NCBI GenBank assembly: GCA_030602715.1
Contig: JAUVZD010000008.1
Coordinates: 64,001 to 128,000, forward strand
Source: Candidatus Coatesiibacteriota bacterium
GTDB taxonomy: Bacteria > RBG-13-66-14 > B26-G2 > JAUVZD01
Direction of reading: 5' to 3'
DNA length: 64,000 nt
The notes beneath the pieces were generated by a model. It had not been told where the DNA came from. It was given only the letters and a program-made list of their open reading frames with translations, and made no database searches. Below are positions 1-64,000 of this stretch, one piece after another (position 1 is the first letter of the stretch; each line of letters begins with the position of its first letter). A program made the translations under genes and the position numbers.

Positions 1-928
1 TATAGAGGCGAAAGATGAGGACTCTATCAAGTCGGGGGTTTTGATCTGTTCAAAGTGTGGACGAAGATACAGTATTGAGAACTATATCCCGCGTTTTGTC
101 CCTTCCCAGAATTATGCCAGCGGATTTGGATTGGAATGGACCATACATGCGCGGACCCAATATGATAGTTATAGTGGCTGTGATATATCGGAAACTAGAT
201 TTTTTAACGAGACCAGGTGGTCAAGAAATTTAAGCGGGCAAGTGATTTTGGAGGTGGGTGGTGGTTCCGGCAGGTTTACCGAACAAGCGGAATCTACCGG
301 AGCGATGGTCATCTCATTAGATTATAGTTATGCGGTGGAAGCCAATTATGCTTCTAATGGGCACAAAGATAATGTCATGATTGTTCAAGGCGACCTTTAC
401 AACATGCCCTTTAGAAGAAACTTCTTTGATAAAATTTTTTGTTTCGGGGTTTTACAGCATACTCCTGATGTGGAGAAAGCGTTTATGGTTCTACCGCAAT
501 ACTTGAAATCAGGCGGTAGTATAGTTATTGATGTGTATCGTAAATATTCCGGGTTGAAGGGGCTTTTCAAGACCAAGTATTGGGTAAGACCGGTCACTAA
601 GAAAATTCCAGCAAGAAAGCTGTATTATTTTGTAAAGCGGTACGTGGAATTTATGTGGCCGCTGACCAAACTTCTCAATAAGATCCCATATTTTGGGAAG
701 CGGCTTATTTGGATGCTACTGATTGCAGACTACCGAGGGGTGTATAATTTGTCAGAAGACCTATTAGGGGAATGGGCTATACTGGATACATTTGATCTGT
801 TGTCACCCGCCTTTGACCAACCACAAACTATAGAGACGGTGCGCGGATGGTTTAAGGACGCAGGTTTATGTGGGGTAGAGGTTAATTACGGTTATAATGG
901 CATTGAAGGGCGAGGGATAAAACCGTAA
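1..928 (+). CDS. Class I SAM-dependent methyltransferase with N-terminal zinc-ribbon (5' end outside window)
   Basis: The frame is open back to base 2, so the true start lies upstream and the gene is 5'-truncated; a TTG at 41 is only an internal codon. The visible protein begins with a Trm112-like zinc-ribbon remnant (ICSKCGRRY, then IPRF) followed by a Rossmann methyltransferase: the SAM-binding loop reads VILEVGGGSGRF and the acidic end of strand 2 is SLDYSY. The family methylates sugars, lipids or quinones; the substrate cannot be read here. The next two genes (glycosyltransferase, O-antigen ligase) point to surface polysaccharide modification. Base composition is AT-rich like those neighbours. 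Confidence 0.8.
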   Translation, partial: IEAKDEDSIKSGVLICSKCGRRYSIENYIPRFVPSQNYASGFGLEWTIHARTQYDSYSGCDISETRFFNETRWSRNLSGQVILEVGGGSGRFTEQAESTGAMVISLDYSYAVEANYASNGHKDNVMIVQGDLYNMPFRRNFFDKIFCFGVLQHTPDVEKAFMVLPQYLKSGGSIVIDVYRKYSGLKGLFKTKYWVRPVTKKIPARKLYYFVKRYVEFMWPLTKLLNKIPYFGKRLIWMLLIADYRGVYNLSEDLLGEWAILDTFDLLSPAFDQPQTIETVRGWFKDAGLCGVEVNYGYNGIEGRGIKP

Positions 929-1005
929 GCTTTGATAGTTGTCGCCTGTTTGCTAAAGGTAGGTCCGGGAGTTTTTTGTTTTTACTTTTTCATGGTGATT
1001 TAGAA

Positions 1006-1986
1006 ATGAAAAGAAAGAAGCTCTCAGCAGTGATCGTGACTTATAACTCAGCGGAGGACATTCTAGGGTGTTTGAAATCCATCTATTCTGAAGATAAGGA
1101 TGTGCAGATTATAGTTGTGGATAACAGTTCTGAGGATAATACAATTAAACTTGTTAAAATTAAATTTCCCCAGGTAGTAATTATTCTCATGGGCGGTAAT
1201 CTCGGTTATGCTGCCGGGGTTAATCGTGGAATTGCTGAAAGCTCGGGAGAGTTTATACTTATTATCAATCCAGATTGTCGGATTCTAACTGGGGCTTTAT
1301 CGGCAATGTGTAAAACAATAGCTTTATCAGAAGCAGGTGCGGTGGGACCTATGCTGATGGATGAGAATGGAATCATTGACCCAAACACCAGCCGCCAGGA
1401 CCTTAGTTGGCATATTATTCTGTTTACTGTATTGGGAATTGACAGTAAAAAGTTTAACTTTACCATATTTCGAAGGTATTATTATCGGGGACAAACCGTT
1501 GATAAAGAATGGCAAGTTAAGCTTCTATCCGGAGCTTGCATGATGATAAAGAGGGAAGTGGTGAGAGATGTTGGTGGGATGGATACTGGGTTTTTCTTGT
1601 TTGGGGAGGATGTAGACTTTTCTCTGCGGATAGGTCGAGGTGGCTATAGATTGTTCTATCAGCCCAAAGCCAGGGTTATACATCATACCGGAAAGAGCCG
1701 TAGAAGTAATGTAGGACAGGTTATGGCTGAGGAGATTTGGAGCATGTCCAGATTGGCAGCCAAGTTGGGATTTAGTGTAACTAGTAAGCTAGCGTTATTT
1801 TTGGCTATTTTTTTACTTCCACTGAGGGTTTTGTGGGTCCAATTGGTGAGGAAAGGATCAGGTAGTTTAAGGTTTCAAAGGGCAAGCGAGATTCTTAAGT
1901 ATATATTCTATAAAATAAGAAAACAGGGATGGCCTTGGGCGAATATATCACAAGAGAACTACATACCCCTCAAGGATAGTGGTTAA
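1006..1986 (+). CDS. Family 2 glycosyltransferase (rhamnosyltransferase-like)
   Basis: A GT-A fold glycosyltransferase of about 326 residues. Visible family features are the N-terminal SAVIVTYNS strand, the VVDNSSEDNT nucleotide-binding segment, NLGYAAGVNRG, the metal-binding region INPDC and the late FFLFGEDVDFSLRI acceptor motif, followed by a hydrophobic C-terminal stretch. I prefer ATG 1006 (MKRKKLSAVIV) over the TTG at 976, because homology starts there and the extra ten residues are hydrophobic noise; no strong ribosome site decides it. It probably transfers a deoxysugar or hexose during O-antigen or exopolysaccharide assembly. Its stop abuts the start of the O-antigen ligase gene, so the two are cotranscribed. 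Confidence 0.85.
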   Translation: MKRKKLSAVIVTYNSAEDILGCLKSIYSEDKDVQIIVVDNSSEDNTIKLVKIKFPQVVIILMGGNLGYAAGVNRGIAESSGEFILIINPDCRILTGALSAMCKTIALSEAGAVGPMLMDENGIIDPNTSRQDLSWHIILFTVLGIDSKKFNFTIFRRYYYRGQTVDKEWQVKLLSGACMMIKREVVRDVGGMDTGFFLFGEDVDFSLRIGRGGYRLFYQPKARVIHHTGKSRRSNVGQVMAEEIWSMSRLAAKLGFSVTSKLALFLAIFLLPLRVLWVQLVRKGSGSLRFQRASEILKYIFYKIRKQGWPWANISQENYIPLKDSG

Positions 1987-3492
1987 ATGGCTCAGTTTCG
2001 CCTTACATCGGATTGCTCCGGGCTGTTTTCGTTCGGTCATAGGCTCAGGGACCTCATCTCCACTGCACTGAGGAAGAATGCGGTGCGTCAGGTGCTGGCA
2101 TTTGTGCTGGTTATGTCAGTGGTTCTTGTGGCGCTTGTAAAACTTCACATTGGATACCGGGAGATGGTGGAGATTGCTGTGTATGCTTTTCTTTTTGCCA
2201 TCTTCGTCTTTCGCCCCATCATGTTGATAATACTTCTGCTGTCTATGGACCTATTCCTGGTGGAGTTTCTGCACTTTTCGTTGAATATCCCGGTTATAAA
2301 TATCTCAGCCAGTAAGATAATCGGTGCGGTCTTGATTGTCGCCACTTTGGTTGATCTGGCGGTAAAGAGAAGAAAGGCAAATTGGGGGGAGAGGAGAATC
2401 GGTTATCTTTTGATATTATTTCTATTCGTATATATCCTTTCCACCATTACAGCGGTAGATCGCATCTTGGCGCTTGCTTTCCTATTTAGATTTGTTCAAT
2501 GCTTGATATTCTACTTTGTTTTGATAAACCTGGTAACTGATACCCGAAAATTTGTAATCTTGACCTCATTTTACATAGGCTTTGTGATGATAAATGCATT
2601 TTTTGCCATTATGCAGGCAGTGCGTCATCACCAACTACGGGTAATTGGATATCTGTTGAATCCCAATCTCTTGGCGTTAAACAGTCTAGCGGCGCTCACC
2701 TTTTGCCTGTGTCTACTTACAGTTGTAAAAAGGAGGGCGGTTAAGAATACCTTGATTTTCGCTATATTCTTGTTTGTGGTGACAGTTATATTAACTCAAT
2801 CACGAGCACCTATCTTTGGAATGGGAATCTTGTTCATTGTGCTCTTCATTATCTATAGAAGGAAGTCATTCCTTATCACTTTGTTGATAGTTGCAATTCT
2901 GGCTTTATCATACTTAATCCCTATGGGATATACCCAGCGGGTTAGTTCCTATGTGGAAAGAATGAGAACCGGAGAGATATTTGAGACCAGCCGGCAGAAT
3001 ATTTTACGGGCAGGATGGCAGATGTTTTTGGACCACCCCATATTGGGAGTAGGTCCGGGCAATTTCTTCTACCTTTACGGTGCAAAATATGGTCCAGAGG
3101 TTGTACAGGATTACCGAAAAAGAGCAAGCCATAATTCCTATATGACCTACCTATCTGAAAACGGAATTTTGGGATTCTTGTTATTTATCATGATTCTGAT
3201 CGCCATTTTCTATGACCTGATAAAAAATAGAAAGACTATTGTCGCCAGTAGAGATGTGGTTTTGTTGCGCATATCAGATGCGCTTACCCTGAATATCTTT
3301 TTAATATGTATTATTGGATTTTTCTATCAGTCAATGTTTGACCGGATGAGCTTCTACTACATTGGGATGGCTTATGCTGCCATCCATATCGCCCGTAATC
3401 TGGTGGCGTCACGCTCCTCGGGTGCTGACTCCCCTGCCAAACACCAAGAGCCCCAACGGTCGTTGCCCGACCGGACTTTGAAAACCCCTTGA
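1987..3492 (+). CDS. O-antigen ligase / Wzy-type polymerase family membrane protein
   Basis: 501 residues with about ten to twelve hydrophobic segments and the Wzy_C signature in the large periplasmic loop: an Arg-rich part (TQSRAPIFGMG) and the segment HPILGVGPGNFF followed by KRASHNSYMTYLSENG, the conserved H-N-x-Y-l motif of ligases and polymerases. Such proteins join O-antigen or exopolysaccharide to an acceptor at the periplasmic face of the inner membrane. Whether it is a ligase (WaaL) or polymerase (Wzy) cannot be told from sequence. ATG follows the glycosyltransferase stop directly. The tail is polar and proline-rich (after residue 470), and the tRNA-Cys promoter overlaps its last codons. 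Confidence 0.85.
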   Translation: MAQFRLTSDCSGLFSFGHRLRDLISTALRKNAVRQVLAFVLVMSVVLVALVKLHIGYREMVEIAVYAFLFAIFVFRPIMLIILLLSMDLFLVEFLHFSLNIPVINISASKIIGAVLIVATLVDLAVKRRKANWGERRIGYLLILFLFVYILSTITAVDRILALAFLFRFVQCLIFYFVLINLVTDTRKFVILTSFYIGFVMINAFFAIMQAVRHHQLRVIGYLLNPNLLALNSLAALTFCLCLLTVVKRRAVKNTLIFAIFLFVVTVILTQSRAPIFGMGILFIVLFIIYRRKSFLITLLIVAILALSYLIPMGYTQRVSSYVERMRTGEIFETSRQNILRAGWQMFLDHPILGVGPGNFFYLYGAKYGPEVVQDYRKRASHNSYMTYLSENGILGFLLFIMILIAIFYDLIKNRKTIVASRDVVLLRISDALTLNIFLICIIGFFYQSMFDRMSFYYIGMAYAAIHIARNLVASRSSGADSPAKHQEPQRSLPDRTLKTP

Positions 3493-3518
3493 CATTCAAT
3501 ATACAGTTGTGCTATTTT
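3489..3518 (+). promoter_or_regulatory. Sigma-70-type promoter of tRNA-Cys
   Basis: TTGACA at 3489-3494 and TATTTT at 3513-3518, spacer 18. It overlaps the end of the upstream ligase gene and lies 16 bases before the tRNA. Confidence 0.6.
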
Positions 3519-3534
3519 GAGAAAGGAAGACCAA

Positions 3535-3607
3535 GGCGGCATAGCCAAGAGGCTAAGGCGACGGTCTGCAAAACCGTTATTCCCCGGTTCGATTCCGGGT
3601 GCCGCCT
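3535..3607 (+). tRNA. tRNA-Cys (GCA)
   Basis: Full cloverleaf. The acceptor stem GGCGGCA pairs with TGCCGCC, the anticodon loop is CTGCAAA (anticodon GCA), the T-arm is GGTTCGATTCC, and the discriminator is T as in bacterial tRNA-Cys. The CCA end is not encoded; TTCT follows, so nucleotidyltransferase must add it. Confidence 0.95.
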
Positions 3608-3741
3608 TTCTTTTTTAGGCTCTTTAGTATTATCGCCTTTGTGGTGATAACTTTGGTGATGATGTTCATTGTCGGTCAATTTTTTGCTGTGGGGGATGGG
3701 GAATTTTGCCGGATATGGAGCTTTCGTCAGAAAATGTATGT

Positions 3742-3829
3742 GCCGGGGTGGTGGAATGGCAGACACAGCGGACTTAAAATCCGCTGGGCTTCCCAGCCCG
3801 TGTCGGTTCGAATCCGATCCCCGGCACCA
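3742..3829 (+). tRNA. tRNA-Leu (TAA)
   Basis: Acceptor stem GCCGGGG pairs with CCCCGGC. The anticodon loop CTTAAAA gives anticodon TAA, with a long variable arm (TGGGCTTCCCAGCCCG) as expected for a class II tRNA. The 3' CCA is encoded (3827-3829). There is no group I intron in the anticodon loop, unlike some tRNA-Leu(UAA) genes. Confidence 0.95.
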
Positions 3830-3837
3830 TAAATAAA

Positions 3838-3864
3838 GAAGGCGAGGATACCGTCCTCGCCTTC
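3838..3864 (-). terminator. Rho-independent terminator of the hydrogenase protease gene
   Basis: An 11-bp perfect stem (GAAGGCGAGGA / TCCTCGCCTTC) with a 5-base loop. Read on the minus strand it is followed by TTTATTTAT, so it ends the minus-strand hydrogenase locus. Confidence 0.7.
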
Positions 3865-3891
3865 AGTCTGTCCGCTCATCACCTGTTAACT

Positions 3892-4389
3892 TTATTCCTC
3901 ACTCTGATAGCTCTTCACTATCTCCCGCACCGTCTTTTCCACCTCGGGGATAGCCTCTCTAACCGCATCGGACATCTCCTCCCGCTCGCCGAAGGTCTGA
4001 TAGTCCTTTACCTCCACCGCGATAACCTCCACCCTCTGGGGCATGTCAAAGCCCAACTGGGCGCCGAATTCCATAGCGGTGGGCAGGTGGAGATTGTGCG
4101 ACTGGACGAACTCGGTGGGAGGGGGAAGCTCATTGGCGTTTATTCTCAGCACCGTTCCCGGCGGGTGTTTGCCGGTCACCATGGCGTCTATGATAATCGC
4201 CAGGCGATGCCCCGCAAGAAGATGGAGCAGGTCTATGCCGGCGACGGCGGCAGTCTTCACCGTCACCAGGTCAGTCGGGAAGGCGCCCTCCAGGTCCCGG
4301 GCGGCATAGATGCCCACCCCGTCGTCCCGCAGTATGTCGTTTCCCAGACCGATTATCACAATCGGCGCTTTGTGCTCAAATACCGGCAT
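3892..4389 (-). CDS. [NiFe]-hydrogenase maturation protease (HycI/HyaD family)
   Basis: 165 residues, normal length for the M52 family. The N-terminal IVIIGLGNDILRDDGVG is the family hallmark and holds the first nickel-sensing acidic residue; IIIDAM carries the second and the SHNLHLPTAM segment a conserved histidine. These endopeptidases remove the C-terminal extension of the hydrogenase large subunit after nickel insertion. The likely target is the large subunit encoded just upstream (4508-5971), which has a 26-residue tail after its last cluster-ligand motif. A strong terminator lies between the two genes, so expression may rely on read-through or a promoter of its own. No other hyp maturation genes are in the window. 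Confidence 0.92.
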   Translation of the reverse strand: MPVFEHKAPIVIIGLGNDILRDDGVGIYAARDLEGAFPTDLVTVKTAAVAGIDLLHLLAGHRLAIIIDAMVTGKHPPGTVLRINANELPPPTEFVQSHNLHLPTAMEFGAQLGFDMPQRVEVIAVEVKDYQTFGEREEMSDAVREAIPEVEKTVREIVKSYQSEE

Positions 4390-4461
4390 CAGTTACCCTT
4401 AGCGAGATATTAAGATTTTTTAGATGGCATTACAAGGGTTCTCTTCATCACAAATAAAAAA

Positions 4462-4487
4462 TTGGGCTGGGAGAGATCCCAGCCCAA
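4462..4487 (-). terminator. Strong rho-independent terminator after the hydrogenase large subunit
   Basis: Perfect 11-bp stem (TTGGGCTGGGA / TCCCAGCCCAA) with a GAGA/TCTC loop. On the minus strand it is followed by six T residues and TATTTG. It separates the main operon from the maturation protease gene. Confidence 0.8.
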
Positions 4488-4507
4488 ATAATTTTCGTAA
4501 GACCAAG

Positions 4508-5971
4508 TTACTTTCGGGAGATGGTCTGCAGTAAATTTCCGTCCTTATCCTTGATATTTAAGGTCAGGGGCATCTCTCCGGGAAGGGCATGGGTTCCGCA
4601 GGCGTAGCAGGGGTCATAGGCTCTGAAAGCCATCTCCACGATGTTCAGCGTCCCCTCATCAATCTTCTTCCCTTTGGTGATGACCGAGCGGGCGGCGTCG
4701 GCGATTGACTTACAGATGGCGGCGTTGTTTTGTACCGTAGCCACGATGAGGTTGACATCGGTAAGGATGCCGTTCTCATCGGTCTTGTAGTGGTGAATCA
4801 GGGTGCCCCGACAGGCTTCATCTATGCCCACCCCCTCGGTGGGGGTTTCGGTGGGAATTACTCGATAATCATCCCCGCCGATATCAGGATCGTTGGAAAG
4901 TTCTACTAACATCTCAGCGGCGTAAAGCGCCTCTATTACCCTTGCCCAGTGGAAGGCTAAGGTGTTGTGAGCCGGCTTTCCGCCCAGAGTTTCATACATC
5001 TTTTCGTATTCTTCCTGAGCCAGCGGTGTAGCCATCCCGTCGGAGGCGTTCAGCCGAGCAAGCGGTGCCACACGATATACACCGCTGTCCTGACCGGTGA
5101 CAATCCCCTTCCAACCCACTTTCTTGAGGTAGGGGAACTTGAGGTAGGACCAGGGCTCCACATGCTCGGCGATATGGTCCAGATATTCGTGGGGTTTAAA
5201 TTTACAGAACTCCTTTCCCTTGGTGTCCACCACACGCACGTCGCCGTCGTAGAAGTTGACATGGTTGTTCTCGTCAACCATACCCATATAGTAAGTGTCC
5301 ATTTTCCAGGGGTCGGAGAGGATCATATCCACATAATCTTTATTGCCCAGAACGATGTCGTGGAAGATTTTGATGGTGAACTTGGCGAACTCCAGGCAGG
5401 AGTCAGCCATCATCTTCAGTTCGTCAATCTCCTCCTTGGAGAGACCCTTGGATACTCCGCCGGGAATTGCGCCCACACCGTGTATGGGTTTGCCGCCGAA
5501 TATCTCCACTATCCTTTGCCCGTAGGAGCGGTGTTTGATGACCTCTTTGCCGATATCCAGTCCGACCTTGTTGATTACCCCCAGAATGTTTCTCTCCGCC
5601 GCCGGGGCGGTGGGACCGACCACGAAATCGGGACCGCCTAGGGCGTAGAAATGGAGGTTATGGTCCTCAAAGTAATAGCCGGCGTAACAGAGCTCTCTCA
5701 GCTTTTTGCCCAGCGGGGGAATTTCTACATTATAGACTGCATCACAAGCTTTGGCTGATGCCATGTGGTGGGCGACGGGACAGACCCCGCAGATGCGGGG
5801 GGTAATGCGAGGCATCTCCTCCACCGGTCGCCCGACGCAGAATTTCTCAAAGCCGCGCAATTCAGGGATGACCATGTAGGCGTTTTCAACCTCGCCGGCA
5901 TCATTGAGAAAGATATCTATCCTGCCGTGCCCCTCAAGGCGAGTTATGGGGTCTATGGAGATTTTTTTCAT
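4508..5971 (-). CDS. mvhA: [NiFe]-hydrogenase large subunit, MvhA/VhoA-like (group 3c type)
   Basis: 487 residues. The L1 motif RICGVC (residues 59-64) and L2 motif DPCYACGTH (453-461) supply the four cysteines that bind the Ni-Fe centre. A 26-residue C-terminal extension after the L2 histidine is the expected substrate of the maturation protease encoded downstream. It splits or forms H2 and passes electrons to the small subunit (5968-6948). The start overlaps the small subunit stop by four bases (ATGA). The mvhD and hdr genes beside it support group 3c, the hydrogenases that feed heterodisulfide reductase. Base composition here is clearly higher in GC than in the hdr genes upstream. Confidence 0.95.
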
Positions 5972-6948
5972 TTTATCGCCTCTTCAATTTTGCGAATGTT
6001 ACCGTGTAGCAGGGATTTGGGCAAATCAAAGCGGTAGAAGGTCCCGGCCGGGTCCAGTATGCTTTTGGTTATCTCTTCGGCTGCCTGCTCTTCCGCTACA
6101 TCCAGGATGGAAGCCAGGGCGGAGACGAATTTTGCACCGCCGTCAATTACATTTGGGCTGATGCCGAAACAACCCCGGCAGGGCATATTGGCGTTGATAC
6201 AGCGGTTGCCGCAGCCGGAGCGGGTGATGGGACCCATGCAGATAATACCCTGCTCCAAAAGACATAGACCGGGTTCGGGTATGATTTCGTGCGGACGATA
6301 GATTTTTTCAATCTTTTTGTCGTGCTTCTCCAGTTCACAGGTGTCGCACAGGGTCTTATCCCCGGCAAAGACATGCCCTTTTTCCGGAGCTTCTGTGGCA
6401 AGTTTCAGCACCGCATCAACGATCTGGTCCGGGACCGGGGGACATCCTGGGATGTAGTAGTCAACATCCACCACCTGGTCCAGGGAATATACCCGCCCGA
6501 AGAAGGTAGGTATCTCTATCTCCCCCTCTTTGACTGTGGATTTTACCTGTGGTTGGGTTTTGTTCGGGTTTACTGTTGAGGGGGTCTCCAGATAGGCGTA
6601 GTCCATTATCTCCTTGGCGGAGTAGAAGTTTGCCAGACCGGGGATTCCGCCGCTGGAGGAGCATGAGCCGAAGGCGACCATTATCTTACTTTTCCGGCGC
6701 AGGAGCTCGGCTATCTCCAACTGCTCGGAGTTGCGCACCGCTCCGTTGAAGAAGGTTACATCAATGTAGCCGTCCTCCATCGCCCGAACATCGCTGTATT
6801 TGAAGTCCATTGCACAGGGCCAGAAGACGATATCGGCTATCTCTATTACCTTGAGAATCGCCTCGTCAATGTCCAGAACCGCAACCTCACAACCACCACA
6901 ACTTGCAGCCCAGTAGAATGCAATCTTTAATTTCTCTTTATTTGACAT
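5968..6948 (-). CDS. mvhG: [NiFe]-hydrogenase small subunit, MvhG-like
   Basis: About 326 residues of the NADH:ubiquinone oxidoreductase 20-kDa/hydrogenase small subunit family. The N-terminal proximal-cluster motif is ASCGGCE, with GSCSSSGG and PGCPPVPDQ completing the cluster; the C-terminal half adds cysteines in CETC-like spacing ([32 protein letters not shown]) for further Fe-S centres. I choose ATG 6948 ([11 protein letters not shown]) with AAGAAGAG just upstream rather than TTG 6975. The gene overlaps mvhD by 11 bases and mvhA by four, so translation is likely coupled. It conducts electrons from the Ni-Fe site to MvhD. Confidence 0.93.
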
Positions 6949-7423
6949 AATTCTCTTCTTCTGTTGGGTTATCAATATTTAAGGTTTCACTTTCTTCAAG
7001 GGGCTCCACATTACTTTTAGAGAGACCAAGGGGTCCTAACTCCTTTAGCCTATCGACCATCTCGTTTACCACTCTCACCAACTTGTCTCCCTCGGCTGCC
7101 GATATCCATTCTAACCTTAATCTATCTTCCTCAATCCCCAATTGAGAGAGCAACTTCTTTAATAGTGGATACCTGCGCATTGCCTTGAAGTTGCCGTTTT
7201 GGTAGTGGCAATCGCTTGGTGGGTGGCAACCGGCCATTAGTACGCCATCTGCGCCCTCTTCAAATGCCTTCAGTACAAATGTAGGGTCTATCCTACCGGA
7301 ACACATAACCCTGATAATCCGGATATTTGATGGATATTTCATTCTCGCCGTTCCAGCCAGGTCAGCGCCTGTATAAGCGCACCAGTTACACAGGAATCCC
7401 AGAATCTTCGGTTCATAACTCAT
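6938..7423 (-). CDS. mvhD: MvhD-type iron-sulfur electron-transfer subunit (hydrogenase delta)
   Basis: 161 residues. N-terminal [15 protein letters not shown] and the middle [11 protein letters not shown] motif hold the cysteines of the MvhD [2Fe-2S] family; [11 protein letters not shown] is also typical. In methanogens MvhD bridges the hydrogenase to HdrA. Here it sits between the hydrogenase small subunit and the NuoG/HdrA chimera, the same relation. ATG 7423 has GGAG eight bases upstream and overlaps the preceding stop. The C-terminal 25 residues are acidic and probably unstructured. No selenocysteine codon is present, in contrast to some archaeal homologues. Confidence 0.93.
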
Positions 7424-9174
7424 ATAAGCGCTCCTTCAATTTCAGCGAGTATTTGTTTGTCTGTAAAGTGTTTTCCGATAATGGCGCTACTCGGACAGGC
7501 GGCAACACAGGTTCCGCAACCCTTACACAAAGCCTCATTGACCACTGATGCGCCTATTTTTTCATCAAATTCAATTGCTGAATATGGACAGAGGAGGTTA
7601 CATGTTTTACAACCGGAGCACCAATCCTCAACAACCATTGCAGTTGCAGATTCAACCTCTATAGTTCCTCTGTCAATTAAGGAGAGTGCAGCCGCTCCAG
7701 CAGCGCCACCCTGAGCAACGGAGTCGGGTATGTCCTTGGGTCCCTGACAGGCACCGGCGAGATAAATCCCGTCGGAAGCGGTCTCAATAGGTGCTAACTT
7801 GGGGTGCTTCTCCAAGAAGAATCCATCTGCGGTGCAGCCGAGACCGAACATCGCTCCGAACTCTCTGGCATCATCTCTCGCCTCAATTGCCGGGCAGAGG
7901 ACCACCATATCAACAGGTATCCTTCTGATCTCGCCTGCGAGTGTATCCTCACAACTTACTATCAGTTTCCCCTCCTCCTCGGCACAAATTGCAATGTTTG
8001 TCACCTCACCAGGTTTACCTCTAATGAACCTGACATCCTCTGACAGTAGCCTGCTATAGAACTCCTCATAGCCTTTACCAAATGCCCTCATATCAATGTA
8101 GAATTGATAGACCTCAGCAGAGGTCTTCTCTTTTATTAGATGTGCCATCTTCAGGGCATACATACAGCAAACTCTTGAGCAATAAGCGTGGGTGTCAACA
8201 TCTCTTGAACCAACGCAGTGAATTATGGCAATATCCTTTGGCTCTTCTCCCTTAGATGTCACCACCTTTCCATCGGTAAGACCTGAAGCGTTTGTCATCT
8301 TCTCAAACTCAGCGGAAGTTATCACATCCGGGAATTTGCCATAACCATACCTGGTTATCCCAGATGGGTTCATCACCTGGAAGCCGGTTGATATAACAAT
8401 TGTACCCACATCTATATCAATTATCTCGTCCTCCATCTCGTAGTTTATTGCCTCAGGCTCACACATCTTGGCGCAGACATTACACCCTTCTGTTTGGAAA
8501 TGGATACATGTCTCGGTATTGATAAAGGGAACATTGGGCACGGACTGATAGGTGGGGATTGCTATGGACTTCGGTGGTCCTACTGTGAGCTCGTCAATAG
8601 GGACCTTCCTGCCAAAGGCATCCTCCATCTTCACCGTTCCTGTCGGGCATACCGAAAAACACGCACCACAGGTGATGCATGCTTCAGACTCCTCATCAAA
8701 AGGTGGACTAACCTCCCTTTCAGCACCTCTTCCTGCAAAGGATATGGCTTCCACTCCAACTACTTCAGCACAGACCCTAACGCAGAGTCCGCAGAGGATG
8801 CAGGTTTCCGCTTCTTCTTCAGGAACCATCTCAGGCAATTCCATTCCAAGCTTTATTGCCATCTCTCTCAATATTTCAACATTTGGGCATCTTTCCAGTA
8901 ACAGACTCAGGATTACCCTCCTCGCATTGAGGACTTTCTCGGAGTCTGTAATTATCTTCATACCCTCCTGGCAAACGGTATTGCACGATGTTACCAGCTC
9001 TTTGCCCCAATCTCGTTCTATCTCCACCTGGCATATACGACAAGCTGCGTAAGGTTCCATAATGGGGGTGTAGCATAGAGTGGGAATCTCTATTCCAGCG
9101 CTTTCCGCTGCTTTATAGATGGTAGTTCCCTCTTCAACCTCAACGGTTTTTCCGTTTATCTCTAAACTTACCAT
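7420..9174 (-). CDS. Chimera: NuoG/HydA-like N-terminal Fe-S module fused to the C-terminal half of HdrA
   Basis: 584 residues. Residues 1-80 are a NuoG/HoxU-like [2Fe-2S] domain (CX10CX2C, then TSCNTVC). Two [4Fe-4S] motifs follow ([11 protein letters not shown] and [11 protein letters not shown]). From about residue 230 it is the C-terminal half of HdrA, starting at a [10 protein letters not shown] cluster, then [39 protein letters not shown] and two last ferredoxin motifs ([24 protein letters not shown]). The HdrA N-terminal domain with its Rossmann GxGxxG is absent; it is encoded separately at 12851-13735. ATG 9174 has AAGGAG six bases before it, so I reject ATG 9204. It probably links the NADH module, MvhD and the hydrogenase. 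Confidence 0.88.
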
Positions 9175-9207
9175 CGATATCTCCTTTTGAACCTTTTTAC
9201 TCATCAG

Positions 9208-12200
9208 CTATTCCTCTCGCAAATCACACCTGAGGCACCGCTCACTTTCTCTCAGGGCGTCTTCATCAGAGTATCCGAGTTCAACCATATTGAAATTCAT
9301 AACTCTCTCTTTGACATCTGCGAGTGGCATTTCCGGGCGACCTGTTTCTGCTAACATCTCCAATTCCTCATCAGAAAGTTCAAGCATTGGAAGTTTTATA
9401 CCAGGTTCGGTAATGTGATGTTCCCTTATGACTTTTTCACCTTTCAGGAATTTGTCTATCATTTGTGCAGCAATTTTTCCTAAAGCCAGAGAGTCAGAAA
9501 CGGTGGAAGTTCCCGATACAGCATCTCCGCAGGCAAACACTCCATTCTTACCGGTATAGAGTGTTTCATTATCCACCTTAATCGTTCCATCATCGTTGAG
9601 TTCTATCCCGCTGACGCCGTTGAGAAAACTTGCATTAGGCACTTGCTTTATTGCCGGGAATAGACATTCTGCTTTGATAACCAACTCTGAACCTTCAACA
9701 GGCACGACTTCACGATATCCTGTCTCAGTAAGCTCTCCAAGTTCCATACGAATACATTCAAGACCAACCATATTTCCATCTTCAACAATAATCCTCTTCG
9801 GTCTCGTCAGAAATTCTATATTTATGCCTTCATCAATTCCTGCTTGAACCTCCCCTTGAAATGCCTCCATTTCTTCTCTGATATTCTCAAAGACAATGGA
9901 TACATTTGACCCTAACCTTCGTGCGGTTCTGGCAACATCTATTGATGCATTTCCACCACCGACCACAACAACTTCTTTGGGTAGTGAAGGTTTCTCGCCT
10001 TTGTTAATCGCCCATAAAAATTCTATCGGGTTTCGGACCCCTTGGGCGTCCTCTCCAGGGATGCCTAAAGGAACATTTTTTTCTGCGCCGACTGAGATGA
10101 GTATTGCCTTGAAGCCTTTATCAAAGAGTTCCTCAAATTTTACATCATCCCCTATACGAGTGTTAATCTGTATTTCAACACCACCACTTTTTATAGCGTC
10201 AATTTCCATCTCCAATATACTCTTGTTGAGGCGGAAACTGGGAATCGCCGATGCAGGCATTCCACCTGGCTTTGAATCTGCTTCAAATACTGTAACTGGA
10301 TGTCCCATCTTAACCAATTCATGTGCTGCACCCAATCCAGCAGGTCCGGCACCTATAACCGCGACTTTTGGTCCTGCTAATTTGGTCTTTTCAACTTTTG
10401 GTTTACGGCCCTTGGTCATCAGTTTATCGCCGATATACCTTTTGAGTGCCTTAATTGCAAGTTTATTTCCTCCCATATCACCTGCACGACATAGGTCTTC
10501 ACAAGCGTGATGGCACACATAACCGCAGGTTACAGCGAATGGATTTCCGTCATAGATGGTGTCAAAAGCCTTCTCATATTCTCTTCTGGCGAGGTATCCG
10601 AAAAAATCTGGTATGTTTGTCTGAACAGGACAGTTGTATTTACAAGGTGTGAATATGATTTTTGAACAGACCATAGAAGGGCAGTTCTTTCTTAGAATAT
10701 GTTCCTCATATTCATTCCGGAAGTATTTTAATGTTGTCAGTATCGGATTAGGTGCAGTTTGACCAAGACCGCATAATGCAGTCTCCTTAATCACATTGCC
10801 GAGTGTCTCAAGTTCTTCAACATCGCTTAATTTCCCCTCTCCCCTGGTAATCCGCTCTAAGATGTCATGCATCTTTGGTACGCCCTCTCTGCAGGGGGTG
10901 CATTTCCCACAGGATTCGTTCTTGGTAAAATTGAGGAAGAATTTTGCCAGATCTACCATACATGTTTCTTCGTCTGCTACGACCAATCCGCCGGAGCCCA
11001 TCATTGAGCCTGCTTCTGTTAATCTCTCGTAATCAACTGGCATATCCAACATTGAACCCGGAATACAGCCACCTGAAGGGCCACCAGTCTGGACTGCTTT
11101 GAAATCTTTTCCTTCAGCTATACCACCGCCGATGCTAAATATTAGGTCCTTTAAGGCGATTCCCATGGGGACTTCTACAAGTCCAGAATTTCTAATCTTT
11201 CCTGTGAGAGCAAAGACCATTGTTCCTTTGCTTTTTTCTGTTCCGATGTTTGAAAACCACTTTGCACCCCGTGCTATTATCGGAGGGACACTAGCCCAAG
11301 ATTTGACATTATTGACGACGGTTGGCTTACCATAGATTCCGCTCTCGGTTGGGAATGGGGGACGGGGTCTGGGCTCCGTTAATCTACCTTCTATTGCCGC
11401 AATGAGAGCGGTTTCCTCACCGCAGACAAATGCTCCAGGCTCTCTGGCAATCCTCAGATCAAAGGAAAAATCTGTTCCAAGTATGTTTTCACCGAGGAAT
11501 CCGTATTCTTTTGCCTTTTCAATTGCCTTTTTTAGTGTGTCAATCGCAAGGTAGTAATCTACACCGATATAAATGAAGCCTTTTGATGCCCCGATTGCGT
11601 GTGCTCCGATAATCATCCCCTCTATAACGCTATGCGGGTCACTTTCAAGAACTCTTCTGTCCATGTATGCGCCTGGGTCACCTTCATGAGCATTACATAC
11701 TATATATTTGGGTTCGCCTTTTGCGGCTCTACAGAACTTCCACTTAAGCCCGGTGGGGAAACCTCCTCCTCCACGACCTCTGAGACCTGAGTTCTGAACT
11801 TCCTTAATAACATCTTCAGGTTTCATCTCTTTGAGGCTTTTGATAAGTGAGGAGTATCCTCCACGAGCGATATATTCGTTAATATTTTCAGGGTCTATGT
11901 GACCGGTATTTCTTAAAATTATCTTTAACTGTTTTTTAAAGAAAGGAATCTCGTGGCATTGGAGGAACTCCTGGTATTCATCTGGGATCCCATTTTTTGA
12001 ATATTTATGTTCAGTTTCAAGTATGAGAATATCTTCACGATCGGTGCGGCACAGCACCCACTCGGGAATTATCTCTCCGTTTTGGGCTGACTTTAATAGT
12101 TTATTAACTTTATCCTCCATGATTGAGTGATATGTTATCCTGGGAAGTCCAGGGAAGATTACATCTACAATCGGCTCAACCTGACAATAACCAATACAGC

Positions 12201-12390
12201 CTGTTTTTGTGATGTGGAGGTCAATATTGGAATCTTTAACCTTCTCCATTAGTTTGTCATACACATCAAGAGCACCTGCCGCACGACCACAAGTTGCCAT
12301 ACCCACCATTATCTTGGTCTTTGCAGGATAGAGAGATTTAGTGCCCTCTTTTTTTAGGCTCTTTAAATCTTTGATTTCATGCACCTTCAT
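9208..12390 (-). CDS. NuoF-like NADH/FMN flavoprotein fused to a GltD/NfnB-like FAD-NAD(P) module
   Basis: 1060 residues. Residues 25-100 are a thioredoxin-like domain (ATCGRAAG, TGCIGYC). About 160-590 is NuoF: FMN loop GLRGRGGGGFPTG, NADH loop NAHEGDPGAYMDRR, GAFVCGEETAL, and the [4Fe-4S] motif ESCGKCTPCREG. In place of the usual two ferredoxin repeats, residues 600-1060 are a glutamate-synthase-small-chain (GltD) module: a CX3C...CX3CX3C cluster segment (TCGYVCHHACEDLC), FAD loop VAVIGAGPAG and NAD(P) loop VVVVGGGNAS. It should oxidise NAD(P)H and may have a second pyridine-nucleotide site. GGGG precedes ATG 12390. It ends in SERCLRC, the same boundary seen inside the giant HdrA. Confidence 0.9.
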   Translation of the reverse strand: MKVHEIKDLKSLKKEGTKSLYPAKTKIMVGMATCGRAAGALDVYDKLMEKVKDSNIDLHITKTGCIGYCQVEPIVDVIFPGLPRITYHSIMEDKVNKLLKSAQNGEIIPEWVLCRTDREDILILETEHKYSKNGIPDEYQEFLQCHEIPFFKKQLKIILRNTGHIDPENINEYIARGGYSSLIKSLKEMKPEDVIKEVQNSGLRGRGGGGFPTGLKWKFCRAAKGEPKYIVCNAHEGDPGAYMDRRVLESDPHSVIEGMIIGAHAIGASKGFIYIGVDYYLAIDTLKKAIEKAKEYGFLGENILGTDFSFDLRIAREPGAFVCGEETALIAAIEGRLTEPRPRPPFPTESGIYGKPTVVNNVKSWASVPPIIARGAKWFSNIGTEKSKGTMVFALTGKIRNSGLVEVPMGIALKDLIFSIGGGIAEGKDFKAVQTGGPSGGCIPGSMLDMPVDYERLTEAGSMMGSGGLVVADEETCMVDLAKFFLNFTKNESCGKCTPCREGVPKMHDILERITRGEGKLSDVEELETLGNVIKETALCGLGQTAPNPILTTLKYFRNEYEEHILRKNCPSMVCSKIIFTPCKYNCPVQTNIPDFFGYLARREYEKAFDTIYDGNPFAVTCGYVCHHACEDLCRAGDMGGNKLAIKALKRYIGDKLMTKGRKPKVEKTKLAGPKVAVIGAGPAGLGAAHELVKMGHPVTVFEADSKPGGMPASAIPSFRLNKSILEMEIDAIKSGGVEIQINTRIGDDVKFEELFDKGFKAILISVGAEKNVPLGIPGEDAQGVRNPIEFLWAINKGEKPSLPKEVVVVGGGNASIDVARTARRLGSNVSIVFENIREEMEAFQGEVQAGIDEGINIEFLTRPKRIIVEDGNMVGLECIRMELGELTETGYREVVPVEGSELVIKAECLFPAIKQVPNASFLNGVSGIELNDDGTIKVDNETLYTGKNGVFACGDAVSGTSTVSDSLALGKIAAQMIDKFLKGEKVIREHHITEPGIKLPMLELSDEELEMLAETGRPEMPLADVKERVMNFNMVELGYSDEDALRESERCLRCDLREE

Positions 12391-12391
12391 C

Positions 12392-12850
12392 TCAGTCCCC
12401 CTTATATCTATACTTTCTTAGAAGGGCGGGCACTTTGTTTGAAAGCATTCTTGAAAATATCTTTTCATCTATTTTTACGGTAGGAGGAAGGCTACAATAC
12501 CCAAAGCAACTTACATCCTGAAGGGTAAACTGCATGTCCTCTGTTGTCTCTCCGGATTTTACACCCAATTCCTGTTCAAACCTTCTCAAAATCCGTATCC
12601 CACCCCTCACATGGCATGCTGTTCCTGAACATACTTGGACTATATGTTTCCCTCGTGGTGTAAGGGAGAAAAACCCGAAGAAAGAGGCAAGACTGAATAT
12701 CTTACTCAGTGGAACATCTAACTTCTTAGAAAGCCTAAGTAATTCATCTTTTGGCAGGTAATTGTGCTCCTCTTGAATATCCTGGAGGACCTCAATTAAA
12801 GCCTCTCTCTCCTCAACTTCAATCGTTACATTTCCATCTCCGCTAGACAT
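12392..12850 (-). CDS. NuoE/HydC-like [2Fe-2S] subunit (24 kDa family)
   Basis: 152 residues, the standard length for bidirectional-hydrogenase-type NuoE. The cluster ligands are visible as CSGTAC (CX4C) and CFGYC (CX3C). The N-terminal helical bundle reads LIEVLQDIQEEHNYLP with the conserved FFSLTPRGKH segment. NuoE pairs with NuoF (the next gene downstream, one base away) to form an NADH-oxidising unit. The start lies immediately after the stop of the split HdrA N-half, with AAGGTGAG as ribosome site. The position between two halves of HdrA is unusual. Confidence 0.93.
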   Translation of the reverse strand: MSSGDGNVTIEVEEREALIEVLQDIQEEHNYLPKDELLRLSKKLDVPLSKIFSLASFFGFFSLTPRGKHIVQVCSGTACHVRGGIRILRRFEQELGVKSGETTEDMQFTLQDVSCFGYCSLPPTVKIDEKIFSRMLSNKVPALLRKYRYKGD

Positions 12851-13735
12851 CTAACTCACCTTGCTTTCGGTAAGTGGTTCGGCTTCACCAATGCCAGATT
12901 TAACCACTTTTTTGCCCACCTTTATTACCTTCTTTGATGGAACGGTGTAAGAAGGACATACCTCCCAGCATGTTCCACAAGAGGTGCACTTTTCCAGGTC
13001 AACATATCTTGCTTTCTTACGGACCTTAACTGAGAAATTGCCAATGTATCCAGATACATCCTCAACTTCACTGTGAGACAGTATCTCAATATTGGGGTGT
13101 ATTCCTACATCTACCATCTTTGGAGTTAGAATACAGGCAGCGCAATCAAGGGTGGGGAAAGTCTTATCAAAATATCCCATGTGTCCACCTATAGTTGGCT
13201 CCCTTTCAACCAGGAAGACCTTTCTTCCACCATTGGCAATGTCCAGTGCCGCTTGTATTCCAGCAACCCCACCACCCACCACCAGTGCTGAGGGGGTAAT
13301 ATCAACCGTTCGGGTTTCAAGTGCCTCCAAAAGGGTTGCCCTTCTAACCGCAGCCGATACCAGTGCCTTAGCCTTCTCAGTCGCCTTTTTCTTGTCCTCG
13401 GTAACCCATGATACATGTTCTCTGATGTTTGCCATTGAGAAGTAATACTGGTTCAATCCCTCGTCACGGCAAACCCTCCTGAATGTGTGCTCGTGCATCC
13501 TGGGAGAGCACGATGCGACCACAACACGATTTAAGCCTAAGTTTCTAATATCTTCCTTGATTAGGTTCTGACCGGGGTCAGAACACATAAACCTAAAATC
13601 TCGAGAAATGACAACATTCGGGAGCCGACCTGCAAAATCTGAAACATCAGCAGTGTCTACAACTCCCTCAATGTTGCTCCCGCAATGGCAGATATAAACC
13701 CCGACCTTTACTTTCTCTTTTTCTTCCTCTGCCAT
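12851..13735 (-). CDS. Free-standing N-terminal half of HdrA (FAD-binding half)
   Basis: 294 residues that match residues 1-260 of the giant HdrA upstream almost motif for motif: GVYICHCGSN, FRFMCSDPGQN, VVASCSPRMHE, the Rossmann loop LVVGGGVAGIQ, CAACILTPKMVDV and one [4Fe-4S] motif CTSCGTCWEVCP. It then stops after a short basic tail instead of continuing into the second half of HdrA. A good ribosome site (AAAGGAGAGGTGAT) and an uninterrupted frame argue for a real subunit, not a pseudogene. I infer that it assembles with the HdrA C-terminal half in the NuoG chimera at 7420-9174 to rebuild a full FAD site. Confidence 0.88.
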   Translation of the reverse strand: MAEEEKEKVKVGVYICHCGSNIEGVVDTADVSDFAGRLPNVVISRDFRFMCSDPGQNLIKEDIRNLGLNRVVVASCSPRMHEHTFRRVCRDEGLNQYYFSMANIREHVSWVTEDKKKATEKAKALVSAAVRRATLLEALETRTVDITPSALVVGGGVAGIQAALDIANGGRKVFLVEREPTIGGHMGYFDKTFPTLDCAACILTPKMVDVGIHPNIEILSHSEVEDVSGYIGNFSVKVRKKARYVDLEKCTSCGTCWEVCPSYTVPSKKVIKVGKKVVKSGIGEAEPLTESKVS

Positions 13736-13772
13736 ATCACCTCTCCTTTGGGTGATAGAAAGTCCTAAAGCC

Positions 13773-16700
13773 TCACTTTATGGATAGTTCTTCTACCGCC
13801 AATCCTTCAATCTCTGCGAGAATCTGCTCATCCGTAAAGTGTTTCCCTATAATAGCGCTACTTGGACAGGCAGCAACACAGGTTCCACAACCCTTGCACA
13901 GGGCTTCGTTCACCACAGAAGCACCCTTCTCCTCATCAAAAGTAATTGCAGTGTATGGGCATAAGTCATTACAAATCTTGCATCCTGAGCAGAGCTCTTC
14001 CATCGTCTCTGCGGTTGCGGATTCAATCTCAACCTTCCCTGTGACCATCAAGTCTAGGGCTGCTGCTCCTGCACTTGCTCCCTGGTCAACCGAGTATGGA
14101 ATATCCTTGGGTCCAACAGCACACCCGGCGATGAAGATGCCGGCGGAGGCTGTCTCAGTGGGGTCAAGTTTAACGTGTTTTTCTAAGAAGAACCCGTCCT
14201 CAGTGCACCCAAGCCCGAACATCGCTGAGACCTCTTTTGAATCGGCACTGGGTTCAACTGCCGGGCAAAGGATTACCAGGTCAACAGGAACTCTCCTGAT
14301 CTCACCGGCGAGCGTATCCTCACACCTTACGATTAACTTACCCTCCTCACCCGGGAACATGGCAAAATCAGTTATCTCCGCAGCCTTTCCACGAATGAAT
14401 CTCACTTCCTCTGATAAGAGCCTTCTGTAGAATTGCTCATAGCCTTTTCCATAACACCTCATATCAATATACATCTGATAGACCTCTGCTCGCTTCTCGG
14501 TTCTTTCTCTGATGAGGTGGGAGAATTTGAGGGCATACATACAGCATACGGCTGAACAATACTCGTGATAATCTTCATCCCTTGAACCAATACAATGAAG
14601 TATGGCAACTGACTCTGGCTCTACTCCTTTTGATGTCAGCATCTTACCTTCAGAAAACCCAGTGGCGTTGACCATCCTCTCAAATTCCAGAGAGGTTATA
14701 ACATCAGGATATTTTCCGTATCCGTATCTGGTCATAGGAGTCGGGTCAAAGAGTTGATAACCTGTTGCCACAACTATCGTTCCGACATTTAACTCCACTA
14801 TCTCATCTTTAGCGTCGTGAAAAATGGACTTAGGTTCGCATACAGTCTCACATTGGCGACACTCAACACAAACACCGCAGTGCAGACATCTCTCTGCTTC
14901 TCTCTGTGCATCTTCCTCAGAAAATCCGAGCATGACCTCTTCAAAGTTGGTCTTTCTTGTATCCGGGCTCAACTCAGACGTAACAGTTCTGTGTTTCCAA
15001 GGCTCGTCAGGATACTCCTCTCTCCAATCAATCTCCTCCTCCAACTTCTCCTCATGCTCAATTTTCTCTTCTAGTAGATCAGTAAAACGCTCGCCCTCAA
15101 AATATCTTATGATACTTTTTGCCGACTTTTTACCATCTGCAACTGCCTCTAAGACGGTAGCCGGTCCATACACCATGTCTCCACCCCCGAACACACCCTT
15201 TACATTGGTGGCTTTCGTCTCATGGTTAACGGTTAAGGTGCCCCAATCGGTGAAGTTTAACCTTAAACCATCTTCGTTGAAGGTAAGGTCTGGTTTTTGA
15301 CCTATTGCGAGTATGACCCTATCGCATTCAATTACATGCTCTGACCCGTCAACTGGAACTGGTCGTGGTCTGCCGGATGAGTCAACTTCGCCCAACTCCA
15401 TATTCTGACACTTAAGACCGGTAAGTTTACCCTTGCTATCAGTTTCAAAGCCTACGGGTGATTTGAGGAAGGTGAATTTGACCCCCTCAGCTTCCGCTTC
15501 TTTTATTTCATCCGGGTCAGCAGGCATCTGTTCTTCAGTTCTACGATAGACTACCTCTACCGATGAGGCGCCTGAACGGAGTGCCACCCTGGCTGCATCC
15601 ATTGCGGTATTGCCACCACCAATTACTTTTACCTTACCTGAGATGTCAACCTCACCACCAAGGTTGATATCTCTCAATATGTCAACGCCCTGATATACGG
15701 CAGCAACATCTGTATAGTCAAGCCCGCCGGAGGTTCCAACATGTGCACCTGTTGCGATGAAGATTGCATCGTATTCTTTTTTCAATTTCTTTAAGGTGAT
15801 ATCCTTTCCTACTGTGGTTGATGTCTTGATTGCCACGCCCATCTTCTTAATGTAGTCTATCTCACGGTCCAATATCTCGTCTGGAAGCCTATATCTTGGG
15901 ATGCCGACGCGCATCATGCCACCGGCGGTGGGGAGCGATTCGTAGATGACGGATTTATATCCCTGTAGGGCTAGGTCATGTGCACAGGAGAGACCTGCTG
16001 GGCCACTTCCTATGATGGCAACCTTTTTACTCTTCTTCTCCTCAATTTCTGGTGGCTCCAAATGCTCATTGTGCTCATAAGCCCAGTCGTAGATAAACCT
16101 CTTGAGGTGTCTGATGGAGATGGGTTGGTCAAGTTCTCCCCTTCTACAGTTGGCTTCACAGGGGTGATAGCAAACCCTTCCGCAAATTGCCGGAAGGGGG
16201 TTTACCCTGCGGATTAATCTCATTGCTTCTGCATATTTCCCCTTGGTTACCAGGGCAACATAACCTGCTGCGTCCTGGTCAATGAGACATGCAACTTTAC
16301 ACGGGGATATTTCCTTCTTATCTATTACAAATTTGTTCGGGACGGCTTGTGGAAACATTCGGTAAATTGCTTTTCTTTTAGCGTGTCCTAGTTCAAACTC
16401 GTCAGAAACCTCAATGGGACAGACCTCTGTGCAGTCATTACAGGCGGTACAGGTTTCAAGGTCAACATAACGTGCCTTTTTGCGAACTTTTACTGTGAAG
16501 TTACCGACGAAACCTGATACATCCTCAACTTCGCTGTAGGAGAGAATCTCTATATTAGGATTACTTGCCACATCAACCATTTTAGGGGTGAGAATACAGG
16601 CGGCGCAGTCAAGTGTTGGAAAAGTCTTATCCAGATATGCCATATGACCGCCGATTGAAGGTTGCTTTTCAACGAGATAAACCTTTATGTCACCAGCAGC

Positions 16701-17195
16701 CATTTTGAGGGCTGCTGAAATCCCTGCGATTCCACCGCCTACCACCAACACTGCTGGCTCAATATCAACTTCTCTTGTAGGAAGTGGTTCAAGTAGTGAT
16801 GCCCTTCTTATCGCAGCGGATACTAAGGCCTTGGACTTCTCTGTGGCTTCTTTCGGGTCGGTAGTGACCCAGGAAACTTGTTCGCGGATATTTGCCATGG
16901 TAAAGAGATACTGGTTTAACCCAGCCTCTCTACAAGCCCTACGAAATGTAGGTTCGTGCATTCTTGGGGAGCAAGAAGCGACGACCACTCTATTCAGGTT
17001 GTGTTCCTTAATATCTTCCTTGATGATATTCTGCCCCTCATCGGAGCACATGAACTTGAAGTCTCTGGAAACTACGACGTTGTCTAATCTGCCAGCAAAC
17101 TCGGTAACTTCTTTGGTGTTTACAATTCCCTCAATGTTGCTTCCGCAATGGCATATATAGACGCCAACTCTCGCTTCAGAACCGTTTCCGTTCAT
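13773..17195 (-). CDS. hdrA: Giant HdrA with an internal GltD/NfnB-like module
   Basis: 1140 residues; ordinary HdrA is about 650. Residues 1-260 are HdrA-N (GVYICHCGSN, FAD loop LVVGGGIAGIS at 149-160, CAAC, ferredoxin CTACNDCTEVCP at 249-260). About 295-770 is an inserted glutamate-synthase-small-chain module: its own cysteine cluster (CGRVCYHPCEANC, 338-350), FAD loop VAIIGSGPAG, NAD(P) loop VKVIGGGNTA and GGGDMVYGPATV. HdrA-C resumes at CLHCGVCVECRQC (770-782) and ends with two ferredoxin motifs ([24 protein letters not shown]). HdrA is the flavin bifurcation site of heterodisulfide reductases; the insert adds a second FAD and a probable NAD(P)H site. AAAGGAG precedes ATG 17195. Confidence 0.92.
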   Translation of the reverse strand: MNGNGSEARVGVYICHCGSNIEGIVNTKEVTEFAGRLDNVVVSRDFKFMCSDEGQNIIKEDIKEHNLNRVVVASCSPRMHEPTFRRACREAGLNQYLFTMANIREQVSWVTTDPKEATEKSKALVSAAIRRASLLEPLPTREVDIEPAVLVVGGGIAGISAALKMAAGDIKVYLVEKQPSIGGHMAYLDKTFPTLDCAACILTPKMVDVASNPNIEILSYSEVEDVSGFVGNFTVKVRKKARYVDLETCTACNDCTEVCPIEVSDEFELGHAKRKAIYRMFPQAVPNKFVIDKKEISPCKVACLIDQDAAGYVALVTKGKYAEAMRLIRRVNPLPAICGRVCYHPCEANCRRGELDQPISIRHLKRFIYDWAYEHNEHLEPPEIEEKKSKKVAIIGSGPAGLSCAHDLALQGYKSVIYESLPTAGGMMRVGIPRYRLPDEILDREIDYIKKMGVAIKTSTTVGKDITLKKLKKEYDAIFIATGAHVGTSGGLDYTDVAAVYQGVDILRDINLGGEVDISGKVKVIGGGNTAMDAARVALRSGASSVEVVYRRTEEQMPADPDEIKEAEAEGVKFTFLKSPVGFETDSKGKLTGLKCQNMELGEVDSSGRPRPVPVDGSEHVIECDRVILAIGQKPDLTFNEDGLRLNFTDWGTLTVNHETKATNVKGVFGGGDMVYGPATVLEAVADGKKSAKSIIRYFEGERFTDLLEEKIEHEEKLEEEIDWREEYPDEPWKHRTVTSELSPDTRKTNFEEVMLGFSEEDAQREAERCLHCGVCVECRQCETVCEPKSIFHDAKDEIVELNVGTIVVATGYQLFDPTPMTRYGYGKYPDVITSLEFERMVNATGFSEGKMLTSKGVEPESVAILHCIGSRDEDYHEYCSAVCCMYALKFSHLIRERTEKRAEVYQMYIDMRCYGKGYEQFYRRLLSEEVRFIRGKAAEITDFAMFPGEEGKLIVRCEDTLAGEIRRVPVDLVILCPAVEPSADSKEVSAMFGLGCTEDGFFLEKHVKLDPTETASAGIFIAGCAVGPKDIPYSVDQGASAGAAALDLMVTGKVEIESATAETMEELCSGCKICNDLCPYTAITFDEEKGASVVNEALCKGCGTCVAACPSSAIIGKHFTDEQILAEIEGLAVEELSIK

Positions 17196-17208
17196 TCAGA
17201 ACTCTCCT

Positions 17209-18075
17209 TTACACAAATGACGACAATTGCTTTTCAGGACTGACGATAAGGCTATTCATAGCCATATCCTTCTCACTCCTTCCAAAAGCAAACCCCATCA
17301 GTTGTGGGAAAAACAATATCGGTATGTTAAAGTCAGCGTCATACCTCTTGTTTATCTGTGCCTGATAGGCTTCCAAATTGATGTGGCACATTGGACAGGG
17401 AGTTATGATGATATCTGTCTCTTCACGTTGAGCGGCGAGCAGTATGTTCTTGCTCATTCTCAATGCCTGTTCTCTTACGGAACCTGCAATGCTACCACCG
17501 CAACACCTGTCCTTCATGGGGAAATATACGGAGGTTGCTCCCAGGGCTACTACGATGTCGTCAAGAGTGTGTGGGTCCTCAACGGAGTCAAATCCACCCT
17601 CTGGTCTGATGGTCTGGCAGCCATAATAAGAGGCAACTTTGAGACCACCTAAATCCCTCTTTAAATTTGCCCTGACGGTATCCAATCCAACATCGTTGAC
17701 TACCACATCCAGAAGGTGCCTTACCTTAATTGTCCCATTATACTCCAACCCTGCCACTGTAAGTGCTTTGGTTACTAAATCCTTTACCTCAGCATGTTCC
17801 TCCATATAAATATTGGTCTTGTTTAGGCCAAGATAGCAGGCGCTACAGGGTGCAATTATATCCCATCCTTTCTTCTCTGCTAAGGCGAGATTTCTTGCGG
17901 ATAGGACAAAAGACCTCCCTTGTGAGACTGACATATAGGCTGTTGCACCACAACAGTTCCAATCCTCTAGCTCCTCCAGATCAATGTCAAGTAAAGGAGC
18001 AATTGCCCGAGTTGAAAGATCGTAGGGAAAGGAAGTCGCTTCAAGAGAACACCCGGGATAATATGTATATTTCAT
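17209..18075 (-). CDS. hdrB: Heterodisulfide reductase subunit B (HdrB-like, CCG domains)
   Basis: 288 residues with two cysteine-rich CCG domains: N-terminal YYPGCS, WNCCGATAY and CSACYLGL; C-terminal YYGCQ, DRCCGGS and CPMCHINL. In methanogens these bind the noncubane [4Fe-4S] clusters that reduce the CoM-S-S-CoB disulfide. A bacterium is unlikely to use that disulfide, so the true substrate is unknown. AGGAGGTG precedes the ATG, which overlaps the hdrC stop. Together with hdrC and the giant hdrA it forms a conventional hdrCBA order. Confidence 0.93.
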   Translation of the reverse strand: MKYTYYPGCSLEATSFPYDLSTRAIAPLLDIDLEELEDWNCCGATAYMSVSQGRSFVLSARNLALAEKKGWDIIAPCSACYLGLNKTNIYMEEHAEVKDLVTKALTVAGLEYNGTIKVRHLLDVVVNDVGLDTVRANLKRDLGGLKVASYYGCQTIRPEGGFDSVEDPHTLDDIVVALGATSVYFPMKDRCCGGSIAGSVREQALRMSKNILLAAQREETDIIITPCPMCHINLEAYQAQINKRYDADFNIPILFFPQLMGFAFGRSEKDMAMNSLIVSPEKQLSSFV

Positions 18076-18671
18076 TACACAACACCTCCTAATACCTCAT
18101 GCTCCTCACAGACATCAAGCATCTTCTGTAATTCTTTCAAGTCCTTGATCTTCTTGCCTCCGAGTGGCAGTCTCCCCTTGAAGAATAGTTTTATTCCTAT
18201 GGGTGCCTGCTTGAATATCTCCAGAGGAGCGGCGGTGAGGCTGAACCTGGTCATCAATTCAATCTCGTGATTTCTCCCTTTCTTTCTTACGATATCAAAG
18301 AAGATGGGGGACATCTTATAAAGCCTTGCCTGGGGAGCCTTCAAGTCAGTCTCGTTCCATGCAATCCTTTTCAATGCATAAAAGACATCCGTTATCTTGA
18401 TGTTTTGAGGGCATCTGACCTGACACATATAGCAAGAACAACAATATAAGATTGCCTCGCTCTCAAGAACTTCCTTCCTCATACCAGCCCGCACCATTGC
18501 AAATACCTGTCTTGGAGAGTAGTCCATCAAGTAGGCAGTGGGGCAAGAACCGGAGCAGGTCCCACACTGGATACACTTTTTTATCTGTTCTCCCCCTGGA
18601 ATAGAATATACCTCATCAATGAAGTCTCTCGCCAATGTATATTCTAACCGTATCTCTTTTTCTTCCTCCAT
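18075..18671 (-). CDS. hdrC: Heterodisulfide reductase subunit C (HdrC-like, two [4Fe-4S])
   Basis: 198 residues, first gene of the operon. Two [4Fe-4S] motifs are visible, CIQCGTCSGSCP (about residues 33-44) and CCSCYMCQVRCP (about 77-88), as in HdrC of methanogens and bacteria. HdrC wires HdrA to HdrB. I choose ATG 18671 (MEEEKEIRLEY): AAGG lies eight bases upstream, while the GTG at 18680 overlaps that ribosome site. The upstream 640 bases have no gene, so the operon promoter and any control region lie there. Confidence 0.92.
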   Translation of the reverse strand: MEEEKEIRLEYTLARDFIDEVYSIPGGEQIKKCIQCGTCSGSCPTAYLMDYSPRQVFAMVRAGMRKEVLESEAILYCCSCYMCQVRCPQNIKITDVFYALKRIAWNETDLKAPQARLYKMSPIFFDIVRKKGRNHEIELMTRFSLTAAPLEIFKQAPIGIKLFFKGRLPLGGKKIKDLKELQKMLDVCEEHEVLGGVV

Positions 18672-19319
18672 AATTGGCACCTTCTGTGAAATTTCAGGAA
18701 TCTTGAAAAGGGAATACTAACCCCAAAATTTTGATGCAGAATGTAAAATACTCCACAATAAAGGTTCTTTCCAAGCAAGAATATTCTTACTCTGAACCTT
18801 TGAGGTTATAACAATAACATCATGGATACTGCTTGAAATAAAAAAAATCTTTTAGAATCGTCGGTTACTTGATGCGCTATTCCTATTCTGAAAGGTTTCT
18901 CAACTTGCTTTACAGCAGTTATCACCCGTTCCGTTCCCCAAGAAAAACCTCACCGGAAATAGAAAAAACTGTGTTTTAAAAAACTAAAAAACCAGATATA
19001 TCTCAAGTTTTATGCCAGCTAAATTGGCAATTCAGCTAATTTGAGTTGTTATAAGGAAGCGAGGAAGTAAAATGGTCGTGACTAGTGATTATATTCACGG
19101 ATTTTTTTATATAGTATTTTATTTTTAACATTTTTGGGGTAGCTTTGTCAAGGCTTTTTTTGTGATTTCAATGCTAACACTTCTTAAAAAATAAATTAAT
19201 ATTGTCCTAATGGCTTTATTTTCAGATGATTGTGGATGTTGTGTCAGACTAAATGTTTTATTCTTTTGCTTGCGTAACATGTTAAAATATGTCCATCTTC
19301 TCTCATAATATGCAAAAAC
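18672..19319. other. AT-rich non-coding region upstream of hdrC, with palindromes
   Basis: About 650 bases with no convincing gene. It contains an imperfect 21-bp palindrome at 19017-19037 (AGCT-AAATTGGCAATTC-AGCT), nested in a longer CTCAA...TTGAG pair (19002-19006 / 19041-19045). An 18-codon, mostly hydrophobic ORF (19072-19128) follows an AGGAAG ribosome-like site. No clear sigma-70 promoter for hdrC was found by eye; TATAAC near 18806-18811 (minus) lacks a -35. The region could hold the regulatory site of the hdr-hydrogenase operon or a small RNA. Confidence 0.4.
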
Positions 19320-19339
19320 CCGGGGAAATAGTTCCCCGG
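19320..19339 (-). terminator. Terminator of the DUF6249 gene
   Basis: Perfect 8-bp stem CCGGGGAA / TTCCCCGG with a 4-base loop. On the minus strand it is followed by GTTTTTGC, 30 bases after the stop codon at 19370. Confidence 0.75.
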
Positions 19340-19369
19340 ATTGTAAAAAACCGAATTTTTTTCACTTAT

Positions 19370-19759
19370 CTATTCTTTTTGTCCTTTCTGGGTGAGTTTC
19401 AGAATCAAGCCATAGATAAGAAAACCAACTCCCAAAAGGATAAGGATGAGGCTCCATGAGGCGTTCTCTATACCGGCGGTATAATAAAGCCCCAACCCAA
19501 CTCCCAAGCCTATCGCAAGCAATATTATACCGTTGCGGATGTTTAACATTATGTTATAGACTTTTTCTCCAGGCTTTGCTGAAGCCGGCTCCATAGGGAT
19601 TTCAACACCTTTTTCCAGTGCCTTCATCTTCAGTTCATGGTTGAGTTTACTTCGCCGGTATCTGCTAATTATGGCGAATATAGCGATGGTAACACCGCCG
19701 AGAACGGCAAAAATGGGAATCATTGTCCCCATAATTACACCTGCCATTGCTTCGTCCAT
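19370..19759 (-). CDS. DUF6249-like small membrane protein
   Basis: 129 residues with an N-terminal membrane helix (about residues 8-32), a basic cytoplasmic stretch (RYRRSKLNHELKMKALEKG, with the EKGVEIP turn typical of the family), and two more helices near the C-terminus. The function of the family is not known. The gene is divergent from the ECF sigma gene and shares a TGAAAC palindrome with it, which suggests membership of that sigma factor's regulon. A good ribosome site (AAAGGAGAAGAGAA) precedes ATG 19759. Confidence 0.65.
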   Translation of the reverse strand: MDEAMAGVIMGTMIPIFAVLGGVTIAIFAIISRYRRSKLNHELKMKALEKGVEIPMEPASAKPGEKVYNIMLNIRNGIILLAIGLGVGLGLYYTAGIENASWSLILILLGVGFLIYGLILKLTQKGQKE

Positions 19760-19829
19760 TTCTCTTCTCCTTTCAATTCAAATGGTAAGCTTTTGTTTCT
19801 AACATTTAGAGTAGAGTAGGGAAAAAAAA

Positions 19830-19846
19830 GTTTCAAAAAATGAAAC
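19830..19846. promoter_or_regulatory. Divergent palindrome GTTTCA-N5-TGAAAC, possible paired ECF -35 elements
   Basis: TGAAAC followed by CTT faces the sigma gene, and TGAAAC followed by TTT faces the DUF6249 gene. Both resemble the TGAAACnTT -35 box used by many ECF sigma factors. Matching -10 boxes are not clear on either side, so autoregulation is an inference. Confidence 0.4.
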
Positions 19847-19893
19847 CTTGGGGCGCTTTTTTTCATCAAAACTTATGATTAGTTTGGTAAACT

Positions 19894-20469
19894 ATGGTTA
19901 TGTTAGCAAACAAGCTGGGGCAGGAGGAGTTGATAAAAGGATGCCTGGCTGGCGAGGAGAATGCCTTCCTTCAGTTGGTGGAGGATAATCAGGATATGGT
20001 CTTCTCCATAGCCCGACGGTTGGGCACCACACAGCAGTTGGCTGAGGATATCTCCCAGGAGGTTTTTTTGCGCGTCTATCGGAATTTGCACTCCTTTAGG
20101 GGTGATTCCAAACTATCCACCTGGATATATCGCATAGCATATAACACTACAATTGAGATGTTGCGCAAGCGAAAGGAGGGTTTCTCCTACGAGGCTCTGG
20201 TGGAAGATGGGTGGCAGGTTGAAGACGGAGGTCTGTCCCCGGAACAGGAGGCGGAGCGAAATGAGCAGGCGGAGCTTCTTGGTAAGTTGATATCACAACT
20301 GCCGGGGAAGTATCGCCATGTGATTGTCCTTTTTTATCTGCAAGACAAGTCCTATGAACAAGTGGCGCAAACCACGGGTTACCCCCTGGGGACGGTAAAG
20401 ACATATCTCCATCGTGCCAAAAAGGAGATGTTGAAGGCTTATCTGCGTATGGAAAGAGGTGACCTATGA
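19894..20469 (+). CDS. ECF-type RNA polymerase sigma factor
   Basis: 191 residues with sigma region 2 (LVEDNQDMVFSIARRLG, DISQEVFLRVYRNLHSFRG, STWIYRIAYNTTIEMLRKR) and region 4 (LPGKYRHVIVLFYLQDKSYEQVAQTTGYPLGTVKTYLHRAKKEM, split here by function into the helix-turn-helix). No region 1 or 3, so group 4 (ECF). ATG 19894 or 19900 is possible; neither has a strong ribosome site. The stop overlaps the ATG of the next gene (ATGA), a zinc-finger anti-sigma, so this is a standard ECF pair sensing an unknown envelope or redox signal. Confidence 0.9.
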   Translation: MVMLANKLGQEELIKGCLAGEENAFLQLVEDNQDMVFSIARRLGTTQQLAEDISQEVFLRVYRNLHSFRGDSKLSTWIYRIAYNTTIEMLRKRKEGFSYEALVEDGWQVEDGGLSPEQEAERNEQAELLGKLISQLPGKYRHVIVLFYLQDKSYEQVAQTTGYPLGTVKTYLHRAKKEMLKAYLRMERGDL

Positions 20470-20939
20470 AGGATTGTAGGCGATTTGAAAAGATTTTAGT
20501 TAAGGAACCCGGAGAGCGGAGCAAGGATGAAGAGGTCTTCCTTGAGGAGCACGCTGAGGTCTGCTATCGGTGTGGTCGCCTGGCTCAAGCTGCGGACAAA
20601 ATGGAATCCGCCCTGTCAAAAATTTCCGCAACTCCCGCACCGGAATATCTATCCTACAGGGTTGCGGGTTCGTTGATCCGTGAATCAGGGAGGAGGGAAG
20701 CGGAAGCCCGGATAACCTGGCGGATGAAGCTGGGGTGGTTGCTCAACGGATTTGGGGAGGCGCTGGTCTGGGGCGTTTTGGCGACCATCGTCTTCATCGC
20801 AGTGGGCAAGGCCATGATGGTCTGGGCAGGATATAGTGTTAATTACTCCGGGATTTTCTCGGTATTGGGGGATAAGCTGGGGAGCTTGGTCACCGTTTCA
20901 GGTACGGGCGGCATTTTGACATTTCGTATAAAATTTTGA
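20466..20939 (+). CDS. Zinc-finger (ZAS-type) membrane anti-sigma factor
   Basis: 157 residues. The N-terminal cytoplasmic part has HAEVCYRC, i.e. the HX3CX2C zinc motif of anti-sigma factors, preceded by a cysteine at residue 4. One membrane helix lies near residues 98-121 (VWGVLATIVFIAVGKAMMVW). The extracytoplasmic part is short. It overlaps the sigma gene by four bases. It most likely holds the ECF sigma factor inactive at the inner membrane until a signal acts. Confidence 0.8.
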   Translation: MKDCRRFEKILVKEPGERSKDEEVFLEEHAEVCYRCGRLAQAADKMESALSKISATPAPEYLSYRVAGSLIRESGRREAEARITWRMKLGWLLNGFGEALVWGVLATIVFIAVGKAMMVWAGYSVNYSGIFSVLGDKLGSLVTVSGTGGILTFRIKF

Positions 20940-21028
20940 GTTCGTTGGATATGGAAATGAGGAGAAGGACTGAGACCGCCCGGTTCTGGAAGCCCCGAAA
21001 ATGCAAGCAATTTTTCCTCCATTTTCTC

Positions 21029-21057
21029 TTGACAAGGGTGTGATTAGATGATAGATT
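21029..21057 (+). promoter_or_regulatory. Sigma-70-type promoter in front of the hairpin-rich segment
   Basis: TTGACA at 21029-21034, spacer 17, TAGATT at 21052-21057. No coding gene begins soon after it; the first gene downstream is 400 bases away and has its own promoter. Confidence 0.5.
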
Positions 21058-21285
21058 ATAACATGCGGAAAGCGGCGATGGCCGCGAGGATGATTTTCAC
21101 CCCTCCACTGAAGAACATCCTGTAGGGACCGGTGACTACTCCGACAACACCGGTAGGCCCGGCATCTCTGCCGGGCCACAGTATATATACGGCCTGCTGG
21201 AATGGACCAAAGTGCCAATCACCCCCCACTTTACAGGGGGGCTCTCTCTTGGGTCGTTATGGAGGGAACTCTGAACCTCCGTTTT
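21058..21285 (+). ncRNA. Candidate structured RNA: chain of six hairpins
   Basis: Between the promoter-like site at 21029 and mtnA lies a run of short inverted repeats with little space between them: GCGGC/GCCGC (21072-21085), AGGATG/CATCCT (21087-21121), ACCGGTG/CACCGGT (21128-21154), GGCCCGGC/GCCGGGCC (21156-21177), six C/six G (21222-21241) and GGAGG/CCTCC (21261-21280) followed by GTTTTAG. No ORF of useful length with a ribosome site is present. I do not recognise a known RNA family. The alternative is a degenerate repeat element cluster. Confidence 0.35.
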
Positions 21286-21395
21286 AGGCGTTGTTATTCC
21301 TATATCCTATTTTCCTGGAAATTTTAAAATTTAATGTTGGGTTAGTTTTTAGGCGGTTCTTTTGAATTTATCAGGATTTCCCCGAGTTCACGGAG

Positions 21396-21424
21396 TTGAT
21401 TTTATCCGAAAAATATTGTAGATT
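21396..21424 (+). promoter_or_regulatory. Sigma-70-type promoter of mtnA-deoB
   Basis: TTGATT at 21396-21401, spacer 17, TAGATT at 21419-21424, 42 bases before the mtnA start. Confidence 0.55.
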
Positions 21425-21465
21425 GGGGCTATTCTTACCGATTACACACAAACGGAGGGGTGGCG

Positions 21466-22512
21466 ATGGAGTTAGGAGTAAAGACCATGGAGTGGCGGGA
21501 CGGTCGCCTGTATATACTTGACCAGCGACTGCTTCCCACGGACATACAGTTTATAGAATGCACAGACTATAAGATGGTCTTTGAAGCCATCAGGACCTTG
21601 GCGGTGCGGGGAGCCCCGGCTATTGGGGTTGCCGCCGCTTATGGTATGGTGCTTTCGGCAGGCGAGGCGCTCTCGGCTAAAGGCGGTGATTTTCACCGAA
21701 AGTTGGAAGAAGCCGGTGATTATCTAGCCTCCAGCCGACCGACGGCGGTCAATCTATTCTGGGCGATAGACAGAATGAAGCGCTTGGCAGACGTTCGTAA
21801 GGGCTCAAAACCAGAGGAGCTCTACGATCTCCTTCTCTGCGAGGCACAGAAGATAGAGGAGGAGGATGTAGCTATGTGCCGAACCATCGGGGAGTGGGGT
21901 CAAAGTCTTCTTCCTGAGGAGTGTGTGCTGCTTACTCACTGCAACGCCGGCTCGCTTGCCACCGCCGGCTACGGCACCGCTCTGGGAGTCATCTATTCCG
22001 CCGTCTCGGCGGGCAAGAAAGTGCGGGTCTTCGTTGATGAGACTAGACCTCTAATGCAGGGCTCCCGACTGACCGCCTGGGAACTTATGCAGAGCGAGGT
22101 TCACACCACAATAATCTGCGACAATATGGCTGGGCATGTTTTACGGGAAAAAGGGGTGGACGCGGTGATTGTGGGTGCGGACCGAATCGCTAAGAACGGA
22201 GATGTGGCTAACAAAGTCGGTACCTATGGGCTTGCGGTTCTGGCGGATTATCATCAGGTCCCATTTTACGTCGCCGCTCCCACATCTACAATTGATTTCA
22301 GCATCGTTCGGGGAGAGGACATCCCCATAGAGGAGCGGGATTCTTCGGAGATAACCGAGGGGATGGGAAAGCGCACCGCACCATTCGCCTGTGAGGTTTA
22401 CAACCCCGCCTTTGATGTTACTCCCGCCCGGTTGGTGAGCGCAATAATTACCGAGCGGGGGATACATCGCCCGCCTTACGAGAAGAGTTTGAGAGAGGGG
22501 GAAGGTGGATAG
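21466..22512 (+). CDS. mtnA: S-methyl-5-thioribose-1-phosphate isomerase
   Basis: 348 residues, typical length. It converts methylthioribose 1-phosphate to the ribulose form in methionine salvage. Family motifs are visible: RGAPAIGVAAAYG near residue 50, the catalytic cysteine in THCNAGSLATAGYGTALG, and the catalytic aspartate in GADRIAKNGDVANKVGTYG. ATG 21466 is preferred over GTG 21460 because GGAGGGG sits at the right distance only for the ATG. It overlaps deoB by eight bases. The pairing with phosphopentomutase suggests joint handling of nucleoside and thionucleoside sugars. Confidence 0.93.
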   Translation: MELGVKTMEWRDGRLYILDQRLLPTDIQFIECTDYKMVFEAIRTLAVRGAPAIGVAAAYGMVLSAGEALSAKGGDFHRKLEEAGDYLASSRPTAVNLFWAIDRMKRLADVRKGSKPEELYDLLLCEAQKIEEEDVAMCRTIGEWGQSLLPEECVLLTHCNAGSLATAGYGTALGVIYSAVSAGKKVRVFVDETRPLMQGSRLTAWELMQSEVHTTIICDNMAGHVLREKGVDAVIVGADRIAKNGDVANKVGTYGLAVLADYHQVPFYVAAPTSTIDFSIVRGEDIPIEERDSSEITEGMGKRTAPFACEVYNPAFDVTPARLVSAIITERGIHRPPYEKSLREGEGG

Positions 22513-23689
22513 GGGAGACGCCAGGGCGGTGGTCGTGGTTTTGGATGGGGTAGGGGTGGGGGAGATGCCGGATGCCAGTCAATACGGCGACGGTGGCTCC
22601 GCCTCCCTGCAGAATACTTGGCGGGCGTTGGGGGGATTGGAATTGCCCAATATGGTCAAGATGGGCTTGGGGGGGATTGAAGGTCTGCAGGTCTGTGGAT
22701 TCCCGCCTGAGGTAGTAGGGGGCTATGGAAGGATGGCTATCGCTTCCCACGGCAAAGATTCCACTGTGGGGCATTGGGAGATGATGGGCTTGCGGGTGGA
22801 TGAGCCCTTTCCCACATTTCCCGACGGATTTCCAGAGGAGCTGATAGCTGGTTTTGAGGGGGAGATTGGACGGGGGATTTTGGGGAATCGTTCCGCATCG
22901 GGAACGGAGATTATAAACGAGTTGGGGGAGGAGCATATCCGCAGTGGGAAACCGATAGTATATACTTCAGCGGACTCGGTCTTCCAGGTAGCGGCTCACG
23001 AGGAGGTCATCCCCCTAAGGGAGCAATACAGAATCTGTGAGATTGCTCGCTGTCTTTGCAGTGGAGATTATGCGGTGGCACGGGTAATTGCTCGTCCTTT
23101 TATCGGTGAGCCGGGCGGATTCAGACGCACCGCCAATCGCAAGGACTACAGTCTTCCCCCACCGGGAAGGACCCTTCTTGATGTCTTGCAGGAGGAGGGA
23201 ATCCCGGTTTTGGGAGTTGGCAAGCTGGATGACCTCTTCGCCGGGAGGGGGTTTGACAGATGCATCCATTACAGCGGGAACCTGGAGGGCATGGAATTGC
23301 TGGAAGGTCAGGTCTCCTCGGAGGAAAGACGGGGGTTGATATTTGCAAACCTGATAGATTTTGATATGGCTTGGGGGCATAGAAATGATGTCCTGGCTTA
23401 CGGTCGGGGTCTTGAGGAGTTTGATAGATTTCTGCCACGACTTCTTTCGGCTTGCGGAGAAGGCGACCTTTTACTTATTGTATCCGACCACGGCAACGAC
23501 CCCACCACGAAGAGCACCGACCATTCCCGGGAATATTGCCTGCTCCTTGCTTGGATGAGGGGGATGAGTTCGGGGATAGAGTTGGGGACCAGGGAGACGC
23601 TCGGCGATGTCGGGGCGACGGTCGCCGACCATCTGGGTGTCCGCTGTCCCGGCGAGGGAGTAAGTTTTTATTCCCGATTGCGGGGATAG
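22505..23689 (+). CDS. deoB: Phosphopentomutase
   Basis: 394 residues of the alkaline-phosphatase superfamily. The N-terminal metal motif is VVVVLDGVGVGEMPDA, with the conserved DSTVGHWEMMG loop and the SDHGNDPTTKSTDHSREY metal-binding region near the C-terminus. It interconverts ribose or deoxyribose 1- and 5-phosphates in nucleoside catabolism. The start is GTG 22505, inside the end of mtnA, with GGGGGAAG upstream. No other nucleoside catabolism genes are in view. Confidence 0.94.
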   Translation: MDRGDARAVVVVLDGVGVGEMPDASQYGDGGSASLQNTWRALGGLELPNMVKMGLGGIEGLQVCGFPPEVVGGYGRMAIASHGKDSTVGHWEMMGLRVDEPFPTFPDGFPEELIAGFEGEIGRGILGNRSASGTEIINELGEEHIRSGKPIVYTSADSVFQVAAHEEVIPLREQYRICEIARCLCSGDYAVARVIARPFIGEPGGFRRTANRKDYSLPPPGRTLLDVLQEEGIPVLGVGKLDDLFAGRGFDRCIHYSGNLEGMELLEGQVSSEERRGLIFANLIDFDMAWGHRNDVLAYGRGLEEFDRFLPRLLSACGEGDLLLIVSDHGNDPTTKSTDHSREYCLLLAWMRGMSSGIELGTRETLGDVGATVADHLGVRCPGEGVSFYSRLRG

Positions 23690-23699
23690 AAGAAATGGA

Positions 23700-23728
23700 T
23701 TGCAAATCCGGGCGAATGGTTGTAGAAT
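23700..23728 (+). promoter_or_regulatory. Sigma-70-type promoter of the beta-barrel gene
   Basis: TTGCAA at 23700-23705, spacer 17, TAGAAT at 23723-23728; the ATG is at 23768 after GGGGAGAGGGAG. Confidence 0.5.
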
Positions 23729-23767
23729 AAGGTTGATGGGCAAAGGAAGGGGAGAGGGAGTGTCAAG

Positions 23768-25642
23768 ATGCGCTTTTTGGTCTCTTTGATAGCGGTTCTT
23801 GTCTGTTTTGCAGGTGTCCGGGCATATGCTGATGATAAGGGGGATGATGAGACCCAGAGCACTAAAAACGTTTATTTCCGCTACGGAGACAACGGTCCCC
23901 TGAAGTCAATAAGTTCATCCATATCCTATTCCACCTATCTGGCAAAAAATTTAAGCTTCACTGCCTCCACCGACCTTACCAACTCCTACAATAAAGATAG
24001 GGACTTTCCAACAAAGACCATCAACTTCAGCACCTCTATAAGTTATACCCCCCAGGATTCCCGACTGTCAACTGATATTGGTTACTCCTACAGGACGACT
24101 GATAGTTCAATCGCAGGTCAGGGAGGAGGTGAAGAGTATGCGACATACGACCGCAATATTGGTTTGACCGCAACCGTGGCTTATAAATTTACCAACGATC
24201 TGAGGGCTTCAATGGATATGAACTTTACGGATTATAAAAGGGACAACACCGCGCCTCGGGAGAGCCGTGACAATCGAGAAAAAGAGAATAAATCTGTGGG
24301 GACGACGGTTAATTATAATATTACCAGCACCACAAATATGAGCGCCACTTATCATTATTCAAAGACCACTGGTTGGGAGTTGTCCCGGTCGGATTACTTT
24401 GAGATGTTTGAACCCCCGCTGGTGTATGAAAATTCCGGTGGTGGGAGGGTCAGTGGTCGCCTGCAGACCAGCATAGACGCAACGGACAATTTTCACATTT
24501 CCACAAACATCAATGTGTATAAATTTAAAAAGGTTGACAAGTATGACCCCTCATACAACACGACTAATTTGAGTGGTGACGGCTTGGTGAGCATCAGCTA
24601 TACGCCCCATACAAACTTTAAGCTATTGGCTAACGCCAGCTTCTACCGCAACAAGATCATTGAAGATAAGCGTGCTAAGGAGATAAAGGGTTACGATATA
24701 TTTAACAGAGTGTATACCAATCTGGATATGTCCGGCAAGGTGGAATGGCAGATCTCCGATAATTCCCGCTTGACCACCGATGTAGGACGAGGGTATAGTG
24801 ACACCTACTTTTATGATAAAGATGACCCGAGTAAACATCCTGGTCCGGGCCATCCAAATGCCGAGAACTTCAAAGAGGTTTTTGAGTTATATGTTAACTC
24901 GTTTTTGATATATACCATCTCTGAAAGATTGAGCCTCCAGATTAGCCATTACTACAAGAGGACCGATCACCAATACAGAGTTATTGTTGGTGATTATGAT
25001 AACAGTAACTATGTGCACAATAATAATTTCAATTCCTCTATTCGCTATGAGTTCAGCGATAGCACCACCTCGCTGGTCAGTTGTGGGATGAATAATACCA
25101 ATTTCTTCTACTATGATGAGTCGGTGGCTTTATTAAACAACAACCGCACGGATAATATCTCCTTGAATGTTCAGTTCCTGCAGGATGTCGGCGATTATAC
25201 CCAGTTGGACCTGTCTTATTACATAAATCAGTATAAGAAACGAATGGTCAAACAGCATTTGACCACCAGCGAGAGTTTGACCCGCAAGATAAGTGCCAAT
25301 ATCTCCTTCCTGTGGGGTGTCGTTCAACCCACTTTGGGAGGAGGCGTAGAGTGGATAAGGAATAATAAAGCTGGATACAATAGCCTAAAGACTTACACCT
25401 TTTCTCCCGGCATCACCATTAAACCCACGGAGAACTTCACCGTCAGCTTTTATTTCAATTACTCCCGATACGATAACTCCAGCACAGATGACCCCGACCT
25501 TAGAAATATATACTATAGAATATACTATGATAGCTCAATATCTTATCTGTTGTTTGAAGGCATGAATGTCAGCCTTTCTATGGACAGGAGCGCAACGGAG
25601 ACATATTCCCGATTCTCCGGGTCAATAAATTATACTTTCTAG
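23768..25642 (+). CDS. Outer-membrane beta-barrel protein of unknown function
   Basis: 624 residues. A signal peptide (FLVSLIAVLVCFAGVRAYA) is followed by a long series of amphipathic, alternating strands rich in Ser, Thr, Tyr and Asn, e.g. SISYSTYLAKNLSFTASTDL and SISYTPQDSRLSTDIGYSYR, and it ends in an aromatic-terminated strand (FSGSINYTF), the usual barrel C-terminus. The repeat period is two strands plus a charged loop, consistent with a barrel of 20 or more strands. No plug or TonB box is visible. It has its own promoter and is followed by the strongest promoter in the window, so it is probably monocistronic. I do not recognise a named family. Confidence 0.7.
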   Translation: MRFLVSLIAVLVCFAGVRAYADDKGDDETQSTKNVYFRYGDNGPLKSISSSISYSTYLAKNLSFTASTDLTNSYNKDRDFPTKTINFSTSISYTPQDSRLSTDIGYSYRTTDSSIAGQGGGEEYATYDRNIGLTATVAYKFTNDLRASMDMNFTDYKRDNTAPRESRDNREKENKSVGTTVNYNITSTTNMSATYHYSKTTGWELSRSDYFEMFEPPLVYENSGGGRVSGRLQTSIDATDNFHISTNINVYKFKKVDKYDPSYNTTNLSGDGLVSISYTPHTNFKLLANASFYRNKIIEDKRAKEIKGYDIFNRVYTNLDMSGKVEWQISDNSRLTTDVGRGYSDTYFYDKDDPSKHPGPGHPNAENFKEVFELYVNSFLIYTISERLSLQISHYYKRTDHQYRVIVGDYDNSNYVHNNNFNSSIRYEFSDSTTSLVSCGMNNTNFFYYDESVALLNNNRTDNISLNVQFLQDVGDYTQLDLSYYINQYKKRMVKQHLTTSESLTRKISANISFLWGVVQPTLGGGVEWIRNNKAGYNSLKTYTFSPGITIKPTENFTVSFYFNYSRYDNSSTDDPDLRNIYYRIYYDSSISYLLFEGMNVSLSMDRSATETYSRFSGSINYTF

Positions 25643-25661
25643 TTTTTTACATAAATTTCCC

Positions 25662-25690
25662 TTGACAGGCGGAGTTTTTCTGAATATAAT
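25662..25690 (+). promoter_or_regulatory. Consensus sigma-70 promoter
   Basis: TTGACA at 25662-25667, spacer exactly 17, TATAAT at 25685-25690: a perfect match. It drives the gene at 25839 with a leader of about 140 bases in which I see no strong structure. Confidence 0.8.
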
Positions 25691-25838
25691 ATAGCTCTGA
25701 AGGGAACAATTTTTTAAGATGTGTGGTTGTGTGATTGTGAATGGTAAACTTATCTTGGAGGGTTGATAGCGCCTTTAGATTTAGATGTATGTAAGTTTTA
25801 GAGGGTTATCCTTCAGCCCAACAAGAGAGGTTTGGTAG

Positions 25839-26417
25839 ATGTATAAGCAACTTAAAAATAGAGGCGTTCTTTTTGCCTCAGCGGTCGGCTTGCTGGCTAT
25901 AGTGGCTTTAGTTCAATGTTTCTCTGAACCGGGAAATGGGGAACCTGTTACTTGGTATCCGGATTTTGAGACTCCGTTCCAGTGCCTCAGTAATTTGCTA
26001 TATACCTACGAACATTATAGGGACGAACCGAATATCATTGACAAATATAAACTAGTTCTAGACCCCCAATATGTCTTCTACTTTGACCCGGAAGATGTGG
26101 GTACTTGGGTGGGAGATTATCAAATCCCCACATCCTGGACCTATGAAGAGGACTGGCGGGCTACAAAAAACATGTTCAATCTGGCACATAGTATCGCCCT
26201 GGATATTCCCATCCTTAACCAAGGTGAGGAGTATTTTGGCACCCCTGCGGATGATGCCACGGTTTTTCCCAGAAACAATGTAACTATCAATTTACTTTTG
26301 ATGGTGGATGAGAGCAACGGTTTTCAGGCTACTGGGTTTTGTGACTTTGAATTTGCAAAGAATGAAAACGGAGAGTGGCATCTTATCGTTTGGTGGGATA
26401 GGACCGCATCAGGATAA
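25839..26417 (+). CDS. Exported protein of unknown function
   Basis: 192 residues. An N-terminal signal sequence ends near ALVQCF; the cysteine could be a lipobox cysteine, but glutamine before it is atypical. The mature part has an acidic, tryptophan- and tyrosine-rich sequence (VTWYPDFETPFQCLSNLLYTY) and a C-terminal strand pair ending GEWHLIVWWDR, which recalls NTF2/SnoaL-like folds. It follows a perfect promoter and ends at a terminator, so it is a single-gene unit. GAGAGG precedes the ATG. No family was recognised with confidence. Confidence 0.65.
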   Translation: MYKQLKNRGVLFASAVGLLAIVALVQCFSEPGNGEPVTWYPDFETPFQCLSNLLYTYEHYRDEPNIIDKYKLVLDPQYVFYFDPEDVGTWVGDYQIPTSWTYEEDWRATKNMFNLAHSIALDIPILNQGEEYFGTPADDATVFPRNNVTINLLLMVDESNGFQATGFCDFEFAKNENGEWHLIVWWDRTASG

Positions 26418-26494
26418 GCCAGAAGTCCCTTGATAAATATAGAATTCAAATTTGGCTAATTTGCGCCGTCCGAAGAACAAGTATATATACTTAC

Positions 26495-26531
26495 CCCTTC
26501 TTAGCGTTAATTATCGCTGGAAGGGTTTTTT
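26495..26531 (+). terminator. Rho-independent terminator
   Basis: CCCTT...AAGGG stem with an inner AGCG/CGCT pair, followed by six T residues (26526-26531). It ends the exported-protein gene. Confidence 0.65.
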
Positions 26532-26622
26532 GTCGCCGACTCATCCCTTAAACCGCTAGAAAAATCCTGTGGGAAAGTGTACAATTTCCAGGGCCGTTTT
26601 AACCACCGGGCGTCCCCAGGCA

Positions 26623-27045
26623 ATGGTGAGTGCCTGCCTGGCCGGCTATTCAAGTCGTTACGACGCCACCTCCAGGCTGATACCCTTTTTCAGCCAGGGG
26701 GTTGTCCTGGGATACTTCCTGCCCATATGCCCGGAGATGTGGGCCGGTTGGTCGGCTCCCCGGCTCAAAGTATCCATCCTCGGCGGAAACGGCAGGGATC
26801 TCCTCGCCGGAAGGGGAAGGCTGATAGATGAAGCTGGACTGGACCTGACCGGTGAACTTCTCCTGGCGGTGAGCATGATATTATATAATTATCGTAATAG
26901 GCTTCCCCCGATAGCCTATCTCAAGGAGGGGAGTCCCAGTTGCGGGGTATCCGATTGCGGAATGGGGCACGAAGGCGTATCCGGTCCGGGTCTCTTTTCC
27001 GCAGCTTTATCGGCTTGTGGAGTTCAGTTGGTGGGCGTAGAATAG
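26623..27045 (+). CDS. DUF523 family protein
   Basis: About 140 residues. It has the DUF523 signature: start MVSACLAGYSSRYDA, PICPEMWAG, and the cysteine-rich LKEGSPSCGVSDCG. The molecular function is unknown; the conserved cysteines suggest metal or Fe-S binding. I start at ATG 26623, where family homology begins, and not at the upstream codon 26569, although there is only a weak AGG before it. The gene is followed by tsaD after 14 bases, and the pair is probably cotranscribed. Confidence 0.8.
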   Translation: MVSACLAGYSSRYDATSRLIPFFSQGVVLGYFLPICPEMWAGWSAPRLKVSILGGNGRDLLAGRGRLIDEAGLDLTGELLLAVSMILYNYRNRLPPIAYLKEGSPSCGVSDCGMGHEGVSGPGLFSAALSACGVQLVGVE

Positions 27046-27059
27046 AAAAAGGAAAAGTA

Positions 27060-28121
27060 ATGTCCCCCCCAAACCATATCTTGGGAATAGACACCTCCTG
27101 CGATGACACCGCCTGTGGGCTGGTAACCACCGAAGGCGTAATACTTAGCAATATCGTCGCCAGTCAGGTGGAGGAACACGCGCCTTTCGGCGGGGTGGTG
27201 CCGGAGATCGCCGCCCGCAGTCATCTAGAAGCTCTCCCCTGGGTGGTGGAGAGGGCTCTCTCTCCGCTCGGTGGAGAATGGGATGAGGTGGATGCGGTTG
27301 CGGTTACTTATGGTCCGGGATTGGTCGGCTCTCTGCTGGCAGGTATCTCCTACGCCAAGGGACTGTCCCTGGCAAGCGGGAAGCCCCTGATAGGCATCAA
27401 TCACCTGGAGGCTCACGTCTCCTCCGCCCTGATTAGCGAGGAGTGCCCCCCGCAACCGTTGGTAGCCTTGGTGGTGTCCGGTGGTCACACTATTTTAGCT
27501 CTGGTGGAGGATGATGGCGGTTTTGAACTTCTGGGGGGAACTCGTGACGATGCCTGCGGGGAGGCGTTTGATAAGGTGGCAAAGTTGCTAGGGTTGGGCT
27601 ATCCCGGCGGACCGGCGATTGAGAAGATAGCCGACCAGACAGGTGAGCCAGCCAAAAAAGGCGAGTGGGTGGAGTTTCCTCGCCCTATGAAGGATAGGGG
27701 GGAGCTGGACTTCAGCTTCAGCGGATTGAAGACCGCCGTGGCAAATTATGTCCGTGGTCTCTCCCCACCTGAGAGGGAGAGGGAGCTTGCGGCAATAGTG
27801 CGGGGCTTCCAGGAGGCGGCTGTAGATGTGCTGATGATAAAGCTACGGCAGGCGCTTTTGAGGACGAAAACTCCGGGGTTCATCGTCGTGGGTGGTGTGG
27901 CTGCCAACCGAAGGCTGAGGGAGCTTGCTGGGGCTCTGGCGGAGGAGATGGAGATTTCCCATTATATTCCCCCACCTGAGCTGTGCACGGATAACGGGGC
28001 TATGGTGGCAGCCGCCGCCAGAGAAAAACTGAGGAAGGGTGAATACGCCTCCCTTGATTTGGCTGCCTATCCCAATCTGGAGCTGGGGCAGAAGCCAAGC
28101 CCCGCTTTATTCAGCAGATGA
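27060..28121 (+). CDS. tsaD: tRNA N6-adenosine threonylcarbamoyltransferase TsaD
   Basis: 353 residues. ASKHA-fold motifs: LGIDTSCDDTACGLV at the N-terminus, the metal-binding INHLEAHVSSAL (HX3H), VSGGHTIL, DDACGEAFDKVAKLLGLGYPGGP and GGVAANRRLR. It transfers the threonylcarbamoyl group to A37 of ANN-decoding tRNAs, working with TsaB and TsaE, which lie 22 kb away at 49296-50526. The start is ATG 27060 (MSPPNHILGIDTS) after AAAAAGGAAAAG; an upstream in-frame start at 26940 would run through the DUF523 gene and is rejected. A terminator follows at 28146. Confidence 0.95.
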   Translation: MSPPNHILGIDTSCDDTACGLVTTEGVILSNIVASQVEEHAPFGGVVPEIAARSHLEALPWVVERALSPLGGEWDEVDAVAVTYGPGLVGSLLAGISYAKGLSLASGKPLIGINHLEAHVSSALISEECPPQPLVALVVSGGHTILALVEDDGGFELLGGTRDDACGEAFDKVAKLLGLGYPGGPAIEKIADQTGEPAKKGEWVEFPRPMKDRGELDFSFSGLKTAVANYVRGLSPPERERELAAIVRGFQEAAVDVLMIKLRQALLRTKTPGFIVVGGVAANRRLRELAGALAEEMEISHYIPPPELCTDNGAMVAAAAREKLRKGEYASLDLAAYPNLELGQKPSPALFSR

Positions 28122-28145
28122 GCGGAAAGAAGACTTGAAAAAGCG

Positions 28146-28172
28146 AACCCCGCCATGGCGGGGTTTCTTTTT
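28146..28172 (+). terminator. Terminator of tsaD
   Basis: Palindrome AACCCCGC-CATG-GCGGGGTT followed by TCTTTTT. Confidence 0.75.
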
Positions 28173-28227
28173 ACCTTCTGATAATTTATTCTATTGAGAG
28201 GAAGAGCGGGAGTTAGTAAATATGGTT

Positions 28228-29214
28228 CTATTCTACATAGGGGGAGAAGCGGGAAGCTCCCCCGCCGTTGGTGCCAAACCACTTGATGTTCTTGGTGGTG
28301 CACAGAGCGGAGTTGATGCCGGAGACGAGGGGACCGTCATCCTGACCGGGACCGTAAATTCTCCAGTCGGTGCCGTTCTCAAAGCGGTTTACGCCGCCGT
28401 TTAGGGTGGCGAACCACATGGGGTCGCCGTCGTTATCGGCGCAGATTCCGCTCACCGCACTGTCGCTCAGACCGCTGTCCTGGGGGGTGTAACTGGTGAA
28501 AGTTCCCCCCTCATATTTGCTGGCTCCTCCGTTGGTGCCGAACCAGATGGCTTCCCCCAGAGGATAGGCACAGAATACCTGGTTGTTCACCAGACCATCG
28601 CCTACGGTAAACACCTGCCAGTCGTCCGGCGGGGTGAAGATGGCTGCTCCGCTGTTGGTGGCGATGATTATCTTGTTGTTGCTTACCACGACGATGTCCC
28701 AGATGATGTCGCTGGGCAGGTCGCTGTTGCCGGTATCATATGTGGTCGCCGAAACCGAGGGGACAAATCTGCAGATGCCGGCGTCTGCGGTGCCCACCCA
28801 GGCGGTGTTTGCATCCTCCAGACTGATGGTGTTTATCTCGTTTGAAGGCAAGCCGTCGGCGGTGGTGTAGGTGGTGATTGTGCTACCATCGTAAATTGCT
28901 AAGCCGTCATCGGTTCCCAGCCACAGCCTTCCATCGTCACCACAGACCAGGCAGAGGACTACATCCGAGGGCAGACCGTCAGCGGTGGTGAGATTTGCGA
29001 AGGTGGCGTCGGCTAAGAAGTGGGAGGCACCTTCATAGGTGGCAAGCCAGATGGTGCCGTCGGTAGCCTCGTCAGCATCAAAGACCAGGTTGGAGGCAAG
29101 TCCGTCGGTGGTGGTGAAGTTGAACCACACCCCCTCAATGCTTATACCCGACTCACCGCAGGATAGCAAAATTAGAATCGCAATTAAGGTGAATAGGGCT
29201 AGGATTCTCCGCAT
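28228..29214 (-). CDS. Two-component-regulator-type beta-propeller lipoprotein
   Basis: 328 residues. A lipoprotein signal peptide ends at LILLSCGES (lipobox LLSC). The rest is a run of about seven propeller blades of the Reg_prop type: repeated units such as TTADGLPSDVVLCLV-GRLWLGTDDGLAIYDG and TTADGLPSNEINTIS. Such propellers normally form the sensor of hybrid histidine kinases; here no kinase follows, so it is a free lipid-anchored propeller. GGAGG is five bases before ATG 29214, and a TTTACT-16-TAAAAT promoter lies upstream. Its role is unknown. Confidence 0.75.
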   Translation of the reverse strand: MRRILALFTLIAILILLSCGESGISIEGVWFNFTTTDGLASNLVFDADEATDGTIWLATYEGASHFLADATFANLTTADGLPSDVVLCLVCGDDGRLWLGTDDGLAIYDGSTITTYTTADGLPSNEINTISLEDANTAWVGTADAGICRFVPSVSATTYDTGNSDLPSDIIWDIVVVSNNKIIIATNSGAAIFTPPDDWQVFTVGDGLVNNQVFCAYPLGEAIWFGTNGGASKYEGGTFTSYTPQDSGLSDSAVSGICADNDGDPMWFATLNGGVNRFENGTDWRIYGPGQDDGPLVSGINSALCTTKNIKWFGTNGGGASRFSPYVE

Positions 29215-29275
29215 CTCTACCTCCAGGGACTTAACGGTAGTTTTTGCTTAATTTTATCATAAAAATATCTAAAGT

Positions 29276-29302
29276 AAACCCCCATCAAAGGATGGGGGTT
29301 CG
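29276..29302 (-). terminator. Terminator of the slipin gene
   Basis: Stem AACCCCCATC / GATGGGGGTT with a 4-base loop; on the minus strand TTTACTTTAGATATTTTT follows. The stop codon of the slipin gene is 20 bases upstream. Confidence 0.6.
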
Positions 29303-29322
29303 GTATGCTTCCCGATTTGCTT

Positions 29323-30111
29323 TTACTTTTTCTCGCCCTGCTTTTTGAAATAGGATAGAAACGGCTCTAACATGTCTATGGGGAAGGGGAAGATGGTGGT
29401 GGAGTTGTTCTCGGCGGCTATCTCGCTGAGAGTTTGCAAGTATCGTAGTTGCATTGCTGCGGGATGTCTTCCAATGATGGCTGCGGCTTCAGCAAGGCGC
29501 TCCGCCGCTTGATACTCACCCTCGGCGTTGATAATCTTCGCCCGACGCTCACGCTCGGTCTCCGCCTGCTTTGCCATAACCCGCACCATATCCGGCGGCA
29601 GGTCAACATTCTTGACCTCCACGGTTGAGACTTTGACCCCCCAGGGTTCGGTCATCTTGTCCAGGATGTTTTGTAGCTCCATGTTGATCTTATCACGTTC
29701 AGCGAGCAGGTCGTCCATATCGTGCTGTCCTAAAACGGAGCGCAGGGTGGTCTGTGACAACTGGCTGGTGGCGAAGAGATAGTTCTCCACCTCCACCACC
29801 GCCTTGTTGGGGTCCAGGACTCGGAAATAGACCACGGCGCTCACCTTAACCGAAACATTGTCCCGGGTGATGACATCCTGTACGGGCACATCCAGGGTCA
29901 CGATGCGCAAGCTGATTTTTACCATCTTATCAATAATGGGGATGAGGATTATCAAACCGGGACCGCGCACGGAGATCAGCCGTCCCAGGCGGAATATTAC
30001 CCCACGTTCGTACTCCCGAAGGACCTTTATCGCCGACATCAAAAGAAAGAGAACTACTATGCCGATGGCGGAACAGCATAATAGTTTGTTCAAGTCAAAT
30101 AGTTGCTCCAT
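29323..30111 (-). CDS. SPFH/stomatin-family protein (slipin)
   Basis: 262 residues. A membrane helix near the N-terminus ([17 protein letters not shown]) is followed by the SPFH domain: [53 protein letters not shown] and a coiled-coil [20 protein letters not shown]. Slipins organise membrane microdomains and partner with NfeD proteases; both NfeD forms are encoded directly upstream. ATG 30111 is chosen because GGAGG lies eight bases before it. The gene ends the PPC-NfeD-NfeD-slipin operon. Confidence 0.92.
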
Positions 30112-30179
30112 TTTGAAGACCTCCATGAATATTGGTAAGTTGTTTTTTGGCGAGATGGTTCTTAAAGGTATTTGGTTTT

Positions 30180-30461
30180 CTACTGGGTCGCTTCCACAAC
30201 CAAAATCATATCTCTAATCGCACGGACCACCACCTGACTGCCGGAGGGAATCTCATCCTTGGAGACCGCTATCCACAACTCACCGGCCACAAAAGCTTTC
30301 CCGCCCTTCGGGTTTATGGTGGTGCGGGCAATGCCTGTCTTGCCCTCCATTCCCTCCTGACCGGTGGTTATGCGCTTCCTCTGGGCTAACAGACCGATGA
30401 TTATGAACAGAATGGAGAGGAGGATGATGAATGAGATGACAAATATGGTTTCAAAAAGCAC
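30180..30461 (-). CDS. Short NfeD-type protein (NfeD OB-fold)
   Basis: 93 residues: one N-terminal membrane helix ([20 protein letters not shown]) and an OB-fold domain typical of NfeD C-termini ([27 protein letters not shown], ending [14 protein letters not shown]). It lacks the protease domain. It probably anchors the slipin partner in the membrane. The same OB-fold recurs at the end of the long NfeD encoded immediately upstream, so the short form looks like a duplicated C-terminal domain. Confidence 0.85.
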
Positions 30462-30470
30462 GATTCATTC

Positions 30471-31853
30471 CTAAAGGATGTATTTACGAAAGAATCCCTT
30501 CTTCTTCGGTCGGGGGACTTCGTCGCCGGTGAAGGGGACGACGGATACGATCATACCCTCTTTGGCGGAGACCACCACTTTATTTCCACGGGGGATGTTT
30601 TGCTCACTACGAGCCTGCCAAAGTTCGCCGTGAATGAATGCCTTGCCCACAGTGTGGGTGATTACCGTCTTAGCCTCGCCGACCTTACCCAACATGCCTT
30701 CGTCGCCGGTGGTCGGTTTGCACCGCTGGGCTCTCAGCGCCAGAGAGACGGCGAACATGAAGAAAGCAGTGGTCATAAGCACCGCCGGCAATATCACCCA
30801 CCAGGATATGCGCAGATAGGGCACCGGAGATTCAATAAGCATCACCGAGCCGAGAAAGAAGGATATAGCTCCCCCGATGGCAAGTAAACCGTGGCTGGTG
30901 ACCTTTATCTCGGCGATGAAGAGGATGACGGAAAAGATGATTAAAAAGAGCCCGGCATAGTTTATGGAGAATGTGTGCAGGGCAAATAAGCCCAGTACGA
31001 GCAGGATAGCCCCCGCTACTCCGGGGAAGATGGCACCCGGATTGGACAGCTCAAAGAACAGACCGTAGAAGCCCAGGATGAGCATAAGGTAGGCTATATT
31101 GGGATCGGATATGACCGCCAGGAATTGATTGCGCAGGCTCATCTTCAGCTCTTTGACGGCGCTGTCTGCAGTCTTTAGAATCACTTCGCCGTCGGAGGTT
31201 TTTACCACCAGGCCGTCTATCTTGGAGAGGAGGTCGTTGACATCGCCGGCAATGAACTCAATGACATCCATCTCCAGAGCCTTCTCCTCGCCCAGGGAGG
31301 AGCCTTTGGTTACCGATTCCACCGCCCATTGGGCATTGCGGTTGCGTTCCAGGGCGAGAGATTCCATATATGAGGCGGCATCGTTCATCATCTTCTGCTT
31401 CAGGGTCTTATCCACGTCCCCACCGCCCGTGCCCATGGTTACCGGGGAGGCGGCGCCGATGGAGGTGGAGGGAGCCATAGCTATCACATGGCTGGCCATG
31501 GCGATAAAACAGCCGGCGGAAGCGGCCCGGCTGCCCCTGGGGGAAACATAGGTGATGACCGGCACCTTGCTGGCTAAGATGGCTTTGATTATCTCCCGCA
31601 TTGATTTGTCCAGCCCTCCGGGAGTATCCATCTGCAAAATCAAGCAGACCGCCCCGTCCTCGCTGGCTTTGTTGATGCCGTCTTTGATGTGGTCGGTCAT
31701 CACCGGGCCGATTACCCCCTCCACTTTGAGCAGGTCAACATGGTTGGGCTCCTCCTTCATCACATCGGCAATGAGGGCGAGGGGCAGGAGAAGCGCGCCT
31801 AAAAGGACCGAAAGCAGGCTTACCAGGCGAAAAATCTTATGGACCGCTCTCAT
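30471..31853 (-). CDS. Long NfeD / membrane-bound ClpP-class serine protease
   Basis: 460 residues. After a signal anchor there is a ClpP-like protease domain: MDTPGGLDKSMREI, the nucleophile in SRAASAGCFIAMA, and a catalytic lysine within DKTLKQKMMNDAASY. Four to five membrane helices follow (about 235-380), then an OB-fold (GMLGKVGEAKTVITHTVGKA). This matches the 1510-N type protease that cleaves stomatin C-termini. The slipin substrate is encoded two genes downstream. The start follows the PPC gene by three bases. Confidence 0.92.
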   Translation of the reverse strand: MRAVHKIFRLVSLLSVLLGALLLPLALIADVMKEEPNHVDLLKVEGVIGPVMTDHIKDGINKASEDGAVCLILQMDTPGGLDKSMREIIKAILASKVPVITYVSPRGSRAASAGCFIAMASHVIAMAPSTSIGAASPVTMGTGGGDVDKTLKQKMMNDAASYMESLALERNRNAQWAVESVTKGSSLGEEKALEMDVIEFIAGDVNDLLSKIDGLVVKTSDGEVILKTADSAVKELKMSLRNQFLAVISDPNIAYLMLILGFYGLFFELSNPGAIFPGVAGAILLVLGLFALHTFSINYAGLFLIIFSVILFIAEIKVTSHGLLAIGGAISFFLGSVMLIESPVPYLRISWWVILPAVLMTTAFFMFAVSLALRAQRCKPTTGDEGMLGKVGEAKTVITHTVGKAFIHGELWQARSEQNIPRGNKVVVSAKEGMIVSVVPFTGDEVPRPKKKGFFRKYIL

Positions 31854-31856
31854 CGT

Positions 31857-32297
31857 TCAGGACTCCTTGAATTTCCACAGGGGAAGCCCGGTGTCCTTCT
31901 CCAGGTGGCGACGGAGGGGTTCTCCCTCATACGGTTCTATGGTCAACTCAGCGACGACCACAATAGTCCCCGGCAGTAGATGACCGCCGAAGGCAACGCC
32001 TTCTCGGTTGCCGACGACAACATGGGCGTGGACGAAGGGTTTGCCGTCCCGTATGGAGATATTGCCGTTCAGGTTGACCAGTTCATGGTAATCGTTCAGG
32101 AGGATACGTTCATAGACCTGGGTTTCAAAGTTGTAGAATCCGATGACCGCAGGGTTAACCGCCCCTATACCGCTAATGTGTCCGGAGGTGAGATTCAGCT
32201 CTTCCGCAAGCTGATTTAGAGCTTCCTGCAGGTCGTTTCCGGCGGTGATGCGAGCCATGATGGGAGACGGACTTTGAAATCTACGGTATTTGAACAT
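31857..32297 (-). CDS. PPC/DUF296-domain protein
   Basis: 146 residues forming one PPC (plants and prokaryotes conserved) domain: GNDLQEALNQLAEELNL, GHISGIGAVNPAVIGFYN, and HAHVVVGNREGVAFGGHLLPG with the metal-binding histidines seen in the prokaryotic trimeric members. Bacterial members are of unknown function; plant versions attach to AT-hook DNA-binding domains, and none is seen here. It begins the operon with the NfeD and slipin genes. Confidence 0.88.
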   Translation of the reverse strand: MFKYRRFQSPSPIMARITAGNDLQEALNQLAEELNLTSGHISGIGAVNPAVIGFYNFETQVYERILLNDYHELVNLNGNISIRDGKPFVHAHVVVGNREGVAFGGHLLPGTIVVVAELTIEPYEGEPLRRHLEKDTGLPLWKFKES

Positions 32298-32334
32298 CTC
32301 TATTTTAATGCTCTAGGTAGCGAGGAAAGAAGAC

Positions 32335-32354
32335 GGGGAAACTTAAGTTTCCCC
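32335..32354 (-). terminator. Hairpin after the PH-like membrane protein gene
   Basis: Palindrome GGGGAAAC-TTAA-GTTTCCCC; the minus strand continues GTCTTCTTTCC. It is a plausible but weak terminator 42 bases after the stop at 32396. Confidence 0.5.
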
Positions 32355-32395
32355 CAAATCATAGCATATCTATTGGGAAATTCTTGAAAAATCGT

Positions 32396-32890
32396 CTAAA
32401 CAATACTTTTTCCCTTGCCTTTAGCCATCTCAATTATATTGATAAATTCCTTTGGTTGGGAGACATATAGGCAACGGTAAGCACCGAACTCTTTATCCTT
32501 TTGAATCAGAAGTTTTTCGCCATACTTGATGGTGGTGATCACATCCAGGTTGGCGAACTTTTTGTCTTTGTCCTCGCCGTCGGCAAACTCCACACTAACT
32601 ACTTCACCGATAGGGACCTCAACGATGTTCTTTCTTCCCAGAGTGCGAACGAAACGTCGGTTGGTGATGCTGTAGAAATCCCTTGAAAACCAGAGATAGA
32701 TGGAAAAGGCTATGGGGATTAAACCAAGCAGGGAGAAGACCAGGGCATTGAACCAGAACATTCCTATTATGCAACCGAACAGGGCAACAGCGCAGATGAT
32801 GAGAGGGACTTTGACCGAACTGATGTGTTGGTATTCGGAATATAATTTATTCTCTGTATCTGGAGTCATCTTAAGGATTTTTTTCGCCAT
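32396..32890 (-). CDS. Membrane protein with PH-like domain
   Basis: 164 residues. Two adjacent membrane helices (about 28-70: VPLIICAVALFGCIIGMFWF and VFSLLGLIPIAFSIYLWF) precede a domain beginning RDFYSITNRRFVRTLGRKN, which resembles bacterial PH (YdbT/YokE) domains. No specific function can be read. A consensus promoter lies about 100 bases upstream (32982-33010) and AGGAG precedes the ATG at a long 12-base spacing. Confidence 0.6.
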   Translation of the reverse strand: MAKKILKMTPDTENKLYSEYQHISSVKVPLIICAVALFGCIIGMFWFNALVFSLLGLIPIAFSIYLWFSRDFYSITNRRFVRTLGRKNIVEVPIGEVVSVEFADGEDKDKKFANLDVITTIKYGEKLLIQKDKEFGAYRCLYVSQPKEFINIIEMAKGKGKSIV

Positions 32891-32981
32891 CTCTTCAGCT
32901 GTCTCCTTTTCAATGTTGGATAGGTGCTTTCTCAGCTTTTCGATTTCTTATGCCTTTGGCGGGAACAATAACATCATATTT

Positions 32982-33010
32982 ATTTTACCCTATTGCCCTC
33001 CCCCTGTCAA
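32982..33010 (-). promoter_or_regulatory. Near-consensus sigma-70 promoter
   Basis: Minus strand: TTGACA (33010-33005), spacer 17, TAAAAT (32987-32982), serving the PH-like membrane protein gene. Confidence 0.7.
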
Positions 33011-33037
33011 GTAGGTATATCACAATAAAACGACCCT

Positions 33038-34957
33038 TCACTGGGGGTATAACTCACGGCACAGTCCCAGAAATTCCTCTATGAAGACCGCCAGTTTTAC
33101 CTTGCCCCATTCGGGCTTCTTCTTGCCGGGATTCATCTTCTTGTATTTCAATTCCACCTGGTAGGAGGATATATTAATTTTAGAATAGACCCACTCGTCC
33201 AGTAGTTTCACCGCCAGCAGGCATTGGGCTAACCTGGTCTCACTTAAAGGCTCCCAGGCGGAAGCCTTCTCTTCGCTGGCATCAATGGAGTGGCGGAGTA
33301 GCTCCACCTCCCAGCGACTGACGGTGAAACCTTCTATGAGCGAAAGACCCGCCAGATATTCAATTGTCTCGGAGGAGGTGATCAGTCCTTCGGCGTCCCC
33401 GACATCAATTTTGTCGGTATTCAGCCGGTCGTGATTATAACTGAATATCAAGTGCGATGGGGGATAGTCCACAGGGGTCTGAGGAGGACCGAAGTAGGGG
33501 TGCCAGCGCAGATACCATTCCTTGGAATAGTTCAGTCCCGGTGGAGAGCTCCTGTCGCTTAAAAGCATCTGCTGGAGATTATATAGGTATAAAGGTCTAT
33601 CCTTGATCATATCGTTGTAGGAGAAGAGGGAGAAGCCCTCCGCTCCACTTTCCCGCACTTCCTCAATTTCAGCTACGATTGTTTTCTCGTCCTTCAGATA
33701 GGAGCCCAAGCCCATATAGGCGCATCCGCCGACCTCTTCAATCTGCTCATAGAGTTCGGTCAGCCTTCCGTAAGGCATGTCCCAGTATGCCATAGGACAG
33801 AGCAAATCCACCCAGCCCTCAGCCGCCCAACGGAGCCAGTCCTGACCTACATAGCGATAGGCGTGGGAGGGGTCAGCCCACACGGCGGCGGAGAGGATAC
33901 ATTCCGGTCGGCTTACCGCCATCTGCAGGGATACTTTGCGCACCACCTCGTCCACAGCATTCGCCCGGAAGGCATACCACTGCAGAAGATGGATATCCAA
34001 CCAGAGATGGGCTAGATTCGCCGTCGGGTCATCGCTCAGATTCCAATATGCCAGCTCTATCGGGTCAACGGAAAACATCTCCTGAAACCTCTCTCTTTCA
34101 TGAGGTCCGTATCCAAATTTGATATTGGGAAAGCGGATGAAATCCAGATGGATGCCGTCAATGGAGTAATTATCCAGTATCTCCTGCACCACTTCGCAGA
34201 TGTAGTCGCCGACCCGGGGATAGAATGGGTTGAGGTAGAGCCCTTCGGAGTCGTTGGCTTTGAGCTCGTCCCGGGTATAATCCCACTGACTGCGCAGGTC
34301 CCTACCTACCAGGACCCACTCGGGTCGGCTCTGGAGGATGTGCTCCTCAGCCATTTCATAATCGTAGCCGGGTGCGCCGTAGAGGACATTGAGCCAGGCG
34401 TGGACCTGCAAGCCCTTGCGATGTGCCAGGAATATCACCATCTGCAGGGGGTCGGCGTCATCCGGCCACAGACCCAGGGAGAAGGGACGGGGTTCTGTTG
34501 TGGATAGGTAGTAGGCGTCGCCTGCGCCCCGCACCTGAACGAAGAGGGTGTTGAAGTTTGCCGCTTCCGCTTCCTCTACCAGCCTAACGATGGATTCGGT
34601 GGAAGTGAGAGCCTTCCGACAGACCCATAGGGCTCGCCCCTCCACCCAAACATCTTCCGTCTCCGGAAAGACCGAAGGGAGGGATATGGGGATTATGGAG
34701 TATTCCGGCAGGGGGGAGTAGAGAGGTTTGTCCTCCAGCTGGTAGAGCTTCTGGGAATAGAACAGCAGTTCTTGGGGTGAATATGTTTCGCTAAGCGATG
34801 GGGCGATTGTGTCTGTGGAGGTGGGGTTCTGATTGTTGTCTTCATTCTCACATCCGCTTTTGATATTGGAGGACGAGCTACCAGGGCAGATTATAAAAAT
34901 GTGTGCCAGGGCGAACACAAGAAGGATATATATCCAATGTTTAAATCCTGTCCTCAA
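33038..34957 (-). CDS. GHL10/DUF187-type glycosyl hydrolase-like exported protein
   Basis: 639 residues. A hydrophobic signal (HWIYILLVFALAHIFIIC) leads to a TIM-barrel of the GHL10 family: EGRALWVCRKALTSTE, NFNTLFVQVRGAGDAYY, GLQVHAWLNVLYGA, YSIDGIHLDFIRFPN with its catalytic-region acid, and LCPMAYWDM near the end. The C-terminal 130 residues are unassigned. Members (YngK, FenI-like) act on cell-wall or exopolysaccharide; the substrate is unknown. The start is TTG 34957 with GGGAG ten bases before, and a TTGCCA-17-TACAAT promoter lies upstream. Confidence 0.8.
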   Translation of the reverse strand: MRTGFKHWIYILLVFALAHIFIICPGSSSSNIKSGCENEDNNQNPTSTDTIAPSLSETYSPQELLFYSQKLYQLEDKPLYSPLPEYSIIPISLPSVFPETEDVWVEGRALWVCRKALTSTESIVRLVEEAEAANFNTLFVQVRGAGDAYYLSTTEPRPFSLGLWPDDADPLQMVIFLAHRKGLQVHAWLNVLYGAPGYDYEMAEEHILQSRPEWVLVGRDLRSQWDYTRDELKANDSEGLYLNPFYPRVGDYICEVVQEILDNYSIDGIHLDFIRFPNIKFGYGPHERERFQEMFSVDPIELAYWNLSDDPTANLAHLWLDIHLLQWYAFRANAVDEVVRKVSLQMAVSRPECILSAAVWADPSHAYRYVGQDWLRWAAEGWVDLLCPMAYWDMPYGRLTELYEQIEEVGGCAYMGLGSYLKDEKTIVAEIEEVRESGAEGFSLFSYNDMIKDRPLYLYNLQQMLLSDRSSPPGLNYSKEWYLRWHPYFGPPQTPVDYPPSHLIFSYNHDRLNTDKIDVGDAEGLITSSETIEYLAGLSLIEGFTVSRWEVELLRHSIDASEEKASAWEPLSETRLAQCLLAVKLLDEWVYSKINISSYQVELKYKKMNPGKKKPEWGKVKLAVFIEEFLGLCRELYPQ

Positions 34958-34993
34958 TTCTGAAATCTCCCGGAGTTTATTTATTCAGTATTA

Positions 34994-35022
34994 ATTGTAA
35001 CACGAAGATGGGATTATGGCAA
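34994..35022 (-). promoter_or_regulatory. Sigma-70-type promoter of the GHL10 gene
   Basis: Minus strand: TTGCCA (35022-35017), spacer 17, TACAAT (34999-34994). Confidence 0.6.
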
Positions 35023-35068
35023 GATTGCCGCTGGGTGTTTTTTGCAGGGATTAAGAGAGATGAAGAAA

Positions 35069-35091
35069 GGGGGTAGCCAAAGGCTACCCCC
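35069..35091 (-). terminator. Terminator of the OmpA/TSP3 gene
   Basis: Perfect 10-bp stem GGGGGTAGCC / GGCTACCCCC with a 3-base loop; on the minus strand TTTCTTC follows. It lies 23 bases after the stop. Confidence 0.75.
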
Positions 35092-35113
35092 TTAATCGGC
35101 TTATGTCGGGTGA

Positions 35114-36874
35114 TTACATTTCGTTGACGGTGAATTCAATTCGGCGGTTCATCGCTCTGCCGTATTCGGTGCTGTTGTCACCGAGGGGCATGGTGGAACC
35201 GAATCCCTGGGTGTCTATTCTGGTGGAGTCAATACCATATTTGGTTACCAGATAGTTCTTAATGGTCTGCGCCCTATCTTTGGAGAGTTGCATCTCAAAG
35301 TCAAAACGACCGGTGGAAGCGGCATGTCCGGAGATGGTTACGGTGATGTCCGGATAATCCTTCAGGATCATCCCGGCTTCCGCAAGCGAATCATACTGCC
35401 CGGGCAGCATCTCTGCTTTGTCCGGCTTGAACTTGATGTCGGTCATTATGATTAGCTTCTTCTCCGGCATCTTGACCTCTACAGGCACCTCATCAGGACA
35501 ACCGTCATCGTCCATGTAACCGTTGAAGGTCTCCGGTTCGTTGGGGCATTTATCAATGGTGTCGGGAATTCCATCGCCGTCGTTGTCCAGGTCAGGAATA
35601 CCGTCGGTGTCTTCCCAGCCGTCAAAGTCCTCCGGGTCGTTGGGAGCGCCGTCTATGTTGTCCGGGATGCCGTCGTTGTCGTTATCCCAATCCGGGCATC
35701 CGTCCTCGTCCTGGAAGCCGTCAAAATCCTCCGGGTCGGTGGGGCATAGATCGCGCTTGTCGGGGATGCCATCGCCGTCACGGTCAAGGGGGATGATGGG
35801 GACATCTGCGGAGAGGATGATTTGGGCGTTGTAGTTCTTATTGGAGAGTGAACCGGTGGTGTAGTCAATAGCCCACTTGCCGAAGGTCTTACCGAAGGCT
35901 AGAGTTACATGGAAGAAGTCCTGAGCGTTAAAGCGAACACCCAGCATCACCTGTGTCTGTTTGGCGGCATTTCCATTGGGGTGGAGAACCGTATCGGAAT
36001 CCACGCCCTGGTATAACCGGAATTGGGTGTCAAAGATGGCGGTCAGGTAACGCCAGGGGGTGAACTCCATAGCCCCACCGAGCAGGAAGTAGCCCGAGCG
36101 ATTGCTATCATGTACATGACCTACCAGATGGCTCATATCTGCCGGGGCTTCCCAGTCAAACCTGTAAAGGCTTATGTCGTCTGCGTATGGCGCGGTACCG
36201 GTGCGGACCACATAGCCGATGTTACTGTGCAGGTTAAACATGGTGAAAGCGCCAAATTCCTTGGGCATAAGCTTCTTGGAGATTACCCCCATAAATCCGA
36301 TGTTGTAGTTGCCGTCTCCCTGGGTAAGGAATTTCAGCTCCTTACGGTAGAGGGGGTCGTTGGGGAGTTCTTCATGTTCAAGGGTAAATTCCTGTTTTCC
36401 AGTGGGAATATCAATGAATACTACCGCAGCCATATCAATCTTTGCCTGTTCCTCATTGAGGAACTGCCCCTTGATGCCGACATGGGTGTCTCCCAGACCA
36501 CCTTCGGAGAGGATCTTCTCATGCCAGGGGGCGTAAGGATTGCGGTCAATGAATTTACGGGCTTCAACGCCGGAGGCGGTGACCATAGCGGCGACCTCAA
36601 AGCGATTGAGGAAGGACAGAGTGAAACCCCCGGGGGCGATGTAATACAGATGCCCATGATGACAGTCATCCGGTGCCAGCGGTGGGGTTACATAGGGAGC
36701 TGCCCAGAAATCCACGCCAACCTGAGGAGCAATCTCCATGTTGCCTAAGGTGTAGGCGTAGTAGGTCATGATTGCTCCGGAGAGACCGTAGGTTGTGGTT
36801 CCGGTTGCAAATGCACCGCTCACCGCCGAAAGCACAAACAGGATTGGCAGAATAGATAGTGTTAACTTTCGCAT
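35114..36874 (-). CDS. OmpA-family outer-membrane protein with thrombospondin type 3 repeats
   Basis: 586 residues. Signal peptide (LTLSILPILFVLSAVSGAFA), an N-terminal barrel-like region of about 330 residues, then three TSP3 calcium-binding repeats (DRDGDGIPDKRDLCP, DNDNDGIPDNIDGAP, DNDGDGIPDTIDKCP) and a C-terminal OmpA peptidoglycan-binding domain (SGHAASTGRFDFEMQLSKDRA, then STEYGRAMNRRIEF). It tethers the outer membrane to the cell wall. ATG 36874 is fixed by AAAGGAG seven bases upstream; ATG 36898 is rejected. The own promoter (36926-36954) and terminator make it a single, probably abundant, transcript. Confidence 0.93.
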   Translation of the reverse strand: MRKLTLSILPILFVLSAVSGAFATGTTTYGLSGAIMTYYAYTLGNMEIAPQVGVDFWAAPYVTPPLAPDDCHHGHLYYIAPGGFTLSFLNRFEVAAMVTASGVEARKFIDRNPYAPWHEKILSEGGLGDTHVGIKGQFLNEEQAKIDMAAVVFIDIPTGKQEFTLEHEELPNDPLYRKELKFLTQGDGNYNIGFMGVISKKLMPKEFGAFTMFNLHSNIGYVVRTGTAPYADDISLYRFDWEAPADMSHLVGHVHDSNRSGYFLLGGAMEFTPWRYLTAIFDTQFRLYQGVDSDTVLHPNGNAAKQTQVMLGVRFNAQDFFHVTLAFGKTFGKWAIDYTTGSLSNKNYNAQIILSADVPIIPLDRDGDGIPDKRDLCPTDPEDFDGFQDEDGCPDWDNDNDGIPDNIDGAPNDPEDFDGWEDTDGIPDLDNDGDGIPDTIDKCPNEPETFNGYMDDDGCPDEVPVEVKMPEKKLIIMTDIKFKPDKAEMLPGQYDSLAEAGMILKDYPDITVTISGHAASTGRFDFEMQLSKDRAQTIKNYLVTKYGIDSTRIDTQGFGSTMPLGDNSTEYGRAMNRRIEFTVNEM

Positions 36875-36925
36875 AAACTGTCTCCTTTCGATAGACAATG
36901 GTTTAGTTCCGCTTTTTGTGAAGAA

Positions 36926-36954
36926 TATTTACCATAATTGAAAACCGATGTCAA
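36926..36954 (-). promoter_or_regulatory. Sigma-70-type promoter of the OmpA gene
   Basis: Minus strand: TTGACA (36954-36949), spacer 17, TAAATA (36931-36926). Confidence 0.65.
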
Positions 36955-37022
36955 CATAAATTATAAATCATTACCATAAGCCGATTCAACCTGATAATAA
37001 ATAATTTTGACCGTATATAAAG

Positions 37023-37775
37023 CTATTCAATGTTGATTAAGTCAATACTGATAGTCCCGATAACTATGGAAGTCTGGATGCGGGTTACATATCTTTTGTC
37101 GTTGTTGGTGAGCCATAATTTGAACTCTGAGGAATCGGAGAACAGCCCGTCGGTCCCCTCCATTCTTCCCTCAATTACTAGAGTATCAAATGTCCCGGCG
37201 ATGGTATCTATGGTCTCATTAGCAATAACATCTATATATAAAGATGCATTGCGTTCACCCTGGTAGATGGGCAGGACAAAGGAATCGCCGACCGAAAGGG
37301 GTATGGTGCGCAGGTAGTAGAATGAACCCAGGATATCCCTGCTTCCGGGCACTATCCTGTAGCTCTCCCCATCTACCGAGGCGATGTTCTCCTCATGGTC
37401 ATATACAACCTTGATATGTTCGTAATTGTTCCCTTCGTGGGCGGATTTTTCGTAAGCAATCGTCTCTAGTGAATCGGTGGCGACTAGGGTATCCACCCGG
37501 TCCTTTAGATAGAAGAAGCTGGAGAAGAAGTCCTCCGTTTGAGCGATTGAGACCAGGTGATAGACCTCCCGGTCGTTGAAGGTTTCCTTTGCGCAGACCT
37601 CAAGATAACCGTGCCCCACTAAAAGCCCCTGGAAAGTGATGGCGAACTCCATCTTTTCACCGACGCTAAATTCAGTCAGTGCAAAGAGTTGCCCGGCACC
37701 ACCCAGGTTCAGGATTACGAGAATTAAAACCGAAAGCCAAACCCATCCGGCAGAAAAGGAATTGCCCGAAGACAT
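37023..37775 (-). CDS. DUF3108 family exported protein
   Basis: 250 residues. A signal peptide (VWLSVLILVILNLGGAGQLFA) is followed by a beta-rich domain with the DUF3108 pattern: FSVGEKMEFAITFQGLLVGHG, YHLVSIAQTEDFFSSFFYLKD, SFYYLRTIPLSVGDSF and a late KLWLTNNDKRYVTRI. Members are predicted periplasmic lipid- or polymer-binding barrels of unknown role. A perfect TTGACA-17-TATAAT promoter lies 80 bases upstream, suggesting strong constitutive expression. Confidence 0.75.
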   Translation of the reverse strand: MSSGNSFSAGWVWLSVLILVILNLGGAGQLFALTEFSVGEKMEFAITFQGLLVGHGYLEVCAKETFNDREVYHLVSIAQTEDFFSSFFYLKDRVDTLVATDSLETIAYEKSAHEGNNYEHIKVVYDHEENIASVDGESYRIVPGSRDILGSFYYLRTIPLSVGDSFVLPIYQGERNASLYIDVIANETIDTIAGTFDTLVIEGRMEGTDGLFSDSSEFKLWLTNNDKRYVTRIQTSIVIGTISIDLINIE

Positions 37776-37854
37776 ATCTTCCCCTCCACGATTAACAAAA
37801 CCCCTAGCTCAGTATTTGCTAGGTGTAGTGCCGATATGATTGAACTGCCAATGA

Positions 37855-37883
37855 ATTATATAAATATATTGTCCCTCTGTCAA
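37855..37883 (-). promoter_or_regulatory. Perfect consensus sigma-70 promoter of the DUF3108 gene
   Basis: Minus strand: TTGACA (37883-37878), spacer exactly 17, TATAAT (37860-37855). Confidence 0.8.
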
Positions 37884-37977
37884 TGGATTATTTTTTTGTT
37901 TTCGGGAAAAAAATTATGGGTAGTTAAAGACATACAATTTTCCCGGCAATAATTTTTATGCGGTTTCTGGAACGCCA

Positions 37978-38901
37978 CTACCTGAAGAGGGATTTTATCC
38001 CTCCCAGTGAGGTTGGTTGGATATTTATTAGATGTGTCCCACCCCACATTAGCAGATTGTGCAATATCTCGTTTCGTTCCTCCTGGTCGCCGATAGATTC
38101 AATTGGGCAGGAGAGCAGGGCGATATGATACTCTCCTGAACCGATAGTCTTTTCCCCGCATGCATAGACGCACGAATAATGGTGATGCTCCTCATCCGCA
38201 TCCACCCAGATGGCGGTGGCATCCCCGGGGAAGACCGCTTCCAGTTGGTCCGGATAGTTGAAATCGGAAGCCCAGATTATCTCATAGGATGAGGTGCCGT
38301 AGAACTGGTCCCCCACCCCTTCCAGAGCCCAGTCGTCGTCAACATGAATCCAATCGGTGAAGTTGTCCTCAATATAGGAGAGCCCCAACAAAGCGCTGAA
38401 TAAGGGGCTGTAGAACTGCGTATGGTCGTCGGAGTTGGCGATGCAGTTCCAGGCGATCCACATCCCGGAGAGGATAAGCAGACGGTCCTGGTCGCCGGTG
38501 TTGAGATAGGTCTCCAGGGTTCTTTCTTCACTGAGGCTTAAGGTCAAATGACCGAAGTAGGGGTCGTCTGCGGGGTATTGACCGGAGTTCCCGGTGTACC
38601 AGATAATTGCGCTGTATGGTTCAAGGTCCCCGATGGTGGGGCTTCCCAGCGCATTGTGGTCCCAGATGGTGTAGGCGTAGCCGTAATAATCCATTGCGGA
38701 GACATAGTATTCGTCAAAGAACTGGGGGTCGGCGACGCCGTCAACCTGGTCGCTGACCAGCAGGACGGACGAGGTGGGCAGTAGATGTATGGTTTCCGTC
38801 TCCCTTAGCCCGTTTTCCGCACCGAGGGTCGCAGCAGTGGTTATGGATAGCAGGATAGCAGTGAGTATGCAGATAGCCGTAGTATTTTTATATGCCGACA
38901 T
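37978..38901 (-). CDS. Exported protein with GATase-like fold and C-terminal TSLGxIKSLFR tail
   Basis: 307 residues. A signal peptide (ICILTAILLSITTAATLGA) precedes a domain with an alternating strand-helix pattern (SVLLVSDQVDG, YSAIIWYTGNSG, LSEERTLETYLNTG, RLLILSGMWIAWN) like class I glutamine-amidotransferase-like or ThuA folds often found beside C25-type proteins. The catalytic triad is not recognisable. The last residues, INIQPTSLGGIKSLFR, are nearly identical to the end of the upstream gene product (38908-39693). Six bases separate the two genes, so they are cotranscribed and likely paralogous by fold. Confidence 0.65.
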   Translation of the reverse strand: MSAYKNTTAICILTAILLSITTAATLGAENGLRETETIHLLPTSSVLLVSDQVDGVADPQFFDEYYVSAMDYYGYAYTIWDHNALGSPTIGDLEPYSAIIWYTGNSGQYPADDPYFGHLTLSLSEERTLETYLNTGDQDRLLILSGMWIAWNCIANSDDHTQFYSPLFSALLGLSYIEDNFTDWIHVDDDWALEGVGDQFYGTSSYEIIWASDFNYPDQLEAVFPGDATAIWVDADEEHHHYSCVYACGEKTIGSGEYHIALLSCPIESIGDQEERNEILHNLLMWGGTHLINIQPTSLGGIKSLFR

Positions 38902-38907
38902 ATCCCG

Positions 38908-39693
38908 TTACCTGAAGAGGGATTTGATGTAGCCCAAGGAGGTGGGTTGGATGGAGACCTCTATGTCCAGCAATGATATGATACCTGCCATCAAGGCATC
39001 TTTGGTATTCTGTCCCATTCCGTCTTGCAAGGAGCCGAAGATGATGGTGGAACAATATACCTTGCCCCCGGTGGTTTCGGGGTCGTTGAAGACACAGCGA
39101 ACATTGGAAATCTCGCCGGCTTTTCGGGAGGTGAAGAGGACGTCGTCGGCTTCGGCGGAGAGTTCGTCCACATAGTTGTCCGGCAGTTCTATCTGATAGG
39201 CGTAATAGACGAATGAGTATCCTTCAAATGGTCCCCCAGCGGTCCCCTCCAGGACATCCACATTACCGCCATCATAGACATATCTGCCGTCGTGCTCAAA
39301 AGTAGCCCCGGTCCAGGAGAACAGGGTGGTGGAGTAATAGTCGTTTCCAAAATCCCCGCCTTCAACATAGAGGTTTCCCCCATTTTCTAAGTATGACACC
39401 AAAGTGTCCTGCTCACTTATGGACAGGGTTCCATCCATGGGCCACGAGCCAAGAAGGACGAAGACGGTATCGTAACCGCCCAGGTCGACGGGAAGGGTGT
39501 CCACCTCGTCTATCTGCCATACGAAGTTGTTAGCCAGGGCGTTGATTATGGCGTAGGCGGAATCAACGGTGTTATGGCTCTCCGGGTCGGTGAAGGTCAG
39601 TGTGTTGTTGTCCCACACCAATACCGCCGACCAGAGAAGACTCGGCAAAATGACCACCAACAGCAGGGGAGAAATTTTTAATAGTTGTTTCAT
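38908..39693 (-). CDS. Exported protein with GATase-like fold, paralogue of the next gene
   Basis: 261 residues. Signal peptide (LLLVVILPSLLWSAV), then the same kind of domain: YDTVFVLLGSWPMDG, LSISEQDTLVSYLENGGNLYVEGGDFG. It ends SIQPTSLGYIKSLFR, matching the tail of the neighbouring protein although the bodies share only the fold pattern. I start at ATG 39693 (MKQLLK), six bases after AAGG, and not at GTG 39699. Function unknown; the shared tail may be a sorting or anchoring signal. Confidence 0.65.
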   Translation of the reverse strand: MKQLLKISPLLLVVILPSLLWSAVLVWDNNTLTFTDPESHNTVDSAYAIINALANNFVWQIDEVDTLPVDLGGYDTVFVLLGSWPMDGTLSISEQDTLVSYLENGGNLYVEGGDFGNDYYSTTLFSWTGATFEHDGRYVYDGGNVDVLEGTAGGPFEGYSFVYYAYQIELPDNYVDELSAEADDVLFTSRKAGEISNVRCVFNDPETTGGKVYCSTIIFGSLQDGMGQNTKDALMAGIISLLDIEVSIQPTSLGYIKSLFR

Positions 39694-39714
39694 CTCCACC
39701 CTTCTTTGTGGTGG

Positions 39715-39933
39715 TTACTTTTTTTCCTCAACGGAATCTTTGATGGATGCGTTTAGATCCTCTATCAACTTGTCCACATCTATTCCGTGCACCAGGGCGC
39801 CCTGTTCAATATTCTCAAACATAGCCGCTTGACATCCGATGCATCCCATTCCATATCGGAAGAAGGTCTCAATCGTATTAGGATACTTAGAGACGACCTG
39901 CTCAATGGTCATCTCTTTGGTGATTTTTTCCAT
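39715..39933 (-). CDS. DUF1858 protein (redox disulfide domain)
   Basis: 72 residues. The DUF1858 signature is clear: ITKEMTIEQVVSKYPNTIE, then FRYGMGCIGCQ with the conserved CX2C. Members are small putative redox or metal-binding proteins often associated with hybrid-cluster or Fe-S systems in anaerobes. A good GGAG ribosome site lies before the ATG, and a TTGAAA-17-TATGCT promoter lies upstream. It is probably cotranscribed with the two exported-protein genes after it. Confidence 0.88.
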   Translation of the reverse strand: MEKITKEMTIEQVVSKYPNTIETFFRYGMGCIGCQAAMFENIEQGALVHGIDVDKLIEDLNASIKDSVEEKK

Positions 39934-39969
39934 TCCTTCTCTCCTTAGTCGCTAATTTAACTTTAGTTT

Positions 39970-39998
39970 AGCATAGCCTATTTTTAAATCAATTTCAA
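39970..39998 (-). promoter_or_regulatory. Possible sigma-70 promoter of the DUF1858 gene
   Basis: Minus strand: TTGAAA (39998-39993), spacer 17, TATGCT (39975-39970). It overlaps the end of the upstream membrane protein gene. Confidence 0.4.
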
Positions 39999-40744
39999 CC
40001 CCTAAAATAGCATAACAGCAATTCTCGCCAGCTCTCCGCCAGAAGCCATTTTAAGAGCGCATCCGCCGCTACCAAGCCAAGACCCCACCACAGATAAGGG
40101 GTCCTCCAGTTGAAGGTGAGTCTCCGTTCTCCCACCAAGTTCCACAGAGGTTGGGAGAGGGCGATTGCCAGGGAGATGTATCCCACCACCCGCAGGAGAG
40201 CCCAGGGGGGCCACCCGATGAGGGAGATTAGGGCGGAGTTGGTGGATGCTGATGCCAGCATACCCACATAGAAGTTCATATAGTTGAGTAGAATGGTGCC
40301 CATTACCAGGCCGAAAAAGCCCCCGCTTATCAACGTGGTTGGGATGTATATCAACAGATGGAGGGCGTGTTGTGGCAGAAAGAGGACTGGGTTTCCCTCG
40401 GCACCCTCGCCGGTCTCTATCCAGGTGAACATTTCACTTGTGTAGTCGGTTCCGTTGATGGTCAACTCGCCCATCATCTGTGGATTCTGCGTGGTGGCGA
40501 GAACCATCATCACCGAGAGGAGAAGAGCCCACAACAGGCTGAGCATGAGCGTTGCCCGGTATCTTCCAGCGGATAGGTAGATGACGAAGATGGGGAAGAA
40601 GAGCAGGGCGCTTATCAGCGGGAGGAGATACTTGTTGTCAATATACATCCCGGCGGCGAAGCCCAGAGGTGTGGTGGCGATAAGGTAGAAGACCACCGCC
40701 GGGAGTGGAAACCTTTCTGTGAGCCGGGGGAGTTTGGAGAGCAT
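39995..40744 (-). CDS. Integral membrane protein of unknown function
   Basis: 249 residues with about six hydrophobic segments (AVVFYLIATTPLGFAAGMYI, LLPLISALLFFPIFVIYLSA, TLMLSLLWALLLSVMMVLA, LLIYIPTTLISGGFFGLVMG, then two more). One extracytoplasmic loop holds an acidic stretch (TSEMFTWIETGEGAEG). The layout recalls Yip1 or stage II sporulation M-like families but no diagnostic motif was seen. It lies upstream of the DUF1858 gene on the same strand. Confidence 0.6.
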   Translation of the reverse strand: MLSKLPRLTERFPLPAVVFYLIATTPLGFAAGMYIDNKYLLPLISALLFFPIFVIYLSAGRYRATLMLSLLWALLLSVMMVLATTQNPQMMGELTINGTDYTSEMFTWIETGEGAEGNPVLFLPQHALHLLIYIPTTLISGGFFGLVMGTILLNYMNFYVGMLASASTNSALISLIGWPPWALLRVVGYISLAIALSQPLWNLVGERRLTFNWRTPYLWWGLGLVAADALLKWLLAESWRELLLCYFRG

Positions 40745-40835
40745 TATTTTTCAGCCCTTTGCAGGCGATGAGGGTTTAAGTGGAGGTCCAAAGTCATGGC
40801 CTGCATAAGATAGCAGAATATTTTTAGAGATACAA

Positions 40836-42047
40836 CTATCCGTGTTTGAACGCCAGGCGGGTTTTGAAATAGGCGCTGAAGAGATGATGTAGCATCTTCA
40901 TCTTGAATATGCCCAGGCGATGTTTCTGAGGGTCGTCCAAGAAGTAGATGCCCTCATCGGGCAGAAGCACCAGGCTGACCTTTACATTTGGCGCCACCCC
41001 GGCGGGGATACCATTCTCCAGGCAGACCTCATACATCCGCCTGAAGACGGGAATCATGTCCTCAACTTTGGGTGGGGGGTAATCCTCCATGTCGGTGCCT
41101 ATGGTAGGACGGAAGACGCAGACGGTGGAGACAGCTCCAACGGAGGCGAAATGTTCAATGGCGGTGATGGAAGCCTCGGGCGACTCCAGACCGGCGATTA
41201 TCTCCCCAGCCACTCTTCCCTTGCCGAACAACTCGGAGCAGTAGGCGATGGTGTCCAGATAGCGCTCCTGATTGATATGCTCCTTTTTGCCCGGACAGAC
41301 CTCGGCGAAGCGCTCGGGGTCGTAGAGCTCTATGCAGAAGGAGACATGGTTGACCCCCAGCTTCTTCAACATATCATACTTTTGCATTTCCTTATCCGGC
41401 GGGGTCTGAACTCCGATGAGCAGTCCGGTCTCCTTTTTCACCGCTTTTATATAGGGGAGGAGCACATCCAGGTAGTTTTCATCGGGATGATAATAGCCGG
41501 TATTGAAATGGACGAAGGTGATATTCAGCTCTTTGCGCGCCGCCTTCACCACCTCCACCACATCGGAAACACCTTTCTCCTCTTCCTCCTGCGCTCCGAT
41601 GTTCAATCCGACGGAACAGAAGCGGCAGTTTTTCTTCGGCTCCATCTCCCAGAAGCCGCATACCTTGGTGGGGTATATCCCGATGTAGGTGCCCTGCATA
41701 ACCCCTATGCGGCTCATCAGCTTTCCGCTGGAGGTGCGCTGGTCATAAAATTTGGGCTCCGGCAGGAGTTTTAGCGGCGCCACCTTCAAATTTTCTTTAT
41801 AGATTAAATATACCCCGTCTTCCTTTTTCAGGATGTAGGGCGATTTTTTGGCGAAATTTTCCATAATGGGAATGTTTGTATAGAGGTCGTCGGTGAGCAT
41901 TGCCTCCAGACCGCTCCCCAGACCGCCACGGGTGCGCAGGATGGGAGAGGCGTCGTCATCCAGATTGCAGGATTCATCAATGCGCATCCCCAGACAGTAA
42001 AGCTCCAGCTTTAAAAGACCGGGGTTTTTACGGACATCCCTTTCCAT
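40836..42047 (-). CDS. Radical SAM protein with an expanded cluster motif
   Basis: 403 residues. The Fe-S motif is CGFWEMEPKKNCRFC, i.e. CX10CX2C in place of the canonical CX3CX2C, preceded by GTYIGIYPTKV, followed by SVGLNIG. The barrel then shows FVHFNTGYYHPDENY, GVQTPPDKE and a GEIIAGLESPEASI segment. Substrate and product are unknown. A TTGACA-17-TAGATT promoter and GGAG precede the start, and the gene is divergent from selD, which may or may not be meaningful. The C-terminal 90 residues carry no cysteines for auxiliary clusters. Confidence 0.8.
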   Translation of the reverse strand: MERDVRKNPGLLKLELYCLGMRIDESCNLDDDASPILRTRGGLGSGLEAMLTDDLYTNIPIMENFAKKSPYILKKEDGVYLIYKENLKVAPLKLLPEPKFYDQRTSSGKLMSRIGVMQGTYIGIYPTKVCGFWEMEPKKNCRFCSVGLNIGAQEEEEKGVSDVVEVVKAARKELNITFVHFNTGYYHPDENYLDVLLPYIKAVKKETGLLIGVQTPPDKEMQKYDMLKKLGVNHVSFCIELYDPERFAEVCPGKKEHINQERYLDTIAYCSELFGKGRVAGEIIAGLESPEASITAIEHFASVGAVSTVCVFRPTIGTDMEDYPPPKVEDMIPVFRRMYEVCLENGIPAGVAPNVKVSLVLLPDEGIYFLDDPQKHRLGIFKMKMLHHLFSAYFKTRLAFKHG

Positions 42048-42089
42048 CGCTCTGATTCTCCTCGGAAATGTTGGGTAAAATGAATGGAT

Positions 42090-42118
42090 AATCTAGCACA
42101 AGATAGGGGATATGTCAA
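42090..42118 (-). promoter_or_regulatory. Sigma-70-type promoter of the radical SAM gene
   Basis: Minus strand: TTGACA (42118-42113), spacer 17, TAGATT (42095-42090). Confidence 0.65.
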
Positions 42119-42229
42119 GGGAGAGCGGATGGGAAAGTGCCAATTCTAATCGCCGAGGAAAAGGCTTGTCTTTCGGGAACACCTATAATATCATTACCGT
42201 TAATTTGTGGAGAGGAGGTGTGTGAGCAG

Positions 42230-43276
42230 ATGTCGGATGATGAGATTCGCTTGACCCAGGATGTCGCCGCCGCCGGTTGAGCGGCGAAACTTGAGGCTAC
42301 CCTCCTGTCGCAGGTTCTCTCATCTCTGCGACTGCCCAAAGACCCCAGGGTTCTGGTCGGTCTGCATACCGCAGACGACGCCGGGGTATATCTAATTAGC
42401 GAGGAACGCGCCCTGGTGCTCACCACCGACTTCTTCACCCCTATAGTGGACGACCCCTACACCTTCGGCGGAGTCGCCGCCGCCAACGCCCTCTCCGATG
42501 TCTATGCCATGGGTGGGCGGGCGCTTACCGCCCTCGCCATCGCCGCCTTCCCAAACCATAAATATCCCACCGAGGTGCTCACCGCCATCACCCAGGGAGC
42601 CGCCGATAAATGCGCCGAGGGGGGCTGTGTGCTCATCGGTGGACATACTGTAAAGGATGAGGAGTTGAAGTTCGGCTTGGCGGTGACCGGTGAGGTTCAT
42701 CCCCAGAAAATAATCACCAATTCTCGTGCCCGGGTGGGGGAGCTTTTGCTGCTGACCAAGCCCCTGGGCACCGGCATCATCAACACTGCGGTTAAGGGAG
42801 ATGCGTGCGACCCGAAGGCGGAGGATACAGCGATAGAGAATATGCTCCTGCTAAACGCTGGCGCTTGTGAGGTGATGGGGGAGATGGGCACCGTCTGCGC
42901 CACCGATGTCACCGGCTTCGGTCTGCTGGGACACGGACTGGAGATGGCTAAGGCAAGCGAAGTAGCCCTCTACTTTGATTCCAGCAAGGTGCCGGTGATG
43001 CCCCACGCAGAGGACTATGCGGGTATGGGATTGATACCAGGGGGTTTGAATTGCAACAAGGACTACCTTGAAGGTCATCTGACCGTTGAGGGTGAGGTCT
43101 CCAGAGAGCGGCTGGATTTGATGTTTGACCCGCAGACCTCCGGGGGGCTTCTCATCTGCGTATCGTCCAAGCGAGCCGGGGAGATGGTGGAGAAGCTGAG
43201 GGAGAGGGGCTATCCCCAAACGGTTGTGGTCGGTGAGGTGATTGAGGGGGAGGCGGGTAAGATAGTGGTGAGGTAG
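42230..43276 (+). CDS. selD: Selenide, water dikinase SelD, itself a selenoprotein (UGA at 42278-42280)
   Basis: 348 residues if the in-frame TGA at codon 17 is read as selenocysteine. The start is ATG 42230 (MSDDEIRLTQDVAAAG), and after the TGA the frame continues AAKLEATLLSQVL into an intact SelD: HTADDAGVYLI, LTTDFFTPIVDDPYTFGGVAAANALSD, GGHTVKDEELKFGLAVTG, TDVTGFGLLGHG and DPQTSGGLL. In SelD this position is the catalytic Cys or Sec of the GCAAK-type loop, here A-G-Sec-A-A-K. It makes selenophosphate for Sec and selenouridine synthesis. GGAGG lies 11 bases before the ATG. The organism must therefore have selA, selB and selC elsewhere. Confidence 0.93.
42281..42316 (+). promoter_or_regulatory. 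Candidate bacterial SECIS element in selD
   Basis: Directly after the UGA, GCGA (42284-42287) pairs with TCGC (42308-42311), and inside it GAGG (42293-42296) pairs with CCTC (42301-42304) around loop CTAC. The distance from UGA to the apical loop, 16 bases, fits the lower end of bacterial SECIS spacing. The usual loop G/U is not obvious. Confidence 0.4.
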
Positions 43277-43317
43277 GAGGGATTTGAGGATAATAGATGG
43301 GTGAGGAAACATAAGAA

Positions 43318-43348
43318 AAGCACCGCTAAGGGCCGGTGCTTCTTTTTT
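43318..43348. terminator. Bidirectional terminator between selD and comM
   Basis: Stem AAGCACCG / CGGTGCTT (43318-43341) followed on the plus strand by CTTTTTTT; on the minus strand it is followed by TTCTTATG, so it may also end the comM transcript. Confidence 0.75.
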
Positions 43349-43379
43349 TAGCGATAATTGACCCCTTGCTTGCAAAGGC

Positions 43380-44918
43380 TCACATCTCCCTATCCAGAGC
43401 CCTATACTGTATCCCCTCGCTGATGTGGTGGGGGGAAATGCTTTCGGCACCCTCCAGGTCGGCGATGGTGCGTGCCAGCTTGGTGATGCGGTCGTAAGCC
43501 CGGGCGGATAGCCCCAGCTTGTCCACCGCCCGAGCCAGAAGCGTCTTGCACTCCTCATCCAGCGGACAGTGTTCCCGCAGAAGTTTTCCGCTTATCTGCG
43601 AGTTGGTATAGATGCCCGAAAGGTGTTGGAAGCGCTCCAACTGTGTCTTGCGGGCGGCTGAAACCCGGCGGCGTATGTCGGCGCTGGGCTCTCCGCCGAC
43701 CTCCTTGGTCAGTTTATCAAAGGGCACCGCCGGCACCTCCAGGTGGATGTCTATGCGGTCCAGAACCGGTCCGCTCACTCGCTGGCGGTAGCGGGCAACC
43801 TGTGGCGGGGAGCAGGTGCAGGGACGGGTGGGGCTGCCGAAGAAACCGCAGGGGCAGGGGTTCATGGAGGTGGCAAGCATGAAGTTTGCCGGATAGGTGA
43901 TGTTAGCCGCCGCCCGGCTGATGGTCACCATTCCGTCCTCCATCGGCTGGCGAATTGCCTCCAGCACATTACGTTCCAGCTCGGGAAGCTCGTCAAGAAA
44001 CAGAACCCCGTGATGGGCAAGGGATATCTCCCCCGGGCGGGGCATAGCTCCTCCGCCTATCAGCCCGGCGTCGGAGATGGTGTGGTGGGGGGAGCGGAAG
44101 GGGCGTTGGCAGAGCAGAGCCTGGCTTGCCGGCAGGTTGCCGGCGATGGAGTGAATCTTGGTTGCCTCCAGAGCTTCATCCAGGGTGAGCGGTGGAAGGA
44201 TGCCCGGCAGTCGTCTTGCCATCATGGTCTTGCCGGAGCCGGGAGGGCCGATGAGGAGGATGTTATGGCTTCCGGCGGCAGCCACCTCCAGAGCACGTTT
44301 GGCGTGCTCCTGCCCCTTGACCTCCGCCATATCCAGGGGGTATTCCTCAACGCCGGCACGGAAGAGCTGGTCTATGTCCACCTCGGTGGGAGGAATGGCG
44401 AGCGAACCGTTCAGAAGCTCCACCACCTCCTCCAGGCTTTCTATGCCATAGACATCTATTCCCTCGGCAAGGGCAGCCTGGGGGGCGTTTTCCTTGGAGA
44501 TGATGAGCGACTTGATGCCCGCCTGCCGGCAGGCAAGAGCCAGGGGTAAAGCGCCCTTAACTGGACGCACAGTACCCTCCAGAGCCAGCTCGCCTACGAC
44601 GGCGGTCTTGCTGTCCGGAGGGATGAGTAACTGCCCGGAGGCGCAGAGTATGCCTACCGCGATGGGCAGGTCGTAGATTGGACCTTCCTTGCGGGTGTCG
44701 GCGGGAGCCAGGTTGACGGTCACCTTGCCGTCGGGCATCTTGAAGCCGGAGTTGGTGAGCGCCGACTGCACCCGCTCCCGGCTCTCCTTTACCGCTGCAT
44801 CGGGCAAGCCTACGGTGATGAAGTAGGGGCTTACACCGTGAATGTCAACCTCCACCTCCACCAGGTAGCCGTCAATGCCCAACAGAGCGGCGGACAGGGT
44901 CTTGGAATATCTGCGCAT
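43380..44918 (-). CDS. comM: YifB/ComM family Mg-chelatase-like AAA+ ATPase
   Basis: 512 residues, normal length. N-terminal ChlI-like domain (VEVDIHGVSPYFITVGLPD, KVTVNLAPADTRKEGPIYDLPIAVG), then the AAA+ core with Walker A IGPPGSGKT and Walker B GVLFLDELPE, the FRSPHHTISDAGLIGGG loop, an Fe-S/zinc-like cysteine group (MNPCPCGFFG, CTCSP) and the C-terminal domain. ComM is a hexameric helicase that promotes branch migration in natural transformation. No other competence gene is in the window. Confidence 0.95.
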   Translation of the reverse strand: MRRYSKTLSAALLGIDGYLVEVEVDIHGVSPYFITVGLPDAAVKESRERVQSALTNSGFKMPDGKVTVNLAPADTRKEGPIYDLPIAVGILCASGQLLIPPDSKTAVVGELALEGTVRPVKGALPLALACRQAGIKSLIISKENAPQAALAEGIDVYGIESLEEVVELLNGSLAIPPTEVDIDQLFRAGVEEYPLDMAEVKGQEHAKRALEVAAAGSHNILLIGPPGSGKTMMARRLPGILPPLTLDEALEATKIHSIAGNLPASQALLCQRPFRSPHHTISDAGLIGGGAMPRPGEISLAHHGVLFLDELPELERNVLEAIRQPMEDGMVTISRAAANITYPANFMLATSMNPCPCGFFGSPTRPCTCSPPQVARYRQRVSGPVLDRIDIHLEVPAVPFDKLTKEVGGEPSADIRRRVSAARKTQLERFQHLSGIYTNSQISGKLLREHCPLDEECKTLLARAVDKLGLSARAYDRITKLARTIADLEGAESISPHHISEGIQYRALDREM

Positions 44919-45073
44919 TTAAGTGGGTGATCTGCTTATGTGCAAATTTTATATTAAAAAATCCAACGATTAAAGGGTAATCGTAGGGAGCATAAGGATT
45001 CAAAATAGGATTTATTATTGTATCCCCCCTTCAAGCGAAGTCAAAGTTTCCTTTGGGTGGGGTTTAAATGGGT

Positions 45074-45102
45074 TTCGGGGGAGGCATTTTGCCTCCCCCG
45101 AA
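45074..45102. repeat. Long perfect hairpin
   Basis: TTCGGGGGAGGCA / TGCCTCCCCCGAA, 13-bp stem and 3-base loop. No T-run follows on either strand, so it is not a standard terminator. It ends four bases before the AAAGGAG of the short ORF, so it could occlude or expose that ribosome site. Confidence 0.55.
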
Positions 45103-45118
45103 GGTGAAAGGAGCAGTT

Positions 45119-45226
45119 ATGCGGTTTGGGTTAGTAGATGTCAAAAGAAGGTTTTCAGTCGGTAAACATATAGAGAATTCGCTACCCAACCGATGGAATA
45201 GACAGGCGACGGTGGGAAAGGTTTAA
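45119..45226 (+). CDS. Possible small basic protein (35 residues)
   Basis: ATG 45119 follows AAAGGAG (45107-45113) at ideal spacing. The 35-residue product is basic (nine Lys/Arg against two acidic residues), begins MRFGLVDVKRRF and has no membrane segment. It follows a 13-bp hairpin directly. It may be a leader peptide, a small protein, or chance; no homologue is recognised. Confidence 0.35.
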   Translation: MRFGLVDVKRRFSVGKHIENSLPNRWNRQATVGKV

Positions 45227-45299
45227 TCATTTTTTGCATTTTTTTATTTAGCGTAGATTCTCAAGCTGTGCTGCAAATTTATGTGGTGAGAATACCTCC

Positions 45300-45328
45300 T
45301 TGACATAACCCTTCAATTGGCTTAAGAT
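45300..45328 (+). promoter_or_regulatory. Sigma-70-type promoter of the coaE-que-tsa operon
   Basis: TTGACA at 45300-45305, spacer 17, TAAGAT at 45323-45328, 44 bases before the first gene. Confidence 0.65.
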
Positions 45329-45372
45329 TTAGGAAATGGATATTCGTTTCCGCTGAAATCTGGAGGGGAGCG

Positions 45373-45741
45373 GTGGAAGGGTTCATAATCACCTTCTGTC
45401 CTCAATCCAAGCGTTACAAGCTATATTTCGCAAACGCAGGCGAGGTGCATTCCTGGTATATGCCTAAGGAGCCCCCGCAGGAGACCAATCTCCGCCGAAT
45501 GGCGCGCACCATGGATAGGTTTGTCCCGGCGAAAGGCGATGACTTTTCTAAGGCTGTCGCCGACCATCAGATTGATGACCCCGGAGAGGTCTGGGATGAG
45601 GGTAAGGCGGAGATGGATTCCTGGAAGGATGCTAAAATAGTTATGCATCTTGCCGGCAGGAAGCTTTCCGGAAAATATGTGCTTCTGAATGTAAGCGAGC
45701 ATTATGGTGAAGGGAGCTGGCTCATCTTCCGTGCCGAGTAG
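45373..45741 (+). CDS. Degenerate LigD 3'-phosphoesterase-like protein
   Basis: 122 residues. The middle and end follow the LigD phosphoesterase pattern: GEVHSWYMPKEPPQ (compare G-x-x-x-SW-x-x-PKGPS), GEVWDEGKAEMDSWKD, then KIVMHLAGRKLSGKYVLLNV and a final SWLIFRAE. The N-terminal strand FIITFCPQSKRYKLYFANAG aligns where active enzymes carry HHASHLHYDFRLE, and the catalytic histidines are missing. I infer a non-catalytic relative of the fold that may bind nucleic acid. No ligase or polymerase domain is attached. It starts the operon; GGAGGGGAGCG precedes the start. Its last 38 bases overlap coaE. Confidence 0.55.
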   Translation: MEGFIITFCPQSKRYKLYFANAGEVHSWYMPKEPPQETNLRRMARTMDRFVPAKGDDFSKAVADHQIDDPGEVWDEGKAEMDSWKDAKIVMHLAGRKLSGKYVLLNVSEHYGEGSWLIFRAE

Positions 45742-46360
45742 GGGCGCAGATGGGGTTAAATCCCCGGTTGTGGCTGTAACCGGTAGTCCGGGGAGCGGGA
45801 AGTCCACGGTGGCTCAGGTTTTTGAGAGCCTCGGCGCTCGGCTCATTGAGGCGGACAAGATAGGACATAGACTGCTGGAACGGGCGGAGGTGAAGGAGCA
45901 TCTGACAGCCTGGTTGGGGGAGGGGATACTGGACCAGGAGGGCAATATCTCCCGACCCAAGATGGCGAGCCTGCTTTTCGGGGATAGGGAAAAACTTACA
46001 AAATACGATGCCTTCATTCACCCCCTGCTTCTCACCGAGCTGAGGGAGATGATTGCCGAATCAGCCCGGAGGAGCGACGGTAAGATGATAGTGATAGACG
46101 CCGCTTTGATCTATGAGTGGGGCTTTGACACCGAGTGCGATGCGGTGGTGGTGGTCTCCGCCCCTCTGGAGGAGCGCATCGTCAGGTGTATGCGCAAGTT
46201 TGGGGAGAGCCGGGAGGGTGCGATAGAGCGCATGAACAGCCAGATTCCTCAGCAGGAGAAGGCGGCGAAAGCGGACTTTATCATCAAGAACCACGGCGGG
46301 ATAGATGAGCTGAGAAAGAGAGCTGAGAAGGTTTATAGTGAGCTTAAGGAGAGTTTATAG
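45704..46360 (+). CDS. coaE: Dephospho-CoA kinase
   Basis: 218 residues. P-loop VTGSPGSGKSTVAQVFE, then ADKIGHRLLE, the lid-region YDAFIHPLLLTELREMI, and DAALIYEWGFDTECDAVVVV with the RMNSQIPQQEKAAKADFIIKN end typical of CoaE. It phosphorylates dephospho-CoA in the last step of CoA synthesis. The start is uncertain: ATG 45704 overlaps the previous gene by 38 bases and adds about 20 residues beyond the usual N-terminus, with no clear ribosome site. The TAG stop overlaps the GTG of queD. Confidence 0.92.
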   Translation: MVKGAGSSSVPSRGADGVKSPVVAVTGSPGSGKSTVAQVFESLGARLIEADKIGHRLLERAEVKEHLTAWLGEGILDQEGNISRPKMASLLFGDREKLTKYDAFIHPLLLTELREMIAESARRSDGKMIVIDAALIYEWGFDTECDAVVVVSAPLEERIVRCMRKFGESREGAIERMNSQIPQQEKAAKADFIIKNHGGIDELRKRAEKVYSELKESL

Positions 46361-46740
46361 TGGTATATGAACTGGAGGCGAAGGCTCATTTTTCGTCCGC
46401 CCACGCCCTCAGGGGTTATGGGGGAGATTGCGAACGGCTGCACGGGCACAATTTTCGGGTGCTGGCGGTGGTCTATGGTGGGGAGCTGGACTCTCTTGGT
46501 TTGCTGATTGACTTTCGGGAGTTGAACGAGCTTTTAGGAGAGGTGGTGGGGGAGCTGGACCATCGGGATTTGAACTCTCTGCCTGCTTTTAATGATAAAA
46601 ATCCCAGCTCGGAGGTGCTGGCAGAGTATATCTTTGAGCGCCTTTCCGCTCTCCTGGGGGAGAAGCAGGGGGAAAGGGTGCGGGTGAAGCAGATAACCGT
46701 CTGGGAGTCGGAAGGATATGGCGCCACCTACCGACCTTGA
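46360..46740 (+). CDS. queD: 6-carboxy-5,6,7,8-tetrahydropterin synthase
   Basis: 126 residues, a standard length. Zinc ligands and core: AKAHFSSAHALRGYGGDCERLHGHNFRV (His, and HGHN), the LIDFRELN segment, and LDHRDLN, with a final ITVWESEGYGATY carrying the catalytic glutamate. It makes carboxytetrahydropterin from dihydroneopterin triphosphate in queuosine synthesis. GTG 46360 overlaps the coaE stop. Its end overlaps queC by 23 bases. Confidence 0.94.
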   Translation: MVYELEAKAHFSSAHALRGYGGDCERLHGHNFRVLAVVYGGELDSLGLLIDFRELNELLGEVVGELDHRDLNSLPAFNDKNPSSEVLAEYIFERLSALLGEKQGERVRVKQITVWESEGYGATYRP

Positions 46741-47434
46741 AGCGGTGGCTTTGCTCTCCGGGGGGCTGGACTCCACCGTGGCTATGGCTCTTGCCCATCT
46801 GGATGTGGGCGTGGCAGTCGCCCTCTGTGTGAACTACGGTCAGCGAACCTACGAACGGGAGTTTTCCGCCGCCACTGTGATATGTGAGCGTTTGGGCATT
46901 CCCCCGCCAAGGGGCGGGGTCTCCGTTGATGTATATGAGGGGCTCCGCCTTGGCGGAGGGGGAAAGTTATTGGAGCGGGAGGGAGATGCCCCCCCCGCCA
47001 AGGCGGGAGATGCCCCCGTCTTGGCGGGGGGGGGGGAGGATATGGATTTCTGGGTGCCCAACCGCAACGGCATATTGCTCAATATCGGGGCCGGGGTGGC
47101 GGAGGCTGAGGGGCTGGCGTATGTGGTGGTGGGCTTCAATTTGGAGGAGGCGGAATTCTTTCCGGATAATTCCCGAAAGTTTATGGAGAGTGCCAATTCC
47201 GCTCTGGCTTACTCCACCAGAAATAAGGTGAGAGTCATCTCCCCGACGCTGGAGATGACCAAGCGGGAGATAGTTGAGGCGGGGCTCTCGGTGGACGCAC
47301 CCCTGGAGTTGATATATTCCTGTTATCGGGGAGAGGTTGTCCACTGCGGTCGCTGTCCCAACTGTCGGCGGTTGGTGGATGCTTTTCGGGGCGCCGGTGC
47401 TTATCATTTAATAGAGCGAAAATTTGAGGGATGA
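46718..47434 (+). CDS. queC: 7-cyano-7-deazaguanine synthase (preQ0 synthase)
   Basis: 238 residues. PP-loop LLSGGLDSTVAMALA, VNYGQRTYEREFSAA, VPNRNGILLNIGAGVAEAEG, and the zinc cysteines IYSCYRGEVVHCGRCPNCRR. It converts carboxydeazaguanine to preQ0. The variable loop at about residues 62-108 is built of Gly-, Ala- and Pro-rich repeats (GDAPPAKAGDAPVLAGGG), because four short GC-rich palindromes lie in this stretch of DNA. The reading frame and all catalytic motifs are intact, so the enzyme is probably active. Confidence 0.93.
   Translation: MAPPTDLEAVALLSGGLDSTVAMALAHLDVGVAVALCVNYGQRTYEREFSAATVICERLGIPPPRGGVSVDVYEGLRLGGGGKLLEREGDAPPAKAGDAPVLAGGGEDMDFWVPNRNGILLNIGAGVAEAEGLAYVVVGFNLEEAEFFPDNSRKFMESANSALAYSTRNKVRVISPTLEMTKREIVEAGLSVDAPLELIYSCYRGEVVHCGRCPNCRRLVDAFRGAGAYHLIERKFEG
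46902..47030. repeat. Four short GC-rich palindromes inside queC
   Basis: CCCCGCC/GGCGGGG (46902-46919), CTCCGCC/GGCGGAG (46943-46958), CCCGCC/GGCGGG (46994-47007) and CCCCCGTC/GGCGGGGG with one wobble (47013-47030). The unit GGGAGATGCCCC occurs twice here and once more in a palindrome in tsaB (50200-50222), always translated as GDAP. Confidence 0.65.
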
Positions 47435-47440
47435 GGGAAG

Positions 47441-47998
47441 ATGGAGACCTATTTCCACGAACAGGACCTGGCTTATAGCGGTGAGCAACTCACCTCACAC
47501 TTCTCGCTGAAAAATTTTAAGATTATGGGCGACAGCCTGGTCGCCTTTATAGGGCGGTGTGATGTGAGTGGAGCTAATCTGGTGGACATGGAGGAGGCGC
47601 TCGCCAGCCAGAGAATCTACTCCCCCAAGATGCTCCATTTCATCGCCGAGTTCTTCGGGATGAGTATGAGAGAGGTGGTCCTCTGGCAGTATATTCTGGT
47701 CTCCCTGGCTATGTCCGGGCTCATCTCCCGGAAGAAGGGTCTGGAGATTGAGAGGGACGGCGACGACCTCTATGTCGGCGAGCGAAAACTCTCCATCTCC
47801 GTCGCCACAGTAAGTCCGGTCTCCGCCCTCATCCACCTGGGCATAAATATTGATACCAAGGGGATAGAGTTTCCCACCATCGGTCTGACGGAGCTGGGAG
47901 TCAACCCCGGGGAGTTCGCCTTGTGGGTGTTGGAGGCTTTCGTCAAGGAGGTTGAGGGGGTAAGGAAAGCCACAGCGAAGGTGCGCTGGGTGGAATAG
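47441..47998 (+). CDS. DUF366 family protein in a queuosine operon
   Basis: 185 residues. It fits DUF366 as I recall it: ETYFHEQDLAYSGEQLTSHF, KNFKIMGDSLVAFIGRCDV, a His in PKMLHFIAEFFG and VSALIHLGINID. No reaction is known; its place between queC and queE suggests a link to deazaguanine metabolism or tRNA modification. ATG follows GAGGGATGAGGGAAG. Later parts of the protein (EFPTIGLTELGVNP) look structured and intact. A recall-based family name, so moderate confidence. Confidence 0.65.
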   Translation: METYFHEQDLAYSGEQLTSHFSLKNFKIMGDSLVAFIGRCDVSGANLVDMEEALASQRIYSPKMLHFIAEFFGMSMREVVLWQYILVSLAMSGLISRKKGLEIERDGDDLYVGERKLSISVATVSPVSALIHLGINIDTKGIEFPTIGLTELGVNPGEFALWVLEAFVKEVEGVRKATAKVRWVE

Positions 47999-48025
47999 CC
48001 CAGTAAGTTGCCGAGGGAGCCGAAG

Positions 48026-48760
48026 ATGACGGAAGGTTACATAGTTGAAGCCTATCCCTCACTGGAGGGTGAGGGAGTGAAATTGGGCAGTCCAGCCCTT
48101 TTTTTTCGCCTGGCTGGATGCAACCTCCGCTGTGCCTACTGCGATACCCGCAAGGCTTGGGAGGAGAAGCCGGCTGAGGGAATGTGGAGCTTTACTGATA
48201 ATAGGCGAAAGCTGAGGAATCCTGTCTCTCAAACGACGGTGGAGGAGTGGCTGAGGGTGTGGAAGCAGATCTATCCCACAGTCGTCTTCACCGGCGGGGA
48301 GCCCTTACTGCAAGCCAAGTTTTTATGCGAGGTTGCCCATCTGGCAAAGGGATTGGGTCTGACCACCCGACTGGAGACCAACGCCACCCTGGCGGAGGCG
48401 TGGGAGACGGTCTGGGCGGATATAGACCAGGTATCTGCGGACATAAAGATACCCTCAACCAGTGGTTCTGATTTTCTTCTCCACGAACACCGCAACTTCC
48501 TGGAGAGGGCTCGTGGAAAGCTGATTCACATCAAGGTGGTGGTGGGCATAGAGACCGGAACCGAGGAGCTAATATCCGCGGCGGAACTTGCCGCAGAGGT
48601 CGCACCTCAAATTCCCCTGGTGATTATGCCCGCATCCGTTGAAGATAAACCCATAAGCATCCCCAATGAGAGGATTATTGAATGGCTGAGGGCGCTTGAG
48701 ATGATTCCCTTGGAGGTGCGCATAATTCCCCAGATGCATAAATTGTGGTCGTTGCCATGA
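48026..48760 (+). CDS. queE: 7-carboxy-7-deazaguanine synthase (radical SAM)
   Basis: 244 residues. EAYPSLEGEGVKLGSPALFF, the cluster motif CNLRCAYCDT (CX3CX2C), VVFTGGEPLLQ and a late MPQMHKLW-like IIPQMHKLW. It contracts the pterin ring to carboxydeazaguanine. ATG 48026 is chosen since AGGGAG lies six bases upstream; the TTG at 48008 would include that site in coding sequence. The end overlaps the DUF4416 gene by four bases. Confidence 0.93.
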   Translation: MTEGYIVEAYPSLEGEGVKLGSPALFFRLAGCNLRCAYCDTRKAWEEKPAEGMWSFTDNRRKLRNPVSQTTVEEWLRVWKQIYPTVVFTGGEPLLQAKFLCEVAHLAKGLGLTTRLETNATLAEAWETVWADIDQVSADIKIPSTSGSDFLLHEHRNFLERARGKLIHIKVVVGIETGTEELISAAELAAEVAPQIPLVIMPASVEDKPISIPNERIIEWLRALEMIPLEVRIIPQMHKLWSLP

Positions 48761-49299
48761 TGGAAGAAGGCAGATTACAGAAGGAGAGGGCGGTTTTGGT
48801 GGTCGGGTTCCTCTACGGTGATGAGGGAGACTACCTGCGAGCTTGCAAACTGCTGGCTGGCGACTGGGGAAAGCCTGCGGTGGAAAGCGATGCCGTCGCC
48901 TTTGATTCCACCGATTATTACCGCCCGGAGATGGGTGAGGACCTCAACCGCCGAATATGCGCCTTTTCGGTCCCCATAAAGCCCCATCAGCTCAAGGATT
49001 TCAAGGAGACCGCCAAGCAGGTGGAAGCCACCCTGTCCGAAAGAGGGCGCAGGCGGATAAATATAGACCCCGGCTATCTCACCCCGGATAAACTGGTGTT
49101 AGCCACCCATAAGGTCTATTCCTTCTCCGTTGCCCTGAGCGAGGATTTTTCTGCGGTGTTAGAGCTGGTCCATCGGAGCGGAAGCTTCCAGCCCCTCCCC
49201 TGGACCTATCCCGACTATCGGCAGATGGTAAAATTTTTCAATGGACTGCGGAAAAGGTTCTTCCCCGGGCGAGTGAGAAAGGGGGGCGGAAAGGTTTGA
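48757..49299 (+). CDS. DUF4416 family protein
   Basis: About 180 residues. Diagnostic segments are FDSTDYYRPEMGEDLNRRI, NIDPGYLTPDKLVLATHK and the end FQPLPWTYPDYRQ. Function unknown. ATG at 48757 or 48760; both overlap the queE stop. It lies between the queuosine and t6A genes and could belong with either tRNA modification set. Its end overlaps tsaE by four bases. Confidence 0.85.
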   Translation: MMEEGRLQKERAVLVVGFLYGDEGDYLRACKLLAGDWGKPAVESDAVAFDSTDYYRPEMGEDLNRRICAFSVPIKPHQLKDFKETAKQVEATLSERGRRRINIDPGYLTPDKLVLATHKVYSFSVALSEDFSAVLELVHRSGSFQPLPWTYPDYRQMVKFFNGLRKRFFPGRVRKGGGKV

Positions 49300-49784
49300 G
49301 TGATATGGCCAGATTCCTGGGTGAGGTGCACTTCACCATCTCTCCCCGCTCCACTGAGGCGTTGGGCGAAGAGCTGGGCGTTGAACTAACGCCCGGAACG
49401 GTGGTGGCTCTGGTGGGGGAGTTGGGTGCGGGAAAAACCGTATTTATAAAGGGGTTAGCTCGGGGTTTGGGGGTGGAGCAGGAGGTGGTGAGCCCCTCTT
49501 TTCAGATTGCCAGATTCTATCGTGCAAGGATGCCCCTCTGCCATCTTGACTTTTATCGCCTTAAGGCGGGAGACGAATTTGTATTCGGATTGGAGGAGTA
49601 TCTTCTGGACGACGGGGTGACGGTGATAGAGTGGGCGGATAGAATATCAACCATAATACCCGGGGATGCTGTCGCCGTGCGCATCACCATTCAGGGGGAG
49701 ATGGAGAGGCGGATAGAGCTTCTTCTCTGGGAGGAGATGTTGAGGAAAGCCGAAGAGGTCGGCGGGGAGCAATGCTTTGAGTGA
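49296..49784 (+). CDS. tsaE: tRNA threonylcarbamoyladenosine synthesis ATPase TsaE
   Basis: 162 residues. Walker A ALVGELGAGKTVFIKGLARGLG, VVSPSFQIARFYRARMPLCHLDFYRL, and EYLLDDGVTVIEWADR. It regenerates the TsaD-TsaB complex that makes t6A37. The GTG-type overlap with DUF4416 and the eight-base overlap with tsaB indicate coupled translation. Confidence 0.93.
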   Translation: MSDMARFLGEVHFTISPRSTEALGEELGVELTPGTVVALVGELGAGKTVFIKGLARGLGVEQEVVSPSFQIARFYRARMPLCHLDFYRLKAGDEFVFGLEEYLLDDGVTVIEWADRISTIIPGDAVAVRITIQGEMERRIELLLWEEMLRKAEEVGGEQCFE

Positions 49785-50526
49785 TGAGCGAAAAATCCCC
49801 AAGTTTGTTCTGGGTCTTGAGGCTTCAACCCCGCAAGCCTCCACCGCGCTTCTTGTGGAAGGTAGGTTTGCGGACCAGTGGACGGTGACCACCCATCGGG
49901 GTCATTCAAGGGCTTTGATGCCCCTGGTGGAGGGGATGCTCTCCGAACATAATATCGCCGTCTCCGAGATAGGGTTGATAGCCTGCGGTCGGGGTCCGGG
50001 GACCTTTACCGGCTTGCGGGTGGCGTGCGCCTCGGCTATGGGTCTCTCTGCACCTCACAAGATTCCCCTGGTGGGGGTGAGCAGTCTCTCCGCCCTCGCT
50101 GGTCAGGCTCCGCCGACCGAGGGATGGGTGGTGGCACTGCTGGATGCCAGAAAGGGCGAGGTCTATGCTCAGCTCTATCGCTGGCGGAGTGGGAAGCGTG
50201 GCGGGGTGGGAGATGCCCCGCCGGTAAAAACTGAGGCTGGGAGAGTTCTCTGTTCCCAATCCGAGCCTCAGGTGGCTCGGGCTGAGGGTGTGGTCTCCAA
50301 TTTGGAGGGCGAGGTGGTCTGTCTGGGTCCCGGCGCTTTGGCGTATGAGAGCGAGTTGCGGTCAGTTGTCGGGGATAGATTAAGGCTAATCTCCGCCTTC
50401 CCTTTGGCAGGAGATGTCGGCCGCCTGGGGTTGGAGAGATATAAGCTGTTGGGTGGGGGAGAGAGGCTCTCCCCACTATATCTGCGGGGTGGGGATGTGC
50501 AGATTGGGGAGAGGAATGGTAAGTGA
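49777..50526 (+). CDS. tsaB: tRNA threonylcarbamoyladenosine synthesis protein TsaB
   Basis: 249 residues. FVLGLEASTPQASTALL, HRGHSRALMPLVEGML, and CGRGPGTFTGLRVACASAMGL are TsaB hallmarks. It is the non-catalytic partner of TsaD. A palindrome at 50200-50222 inserts a short GGVGDAPPVK segment in the variable middle region, similar to the sequence in queC. The last bases overlap rimI. Confidence 0.93.
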   Translation: MSDERKIPKFVLGLEASTPQASTALLVEGRFADQWTVTTHRGHSRALMPLVEGMLSEHNIAVSEIGLIACGRGPGTFTGLRVACASAMGLSAPHKIPLVGVSSLSALAGQAPPTEGWVVALLDARKGEVYAQLYRWRSGKRGGVGDAPPVKTEAGRVLCSQSEPQVARAEGVVSNLEGEVVCLGPGALAYESELRSVVGDRLRLISAFPLAGDVGRLGLERYKLLGGGERLSPLYLRGGDVQIGERNGK

Positions 50527-51010
50527 GTCCCCTGCCGATTGGCATATTCGCTTGATGCGGGCTGAGGATATTATCCCTATCGCGGTAATTGAGGGTGAGG
50601 TTTTCGGCGACCCCTGGGCTAAGGATGTCTTTGAAAGCGAGCTTGCCAATCCAAGTGCAGTCTATCTCTGTGCGGTGGGAAGGGGAGGGGAGATCTGGGG
50701 CTATATCGGCAGTTGGATTGTTGCCGGGGAACTCCATATCACCAACATAGCGGTGCGCAAGAGCGAACAGCACCGAGGTGTGGGAAAACACCTTCTGCAG
50801 TTGTTGGAGAATAGAGCCAGAACCGAGGGATGTTCTGTCGCTTATCTGGAGGTGCGGAGGGGAAACCTGTCCGCCCAGAAGTTCTATCAGAAACGGGGTT
50901 ATACCGTGGTTCATGCCCGCCCCAATTACTATGTAAATCCCACAGAGGATGCCCTGGTGCTGAAAAAAATCCTGTCGGGGGTTGAGGATGGACATCACCC
51001 GGGCGGATAA
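50516..51010 (+). CDS. rimI: Ribosomal protein S18-alanine N-acetyltransferase-like GNAT
   Basis: 164 residues. GNAT fold: IRLMRAEDIIPIAVIEGEVFGDPW, ITNIAVRKSEQHRGVGKHLLQLLE (acetyl-CoA loop R/Q-x-x-G-x-G), VAYLEVRRGNLSAQKFYQKRGY. The start is ATG 50516 after GGGAGAGGA; a longer in-frame reading from 50414 runs through tsaB and is rejected. The tsaE-tsaB-rimI order is widespread. It acetylates S18 or related N-termini. Confidence 0.92.
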   Translation: MVSESPADWHIRLMRAEDIIPIAVIEGEVFGDPWAKDVFESELANPSAVYLCAVGRGGEIWGYIGSWIVAGELHITNIAVRKSEQHRGVGKHLLQLLENRARTEGCSVAYLEVRRGNLSAQKFYQKRGYTVVHARPNYYVNPTEDALVLKKILSGVEDGHHPGG

Positions 51011-51174
51011 AAGTAATATCCGGTTCTATCCACACCTGGAGACATTCCTCATTCCCCTCATAGTCGGGCGATGCCCATCGGGTTTATTCTGCGAACACAA
51101 CTCATCCTCCTCCCAATGTTGGGTGCGGTGGATGCAACTCTCTCTTCCTTTATGACCTGCAGGTAAGTTTTGGT

Positions 51175-51203
51175 TTGACTGCAAATTGTTTTATGGTTAT
51201 AAT
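51175..51203 (+). promoter_or_regulatory. Near-consensus sigma-70 promoter
   Basis: TTGACT at 51175-51180, spacer 17, TATAAT at 51198-51203, 36 bases before the CBS-protein gene. Confidence 0.75.
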
Positions 51204-51239
51204 ACATTCACTTAAATTAAAGGTTGGAGTTGATTTTTA

Positions 51240-52577
51240 GTGAAGGCTAAGAAAAGAGATTTTTCCCGGGCAAAGGAGAGCGATGACCGACTCCTGACCC
51301 GGCTGATAAAGGTGGACTATCAGTCCTTGGTGGATAACGAGGAGTTGGACACCAGCCGGGAGGTGGAGGAACTGATCTTACTGCAGTCGGTGGAGGGGCA
51401 CGCTCACAACGGGCACGGGGCTTTTCATAAGAGGCGTTTCGTCAACTTGACCACCGCTGATGTAGTTCGCCGTCTGGGTCTGGATGAGGAGAAGGTCAAA
51501 GGTGATCGCCAGAAGCTCATAGATGAGATATTTGAATGGGTGGATGAGGCGCTTTCAGAGGAGCCCAAGGAGCGCTTGGTGAACCGCAAGGGCAAGCCTT
51601 TTATCCGCATCCCGTTTCTGGCTGAGATGGAGGTGGATGCCGGGGATATACTGCGGGGGATGTATATTGGCGGAAGGCGTGACGACAGCGATGTTCGTGA
51701 GGAGGTGGAGAGGAGATATGATGTTTGCATCGGCGGAGGCGATAGCTATCTGGTTGACACCCGAATTATGCGCAAGATGGGCTTGAACGCTGAGGAGTTG
51801 GCAAGCGGAGGATTTCAGGATGATATTGAGCATTTTCGCCAGGTGGGTTTGATAGTAGATAAGCCAAAAAGGGTGGATGATGATGTAATTCGCTATCTCT
51901 ATATTCGCCACCGGGAGGGTCCCGGGCATTCCGACGATTCAGCCATCGTCTCGGCGGGTTTGTTGTGGGGGAGGGATGTAGCTCTGGGGGTCTTTTTAGC
52001 CGATGCCATTGATACCCTGGAGAAATACAGCTATAAGTATGAGGACCAGGACAGTGACCTGGCAAACTATATTCACGATAAATTTGACCGTCTTGACTTT
52101 GGAAGGGAAGAACTGCACACCCTGACCTACCTGGCAGGGATTCCCGAGGGTAAGGAGGAGAGAGTCCCCGACAGCTCACTGCGCTATTTTCTCTCCATAG
52201 ATAAGAAGACCCGGATAACAATGCTATTGAGCCACATCAACTTTGTTGAGGGAAGACCTTACATCCCCATAAATACCGGTCATCACCGCATCTCCACCGA
52301 CCAATTCTATCAGTTTATCAGTGAGCGGGTGATGGAGTTTACCAAGATGGAGGTGCCGGTGAAGAGCAAACTGGCGGAGGTCGGTCCGCCCCTCTCCGCC
52401 GCTCTGGAGAGGAACTTCGTTGTGGTGGATATCAATGCCACAGTGGAAGATGTGGCAAAGGCGATGGTGAAGGAAAGCACCGACATAGCGGTAGTCCTTG
52501 ATGATGGTGGTAGCGTGGTGGGAGTGGTGCGGGGGAGCAAGCTCCTTCCCTTCCTGACCGGGGGGAAAGGAGAATAG
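51240..52577 (+). CDS. Protein of unknown function with a C-terminal CBS-like domain
   Basis: 445 residues, soluble and charged. The N-terminal 370 residues match nothing I recognise; they include a His-rich patch (EGHAHNGHGAFHKRR), a GRRDDSDVREEVERRYD segment and GPGHSDDSAIVSAGLLWG, which suggest a metal- or nucleotide-binding fold. The last 60 residues read FVVVDINATVEDVAKAMVKE and DIAVVLDDGGSVVGVVRGSKLLPFL, one CBS-type motif. GTG 51240 has GGTTGGAG upstream. A strong promoter precedes it, so the product may be abundant. Confidence 0.6.
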   Translation: MKAKKRDFSRAKESDDRLLTRLIKVDYQSLVDNEELDTSREVEELILLQSVEGHAHNGHGAFHKRRFVNLTTADVVRRLGLDEEKVKGDRQKLIDEIFEWVDEALSEEPKERLVNRKGKPFIRIPFLAEMEVDAGDILRGMYIGGRRDDSDVREEVERRYDVCIGGGDSYLVDTRIMRKMGLNAEELASGGFQDDIEHFRQVGLIVDKPKRVDDDVIRYLYIRHREGPGHSDDSAIVSAGLLWGRDVALGVFLADAIDTLEKYSYKYEDQDSDLANYIHDKFDRLDFGREELHTLTYLAGIPEGKEERVPDSSLRYFLSIDKKTRITMLLSHINFVEGRPYIPINTGHHRISTDQFYQFISERVMEFTKMEVPVKSKLAEVGPPLSAALERNFVVVDINATVEDVAKAMVKESTDIAVVLDDGGSVVGVVRGSKLLPFLTGGKGE

Positions 52578-52677
52578 GAGGATTTTGCATCAGGGCTTTT
52601 TTGTTGAAATGTGTCTGAATAGATGTTATTCTCCGATATATCTTTCGGCAATAAATTGGGCTAAGTAAAGGGGGGAA

Positions 52678-54582
52678 ATGGGGCTTCGTCCAATACCTGT
52701 CTTTAGAATAATCCTTCCACTGGCTTTATTCATCCTGGTTCCTTCCATAATCCTCGCTCAGCCGGTTCTTGTGTCCATCACCTTGCGGGATTATGACGGA
52801 GGCTCCTTCTCCGATGAGTATACCGACCAACTGCTGGTCCGGGTTGACTTTGAGGTGACTGGGACTCCGACTGAGATGATAATGTCCGAGGACCCTACTT
52901 TCTCCGGAGCGAGCTGGGTTCCGTATACCAATCCCGCTGAATTCACCTTTACTCCCGGGGAAGGAATACGCACTCTCTATGCCAAGGTTAGAGACGCCGT
53001 CGGTGAGAGCGAAGCCAGGAGTGATGACATCTGGGTGGATACTATTGCTCCCTCAATCGCTCCGGATTCGCTTCCGCCGGAAATGTATGACCCACTGATT
53101 TACATTACCTATCCCGACGAAGAATCTCCCCCCGCCAGCCCGCTCTGGCATGTATACCTGTATTACAGGTTTGAAGGCGGCGCCTGGACCTACTATGACG
53201 ACGATTCCCCTCCCACCGGACAATTCCAATTTGATGCAGGACCGATTGGTTCGGGAACATACGATTTTGAGATAGTAGCTCAAGATATGGCGGGAAATTG
53301 GGAAACGCAGACCGGCGTCCCCGAAGCCTCCACCTACATCTATACCGATGGCATCGGTCTTCGCAGTATTTTGGTAACCGACTACGATACCGACGACCCG
53401 CTCTACACCGACAACTATCTGGTGCGGGTAACTATGGATGTAGGCGACCCGGATGACGCTGCCTGGATGAAACTCTCCGAGGATCCGGCGTTCGGCGGCT
53501 CGTCGTGGGATTCTTTTGAGAATCCCACCACCTTCACACTGAGCGAAGGGGAGGGCTTGAAGACCGTATATTGCAAGCTGGCTACCGTTGAGTTTGTGGA
53601 GACCCCGCCAAAGAGCGATACCATAACCGTCTCGTTTGCCGATATGACTTTGGAGGAGGTGGTGGTCTCCGATGTGGACAGCGGAAGTACTGAGTATACC
53701 GACAATCCCGATGTGCGGGTGGCTTTGACCGTCACCGGTTCGGAGACGCCGGTATGGATGCAGATATCCGAGGATAGCAGTTTCACCGGTGTGGACTGGA
53801 TTCCCTATCAACAGGAGTCCATATTTACCCTCAGTGAGGGCGATGGTCTGAAGACCGTCTATGCCCGAGTTGCCGACCCCGATTACAGCCCCAGTAATAT
53901 CAATCAGGATACTATTACCCTGGATACCCTCCCTCCAAACTCCATACTCGGCAGTCTGCCCTACTCTACGAGCGAGGTGGTCTTACAGATTCCGTTTTCC
54001 ACCGAGGGAGGTGATCCTCCAGCATCGCCGATAACCGCCGTGGAACTGTGGTATAACCGTGAGGGTGAAAAAACCGATTACAGCACATCGGCACTTTCGG
54101 GGGGCAGTATCTTCTCATTCCCGGTTGCCCAACAGCCCCCCGACTGGGTGTTGTATCAGACGGTGGGTGGGACCGAGAGCTTCTTCTCCTTTGACAGCTC
54201 CACCATCGGAGGAGCCGGGACCTATCATTTCATCTCCATAGCAGAGGACGCCGCCGGAAATCGCAAGCCCTGGCCCGATGAGGTGGAGCAGACGGTAGTC
54301 TTCATCAGCGAGGGCGATGTCGGACCTGTGCATCAAATCCTGACCCCGAATGGCGACGGTATTAACGATTCTACTACATTTATCTTCCCCAAAACCTCAT
54401 TGGGGATGGTATATCTTTATATCTATTCCCGGGAAAGGATTCTGGTATTTGAGAGTATATCAAGTGACCCCGTCTGGGATGGAAGAGATAATAAGGGTAA
54501 AATTGTTCCCGGGGGGATTTATATCTTCCAGTTGGTTACCGATAGTGCGGTCTATAACGGCACCGTGGTTGTAGCCCGGTAA
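52678..54582 (+). CDS. Secreted repeat protein with gliding-motility/CHU_C-type C-terminal domain
   Basis: 634 residues. Signal peptide (IILPLALFILVPSIILAQ), then three to four Ig-like repeats with a recurring pattern: YTD...VRV, SEDPTFSGASW, FTFTPGEGIRTLYAKV; SEDPAFGGSSW, FTLSEGEGLKTVYCKL; SEDSSFTGVDW, FTLSEGDGLKTVYARV. The last 85 residues, LTPNGDGINDSTTFIFPKT ... WDGRDNKGKIVPGGIYIFQL, are the FlgD/CHU_C-type domain used as a type IX secretion signal in Bacteroidota. It is followed by the PorV-like gene, which fits type IX secretion. Confidence 0.75.
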   Translation: MGLRPIPVFRIILPLALFILVPSIILAQPVLVSITLRDYDGGSFSDEYTDQLLVRVDFEVTGTPTEMIMSEDPTFSGASWVPYTNPAEFTFTPGEGIRTLYAKVRDAVGESEARSDDIWVDTIAPSIAPDSLPPEMYDPLIYITYPDEESPPASPLWHVYLYYRFEGGAWTYYDDDSPPTGQFQFDAGPIGSGTYDFEIVAQDMAGNWETQTGVPEASTYIYTDGIGLRSILVTDYDTDDPLYTDNYLVRVTMDVGDPDDAAWMKLSEDPAFGGSSWDSFENPTTFTLSEGEGLKTVYCKLATVEFVETPPKSDTITVSFADMTLEEVVVSDVDSGSTEYTDNPDVRVALTVTGSETPVWMQISEDSSFTGVDWIPYQQESIFTLSEGDGLKTVYARVADPDYSPSNINQDTITLDTLPPNSILGSLPYSTSEVVLQIPFSTEGGDPPASPITAVELWYNREGEKTDYSTSALSGGSIFSFPVAQQPPDWVLYQTVGGTESFFSFDSSTIGGAGTYHFISIAEDAAGNRKPWPDEVEQTVVFISEGDVGPVHQILTPNGDGINDSTTFIFPKTSLGMVYLYIYSRERILVFESISSDPVWDGRDNKGKIVPGGIYIFQLVTDSAVYNGTVVVAR

Positions 54583-54635
54583 TTTTTGCGGAGAAAGGTG
54601 GGATTTCTCATCCGTTAGAGATGTGCGGAGTGGCT

Positions 54636-55967
54636 ATGAGGAAGATGACCGCAGTTACAGTTCTGACACTGCTTTTTGTGCTTACAATCTCATCCGACGC
54701 TAAAGCTTCCTTTGAAGCAGAGGGTGGAGTCAGGATGATGGGCTTGGGTGGGGCGTTTGTCGCCCTCTCCGATGATGCCCAGGCGGTGCAGACCAATCCT
54801 GCCGGCTTGTGGTTCTTAGACCGCTACCATTTGACAGTATCCTACCTTCGCCAGTATGTCGGCTTAAACAGTGGTCATCTGGGTTACTCTTACTTTGCCT
54901 TCGCCAGTCCTTTTGGAGGGTGGGGCACTATGGGCGTCTATAACGGCTTTCTGGATACCGGCTTTTATAGGGAAAATGTCTTCGGTGTCTCCTATGGTTT
55001 TGGCTTCGGAGACATTTTATCCTTCGGGGTGCTGGGCAAAATTTTTTGGAAGTTCTATGCGGAGAACGAGGATACCCGGCAGGATCCCTTCTTCAGGGAG
55101 TTCGGATTCAACAAGCGCAACTTTGCGGTGGATATTGGTATGATGTTCAAGCCTGCCGATATGTTCTCCTTTGGCGTCATCGCCCGCAATCTCAACCGGC
55201 CCAATATGTCTCTGGACCCTGATGGCAAGGATAGGATTCCCAGGAGCATCACCATGGGGGTGAGCTCTAAGTTTCTCATCTTCACACCACTTGTGGATGT
55301 GGAGTTGGTTGACCAGAAGCTGGCGGGTGAATATCATGTCCGTTATCACTTCGGGCTGGAAGTCCAGGTGTTGGATTCCTCACTTGCCCTTCGGGGGGGT
55401 TATCAGAACGAACAGATTACCACCGGGATGGGATATACTTTCGGTTCGCCGGATGGATTCCAAATGGGCATTGAATATGCCTTTCTCTTTCCCATCCGGA
55501 GCATAAAGAGCACCTACGGGAGTCACAATGTGGGGGTTTCGCTGGCTTTCGGTGAAAAGGTGAAAAAACCCAAGGGACTGCGTCATTTTGAATTTACTTA
55601 TCCGGGGCGGGATATCACCTCGGCGGGCGTGGATACCTTGCGGGAGCTTGACCCGGAGAAGGTAACCTCCACGGCAAGCCCCCTTGCCAATACGGAGGCT
55701 TTCTCCACCTTCAGGTTGGACCCTGAGGAGGAGGAGGTCTATACCTATATTCAGATAACCTCCACCATCGTCCGAGAGGATTTTGAAAGGGTGGAGATTC
55801 GCTATCGGGTCTCCAAACACTGGCTCACCAGCAATAAGATTGACACCAGAACTTTGAAGCTGTTGCGTTACGATGAGACCACCGGGCAGACCGAGGAGCT
55901 GGAGAGCATCAAGGTGGGGGAGGATGAGCTTTATCTATATTTCATCGCCACCAGCGGGGTGTTGTAA
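54636..55967 (+). CDS. PorV/PorQ-type outer-membrane protein with PGF-pre-PGF-like tail
   Basis: 443 residues. After the signal peptide the N-terminus reads GGVRMMGLGGAFVALSDDAQAVQTNPAGLW, the classic UPF0164/PorV start, then barrel strands to about residue 310. The last 110 residues are a separate domain: EVYTYIQITSTIV, EIRYRVSKHWLTSNKI, TLKLLRYDETTG, ending LYFIATSGVL, which follows the PGF-pre-PGF pattern known mainly from archaeal surface proteins and lacks only its last strand. PorV shuttles type IX cargo to its attachment point. ATG 54636 is preferred because GGAG lies seven bases upstream. Confidence 0.78.
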   Translation: MRKMTAVTVLTLLFVLTISSDAKASFEAEGGVRMMGLGGAFVALSDDAQAVQTNPAGLWFLDRYHLTVSYLRQYVGLNSGHLGYSYFAFASPFGGWGTMGVYNGFLDTGFYRENVFGVSYGFGFGDILSFGVLGKIFWKFYAENEDTRQDPFFREFGFNKRNFAVDIGMMFKPADMFSFGVIARNLNRPNMSLDPDGKDRIPRSITMGVSSKFLIFTPLVDVELVDQKLAGEYHVRYHFGLEVQVLDSSLALRGGYQNEQITTGMGYTFGSPDGFQMGIEYAFLFPIRSIKSTYGSHNVGVSLAFGEKVKKPKGLRHFEFTYPGRDITSAGVDTLRELDPEKVTSTASPLANTEAFSTFRLDPEEEEVYTYIQITSTIVREDFERVEIRYRVSKHWLTSNKIDTRTLKLLRYDETTGQTEELESIKVGEDELYLYFIATSGVL

Positions 55968-56001
55968 GGGAAGGGCTGGCGGGCAAGATAATATCCATCG
56001 G

Positions 56002-56075
56002 CGGTGGGGGTTCTAAACCTCCACCGCAAGTTATTACCCGATTGTTTTTTCAGGCGAGGATTAAATCCTCGCCTG
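56002..56075 (+). terminator. Two consecutive hairpins ending the 52.7-56 kb transcript
   Basis: A GCGGTGG...CCACCGC stem (about 56001-56027) and a perfect 10-bp stem CAGGCGAGGA / TCCTCGCCTG (56051-56075) followed by TGATTTTTTCCTTTT. Confidence 0.7.
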
Positions 56076-56119
56076 TGATTTTTTCCTTTTATTTTTCCCT
56101 TCGCAGAACCCTGAAAATG

Positions 56120-57310
56120 CTACATACTATACTTCTCAATGCCCTCCTTTAGTGCCTTCATCGCCTTGCGCAAATCCTCCTCGCAGAGCACATAGGCTAT
56201 GCGTACCTCGTCCCTGCCCATCTGCGGGGTGGCGTAGAAACCCGCCAGGGGGGCAAGCATCACCGTCTCTTTGTCGGCGGTGGCGAAATCGTTTAACAAC
56301 CAGGCGCAGAACCTCTCCGCATCATCCACCGGCAGGCGGGCGGAGATGTAGAAGCTGCCCGCCGGCTTGAGGGCGAAGGCGCCGCCGATATCCATCAATA
56401 ACTCATGGGTGATATCCCGCCGTTTCTTGTATTCGCTTATGCTGGGGGTGATGTATTCCTCCGGTTTCAGCTCCAGTGCGGATAGGGTGATGTGCTGTCC
56501 GATGACCGGGGGGCAAAGGCGAGCCTGTCCCATGCGCAGAGCCGACGAGACCACCTCTTCGTTACGGGAGGCGATACAGCCGATGCGAGCCCCGCAGGAT
56601 GAGAAGCGCTTGGAGATGGAATCCAGGAGGATGGCATTATCCTTGAAATCGGGGATGTTCATCGCCGAGTAGGCACTGCCTTCGTAGATAAACTCCCGAT
56701 AGACCTCATCGGAGAGCAAGAAGAGGTGGTGATGACGGCAGATTTCGGCTATCCCCTTAAACTCCTCCTCGGTGAGAACCGTGCCGGTGGGATTGTTGGG
56801 ACTGCAGACAAGGATAGCCCGGGTCTTTTCGGTGATAGCCCGCTTGATCAGGCGGGGTTGGGGGGGACGATAGCCGTCGTCCACATCGGTGGCTATCGGG
56901 ACCAGTTTGATGCCTGCCTGGGCGGCAAAGCCGTTGTAGTTGGTGTAGAATGGCTCAAAGACGATTATCTCCTCGCCGGGGGAGGCGACCAGGGAGAAGG
57001 CGAAGAGTAGAGCCTCACTTCCTCCGGTGGTCACCACTATCTGCTCCTCACCCAAATCTATGCCCACCCTCTTGTAATAGTCGGCGAAGGCTTGGCGCAG
57101 GGGCTTCTCCCCCTGAGAGTGACCATAGGCGATAATTTTTGAGGGGTAGTCAGCCAGAGCGGAGAACATCTGCGGTGGGGAGGGGATGTCCGGTTGACCG
57201 ATGTTTAAGTGATAGACTTTGATGCCTCTCTCCTTCGCCATCTCGGCGAGAGGGACCAATTTACGGATGGGAGAGGCGGGAACATTCCGTGCTCTTTTTG
57301 AAATTGACAT
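56120..57310 (-). CDS. Pyridoxal-phosphate aminotransferase (class I, AspC/DapC-like)
   Basis: 396 residues. Fold type I motifs: YHLNIGQPDIPSP, YGHSQGEKPLRQA, TTGGSEALLFAF, CSPNNPTGTV, LLSDEVYREFIYEG, the PLP lysine in DSISKRFSSCGARIG, and a late RIAYV. Substrate preference (aspartate, aromatic or diaminopimelate-related) cannot be decided. A TTGACC-17-TAAATT promoter lies upstream. Confidence 0.9.
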   Translation of the reverse strand: MSISKRARNVPASPIRKLVPLAEMAKERGIKVYHLNIGQPDIPSPPQMFSALADYPSKIIAYGHSQGEKPLRQAFADYYKRVGIDLGEEQIVVTTGGSEALLFAFSLVASPGEEIIVFEPFYTNYNGFAAQAGIKLVPIATDVDDGYRPPQPRLIKRAITEKTRAILVCSPNNPTGTVLTEEEFKGIAEICRHHHLFLLSDEVYREFIYEGSAYSAMNIPDFKDNAILLDSISKRFSSCGARIGCIASRNEEVVSSALRMGQARLCPPVIGQHITLSALELKPEEYITPSISEYKKRRDITHELLMDIGGAFALKPAGSFYISARLPVDDAERFCAWLLNDFATADKETVMLAPLAGFYATPQMGRDEVRIAYVLCEEDLRKAMKALKEGIEKYSM

Positions 57311-57356
57311 GACTTAAAAAACCCCTATTTATGGTTGGTGAGTTGAAGATTAAAAA

Positions 57357-57385
57357 AATTTAACATAATAGGAAAGGCAGGTCAA
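57357..57385 (-). promoter_or_regulatory. Sigma-70-type promoter of the aminotransferase gene
   Basis: Minus strand: TTGACC (57385-57380), spacer 17, TAAATT (57362-57357). Confidence 0.55.
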
Positions 57386-57422
57386 GAATTATGGGTGATG
57401 GAGATTGCTTTATAGTTTTTTG

Positions 57423-57451
57423 TTGCAATCGGCTCAGACATTTATTATATT
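57423..57451 (+). promoter_or_regulatory. Sigma-70-type promoter of the C25-like protease gene
   Basis: TTGCAA at 57423-57428, spacer 17, TATATT at 57446-57451; 32 bases before the start. Confidence 0.55.
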
Positions 57452-57482
57452 CGGGCATTAGACTAACAGATTGGAGGAAGAT

Positions 57483-59342
57483 ATGTTCAAGTTGCTCTCT
57501 GTAACCCTTATCTTATTCTTGGCTTTTGCCGTCCCCGTCATTGCCTCAGAATATCCCGGCGTGGTGGATGTAAAAGAGCTTATTTGGGTGGGTATGGAGA
57601 ACACTCCCCCGATGAGCGGAGAGGAGATCAAAACCCGCTATTATACCGGACTGCCCTTTCGTCTAAGTGTGGTTTACAGCAGTTCCGGCGATAAGTGGTC
57701 CGACCCCTTTCTGATAATCGTCAACGAGGAGCTTTATCCCCAGATCAGCGACAAGCTGATAGATGAATATGTGCCCCAGCTGGAGGGGGATGGGATATTC
57801 ATTGAGGTGTGGACAACGCTCTACGGCACCCCGGAGGACCTCAGGGACGCTATGGCGGACTACTATTCTATTAACGGCTCTTACTATTGCATGCAGGTCG
57901 GGGAGTTTCCCCCACCGCTCTCGGAGATAGGCTTCTTCCCCGGCGAATCCACGCCTTACCCCATAGACTTCTTCTTCATGGACCTGGACGGGGAGTGGAT
58001 TGACTACGATGAGGACGGTTACTACGACGACCATACCGGCAGTCTGGAACCGGATATCGTCTTCGGTCGTCTGGCGGCATACACCCTCACTTACGGTTCC
58101 AGTGATGAAGCGGAGTTGGTCAACCACTACCTGGACAAGAATCTGGCTTATCGTCGGGGTGAAACCACCGAGGTGCTTGAGCGAGCCCTGGCTTTCATAG
58201 ACGATGATTGGTTCTACTGGGCGTATAGCGACTGGGGTTACTGGCTGGCATGGGCATATCCGGATACAGAGATAATCGCCGACTACAGAACTGTCGCCGA
58301 GGAATACCGTGATATGCTGGACGACAACTACGAATATATCTTCTTAGCCGCACACTCCAACCCCAATATGCATCAATTCAAGATCGGTGAGGAGTGGGAG
58401 TCGGATACGGTCCACTATACAGATATAATCAACATCCAACCCATCGCCCAGCACTACAACTTCTTCTGCTGTTCATCGGCACAATATACCTTTAGCAATT
58501 ACATCGTCGGCTGGTATATCTTCAACGAAGGCGATTATGGGCTTATGGGTATCGGCTCGGCGAAGACCGGCTCCATGTTGTATTATGAAGATTTTTACCC
58601 GTTGTTAGCCGCTGAGGGTTATACCTTCGGTGAGGCTTTCCGTTACTGGCTGGAGATGAACAGTGAAGTTGACCGCCAGTGGTTCTACGGCATGACCCTC
58701 ATCGGAGACCCACTGCTTAAGCCCTATGCTTATATGGTGGATATAGAGGTCGCTTATTTCAAGGCTACGCCGTCCGACAAAGGTATAAACCTGGCCTGGG
58801 AGTTGAGCGGTGATGAGCTCCCCCTGGGCTTCAATCTATATCGGCAGGAGATATGGTCAGATACTGGGGGGGATTCCTCCCGGGCTGGCGTTCTTTGGGG
58901 AGATAGGGCCACACTGGAGACTAGAATAAACCAGAGCCCCATCACCGGCTCAGGCGTCTATCATTACCTGGACGATGGGGTGAGTGGCGGGGGGACCTAT
59001 CGGTATCGTCTGGAGGCGATAACCGAATACGGTCTGGAGAACCTTGCATCTTGTGAGGGGACTATGGGGGACGGAGCGGTCTCTTTCAATCTCAGCCAGA
59101 ACTACCCCAACCCCTGGAGTGGAAGCACGACGCTTGGTTTCACCCTCTCCCAGGCGGGAATGGTACTCCTTGAGCTTTACGACATCTCCGGGAGAATGGT
59201 TGAGGGGATAGTTGAAGGTCAGTATTCAGCAGGCGAGCACAGCCTTGTCCTGAGCGATGAGGGCTTGGAGAGCGGCCTTTATCTCCTTAGACTGACCTGT
59301 GGTGAGCGCAGTGCCGCCAGAATCATGGTGCTTATGAAGTAG
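57483..59342 (+). CDS. C25-family (gingipain-like) cysteine peptidase with type IX sorting domain
   Basis: 619 residues. Signal peptide (LLSVTLILFLAFAVPVIAS), then a caspase-like C25 fold: FLIIVNEELYPQISDKLIDEY, FGRLAAYTL, a His-containing FLAAHSNPNMHQF and the cysteine in NFFCCSSAQYTF, as placed in gingipains; then GIGSAKTGSM and LIGDPLLKPY. A fibronectin-like domain follows and the last 85 residues are a type A sorting domain: FNLSQNYPNPWSGSTTLGF, VLLELYDISGRMVEGI, LESGLYLLRL. ATG 57483 is set by GGAGGAAGAT. Autocatalytic processing or target is unknown. Confidence 0.82.
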   Translation: MFKLLSVTLILFLAFAVPVIASEYPGVVDVKELIWVGMENTPPMSGEEIKTRYYTGLPFRLSVVYSSSGDKWSDPFLIIVNEELYPQISDKLIDEYVPQLEGDGIFIEVWTTLYGTPEDLRDAMADYYSINGSYYCMQVGEFPPPLSEIGFFPGESTPYPIDFFFMDLDGEWIDYDEDGYYDDHTGSLEPDIVFGRLAAYTLTYGSSDEAELVNHYLDKNLAYRRGETTEVLERALAFIDDDWFYWAYSDWGYWLAWAYPDTEIIADYRTVAEEYRDMLDDNYEYIFLAAHSNPNMHQFKIGEEWESDTVHYTDIINIQPIAQHYNFFCCSSAQYTFSNYIVGWYIFNEGDYGLMGIGSAKTGSMLYYEDFYPLLAAEGYTFGEAFRYWLEMNSEVDRQWFYGMTLIGDPLLKPYAYMVDIEVAYFKATPSDKGINLAWELSGDELPLGFNLYRQEIWSDTGGDSSRAGVLWGDRATLETRINQSPITGSGVYHYLDDGVSGGGTYRYRLEAITEYGLENLASCEGTMGDGAVSFNLSQNYPNPWSGSTTLGFTLSQAGMVLLELYDISGRMVEGIVEGQYSAGEHSLVLSDEGLESGLYLLRLTCGERSAARIMVLMK

Positions 59343-59365
59343 CACAAAACCAGGGATAAACCGGA

Positions 59366-59390
59366 GAGGGGCGGCTGGTATCCGCCCCTC
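59366..59390 (+). terminator. Terminator of the C25-like protease gene
   Basis: 9-bp stem GAGGGGCGG / CCGCCCCTC with a 7-base loop, then CTTTATACC. Confidence 0.65.
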
Positions 59391-59410
59391 CTTTATACCC
59401 ATTTTTATCC

Positions 59411-59439
59411 TTGACATTTCCCCTCGGCTGTGCTATCAA
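59411..59439 (+). promoter_or_regulatory. Sigma-70-type promoter of tRNA-Gly
   Basis: TTGACA at 59411-59416, spacer 17, TATCAA at 59434-59439; the tRNA starts 12 bases later. Confidence 0.7.
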
Positions 59440-59451
59440 GTAATTGTAGCT

Positions 59452-59526
59452 GCGGGCATAACTCAGTGGAAGAGTGTCAGCTTCCCAAGCTGAAGGTCGC
59501 GGGTTCAAGTCCCGTTGCCCGCTCCA
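59452..59526 (+). tRNA. tRNA-Gly (CCC)
   Basis: Acceptor stem GCGGGCA / TGCCCGC, anticodon loop TTCCCAA (anticodon CCC), T-arm GGGTTCAAGTCCC, discriminator T, encoded CCA at 59524-59526. Its layout closely resembles the glyU type. A rho-independent hairpin follows. Confidence 0.95.
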
Positions 59527-59536
59527 AGATCAAAGA

Positions 59537-59559
59537 AAGGCGGGTTGAACCCGCCTTTT
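59537..59559 (+). terminator. Terminator of tRNA-Gly
   Basis: AAGGCGGG / CCCGCCTT stem with a 5-base loop, followed by TTCC. Confidence 0.7.
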
Positions 59560-59590
59560 CCGCTATCATAGTTTTTTTTAGGAGGAATGA

Positions 59591-60925
59591 GTGACCGCTC
59601 CCAAAAGTTTAAAGCCCAAATCCGACAAGAAACCCGATAACCGTGCCTTCTGGGGGAAATTTCTTATCCTCATAACCGCCCTTGCGGTCCTGGGAGCTTT
59701 CTTCTATGGCACCTGGAAGGTGATGGTTCCTCCGCTGGCTTACTTCCTCCTGCTCTATATCGCCTATACCATGATACCAAGTAAAATCGCCAAGCCCATC
59801 ATCATGGTCCTCACCGTCATCTTCATCGCCTGGGCTTTCGTCGCTTTGGGCGCTATCCTGGTTCCCTTTCTCTTCGCCATGCTCCTTGCCTACCTCCTGG
59901 ACCCCATCGTGGACATTGGAGAATCCTGGGGTATACCACGCTCTCTTGTCATCCTCATCATCTTCATCATCTTCGGCGGTGGGGTAATAGTGGCTCTCTC
60001 CATCATCATCCCCCGTATTCTGGCGGAGATAATCGGCATTATGGAGACCTTGCATGCGGTGCCGGAGCAAGCTCTCGGCTTGGCGCAATATCTCTACGAC
60101 CAACTGGAGGCAATAGCCGAGCAGGAGAGCGAGACCTACAATCAGATTATATCCGGCTTCATGCAGGAGCTGACCGGACTCTTCCGCAAACTGCTCTTTG
60201 GTGTGGTCAATGTGGTCCAGGCATTGGGCACCATCATCTCCACCACCTTCAGCCTGATTATCATCCCCTTCCTCACCTTCTACCTTTTACGGGACATTGA
60301 TAAACTGAAGGCTTTCGTGGTGGACGCCGTCCCCGAAAAGAATCGCCAATCATTTATAGACTTTATGTGGCAGGTGGACCGCATTCTTTCCGGCTATTTC
60401 CGTGGTCAGTTGATTATGTGTTTAATTGAGGGTTCCCTCATCGCCTTGGGGCTCTCTCTGCTGGGTGTGCCCTATGCTTTATTGCTGGGTTTTATAGCCG
60501 GACTTGCCAACCTGATTCCCTATGTCGGCGTGCTTATTGGGGGTATTCCCGCCGTCCTGGTCGCTGCCTTCACCGATGACCCCCTGCACATGGTCATCTA
60601 CACAGTCATTTTGTATCTGGTTATTCAGACGATTGATGGATACATAATCGCCCCCCGCATTATCGGCAAGCGGGTGGGGTTGCATCCAGCATTGGTGATA
60701 CTCTCCATCATGGTCGGGGCGAAGTTCTTTGGGGTGGTGGGCTTTCTGCTGGCTACCCCGACAGCGGCAATCGCCAAGCTGGCGATAACCCGCATCTGGC
60801 GCAAGCATCGTGGACTGCCCCTTGAGGACGACGAGGAGAAGAAACCTTTGGGCAAGGGGGTCATAATCGGTAAACTGAAGCGGAAGAAGCGCCAGAAGGC
60901 GAAAAGTAAGAGCGTTGCCAAATGA
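59591..60925 (+). CDS. AI-2E/PerM family membrane transporter
   Basis: 444 residues. About eight membrane helices with the family segments ALGAILVPFLFAMLLAYLLDPIVD, ILRDIDK-like FYLLRDIDKLKAF, and the conserved GFIAGLANLIPYVGVLIGGIP and IIAPRIIGKRVGLHP. Members export AI-2 or act as cation antiporters; the role here is undetermined. It starts at GTG 59591 with AGGAGG at the right spacing; an ATG four bases before is in another frame. The C-terminus is strongly basic (KLKRKKRQKAKSKS). Confidence 0.88.
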   Translation: MTAPKSLKPKSDKKPDNRAFWGKFLILITALAVLGAFFYGTWKVMVPPLAYFLLLYIAYTMIPSKIAKPIIMVLTVIFIAWAFVALGAILVPFLFAMLLAYLLDPIVDIGESWGIPRSLVILIIFIIFGGGVIVALSIIIPRILAEIIGIMETLHAVPEQALGLAQYLYDQLEAIAEQESETYNQIISGFMQELTGLFRKLLFGVVNVVQALGTIISTTFSLIIIPFLTFYLLRDIDKLKAFVVDAVPEKNRQSFIDFMWQVDRILSGYFRGQLIMCLIEGSLIALGLSLLGVPYALLLGFIAGLANLIPYVGVLIGGIPAVLVAAFTDDPLHMVIYTVILYLVIQTIDGYIIAPRIIGKRVGLHPALVILSIMVGAKFFGVVGFLLATPTAAIAKLAITRIWRKHRGLPLEDDEEKKPLGKGVIIGKLKRKKRQKAKSKSVAK

Positions 60926-60996
60926 TAGGTCCCTCCTCTGGTGGTGTTGCTTAAGGGTTTTCCATTTATTCGTCAGGTCTAGGGTGATTTGAATAT

Positions 60997-62304
60997 ATGT
61001 CGGTAAAAGTAAGGCGAGTTCAACCCCATTCCCCGGCCGAGAGGGCTGGGGTTTTGGCTGGAGATGTCGTAACCTCTGTGGCGGGGGTGACGATAGGTGA
61101 TTATCTGGATGTGGAGCTGGCAATATCCGGCGAGGGGGAGGTGGAGCTCTCAGTTGAGCGTGGGGGAGAGGAGTTAGCGCTTATGCTGAATCGTTCATCT
61201 TTGCAAGGCGTGCTCCTCTCTGCGGGATTGGAGCTGGAATTTTCCCCTCGCATCTGCCCCAATAACTGCATCTTCTGCTTTGTGGACCAGAATCCCCCCG
61301 GCATGCGCCAGAGCATCTATGTAAAGGACGAGGATTATCGTCTCTCCTTCACCGACGGCGCCTACATCACCCTGACCAACTTGACCGCAGAGGATAAAGC
61401 CCGCATCTCCGCTCTGCGCCTCTCCCCCCTCTATGTCTCCGTCCACACCACAGACGACCGACTGCGAAGGGAGATACTGGGTAACGCCAGAGCGGAGCCG
61501 ATAATTCCCGCCCTGAAGGAGCTTGTCGGGTTGGGGGTATCCGTCCATACCCAGGTGGTGGTCATGCCGGGCATAAATGACGGCGTGGTGCTGGAGAGGA
61601 CATTGCGCGAATTATCATTCCTCCATCCCGGTGTGGCGTCCGCCGCCGTGGTCCCGCTGGGGCTCACCCGATGGCGCGAGGGACTGAATCCTCTTAAGCC
61701 CGTCGGCGCAGATTCAGCCAGGGAGATTATGGGGATTGTAGATGAGCTTCAACGGGAGTTTATGGTGAGGATCGGCATCCGCTTCGCTTTCTGCGCTGAT
61801 GAGTTCTTTATTAAAGCTCGGCGGGAGTTTCCGGGTGGCGACTATTATGAGGGCTATCCCCAACTGGAGGATGGCGTAGGTCTCTGGGTTTGTCTTAGAG
61901 AGGGGTTTTACTCCGCCCTGGAGGAAATATCCGCTGAACCGGCTTTGAGACGGGTCACCGTGGTCAGTTCCACTCTGGCGGAGCCCCTGCTCCGCGAGTT
62001 GTGTCGTGAGGCATGGGTGAGGTGGAGGGTTAAGGCTGATGTGGTAGCGGTCCCCAATCGGCTCTTCGGGGAGACGGTGGGCGTAGCCGGCTTGCTCTGC
62101 GGAGAGGATATCGTTGGGTTTTTAAAGGGGAGGGAGTTGGGCGAAGTGGTGCTGGTGCCGGTATCGGCGGTGGACGGCGAGGGGAGGTTCATTGACGATG
62201 TTACCGTTGAGGAGCTATCGGAGCGCCTGGGGAGGACTATAAGAGTGGTTGAGATAGACGGCGGAGAACTGCTAGGGGCGCTTCTGGGGCTTGAGGAGGA
62301 TTGA
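60997..62304 (+). CDS. DUF512 family protein (PDZ plus radical SAM-like cluster motif)
   Basis: 435 residues. A PDZ-like N-terminus (RRVQPHSPAERAGVLAGDVV) is followed by a radical-SAM-type motif CPNNCIFCFVDQNPPGMR, then LRLSPLYVSVHTTDDRLRRE, and the DUF512 C-terminal part (EGYPQLEDGVGL, RVTVVSSTLAEPLLREL). The function of this conserved anaerobe-rich family is not known. It reads toward the converging leuS gene, and there is only a 35-base gap with no clear terminator. Confidence 0.9.
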   Translation: MSVKVRRVQPHSPAERAGVLAGDVVTSVAGVTIGDYLDVELAISGEGEVELSVERGGEELALMLNRSSLQGVLLSAGLELEFSPRICPNNCIFCFVDQNPPGMRQSIYVKDEDYRLSFTDGAYITLTNLTAEDKARISALRLSPLYVSVHTTDDRLRREILGNARAEPIIPALKELVGLGVSVHTQVVVMPGINDGVVLERTLRELSFLHPGVASAAVVPLGLTRWREGLNPLKPVGADSAREIMGIVDELQREFMVRIGIRFAFCADEFFIKARREFPGGDYYEGYPQLEDGVGLWVCLREGFYSALEEISAEPALRRVTVVSSTLAEPLLRELCREAWVRWRVKADVVAVPNRLFGETVGVAGLLCGEDIVGFLKGRELGEVVLVPVSAVDGEGRFIDDVTVEELSERLGRTIRVVEIDGGELLGALLGLEED

Positions 62305-62339
62305 AAAACGGCGCAAGTAAAAATCTCCGCTGTAAAGAT

Positions 62340-64000
62340 TTACTTCCTGGTAACTATGTTTGCCAGCTTATCCGGCACCAGGATGAACTTTGCCACCTCT
62401 CTGCCCTTGAGGTGGTTTTGCACCTTGGGCAGGTTCATCACCAATTCCTCCGCCTCCTTCTGGCTTATCCCCCGCCGAGCCTCCACCCGGTCTCGCACCT
62501 TGCCGTCAATCTGCACCACCAGGGTGAAAGTCTCCTCCACTATGGCACCCGGGTCAAATTCGGGCCAGGGGTGGGTCAGTATGCTCTCCTCCCCGCCCAG
62601 GCGGTGCCACAGCTCCTCGCTTATGTGGGGTGCGAAGGGAGCTAGCAGGATGGGGAGCAGGCGAAGGCAGGCGGAGAAGGTGGGCGAGGAGCGGTCCTCG
62701 GTGGTGTACATATCGTTTACCAACTCCATTATGGCGGAGATGGCGGTATTGAAATGGATGGCGTCCAAATCCTCGGTAACTTTTTTGATGGTGCGCTGGA
62801 GACGGCGGTATAGGGCAAGCTCATCCTGCTCCATCTTCTTCATATCCAGGATGTGCGCTGATTTGTGGTCGGCGCACTTTTCATTATCCAGCACTATGCG
62901 CCACACCCGGTTGAGGAAGCGGTTGGCTCCCACCACCCCCTCGTCGCTCCACACCTTGTCCACATCCGGGGGACCGGCGAAGAGGGAGAGTATGCGGGCG
63001 GTGTCCGAGCCCCATTCCTCCACGAACGGTCCTATCGGCACCGCATTCCCCTTGGATTTTGACATCACCTCTATGCTCTCTTTGCCGTCGGGACCTTTGA
63101 CCGCCCGGTGTATCATCCCCTGGCTGAAGTAGTTGACGAAGGGCTCATCAAAATCCAGCAAGCCCTGGTCTTTGAGGAACTTGACGAAGAAGCGGGAGTA
63201 GAGCATGTGGCTGGTGGCGTGTTCCTTTCCGCCGATATACTGGTCAACTGGCATCCATCTTTTAACCAGGTCCCTATCAAAGATTGCCCCTTCGTTTTTG
63301 GGGTCGCAGTAGCGCAGGAAATACCAGCTGGAGCAGACATAGGTGTCCATGGTGTCCGGGTCTCTGCGAGCTTTTCCCCCGCAGGAGGGGCAGGTGGTGC
63401 TCATCCATTCCTCATTTGATGCCAGCACGGAGACGCCCTTGGGGGTGAAATCTACGCTGTCCTCCGGGGGGAGCAGGAGGGGAAGCTCCTCCTCGGGGAT
63501 GGGGACCAGACCACAGCTATCGCAGTGGATGACGGGGATGGGACAGCCCCAGTATCTCTGGCGGGAGATGAGCCAGTCGCGTAACTTGTAGGTTACCGCC
63601 GATTTTCCTTTTCGCTGACCGGTCAATTCCTCAGCCACTTTAGCCATACCCTCCTCCGAGGTCAAACCGTCAAAGGAGCCGGAGTTCACCATTATCCCGT
63701 AGTCCTGGTAGGCGCATTCCATCTTCTCCTCATCCAGCTTGGCGTCTTTTGGATGGATGACCACTTTTATGGGCAGACCGTATTTTTTAGAGAACTCAAA
63801 GTCCCGCTGGTCGTGGGCGGGAACGCCCATCACCACCCCGGAGCCGTAATGCACCAGGACATAGTCGCCCACCCAGATGGGCAATCTCTCGCCGGATAGG
63901 GGGTTGAGCGCATATCTTCCGGTAAATACCCCGTCCTTCTCTCTCACTGTGGAGGTGCGCTCTATCTCGGTCTTCTTCATTGCTTGAGCGATGTATGTCT
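62340..64000 (-). CDS. leuS: Leucyl-tRNA synthetase, C-terminal two thirds (5' end outside window)
   Basis: About 553 residues are visible and the frame stays open through the window edge (TYIAQAMKKTEIERT), so ATG 63980 is internal. The segment begins in the CP1 editing domain (VFTGRYALNPLSGERLPIWVGDYVL, GVPAHDQRDFEF), then the zinc-type cysteines (CDSCG, CPSCGG), YICSSWYFLRY-like VCSSWYFLRYCDP, and the class I signature as VMSKSKGN, with Val in place of the usual first Lys. The anticodon-binding helical domain and C-terminal domain follow (LVVQIDGKVRDRVE). It charges tRNA-Leu. Confidence 0.95.
   Translation of the reverse strand, partial: TYIAQAMKKTEIERTSTVREKDGVFTGRYALNPLSGERLPIWVGDYVLVHYGSGVVMGVPAHDQRDFEFSKKYGLPIKVVIHPKDAKLDEEKMECAYQDYGIMVNSGSFDGLTSEEGMAKVAEELTGQRKGKSAVTYKLRDWLISRQRYWGCPIPVIHCDSCGLVPIPEEELPLLLPPEDSVDFTPKGVSVLASNEEWMSTTCPSCGGKARRDPDTMDTYVCSSWYFLRYCDPKNEGAIFDRDLVKRWMPVDQYIGGKEHATSHMLYSRFFVKFLKDQGLLDFDEPFVNYFSQGMIHRAVKGPDGKESIEVMSKSKGNAVPIGPFVEEWGSDTARILSLFAGPPDVDKVWSDEGVVGANRFLNRVWRIVLDNEKCADHKSAHILDMKKMEQDELALYRRLQRTIKKVTEDLDAIHFNTAISAIMELVNDMYTTEDRSSPTFSACLRLLPILLAPFAPHISEELWHRLGGEESILTHPWPEFDPGAIVEETFTLVVQIDGKVRDRVEARRGISQKEAEELVMNLPKVQNHLKGREVAKFILVPDKLANIVTRK

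Follow-up and report, generated by a model that had tools for sequence, protein, structure and literature searches.

Encapsulin cargo-loading peptides and the encapsulation peptides of microcompartments are short, C-terminal and borne on a linker, and they dock in a pocket of a protein; their cargo is cytosolic. Exported proteins can also be addressed from their C-termini. Mutagenesis of the type A C-terminal domain (CTD) of the type IX secretion system (T9SS), as given in PMC10202324, indicates that the last 13 to 22 residues matter most. The same source reports for the CTD of HBP35 that the last 22 residues suffice for secretion of GFP through the T9SS and that the last 13 residues, conserved lysines included, are needed for secretion; the type C CTD (ChiA-like) is described there as a C-terminal region of 100 residues with conserved motifs (cl41395). 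LPXTG and PEP-CTERM signals, according to PMC1569441, combine a motif with a transmembrane helix and a cluster of basic residues.

The tail described here ends two neighbouring proteins of the window, that is, of the whole stretch of 64,000 nucleotides from a Candidatus Coatesiibacteriota bacterium that was analysed. It appears to be an undescribed address tag on dozens of unrelated exported proteins per genome in several little-known phyla. A literature search that left most subscription journals outside its range found no description of it. Tails with W may already have been noticed in Eisenbacteria proteins.

Two neighbouring proteins with one C-terminal tail

The features of the window on which the analysis is based are the following.

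37978..38901, minus strand: tail protein 1, 307 aa, with signal peptide, body and C-terminal tail
37981..38022, minus strand: tail IQPTSLGGIKSLFR of protein 1, abutting the stop codon at 37978-37980
38908..39693, minus strand: tail protein 2, 261 aa from the ATG at 39693, with signal peptide, body and C-terminal tail
38911..38952, minus strand: tail IQPTSLGYIKSLFR of protein 2, abutting the stop codon at 38908-38910
52678..54582, plus strand: contrast, protein with a type B (CHU_C) T9SS domain and no tail (33.6 bits, Pfam cut-off 27)
57471..59342, plus strand: contrast, Peptidase_C25 protein with a type A T9SS domain and no tail (TIGR04183, 31.4 bits, cut-off 23)

Both tail genes lie side by side on the same strand, the gene of protein 2 six bases upstream of that of protein 1. 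An alternative GTG start is possible for protein 2 and gives an ORF at 38908-39699 (minus strand). An earlier note on this DNA had claimed that these two secreted neighbours share their last residues on bodies that have just a general fold in common, and this is what is found: both ORFs are present, IQPTSLGGIKSLFR and IQPTSLGYIKSLFR are identical at 13 of the last 14 residues, the pair reading IQPTSLG[G/Y]IKSLFR, and the bodies are weakly alike. Compared at full length by BLASTP the proteins have 28% identity over 208 residues (E 6e-7); once signal peptide and tail are trimmed, the bodies give no mutual match at E<=1e-3 in the set of 123 proteins. Neither body has a match above cut-off in Pfam or NCBIfam, and an AlphaFold2 run on tail protein 2 with its neighbour reached a pLDDT of 32. 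The two other proteins of the window to which the note had assigned T9SS domains are also there, at 52678-54582 and 57471-59342; against TIGR04131 the former scores 24.3 bits, below the cut-off of 35.

When tail profiles were run against the 829 six-frame ORFs of the window, the pair came out on top (E 5e-7 to 2e-10), the next ORF standing at about 0.6 and the best reversed ORF, with the same profiles, at 0.4. A profile taken from the other genomes of the phylum, with no row from the source genome, ranked the pair first as well (E 5e-7). This ranking, the reversed ORFs and the reversed control of the strict DNA pattern of the tail, which had zero matches in the genome, rule out a chance origin of the shared tail.

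Form and distribution of the tail

With the strict DNA pattern followed by a stop-like codon, the search of the source genome returned the window pair, one more true tail and one internal false match. With the stop left off, a wider pattern matched 22 times, against 3 in its control; 17 of the 22 are the ends of tail-bearing ORFs and 5 are not. Profile A1, built from those 17 tails, found 41 matches in the genome at E<=10 and 37 at E<=0.01. The tail is the terminus of 38 ORFs of the source genome, and confinement to the window pair, which the earlier note had named as evidence against a signal, was not observed. Four extra ORFs (L047, L048, L052 and L054) run on for 17-31 residues after the motif lysine, where about four are usual, which suggests that recognition does not strictly require a free C-terminus. 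L047 and L048 have an identical glycine-rich end of 31 residues beyond the motif.

For 36 of the 38 tails of this genome (profile A2, from which L015 and L065 were omitted) the consensus reads VQPxSLGxIKALFx, in which S and G never vary; the final residue in this genome may be R, K, H, Q, N or E. The codons of the motif glycine are 13 GGC, 13 GGT, 7 GGG and 5 GGA, and such synonymous mixing in the codons of conserved residues argues for selection at the level of the protein. The 33 long tail proteins of the genome fall into 24 body families, some of the genes grouping as paralogue families; simple duplication is rejected on the grounds of the codon mixing and the number of body families.

Two further observations were made on the pattern matches and on fragments. 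At G000:C3:20140-20470 three near-identical direct repeats in one reading frame matched the wide pattern and are unrelated to the tail. Five short tail fragments (L005, L014:1342-1524, L015:2301-2465, L057:1404-1532 and L058) start right after a TAA or TAG, with no upstream frame, and are probably remnants of decayed tail genes.

Taken over all genomes, the proteins begin with a signal peptide, followed by a body that varies and is often rich in beta structure and then by a linker. The conserved stretch, about 10-14 residues that read V[QEA]P[TA]S[LW]Gx[IV]K[AS][LM][FY]x, closes the protein or lies close to its C-terminal end. Outside the Coatesbacteria-like genomes the L becomes W in all 93 rows kept, giving [ST]WGx[IV]KA[LM][YF]R. 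A model made from these 93 foreign W rows alone recovers 3 of the 38 tails of the source genome at E<=1e-3 and misses the window pair. A profile built on 47 tails of the phylum's other genomes, where both forms occur, recovers 35 of those 38 and 91 of the 93 foreign W tails (E<=0.01), and one genome encodes two NHL proteins, 48% identical, one with the L form and the other with the W form. Judged from their sequences, the two forms are one motif, tied together by the mixed tails of the phylum and by the NHL pair.

The description of the tail as basic and amphipathic, also put forward in the earlier note, held in part. The helical moment of the foreign tails (0.427) is clearly above that of shuffles (0.327, sd 0.0135), whereas that of the source genome's own tails (0.314) is hardly higher than in theirs (0.290, sd 0.024), and the last residue is not always basic. 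A strand-like period scores as high as the helical one in this analysis.

The wider model [ST][LW]Gx[IV]K[AS][LMI][FY]x is found in every one of the 14 genomes from the phylum of the window, and likewise in all 20 of the Eisenbacteria phylum. Within the former, the L-form profile A2 detects tails in 8 of the 14 genomes and the mixed profile A3 (77 rows chosen from 103 external tails and the 38 of the source genome) in 14, with at least 14-144 tails per genome at E<=0.01, the counts for G003-G005 being lower bounds. In the Eisenbacteria phylum A3 finds 17-69 tails per genome, 933 in total, at E<=0.001. As a specificity control at the same threshold, A3 found no tail in 191 of 198 genomes of Bacteroidota, the phylum of an Ignavibacteriae genome; the remaining seven have one tail each. 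One genome of the phylum set, G004, is the same as G018 (CP070633.1, Candidatus Coatesbacteria bin961), with identical tail places and scores.

A scan of named genomes with a DNA pattern that fixes A at position -4 and R at -1 gave at least 118 matching stretches; the pattern includes the stop codon, so the terminal position of its matches is given by construction. Among the matches listed are Eisenbacteria, Effluviviaceae, Zixibacteria, Krumholzibacteria, KSB1, Coatesbacteria, one Ignavibacteriae and one Gemmatimonadota, together with one genome titled Nanoarchaeota that may be mis-binned. The named genomes taken for closer search were selected for holding a match.

The seven Bacteroidota matches and seven proteins from genomes with one copy of the tail (KSB1, Ignavibacteriae and others) form one family. 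It has 13 distinct members, since L233 from the Bacteroidota set and L160 from the named genomes are the same gene. They are proteins of about 130-200 aa with a signal peptide, an FnIII-like domain, a linker and the ending [TS]WGSIKA[LMI]FR; Pfam gave no FnIII match in the family, and the term FnIII-like is our own reading. In an alignment of seven of them the mean pairwise identity is 92% over the last nine residues and 35% in the body, and 8 of the 16 invariant columns fall in the tail. The AlphaFold2 model of an FnIII-like protein has a confident domain at about 22-111 (block pLDDT 82-94), followed by a low-confidence linker and by the tail, a short helix at 120-127 of low pLDDT that lies outside the confident domain. 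No beta-sandwich is seen in this tail, whereas the type A CTD is an Ig-like domain of that fold with about 100 residues. In this model the tail looks like a binding peptide and not like part of the fold. At one of the loci the gene for a Peptidase_C25 protein with a C25 propeptide (L177:1-2943, minus strand) lies two genes away from that of the FnIII-like protein. No operon shared with secretion genes was common to the FnIII-like loci inspected.

Export and bodies of the tail proteins

A signal peptide is present in all 33 tail proteins of the source genome that could be judged, a count that covers the tail ORFs long enough and excludes five fragments shorter than 100 aa. The assignment was by rule in 29 of them; in three (L057, L062 and L065) the signal peptide lies upstream of an in-frame TGA, and in L056 it was found in another reading frame. 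The rule is loose, being passed also by 23 of 50 ordinary genes of the window, so the export reading leans as well on N-termini inspected directly. Of the external complete tail proteins, 81 of 90 have a signal peptide by the same rule; among the nine failures, two have one before an in-frame stop and L172 has one from a later start. The expectation that every protein with the motif carries a signal peptide was thus borne out in each judgeable case of this genome, and occurrence of the motif on cytoplasmic proteins was not. A cytoplasmic cargo peptide is rejected as an explanation, because the tail proteins have signal peptides.

The in-frame stops deserve a separate description. At 42230-43276 (plus strand) the window contains a gene that we read as selD, with an in-frame TGA at 42278-42280 in the context AAAGUAAKL, a Cys/Sec-xxx-Lys site; the start given in the ORF list, 42416, is too late. 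From this TGA it is very likely that the genome uses TGA for selenocysteine. Four tail genes have an in-frame TGA behind the signal peptide, at L057:1821-1823, L062:1187-1189, L065:1103-1105 and L095:5733-5735, in the contexts FGTTTUPYC, PWCGGU, PFCGSU and FYGCU, respectively, three of which have UxxC or CxxU. Their products are probably exported selenoproteins. Hairpins 3' of these TGA codons are not clearly better than those of shuffles. In L136 (upstream of 790-1653, minus strand) a TAG splits the signal peptide from the body, where the homologue L140 has arginine; we read this codon as an assembly error or the mark of a decayed gene.

The body types matched in Pfam and NCBIfam are beta helix, NHL, MAM, CBM96, LTD, FG-GAP and choice-of-anchor J, and some bodies match NCBIfam models of PEP-CTERM, rhombosortase-dependent and myxosortase-dependent proteins. 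By these matches the bodies are of kinds that elsewhere carry C-terminal sorting signals.

The known signals themselves were sought in the 95 full-length proteins (set A4) out of 123 complete tail proteins. TIGR04183, TIGR04131 and the other NCBIfam sorting-signal domains matched none of the 95 at E<=0.01, and PF18962 and PF13585 are absent among the best 25 of the 30 Pfam families for the tail proteins. Searched alone, 77 tails gave nothing in NCBIfam at E<=10, and Pfam returned just one transposase model, weakly and for two tails. Comparison by hhalign of A3 with seven of eight type A CTDs of the phylum (A7) gave a probability of 0.2 over one column, that is, no relation. Tail and T9SS domains are mutually exclusive on proteins, with no overlap in the 95 and 36 type A domains alongside the tails in the source genome. 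The separation of the tail from the type A and type B domains, as drawn in the earlier note, therefore stands, and a known type A or B CTD is rejected on the absence of model matches and the null profile comparison with type A. The 38 tails of the source genome have few residues between motif and stop and no hydrophobic stretch of transmembrane length. A sortase-type signal is rejected, the tail having no transmembrane stretch.

Proposed function and comparison with known systems

The SprA/Sov ORF of the source genome has 1993 aa and scores 323 bits with TIGR04189 (cut-off 200). SprA was detected at E<=0.001 in 57 of the 59 tail-bearing genomes tested: in 14 of 14 of the window's phylum (11 through PF14349 and three more through TIGR04189), in 19 of 20 of the Eisenbacteria phylum (17 above cut-off; G055 weak) and in 24 of 25 others. 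The two without it at this threshold are G059, of 1.7 Mb, from the Eisenbacteria phylum and G020, of 0.8 Mb. None of 14 control genomes has SprA. Because these phyla commonly have SprA in any case, its co-occurrence with the tail supports a mechanistic link only weakly. Moreover, the tail is absent from most of the sampled Bacteroidota, the home phylum of the T9SS, and so a T9SS probably does not need the tail.

On balance we lean towards the view that the tail is a short signal at the C-terminus by which proteins are sorted or anchored, and that its reader is probably a component of the outer membrane that belongs, or is linked, to the T9SS. A distinct signal of this kind had been suggested from the window pair, and the 38 ORF ends and the signal peptides in 33 of 33 proteins support it; the sorting function itself we infer from sequence, and among known kinds it would fall under the C-terminal sorting signals. 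In the model, the tail proteins would be exported by Sec and their bodies would then fold in the periplasm. The linker would present the tail as a short helix, whose W/L, I, L/M and F/Y side chains would dock, together with the lysine, in a receptor common to all tail proteins of the cell. This receptor would most likely be an outer-membrane shuttle or translocon component belonging to, or linked to, the T9SS, and a tail of about 20 residues would do the job of folded sorting domains of 100 or more.

A wider scenario is offered more tentatively. The tail may represent an undescribed class of sorting signal, with neither folded domain nor membrane anchor, that is carried by tens to more than 100 proteins per genome in several FCB candidate phyla and operates in parallel to the T9SS domains. 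Its founder may have been the single-copy FnIII-like exported protein, whose tail is almost unchanged in Ignavibacteria-like, KSB1 and other genomes, and the tail would have spread to many bodies once the receptor had become a general carrier.

The main rival, which we consider rather unlikely, is that the tail docks Sec-exported proteins on the periplasmic side, to the face of a membrane or to a protein of the envelope, and that the T9SS has no role. A short and possibly helical tail that lies outside the folded body, as predicted for the FnIII-like protein, would serve such docking, and the single-copy protein keeps its tail nearly constant across phyla, as a structural docking part would. 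The scarcity of the tail in the sampled Bacteroidota agrees with this explanation too, and a precedent may be seen in SkpA, whose C-terminal helix, according to PMC10994853, docks onto PorV from the periplasmic side. Against it stand the bodies, which are of surface and extracellular types (beta helix, CBM96, NHL, LTD), and the presence of SprA in 57 of 59 tail-bearing genomes.

Quite improbable is a periplasmic tag for folding, chaperone binding or proteolysis that gives no address; it would be short, partly hydrophobic and C-terminal, as the tail is, and would tolerate the free variation of the last residue seen in the source genome, but a pattern that hardly varies over hundreds of exported proteins from two phyla, and that most genomes of another phylum lack, is better explained by a dedicated receptor. 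Derivation from a known T9SS CTD of type A, B or C, by divergence or truncation, is very improbable. Tail and CTD share phyla, genomes, terminal position and signal peptides, and canonical type A domains of the phylum likewise end in a basic residue; against this stand the 95 proteins without TIGR04183 or TIGR04131, the null comparison with type A, the conservation of some 20 residues and the predicted absence of a beta-sandwich in the FnIII-like tail. Least credible of all is plain inheritance through a common ancestor or DNA duplication, to which the weak full-length similarity of the neighbours (E 6e-7) and the paralogue families would lend themselves and which is at odds with 24 body families among 33 proteins, mixed synonymous codons and unrelated bodies in other phyla.

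If the tail is a sorting signal, it would mark out the proteins that are secreted or placed at the surface in organisms most of which cannot be cultured, and would give a common fate to hundreds of proteins without assigned function in Eisenbacteria, Coatesbacteria and their relatives. Its receptor could be sought in genomes by co-occurrence, the genomes with one copy being the cleanest place to look for the partner. Were the T9SS to read it, a signal of 20 residues without a folded domain would simplify what that system recognises.

With LPXTG, PEP-CTERM/exosortase, GlyGly-CTERM/rhombosortase and MYXO-CTERM the tail has in common a short C-terminal homology block on many unrelated exported proteins, and its bodies are of the same choice-of-anchor kinds as those of sortase-type signals. 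Unlike LPXTG and PEP-CTERM, it lacks a transmembrane stretch, and the protein ends with the motif itself. Encapsulin and microcompartment peptides resemble it in being short, C-terminal and linker-borne, and differ in that the tail proteins have signal peptides. The C-terminal helix of SkpA, likened here by its description in PMC10994853, is also short, outside the folded body and bound to the T9SS outer-membrane component PorV, whereas SkpA is itself a component of the extended T9SS translocon and not a tag on many substrates. Like the T9SS CTDs of type A (TIGR04183/PF18962) and type B (TIGR04131/PF13585), the tail is C-terminal, sits on Sec-exported proteins, occurs dozens of times per genome and belongs to FCB bacteria with SprA/Sov. 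It differs from both in having about 20 residues in place of about 100 or more, in matching no model and, in the one usable structure prediction, in showing no folded domain; from type A it differs further by the lack of profile similarity and by its use alongside 36 type A domains within one and the same genome.
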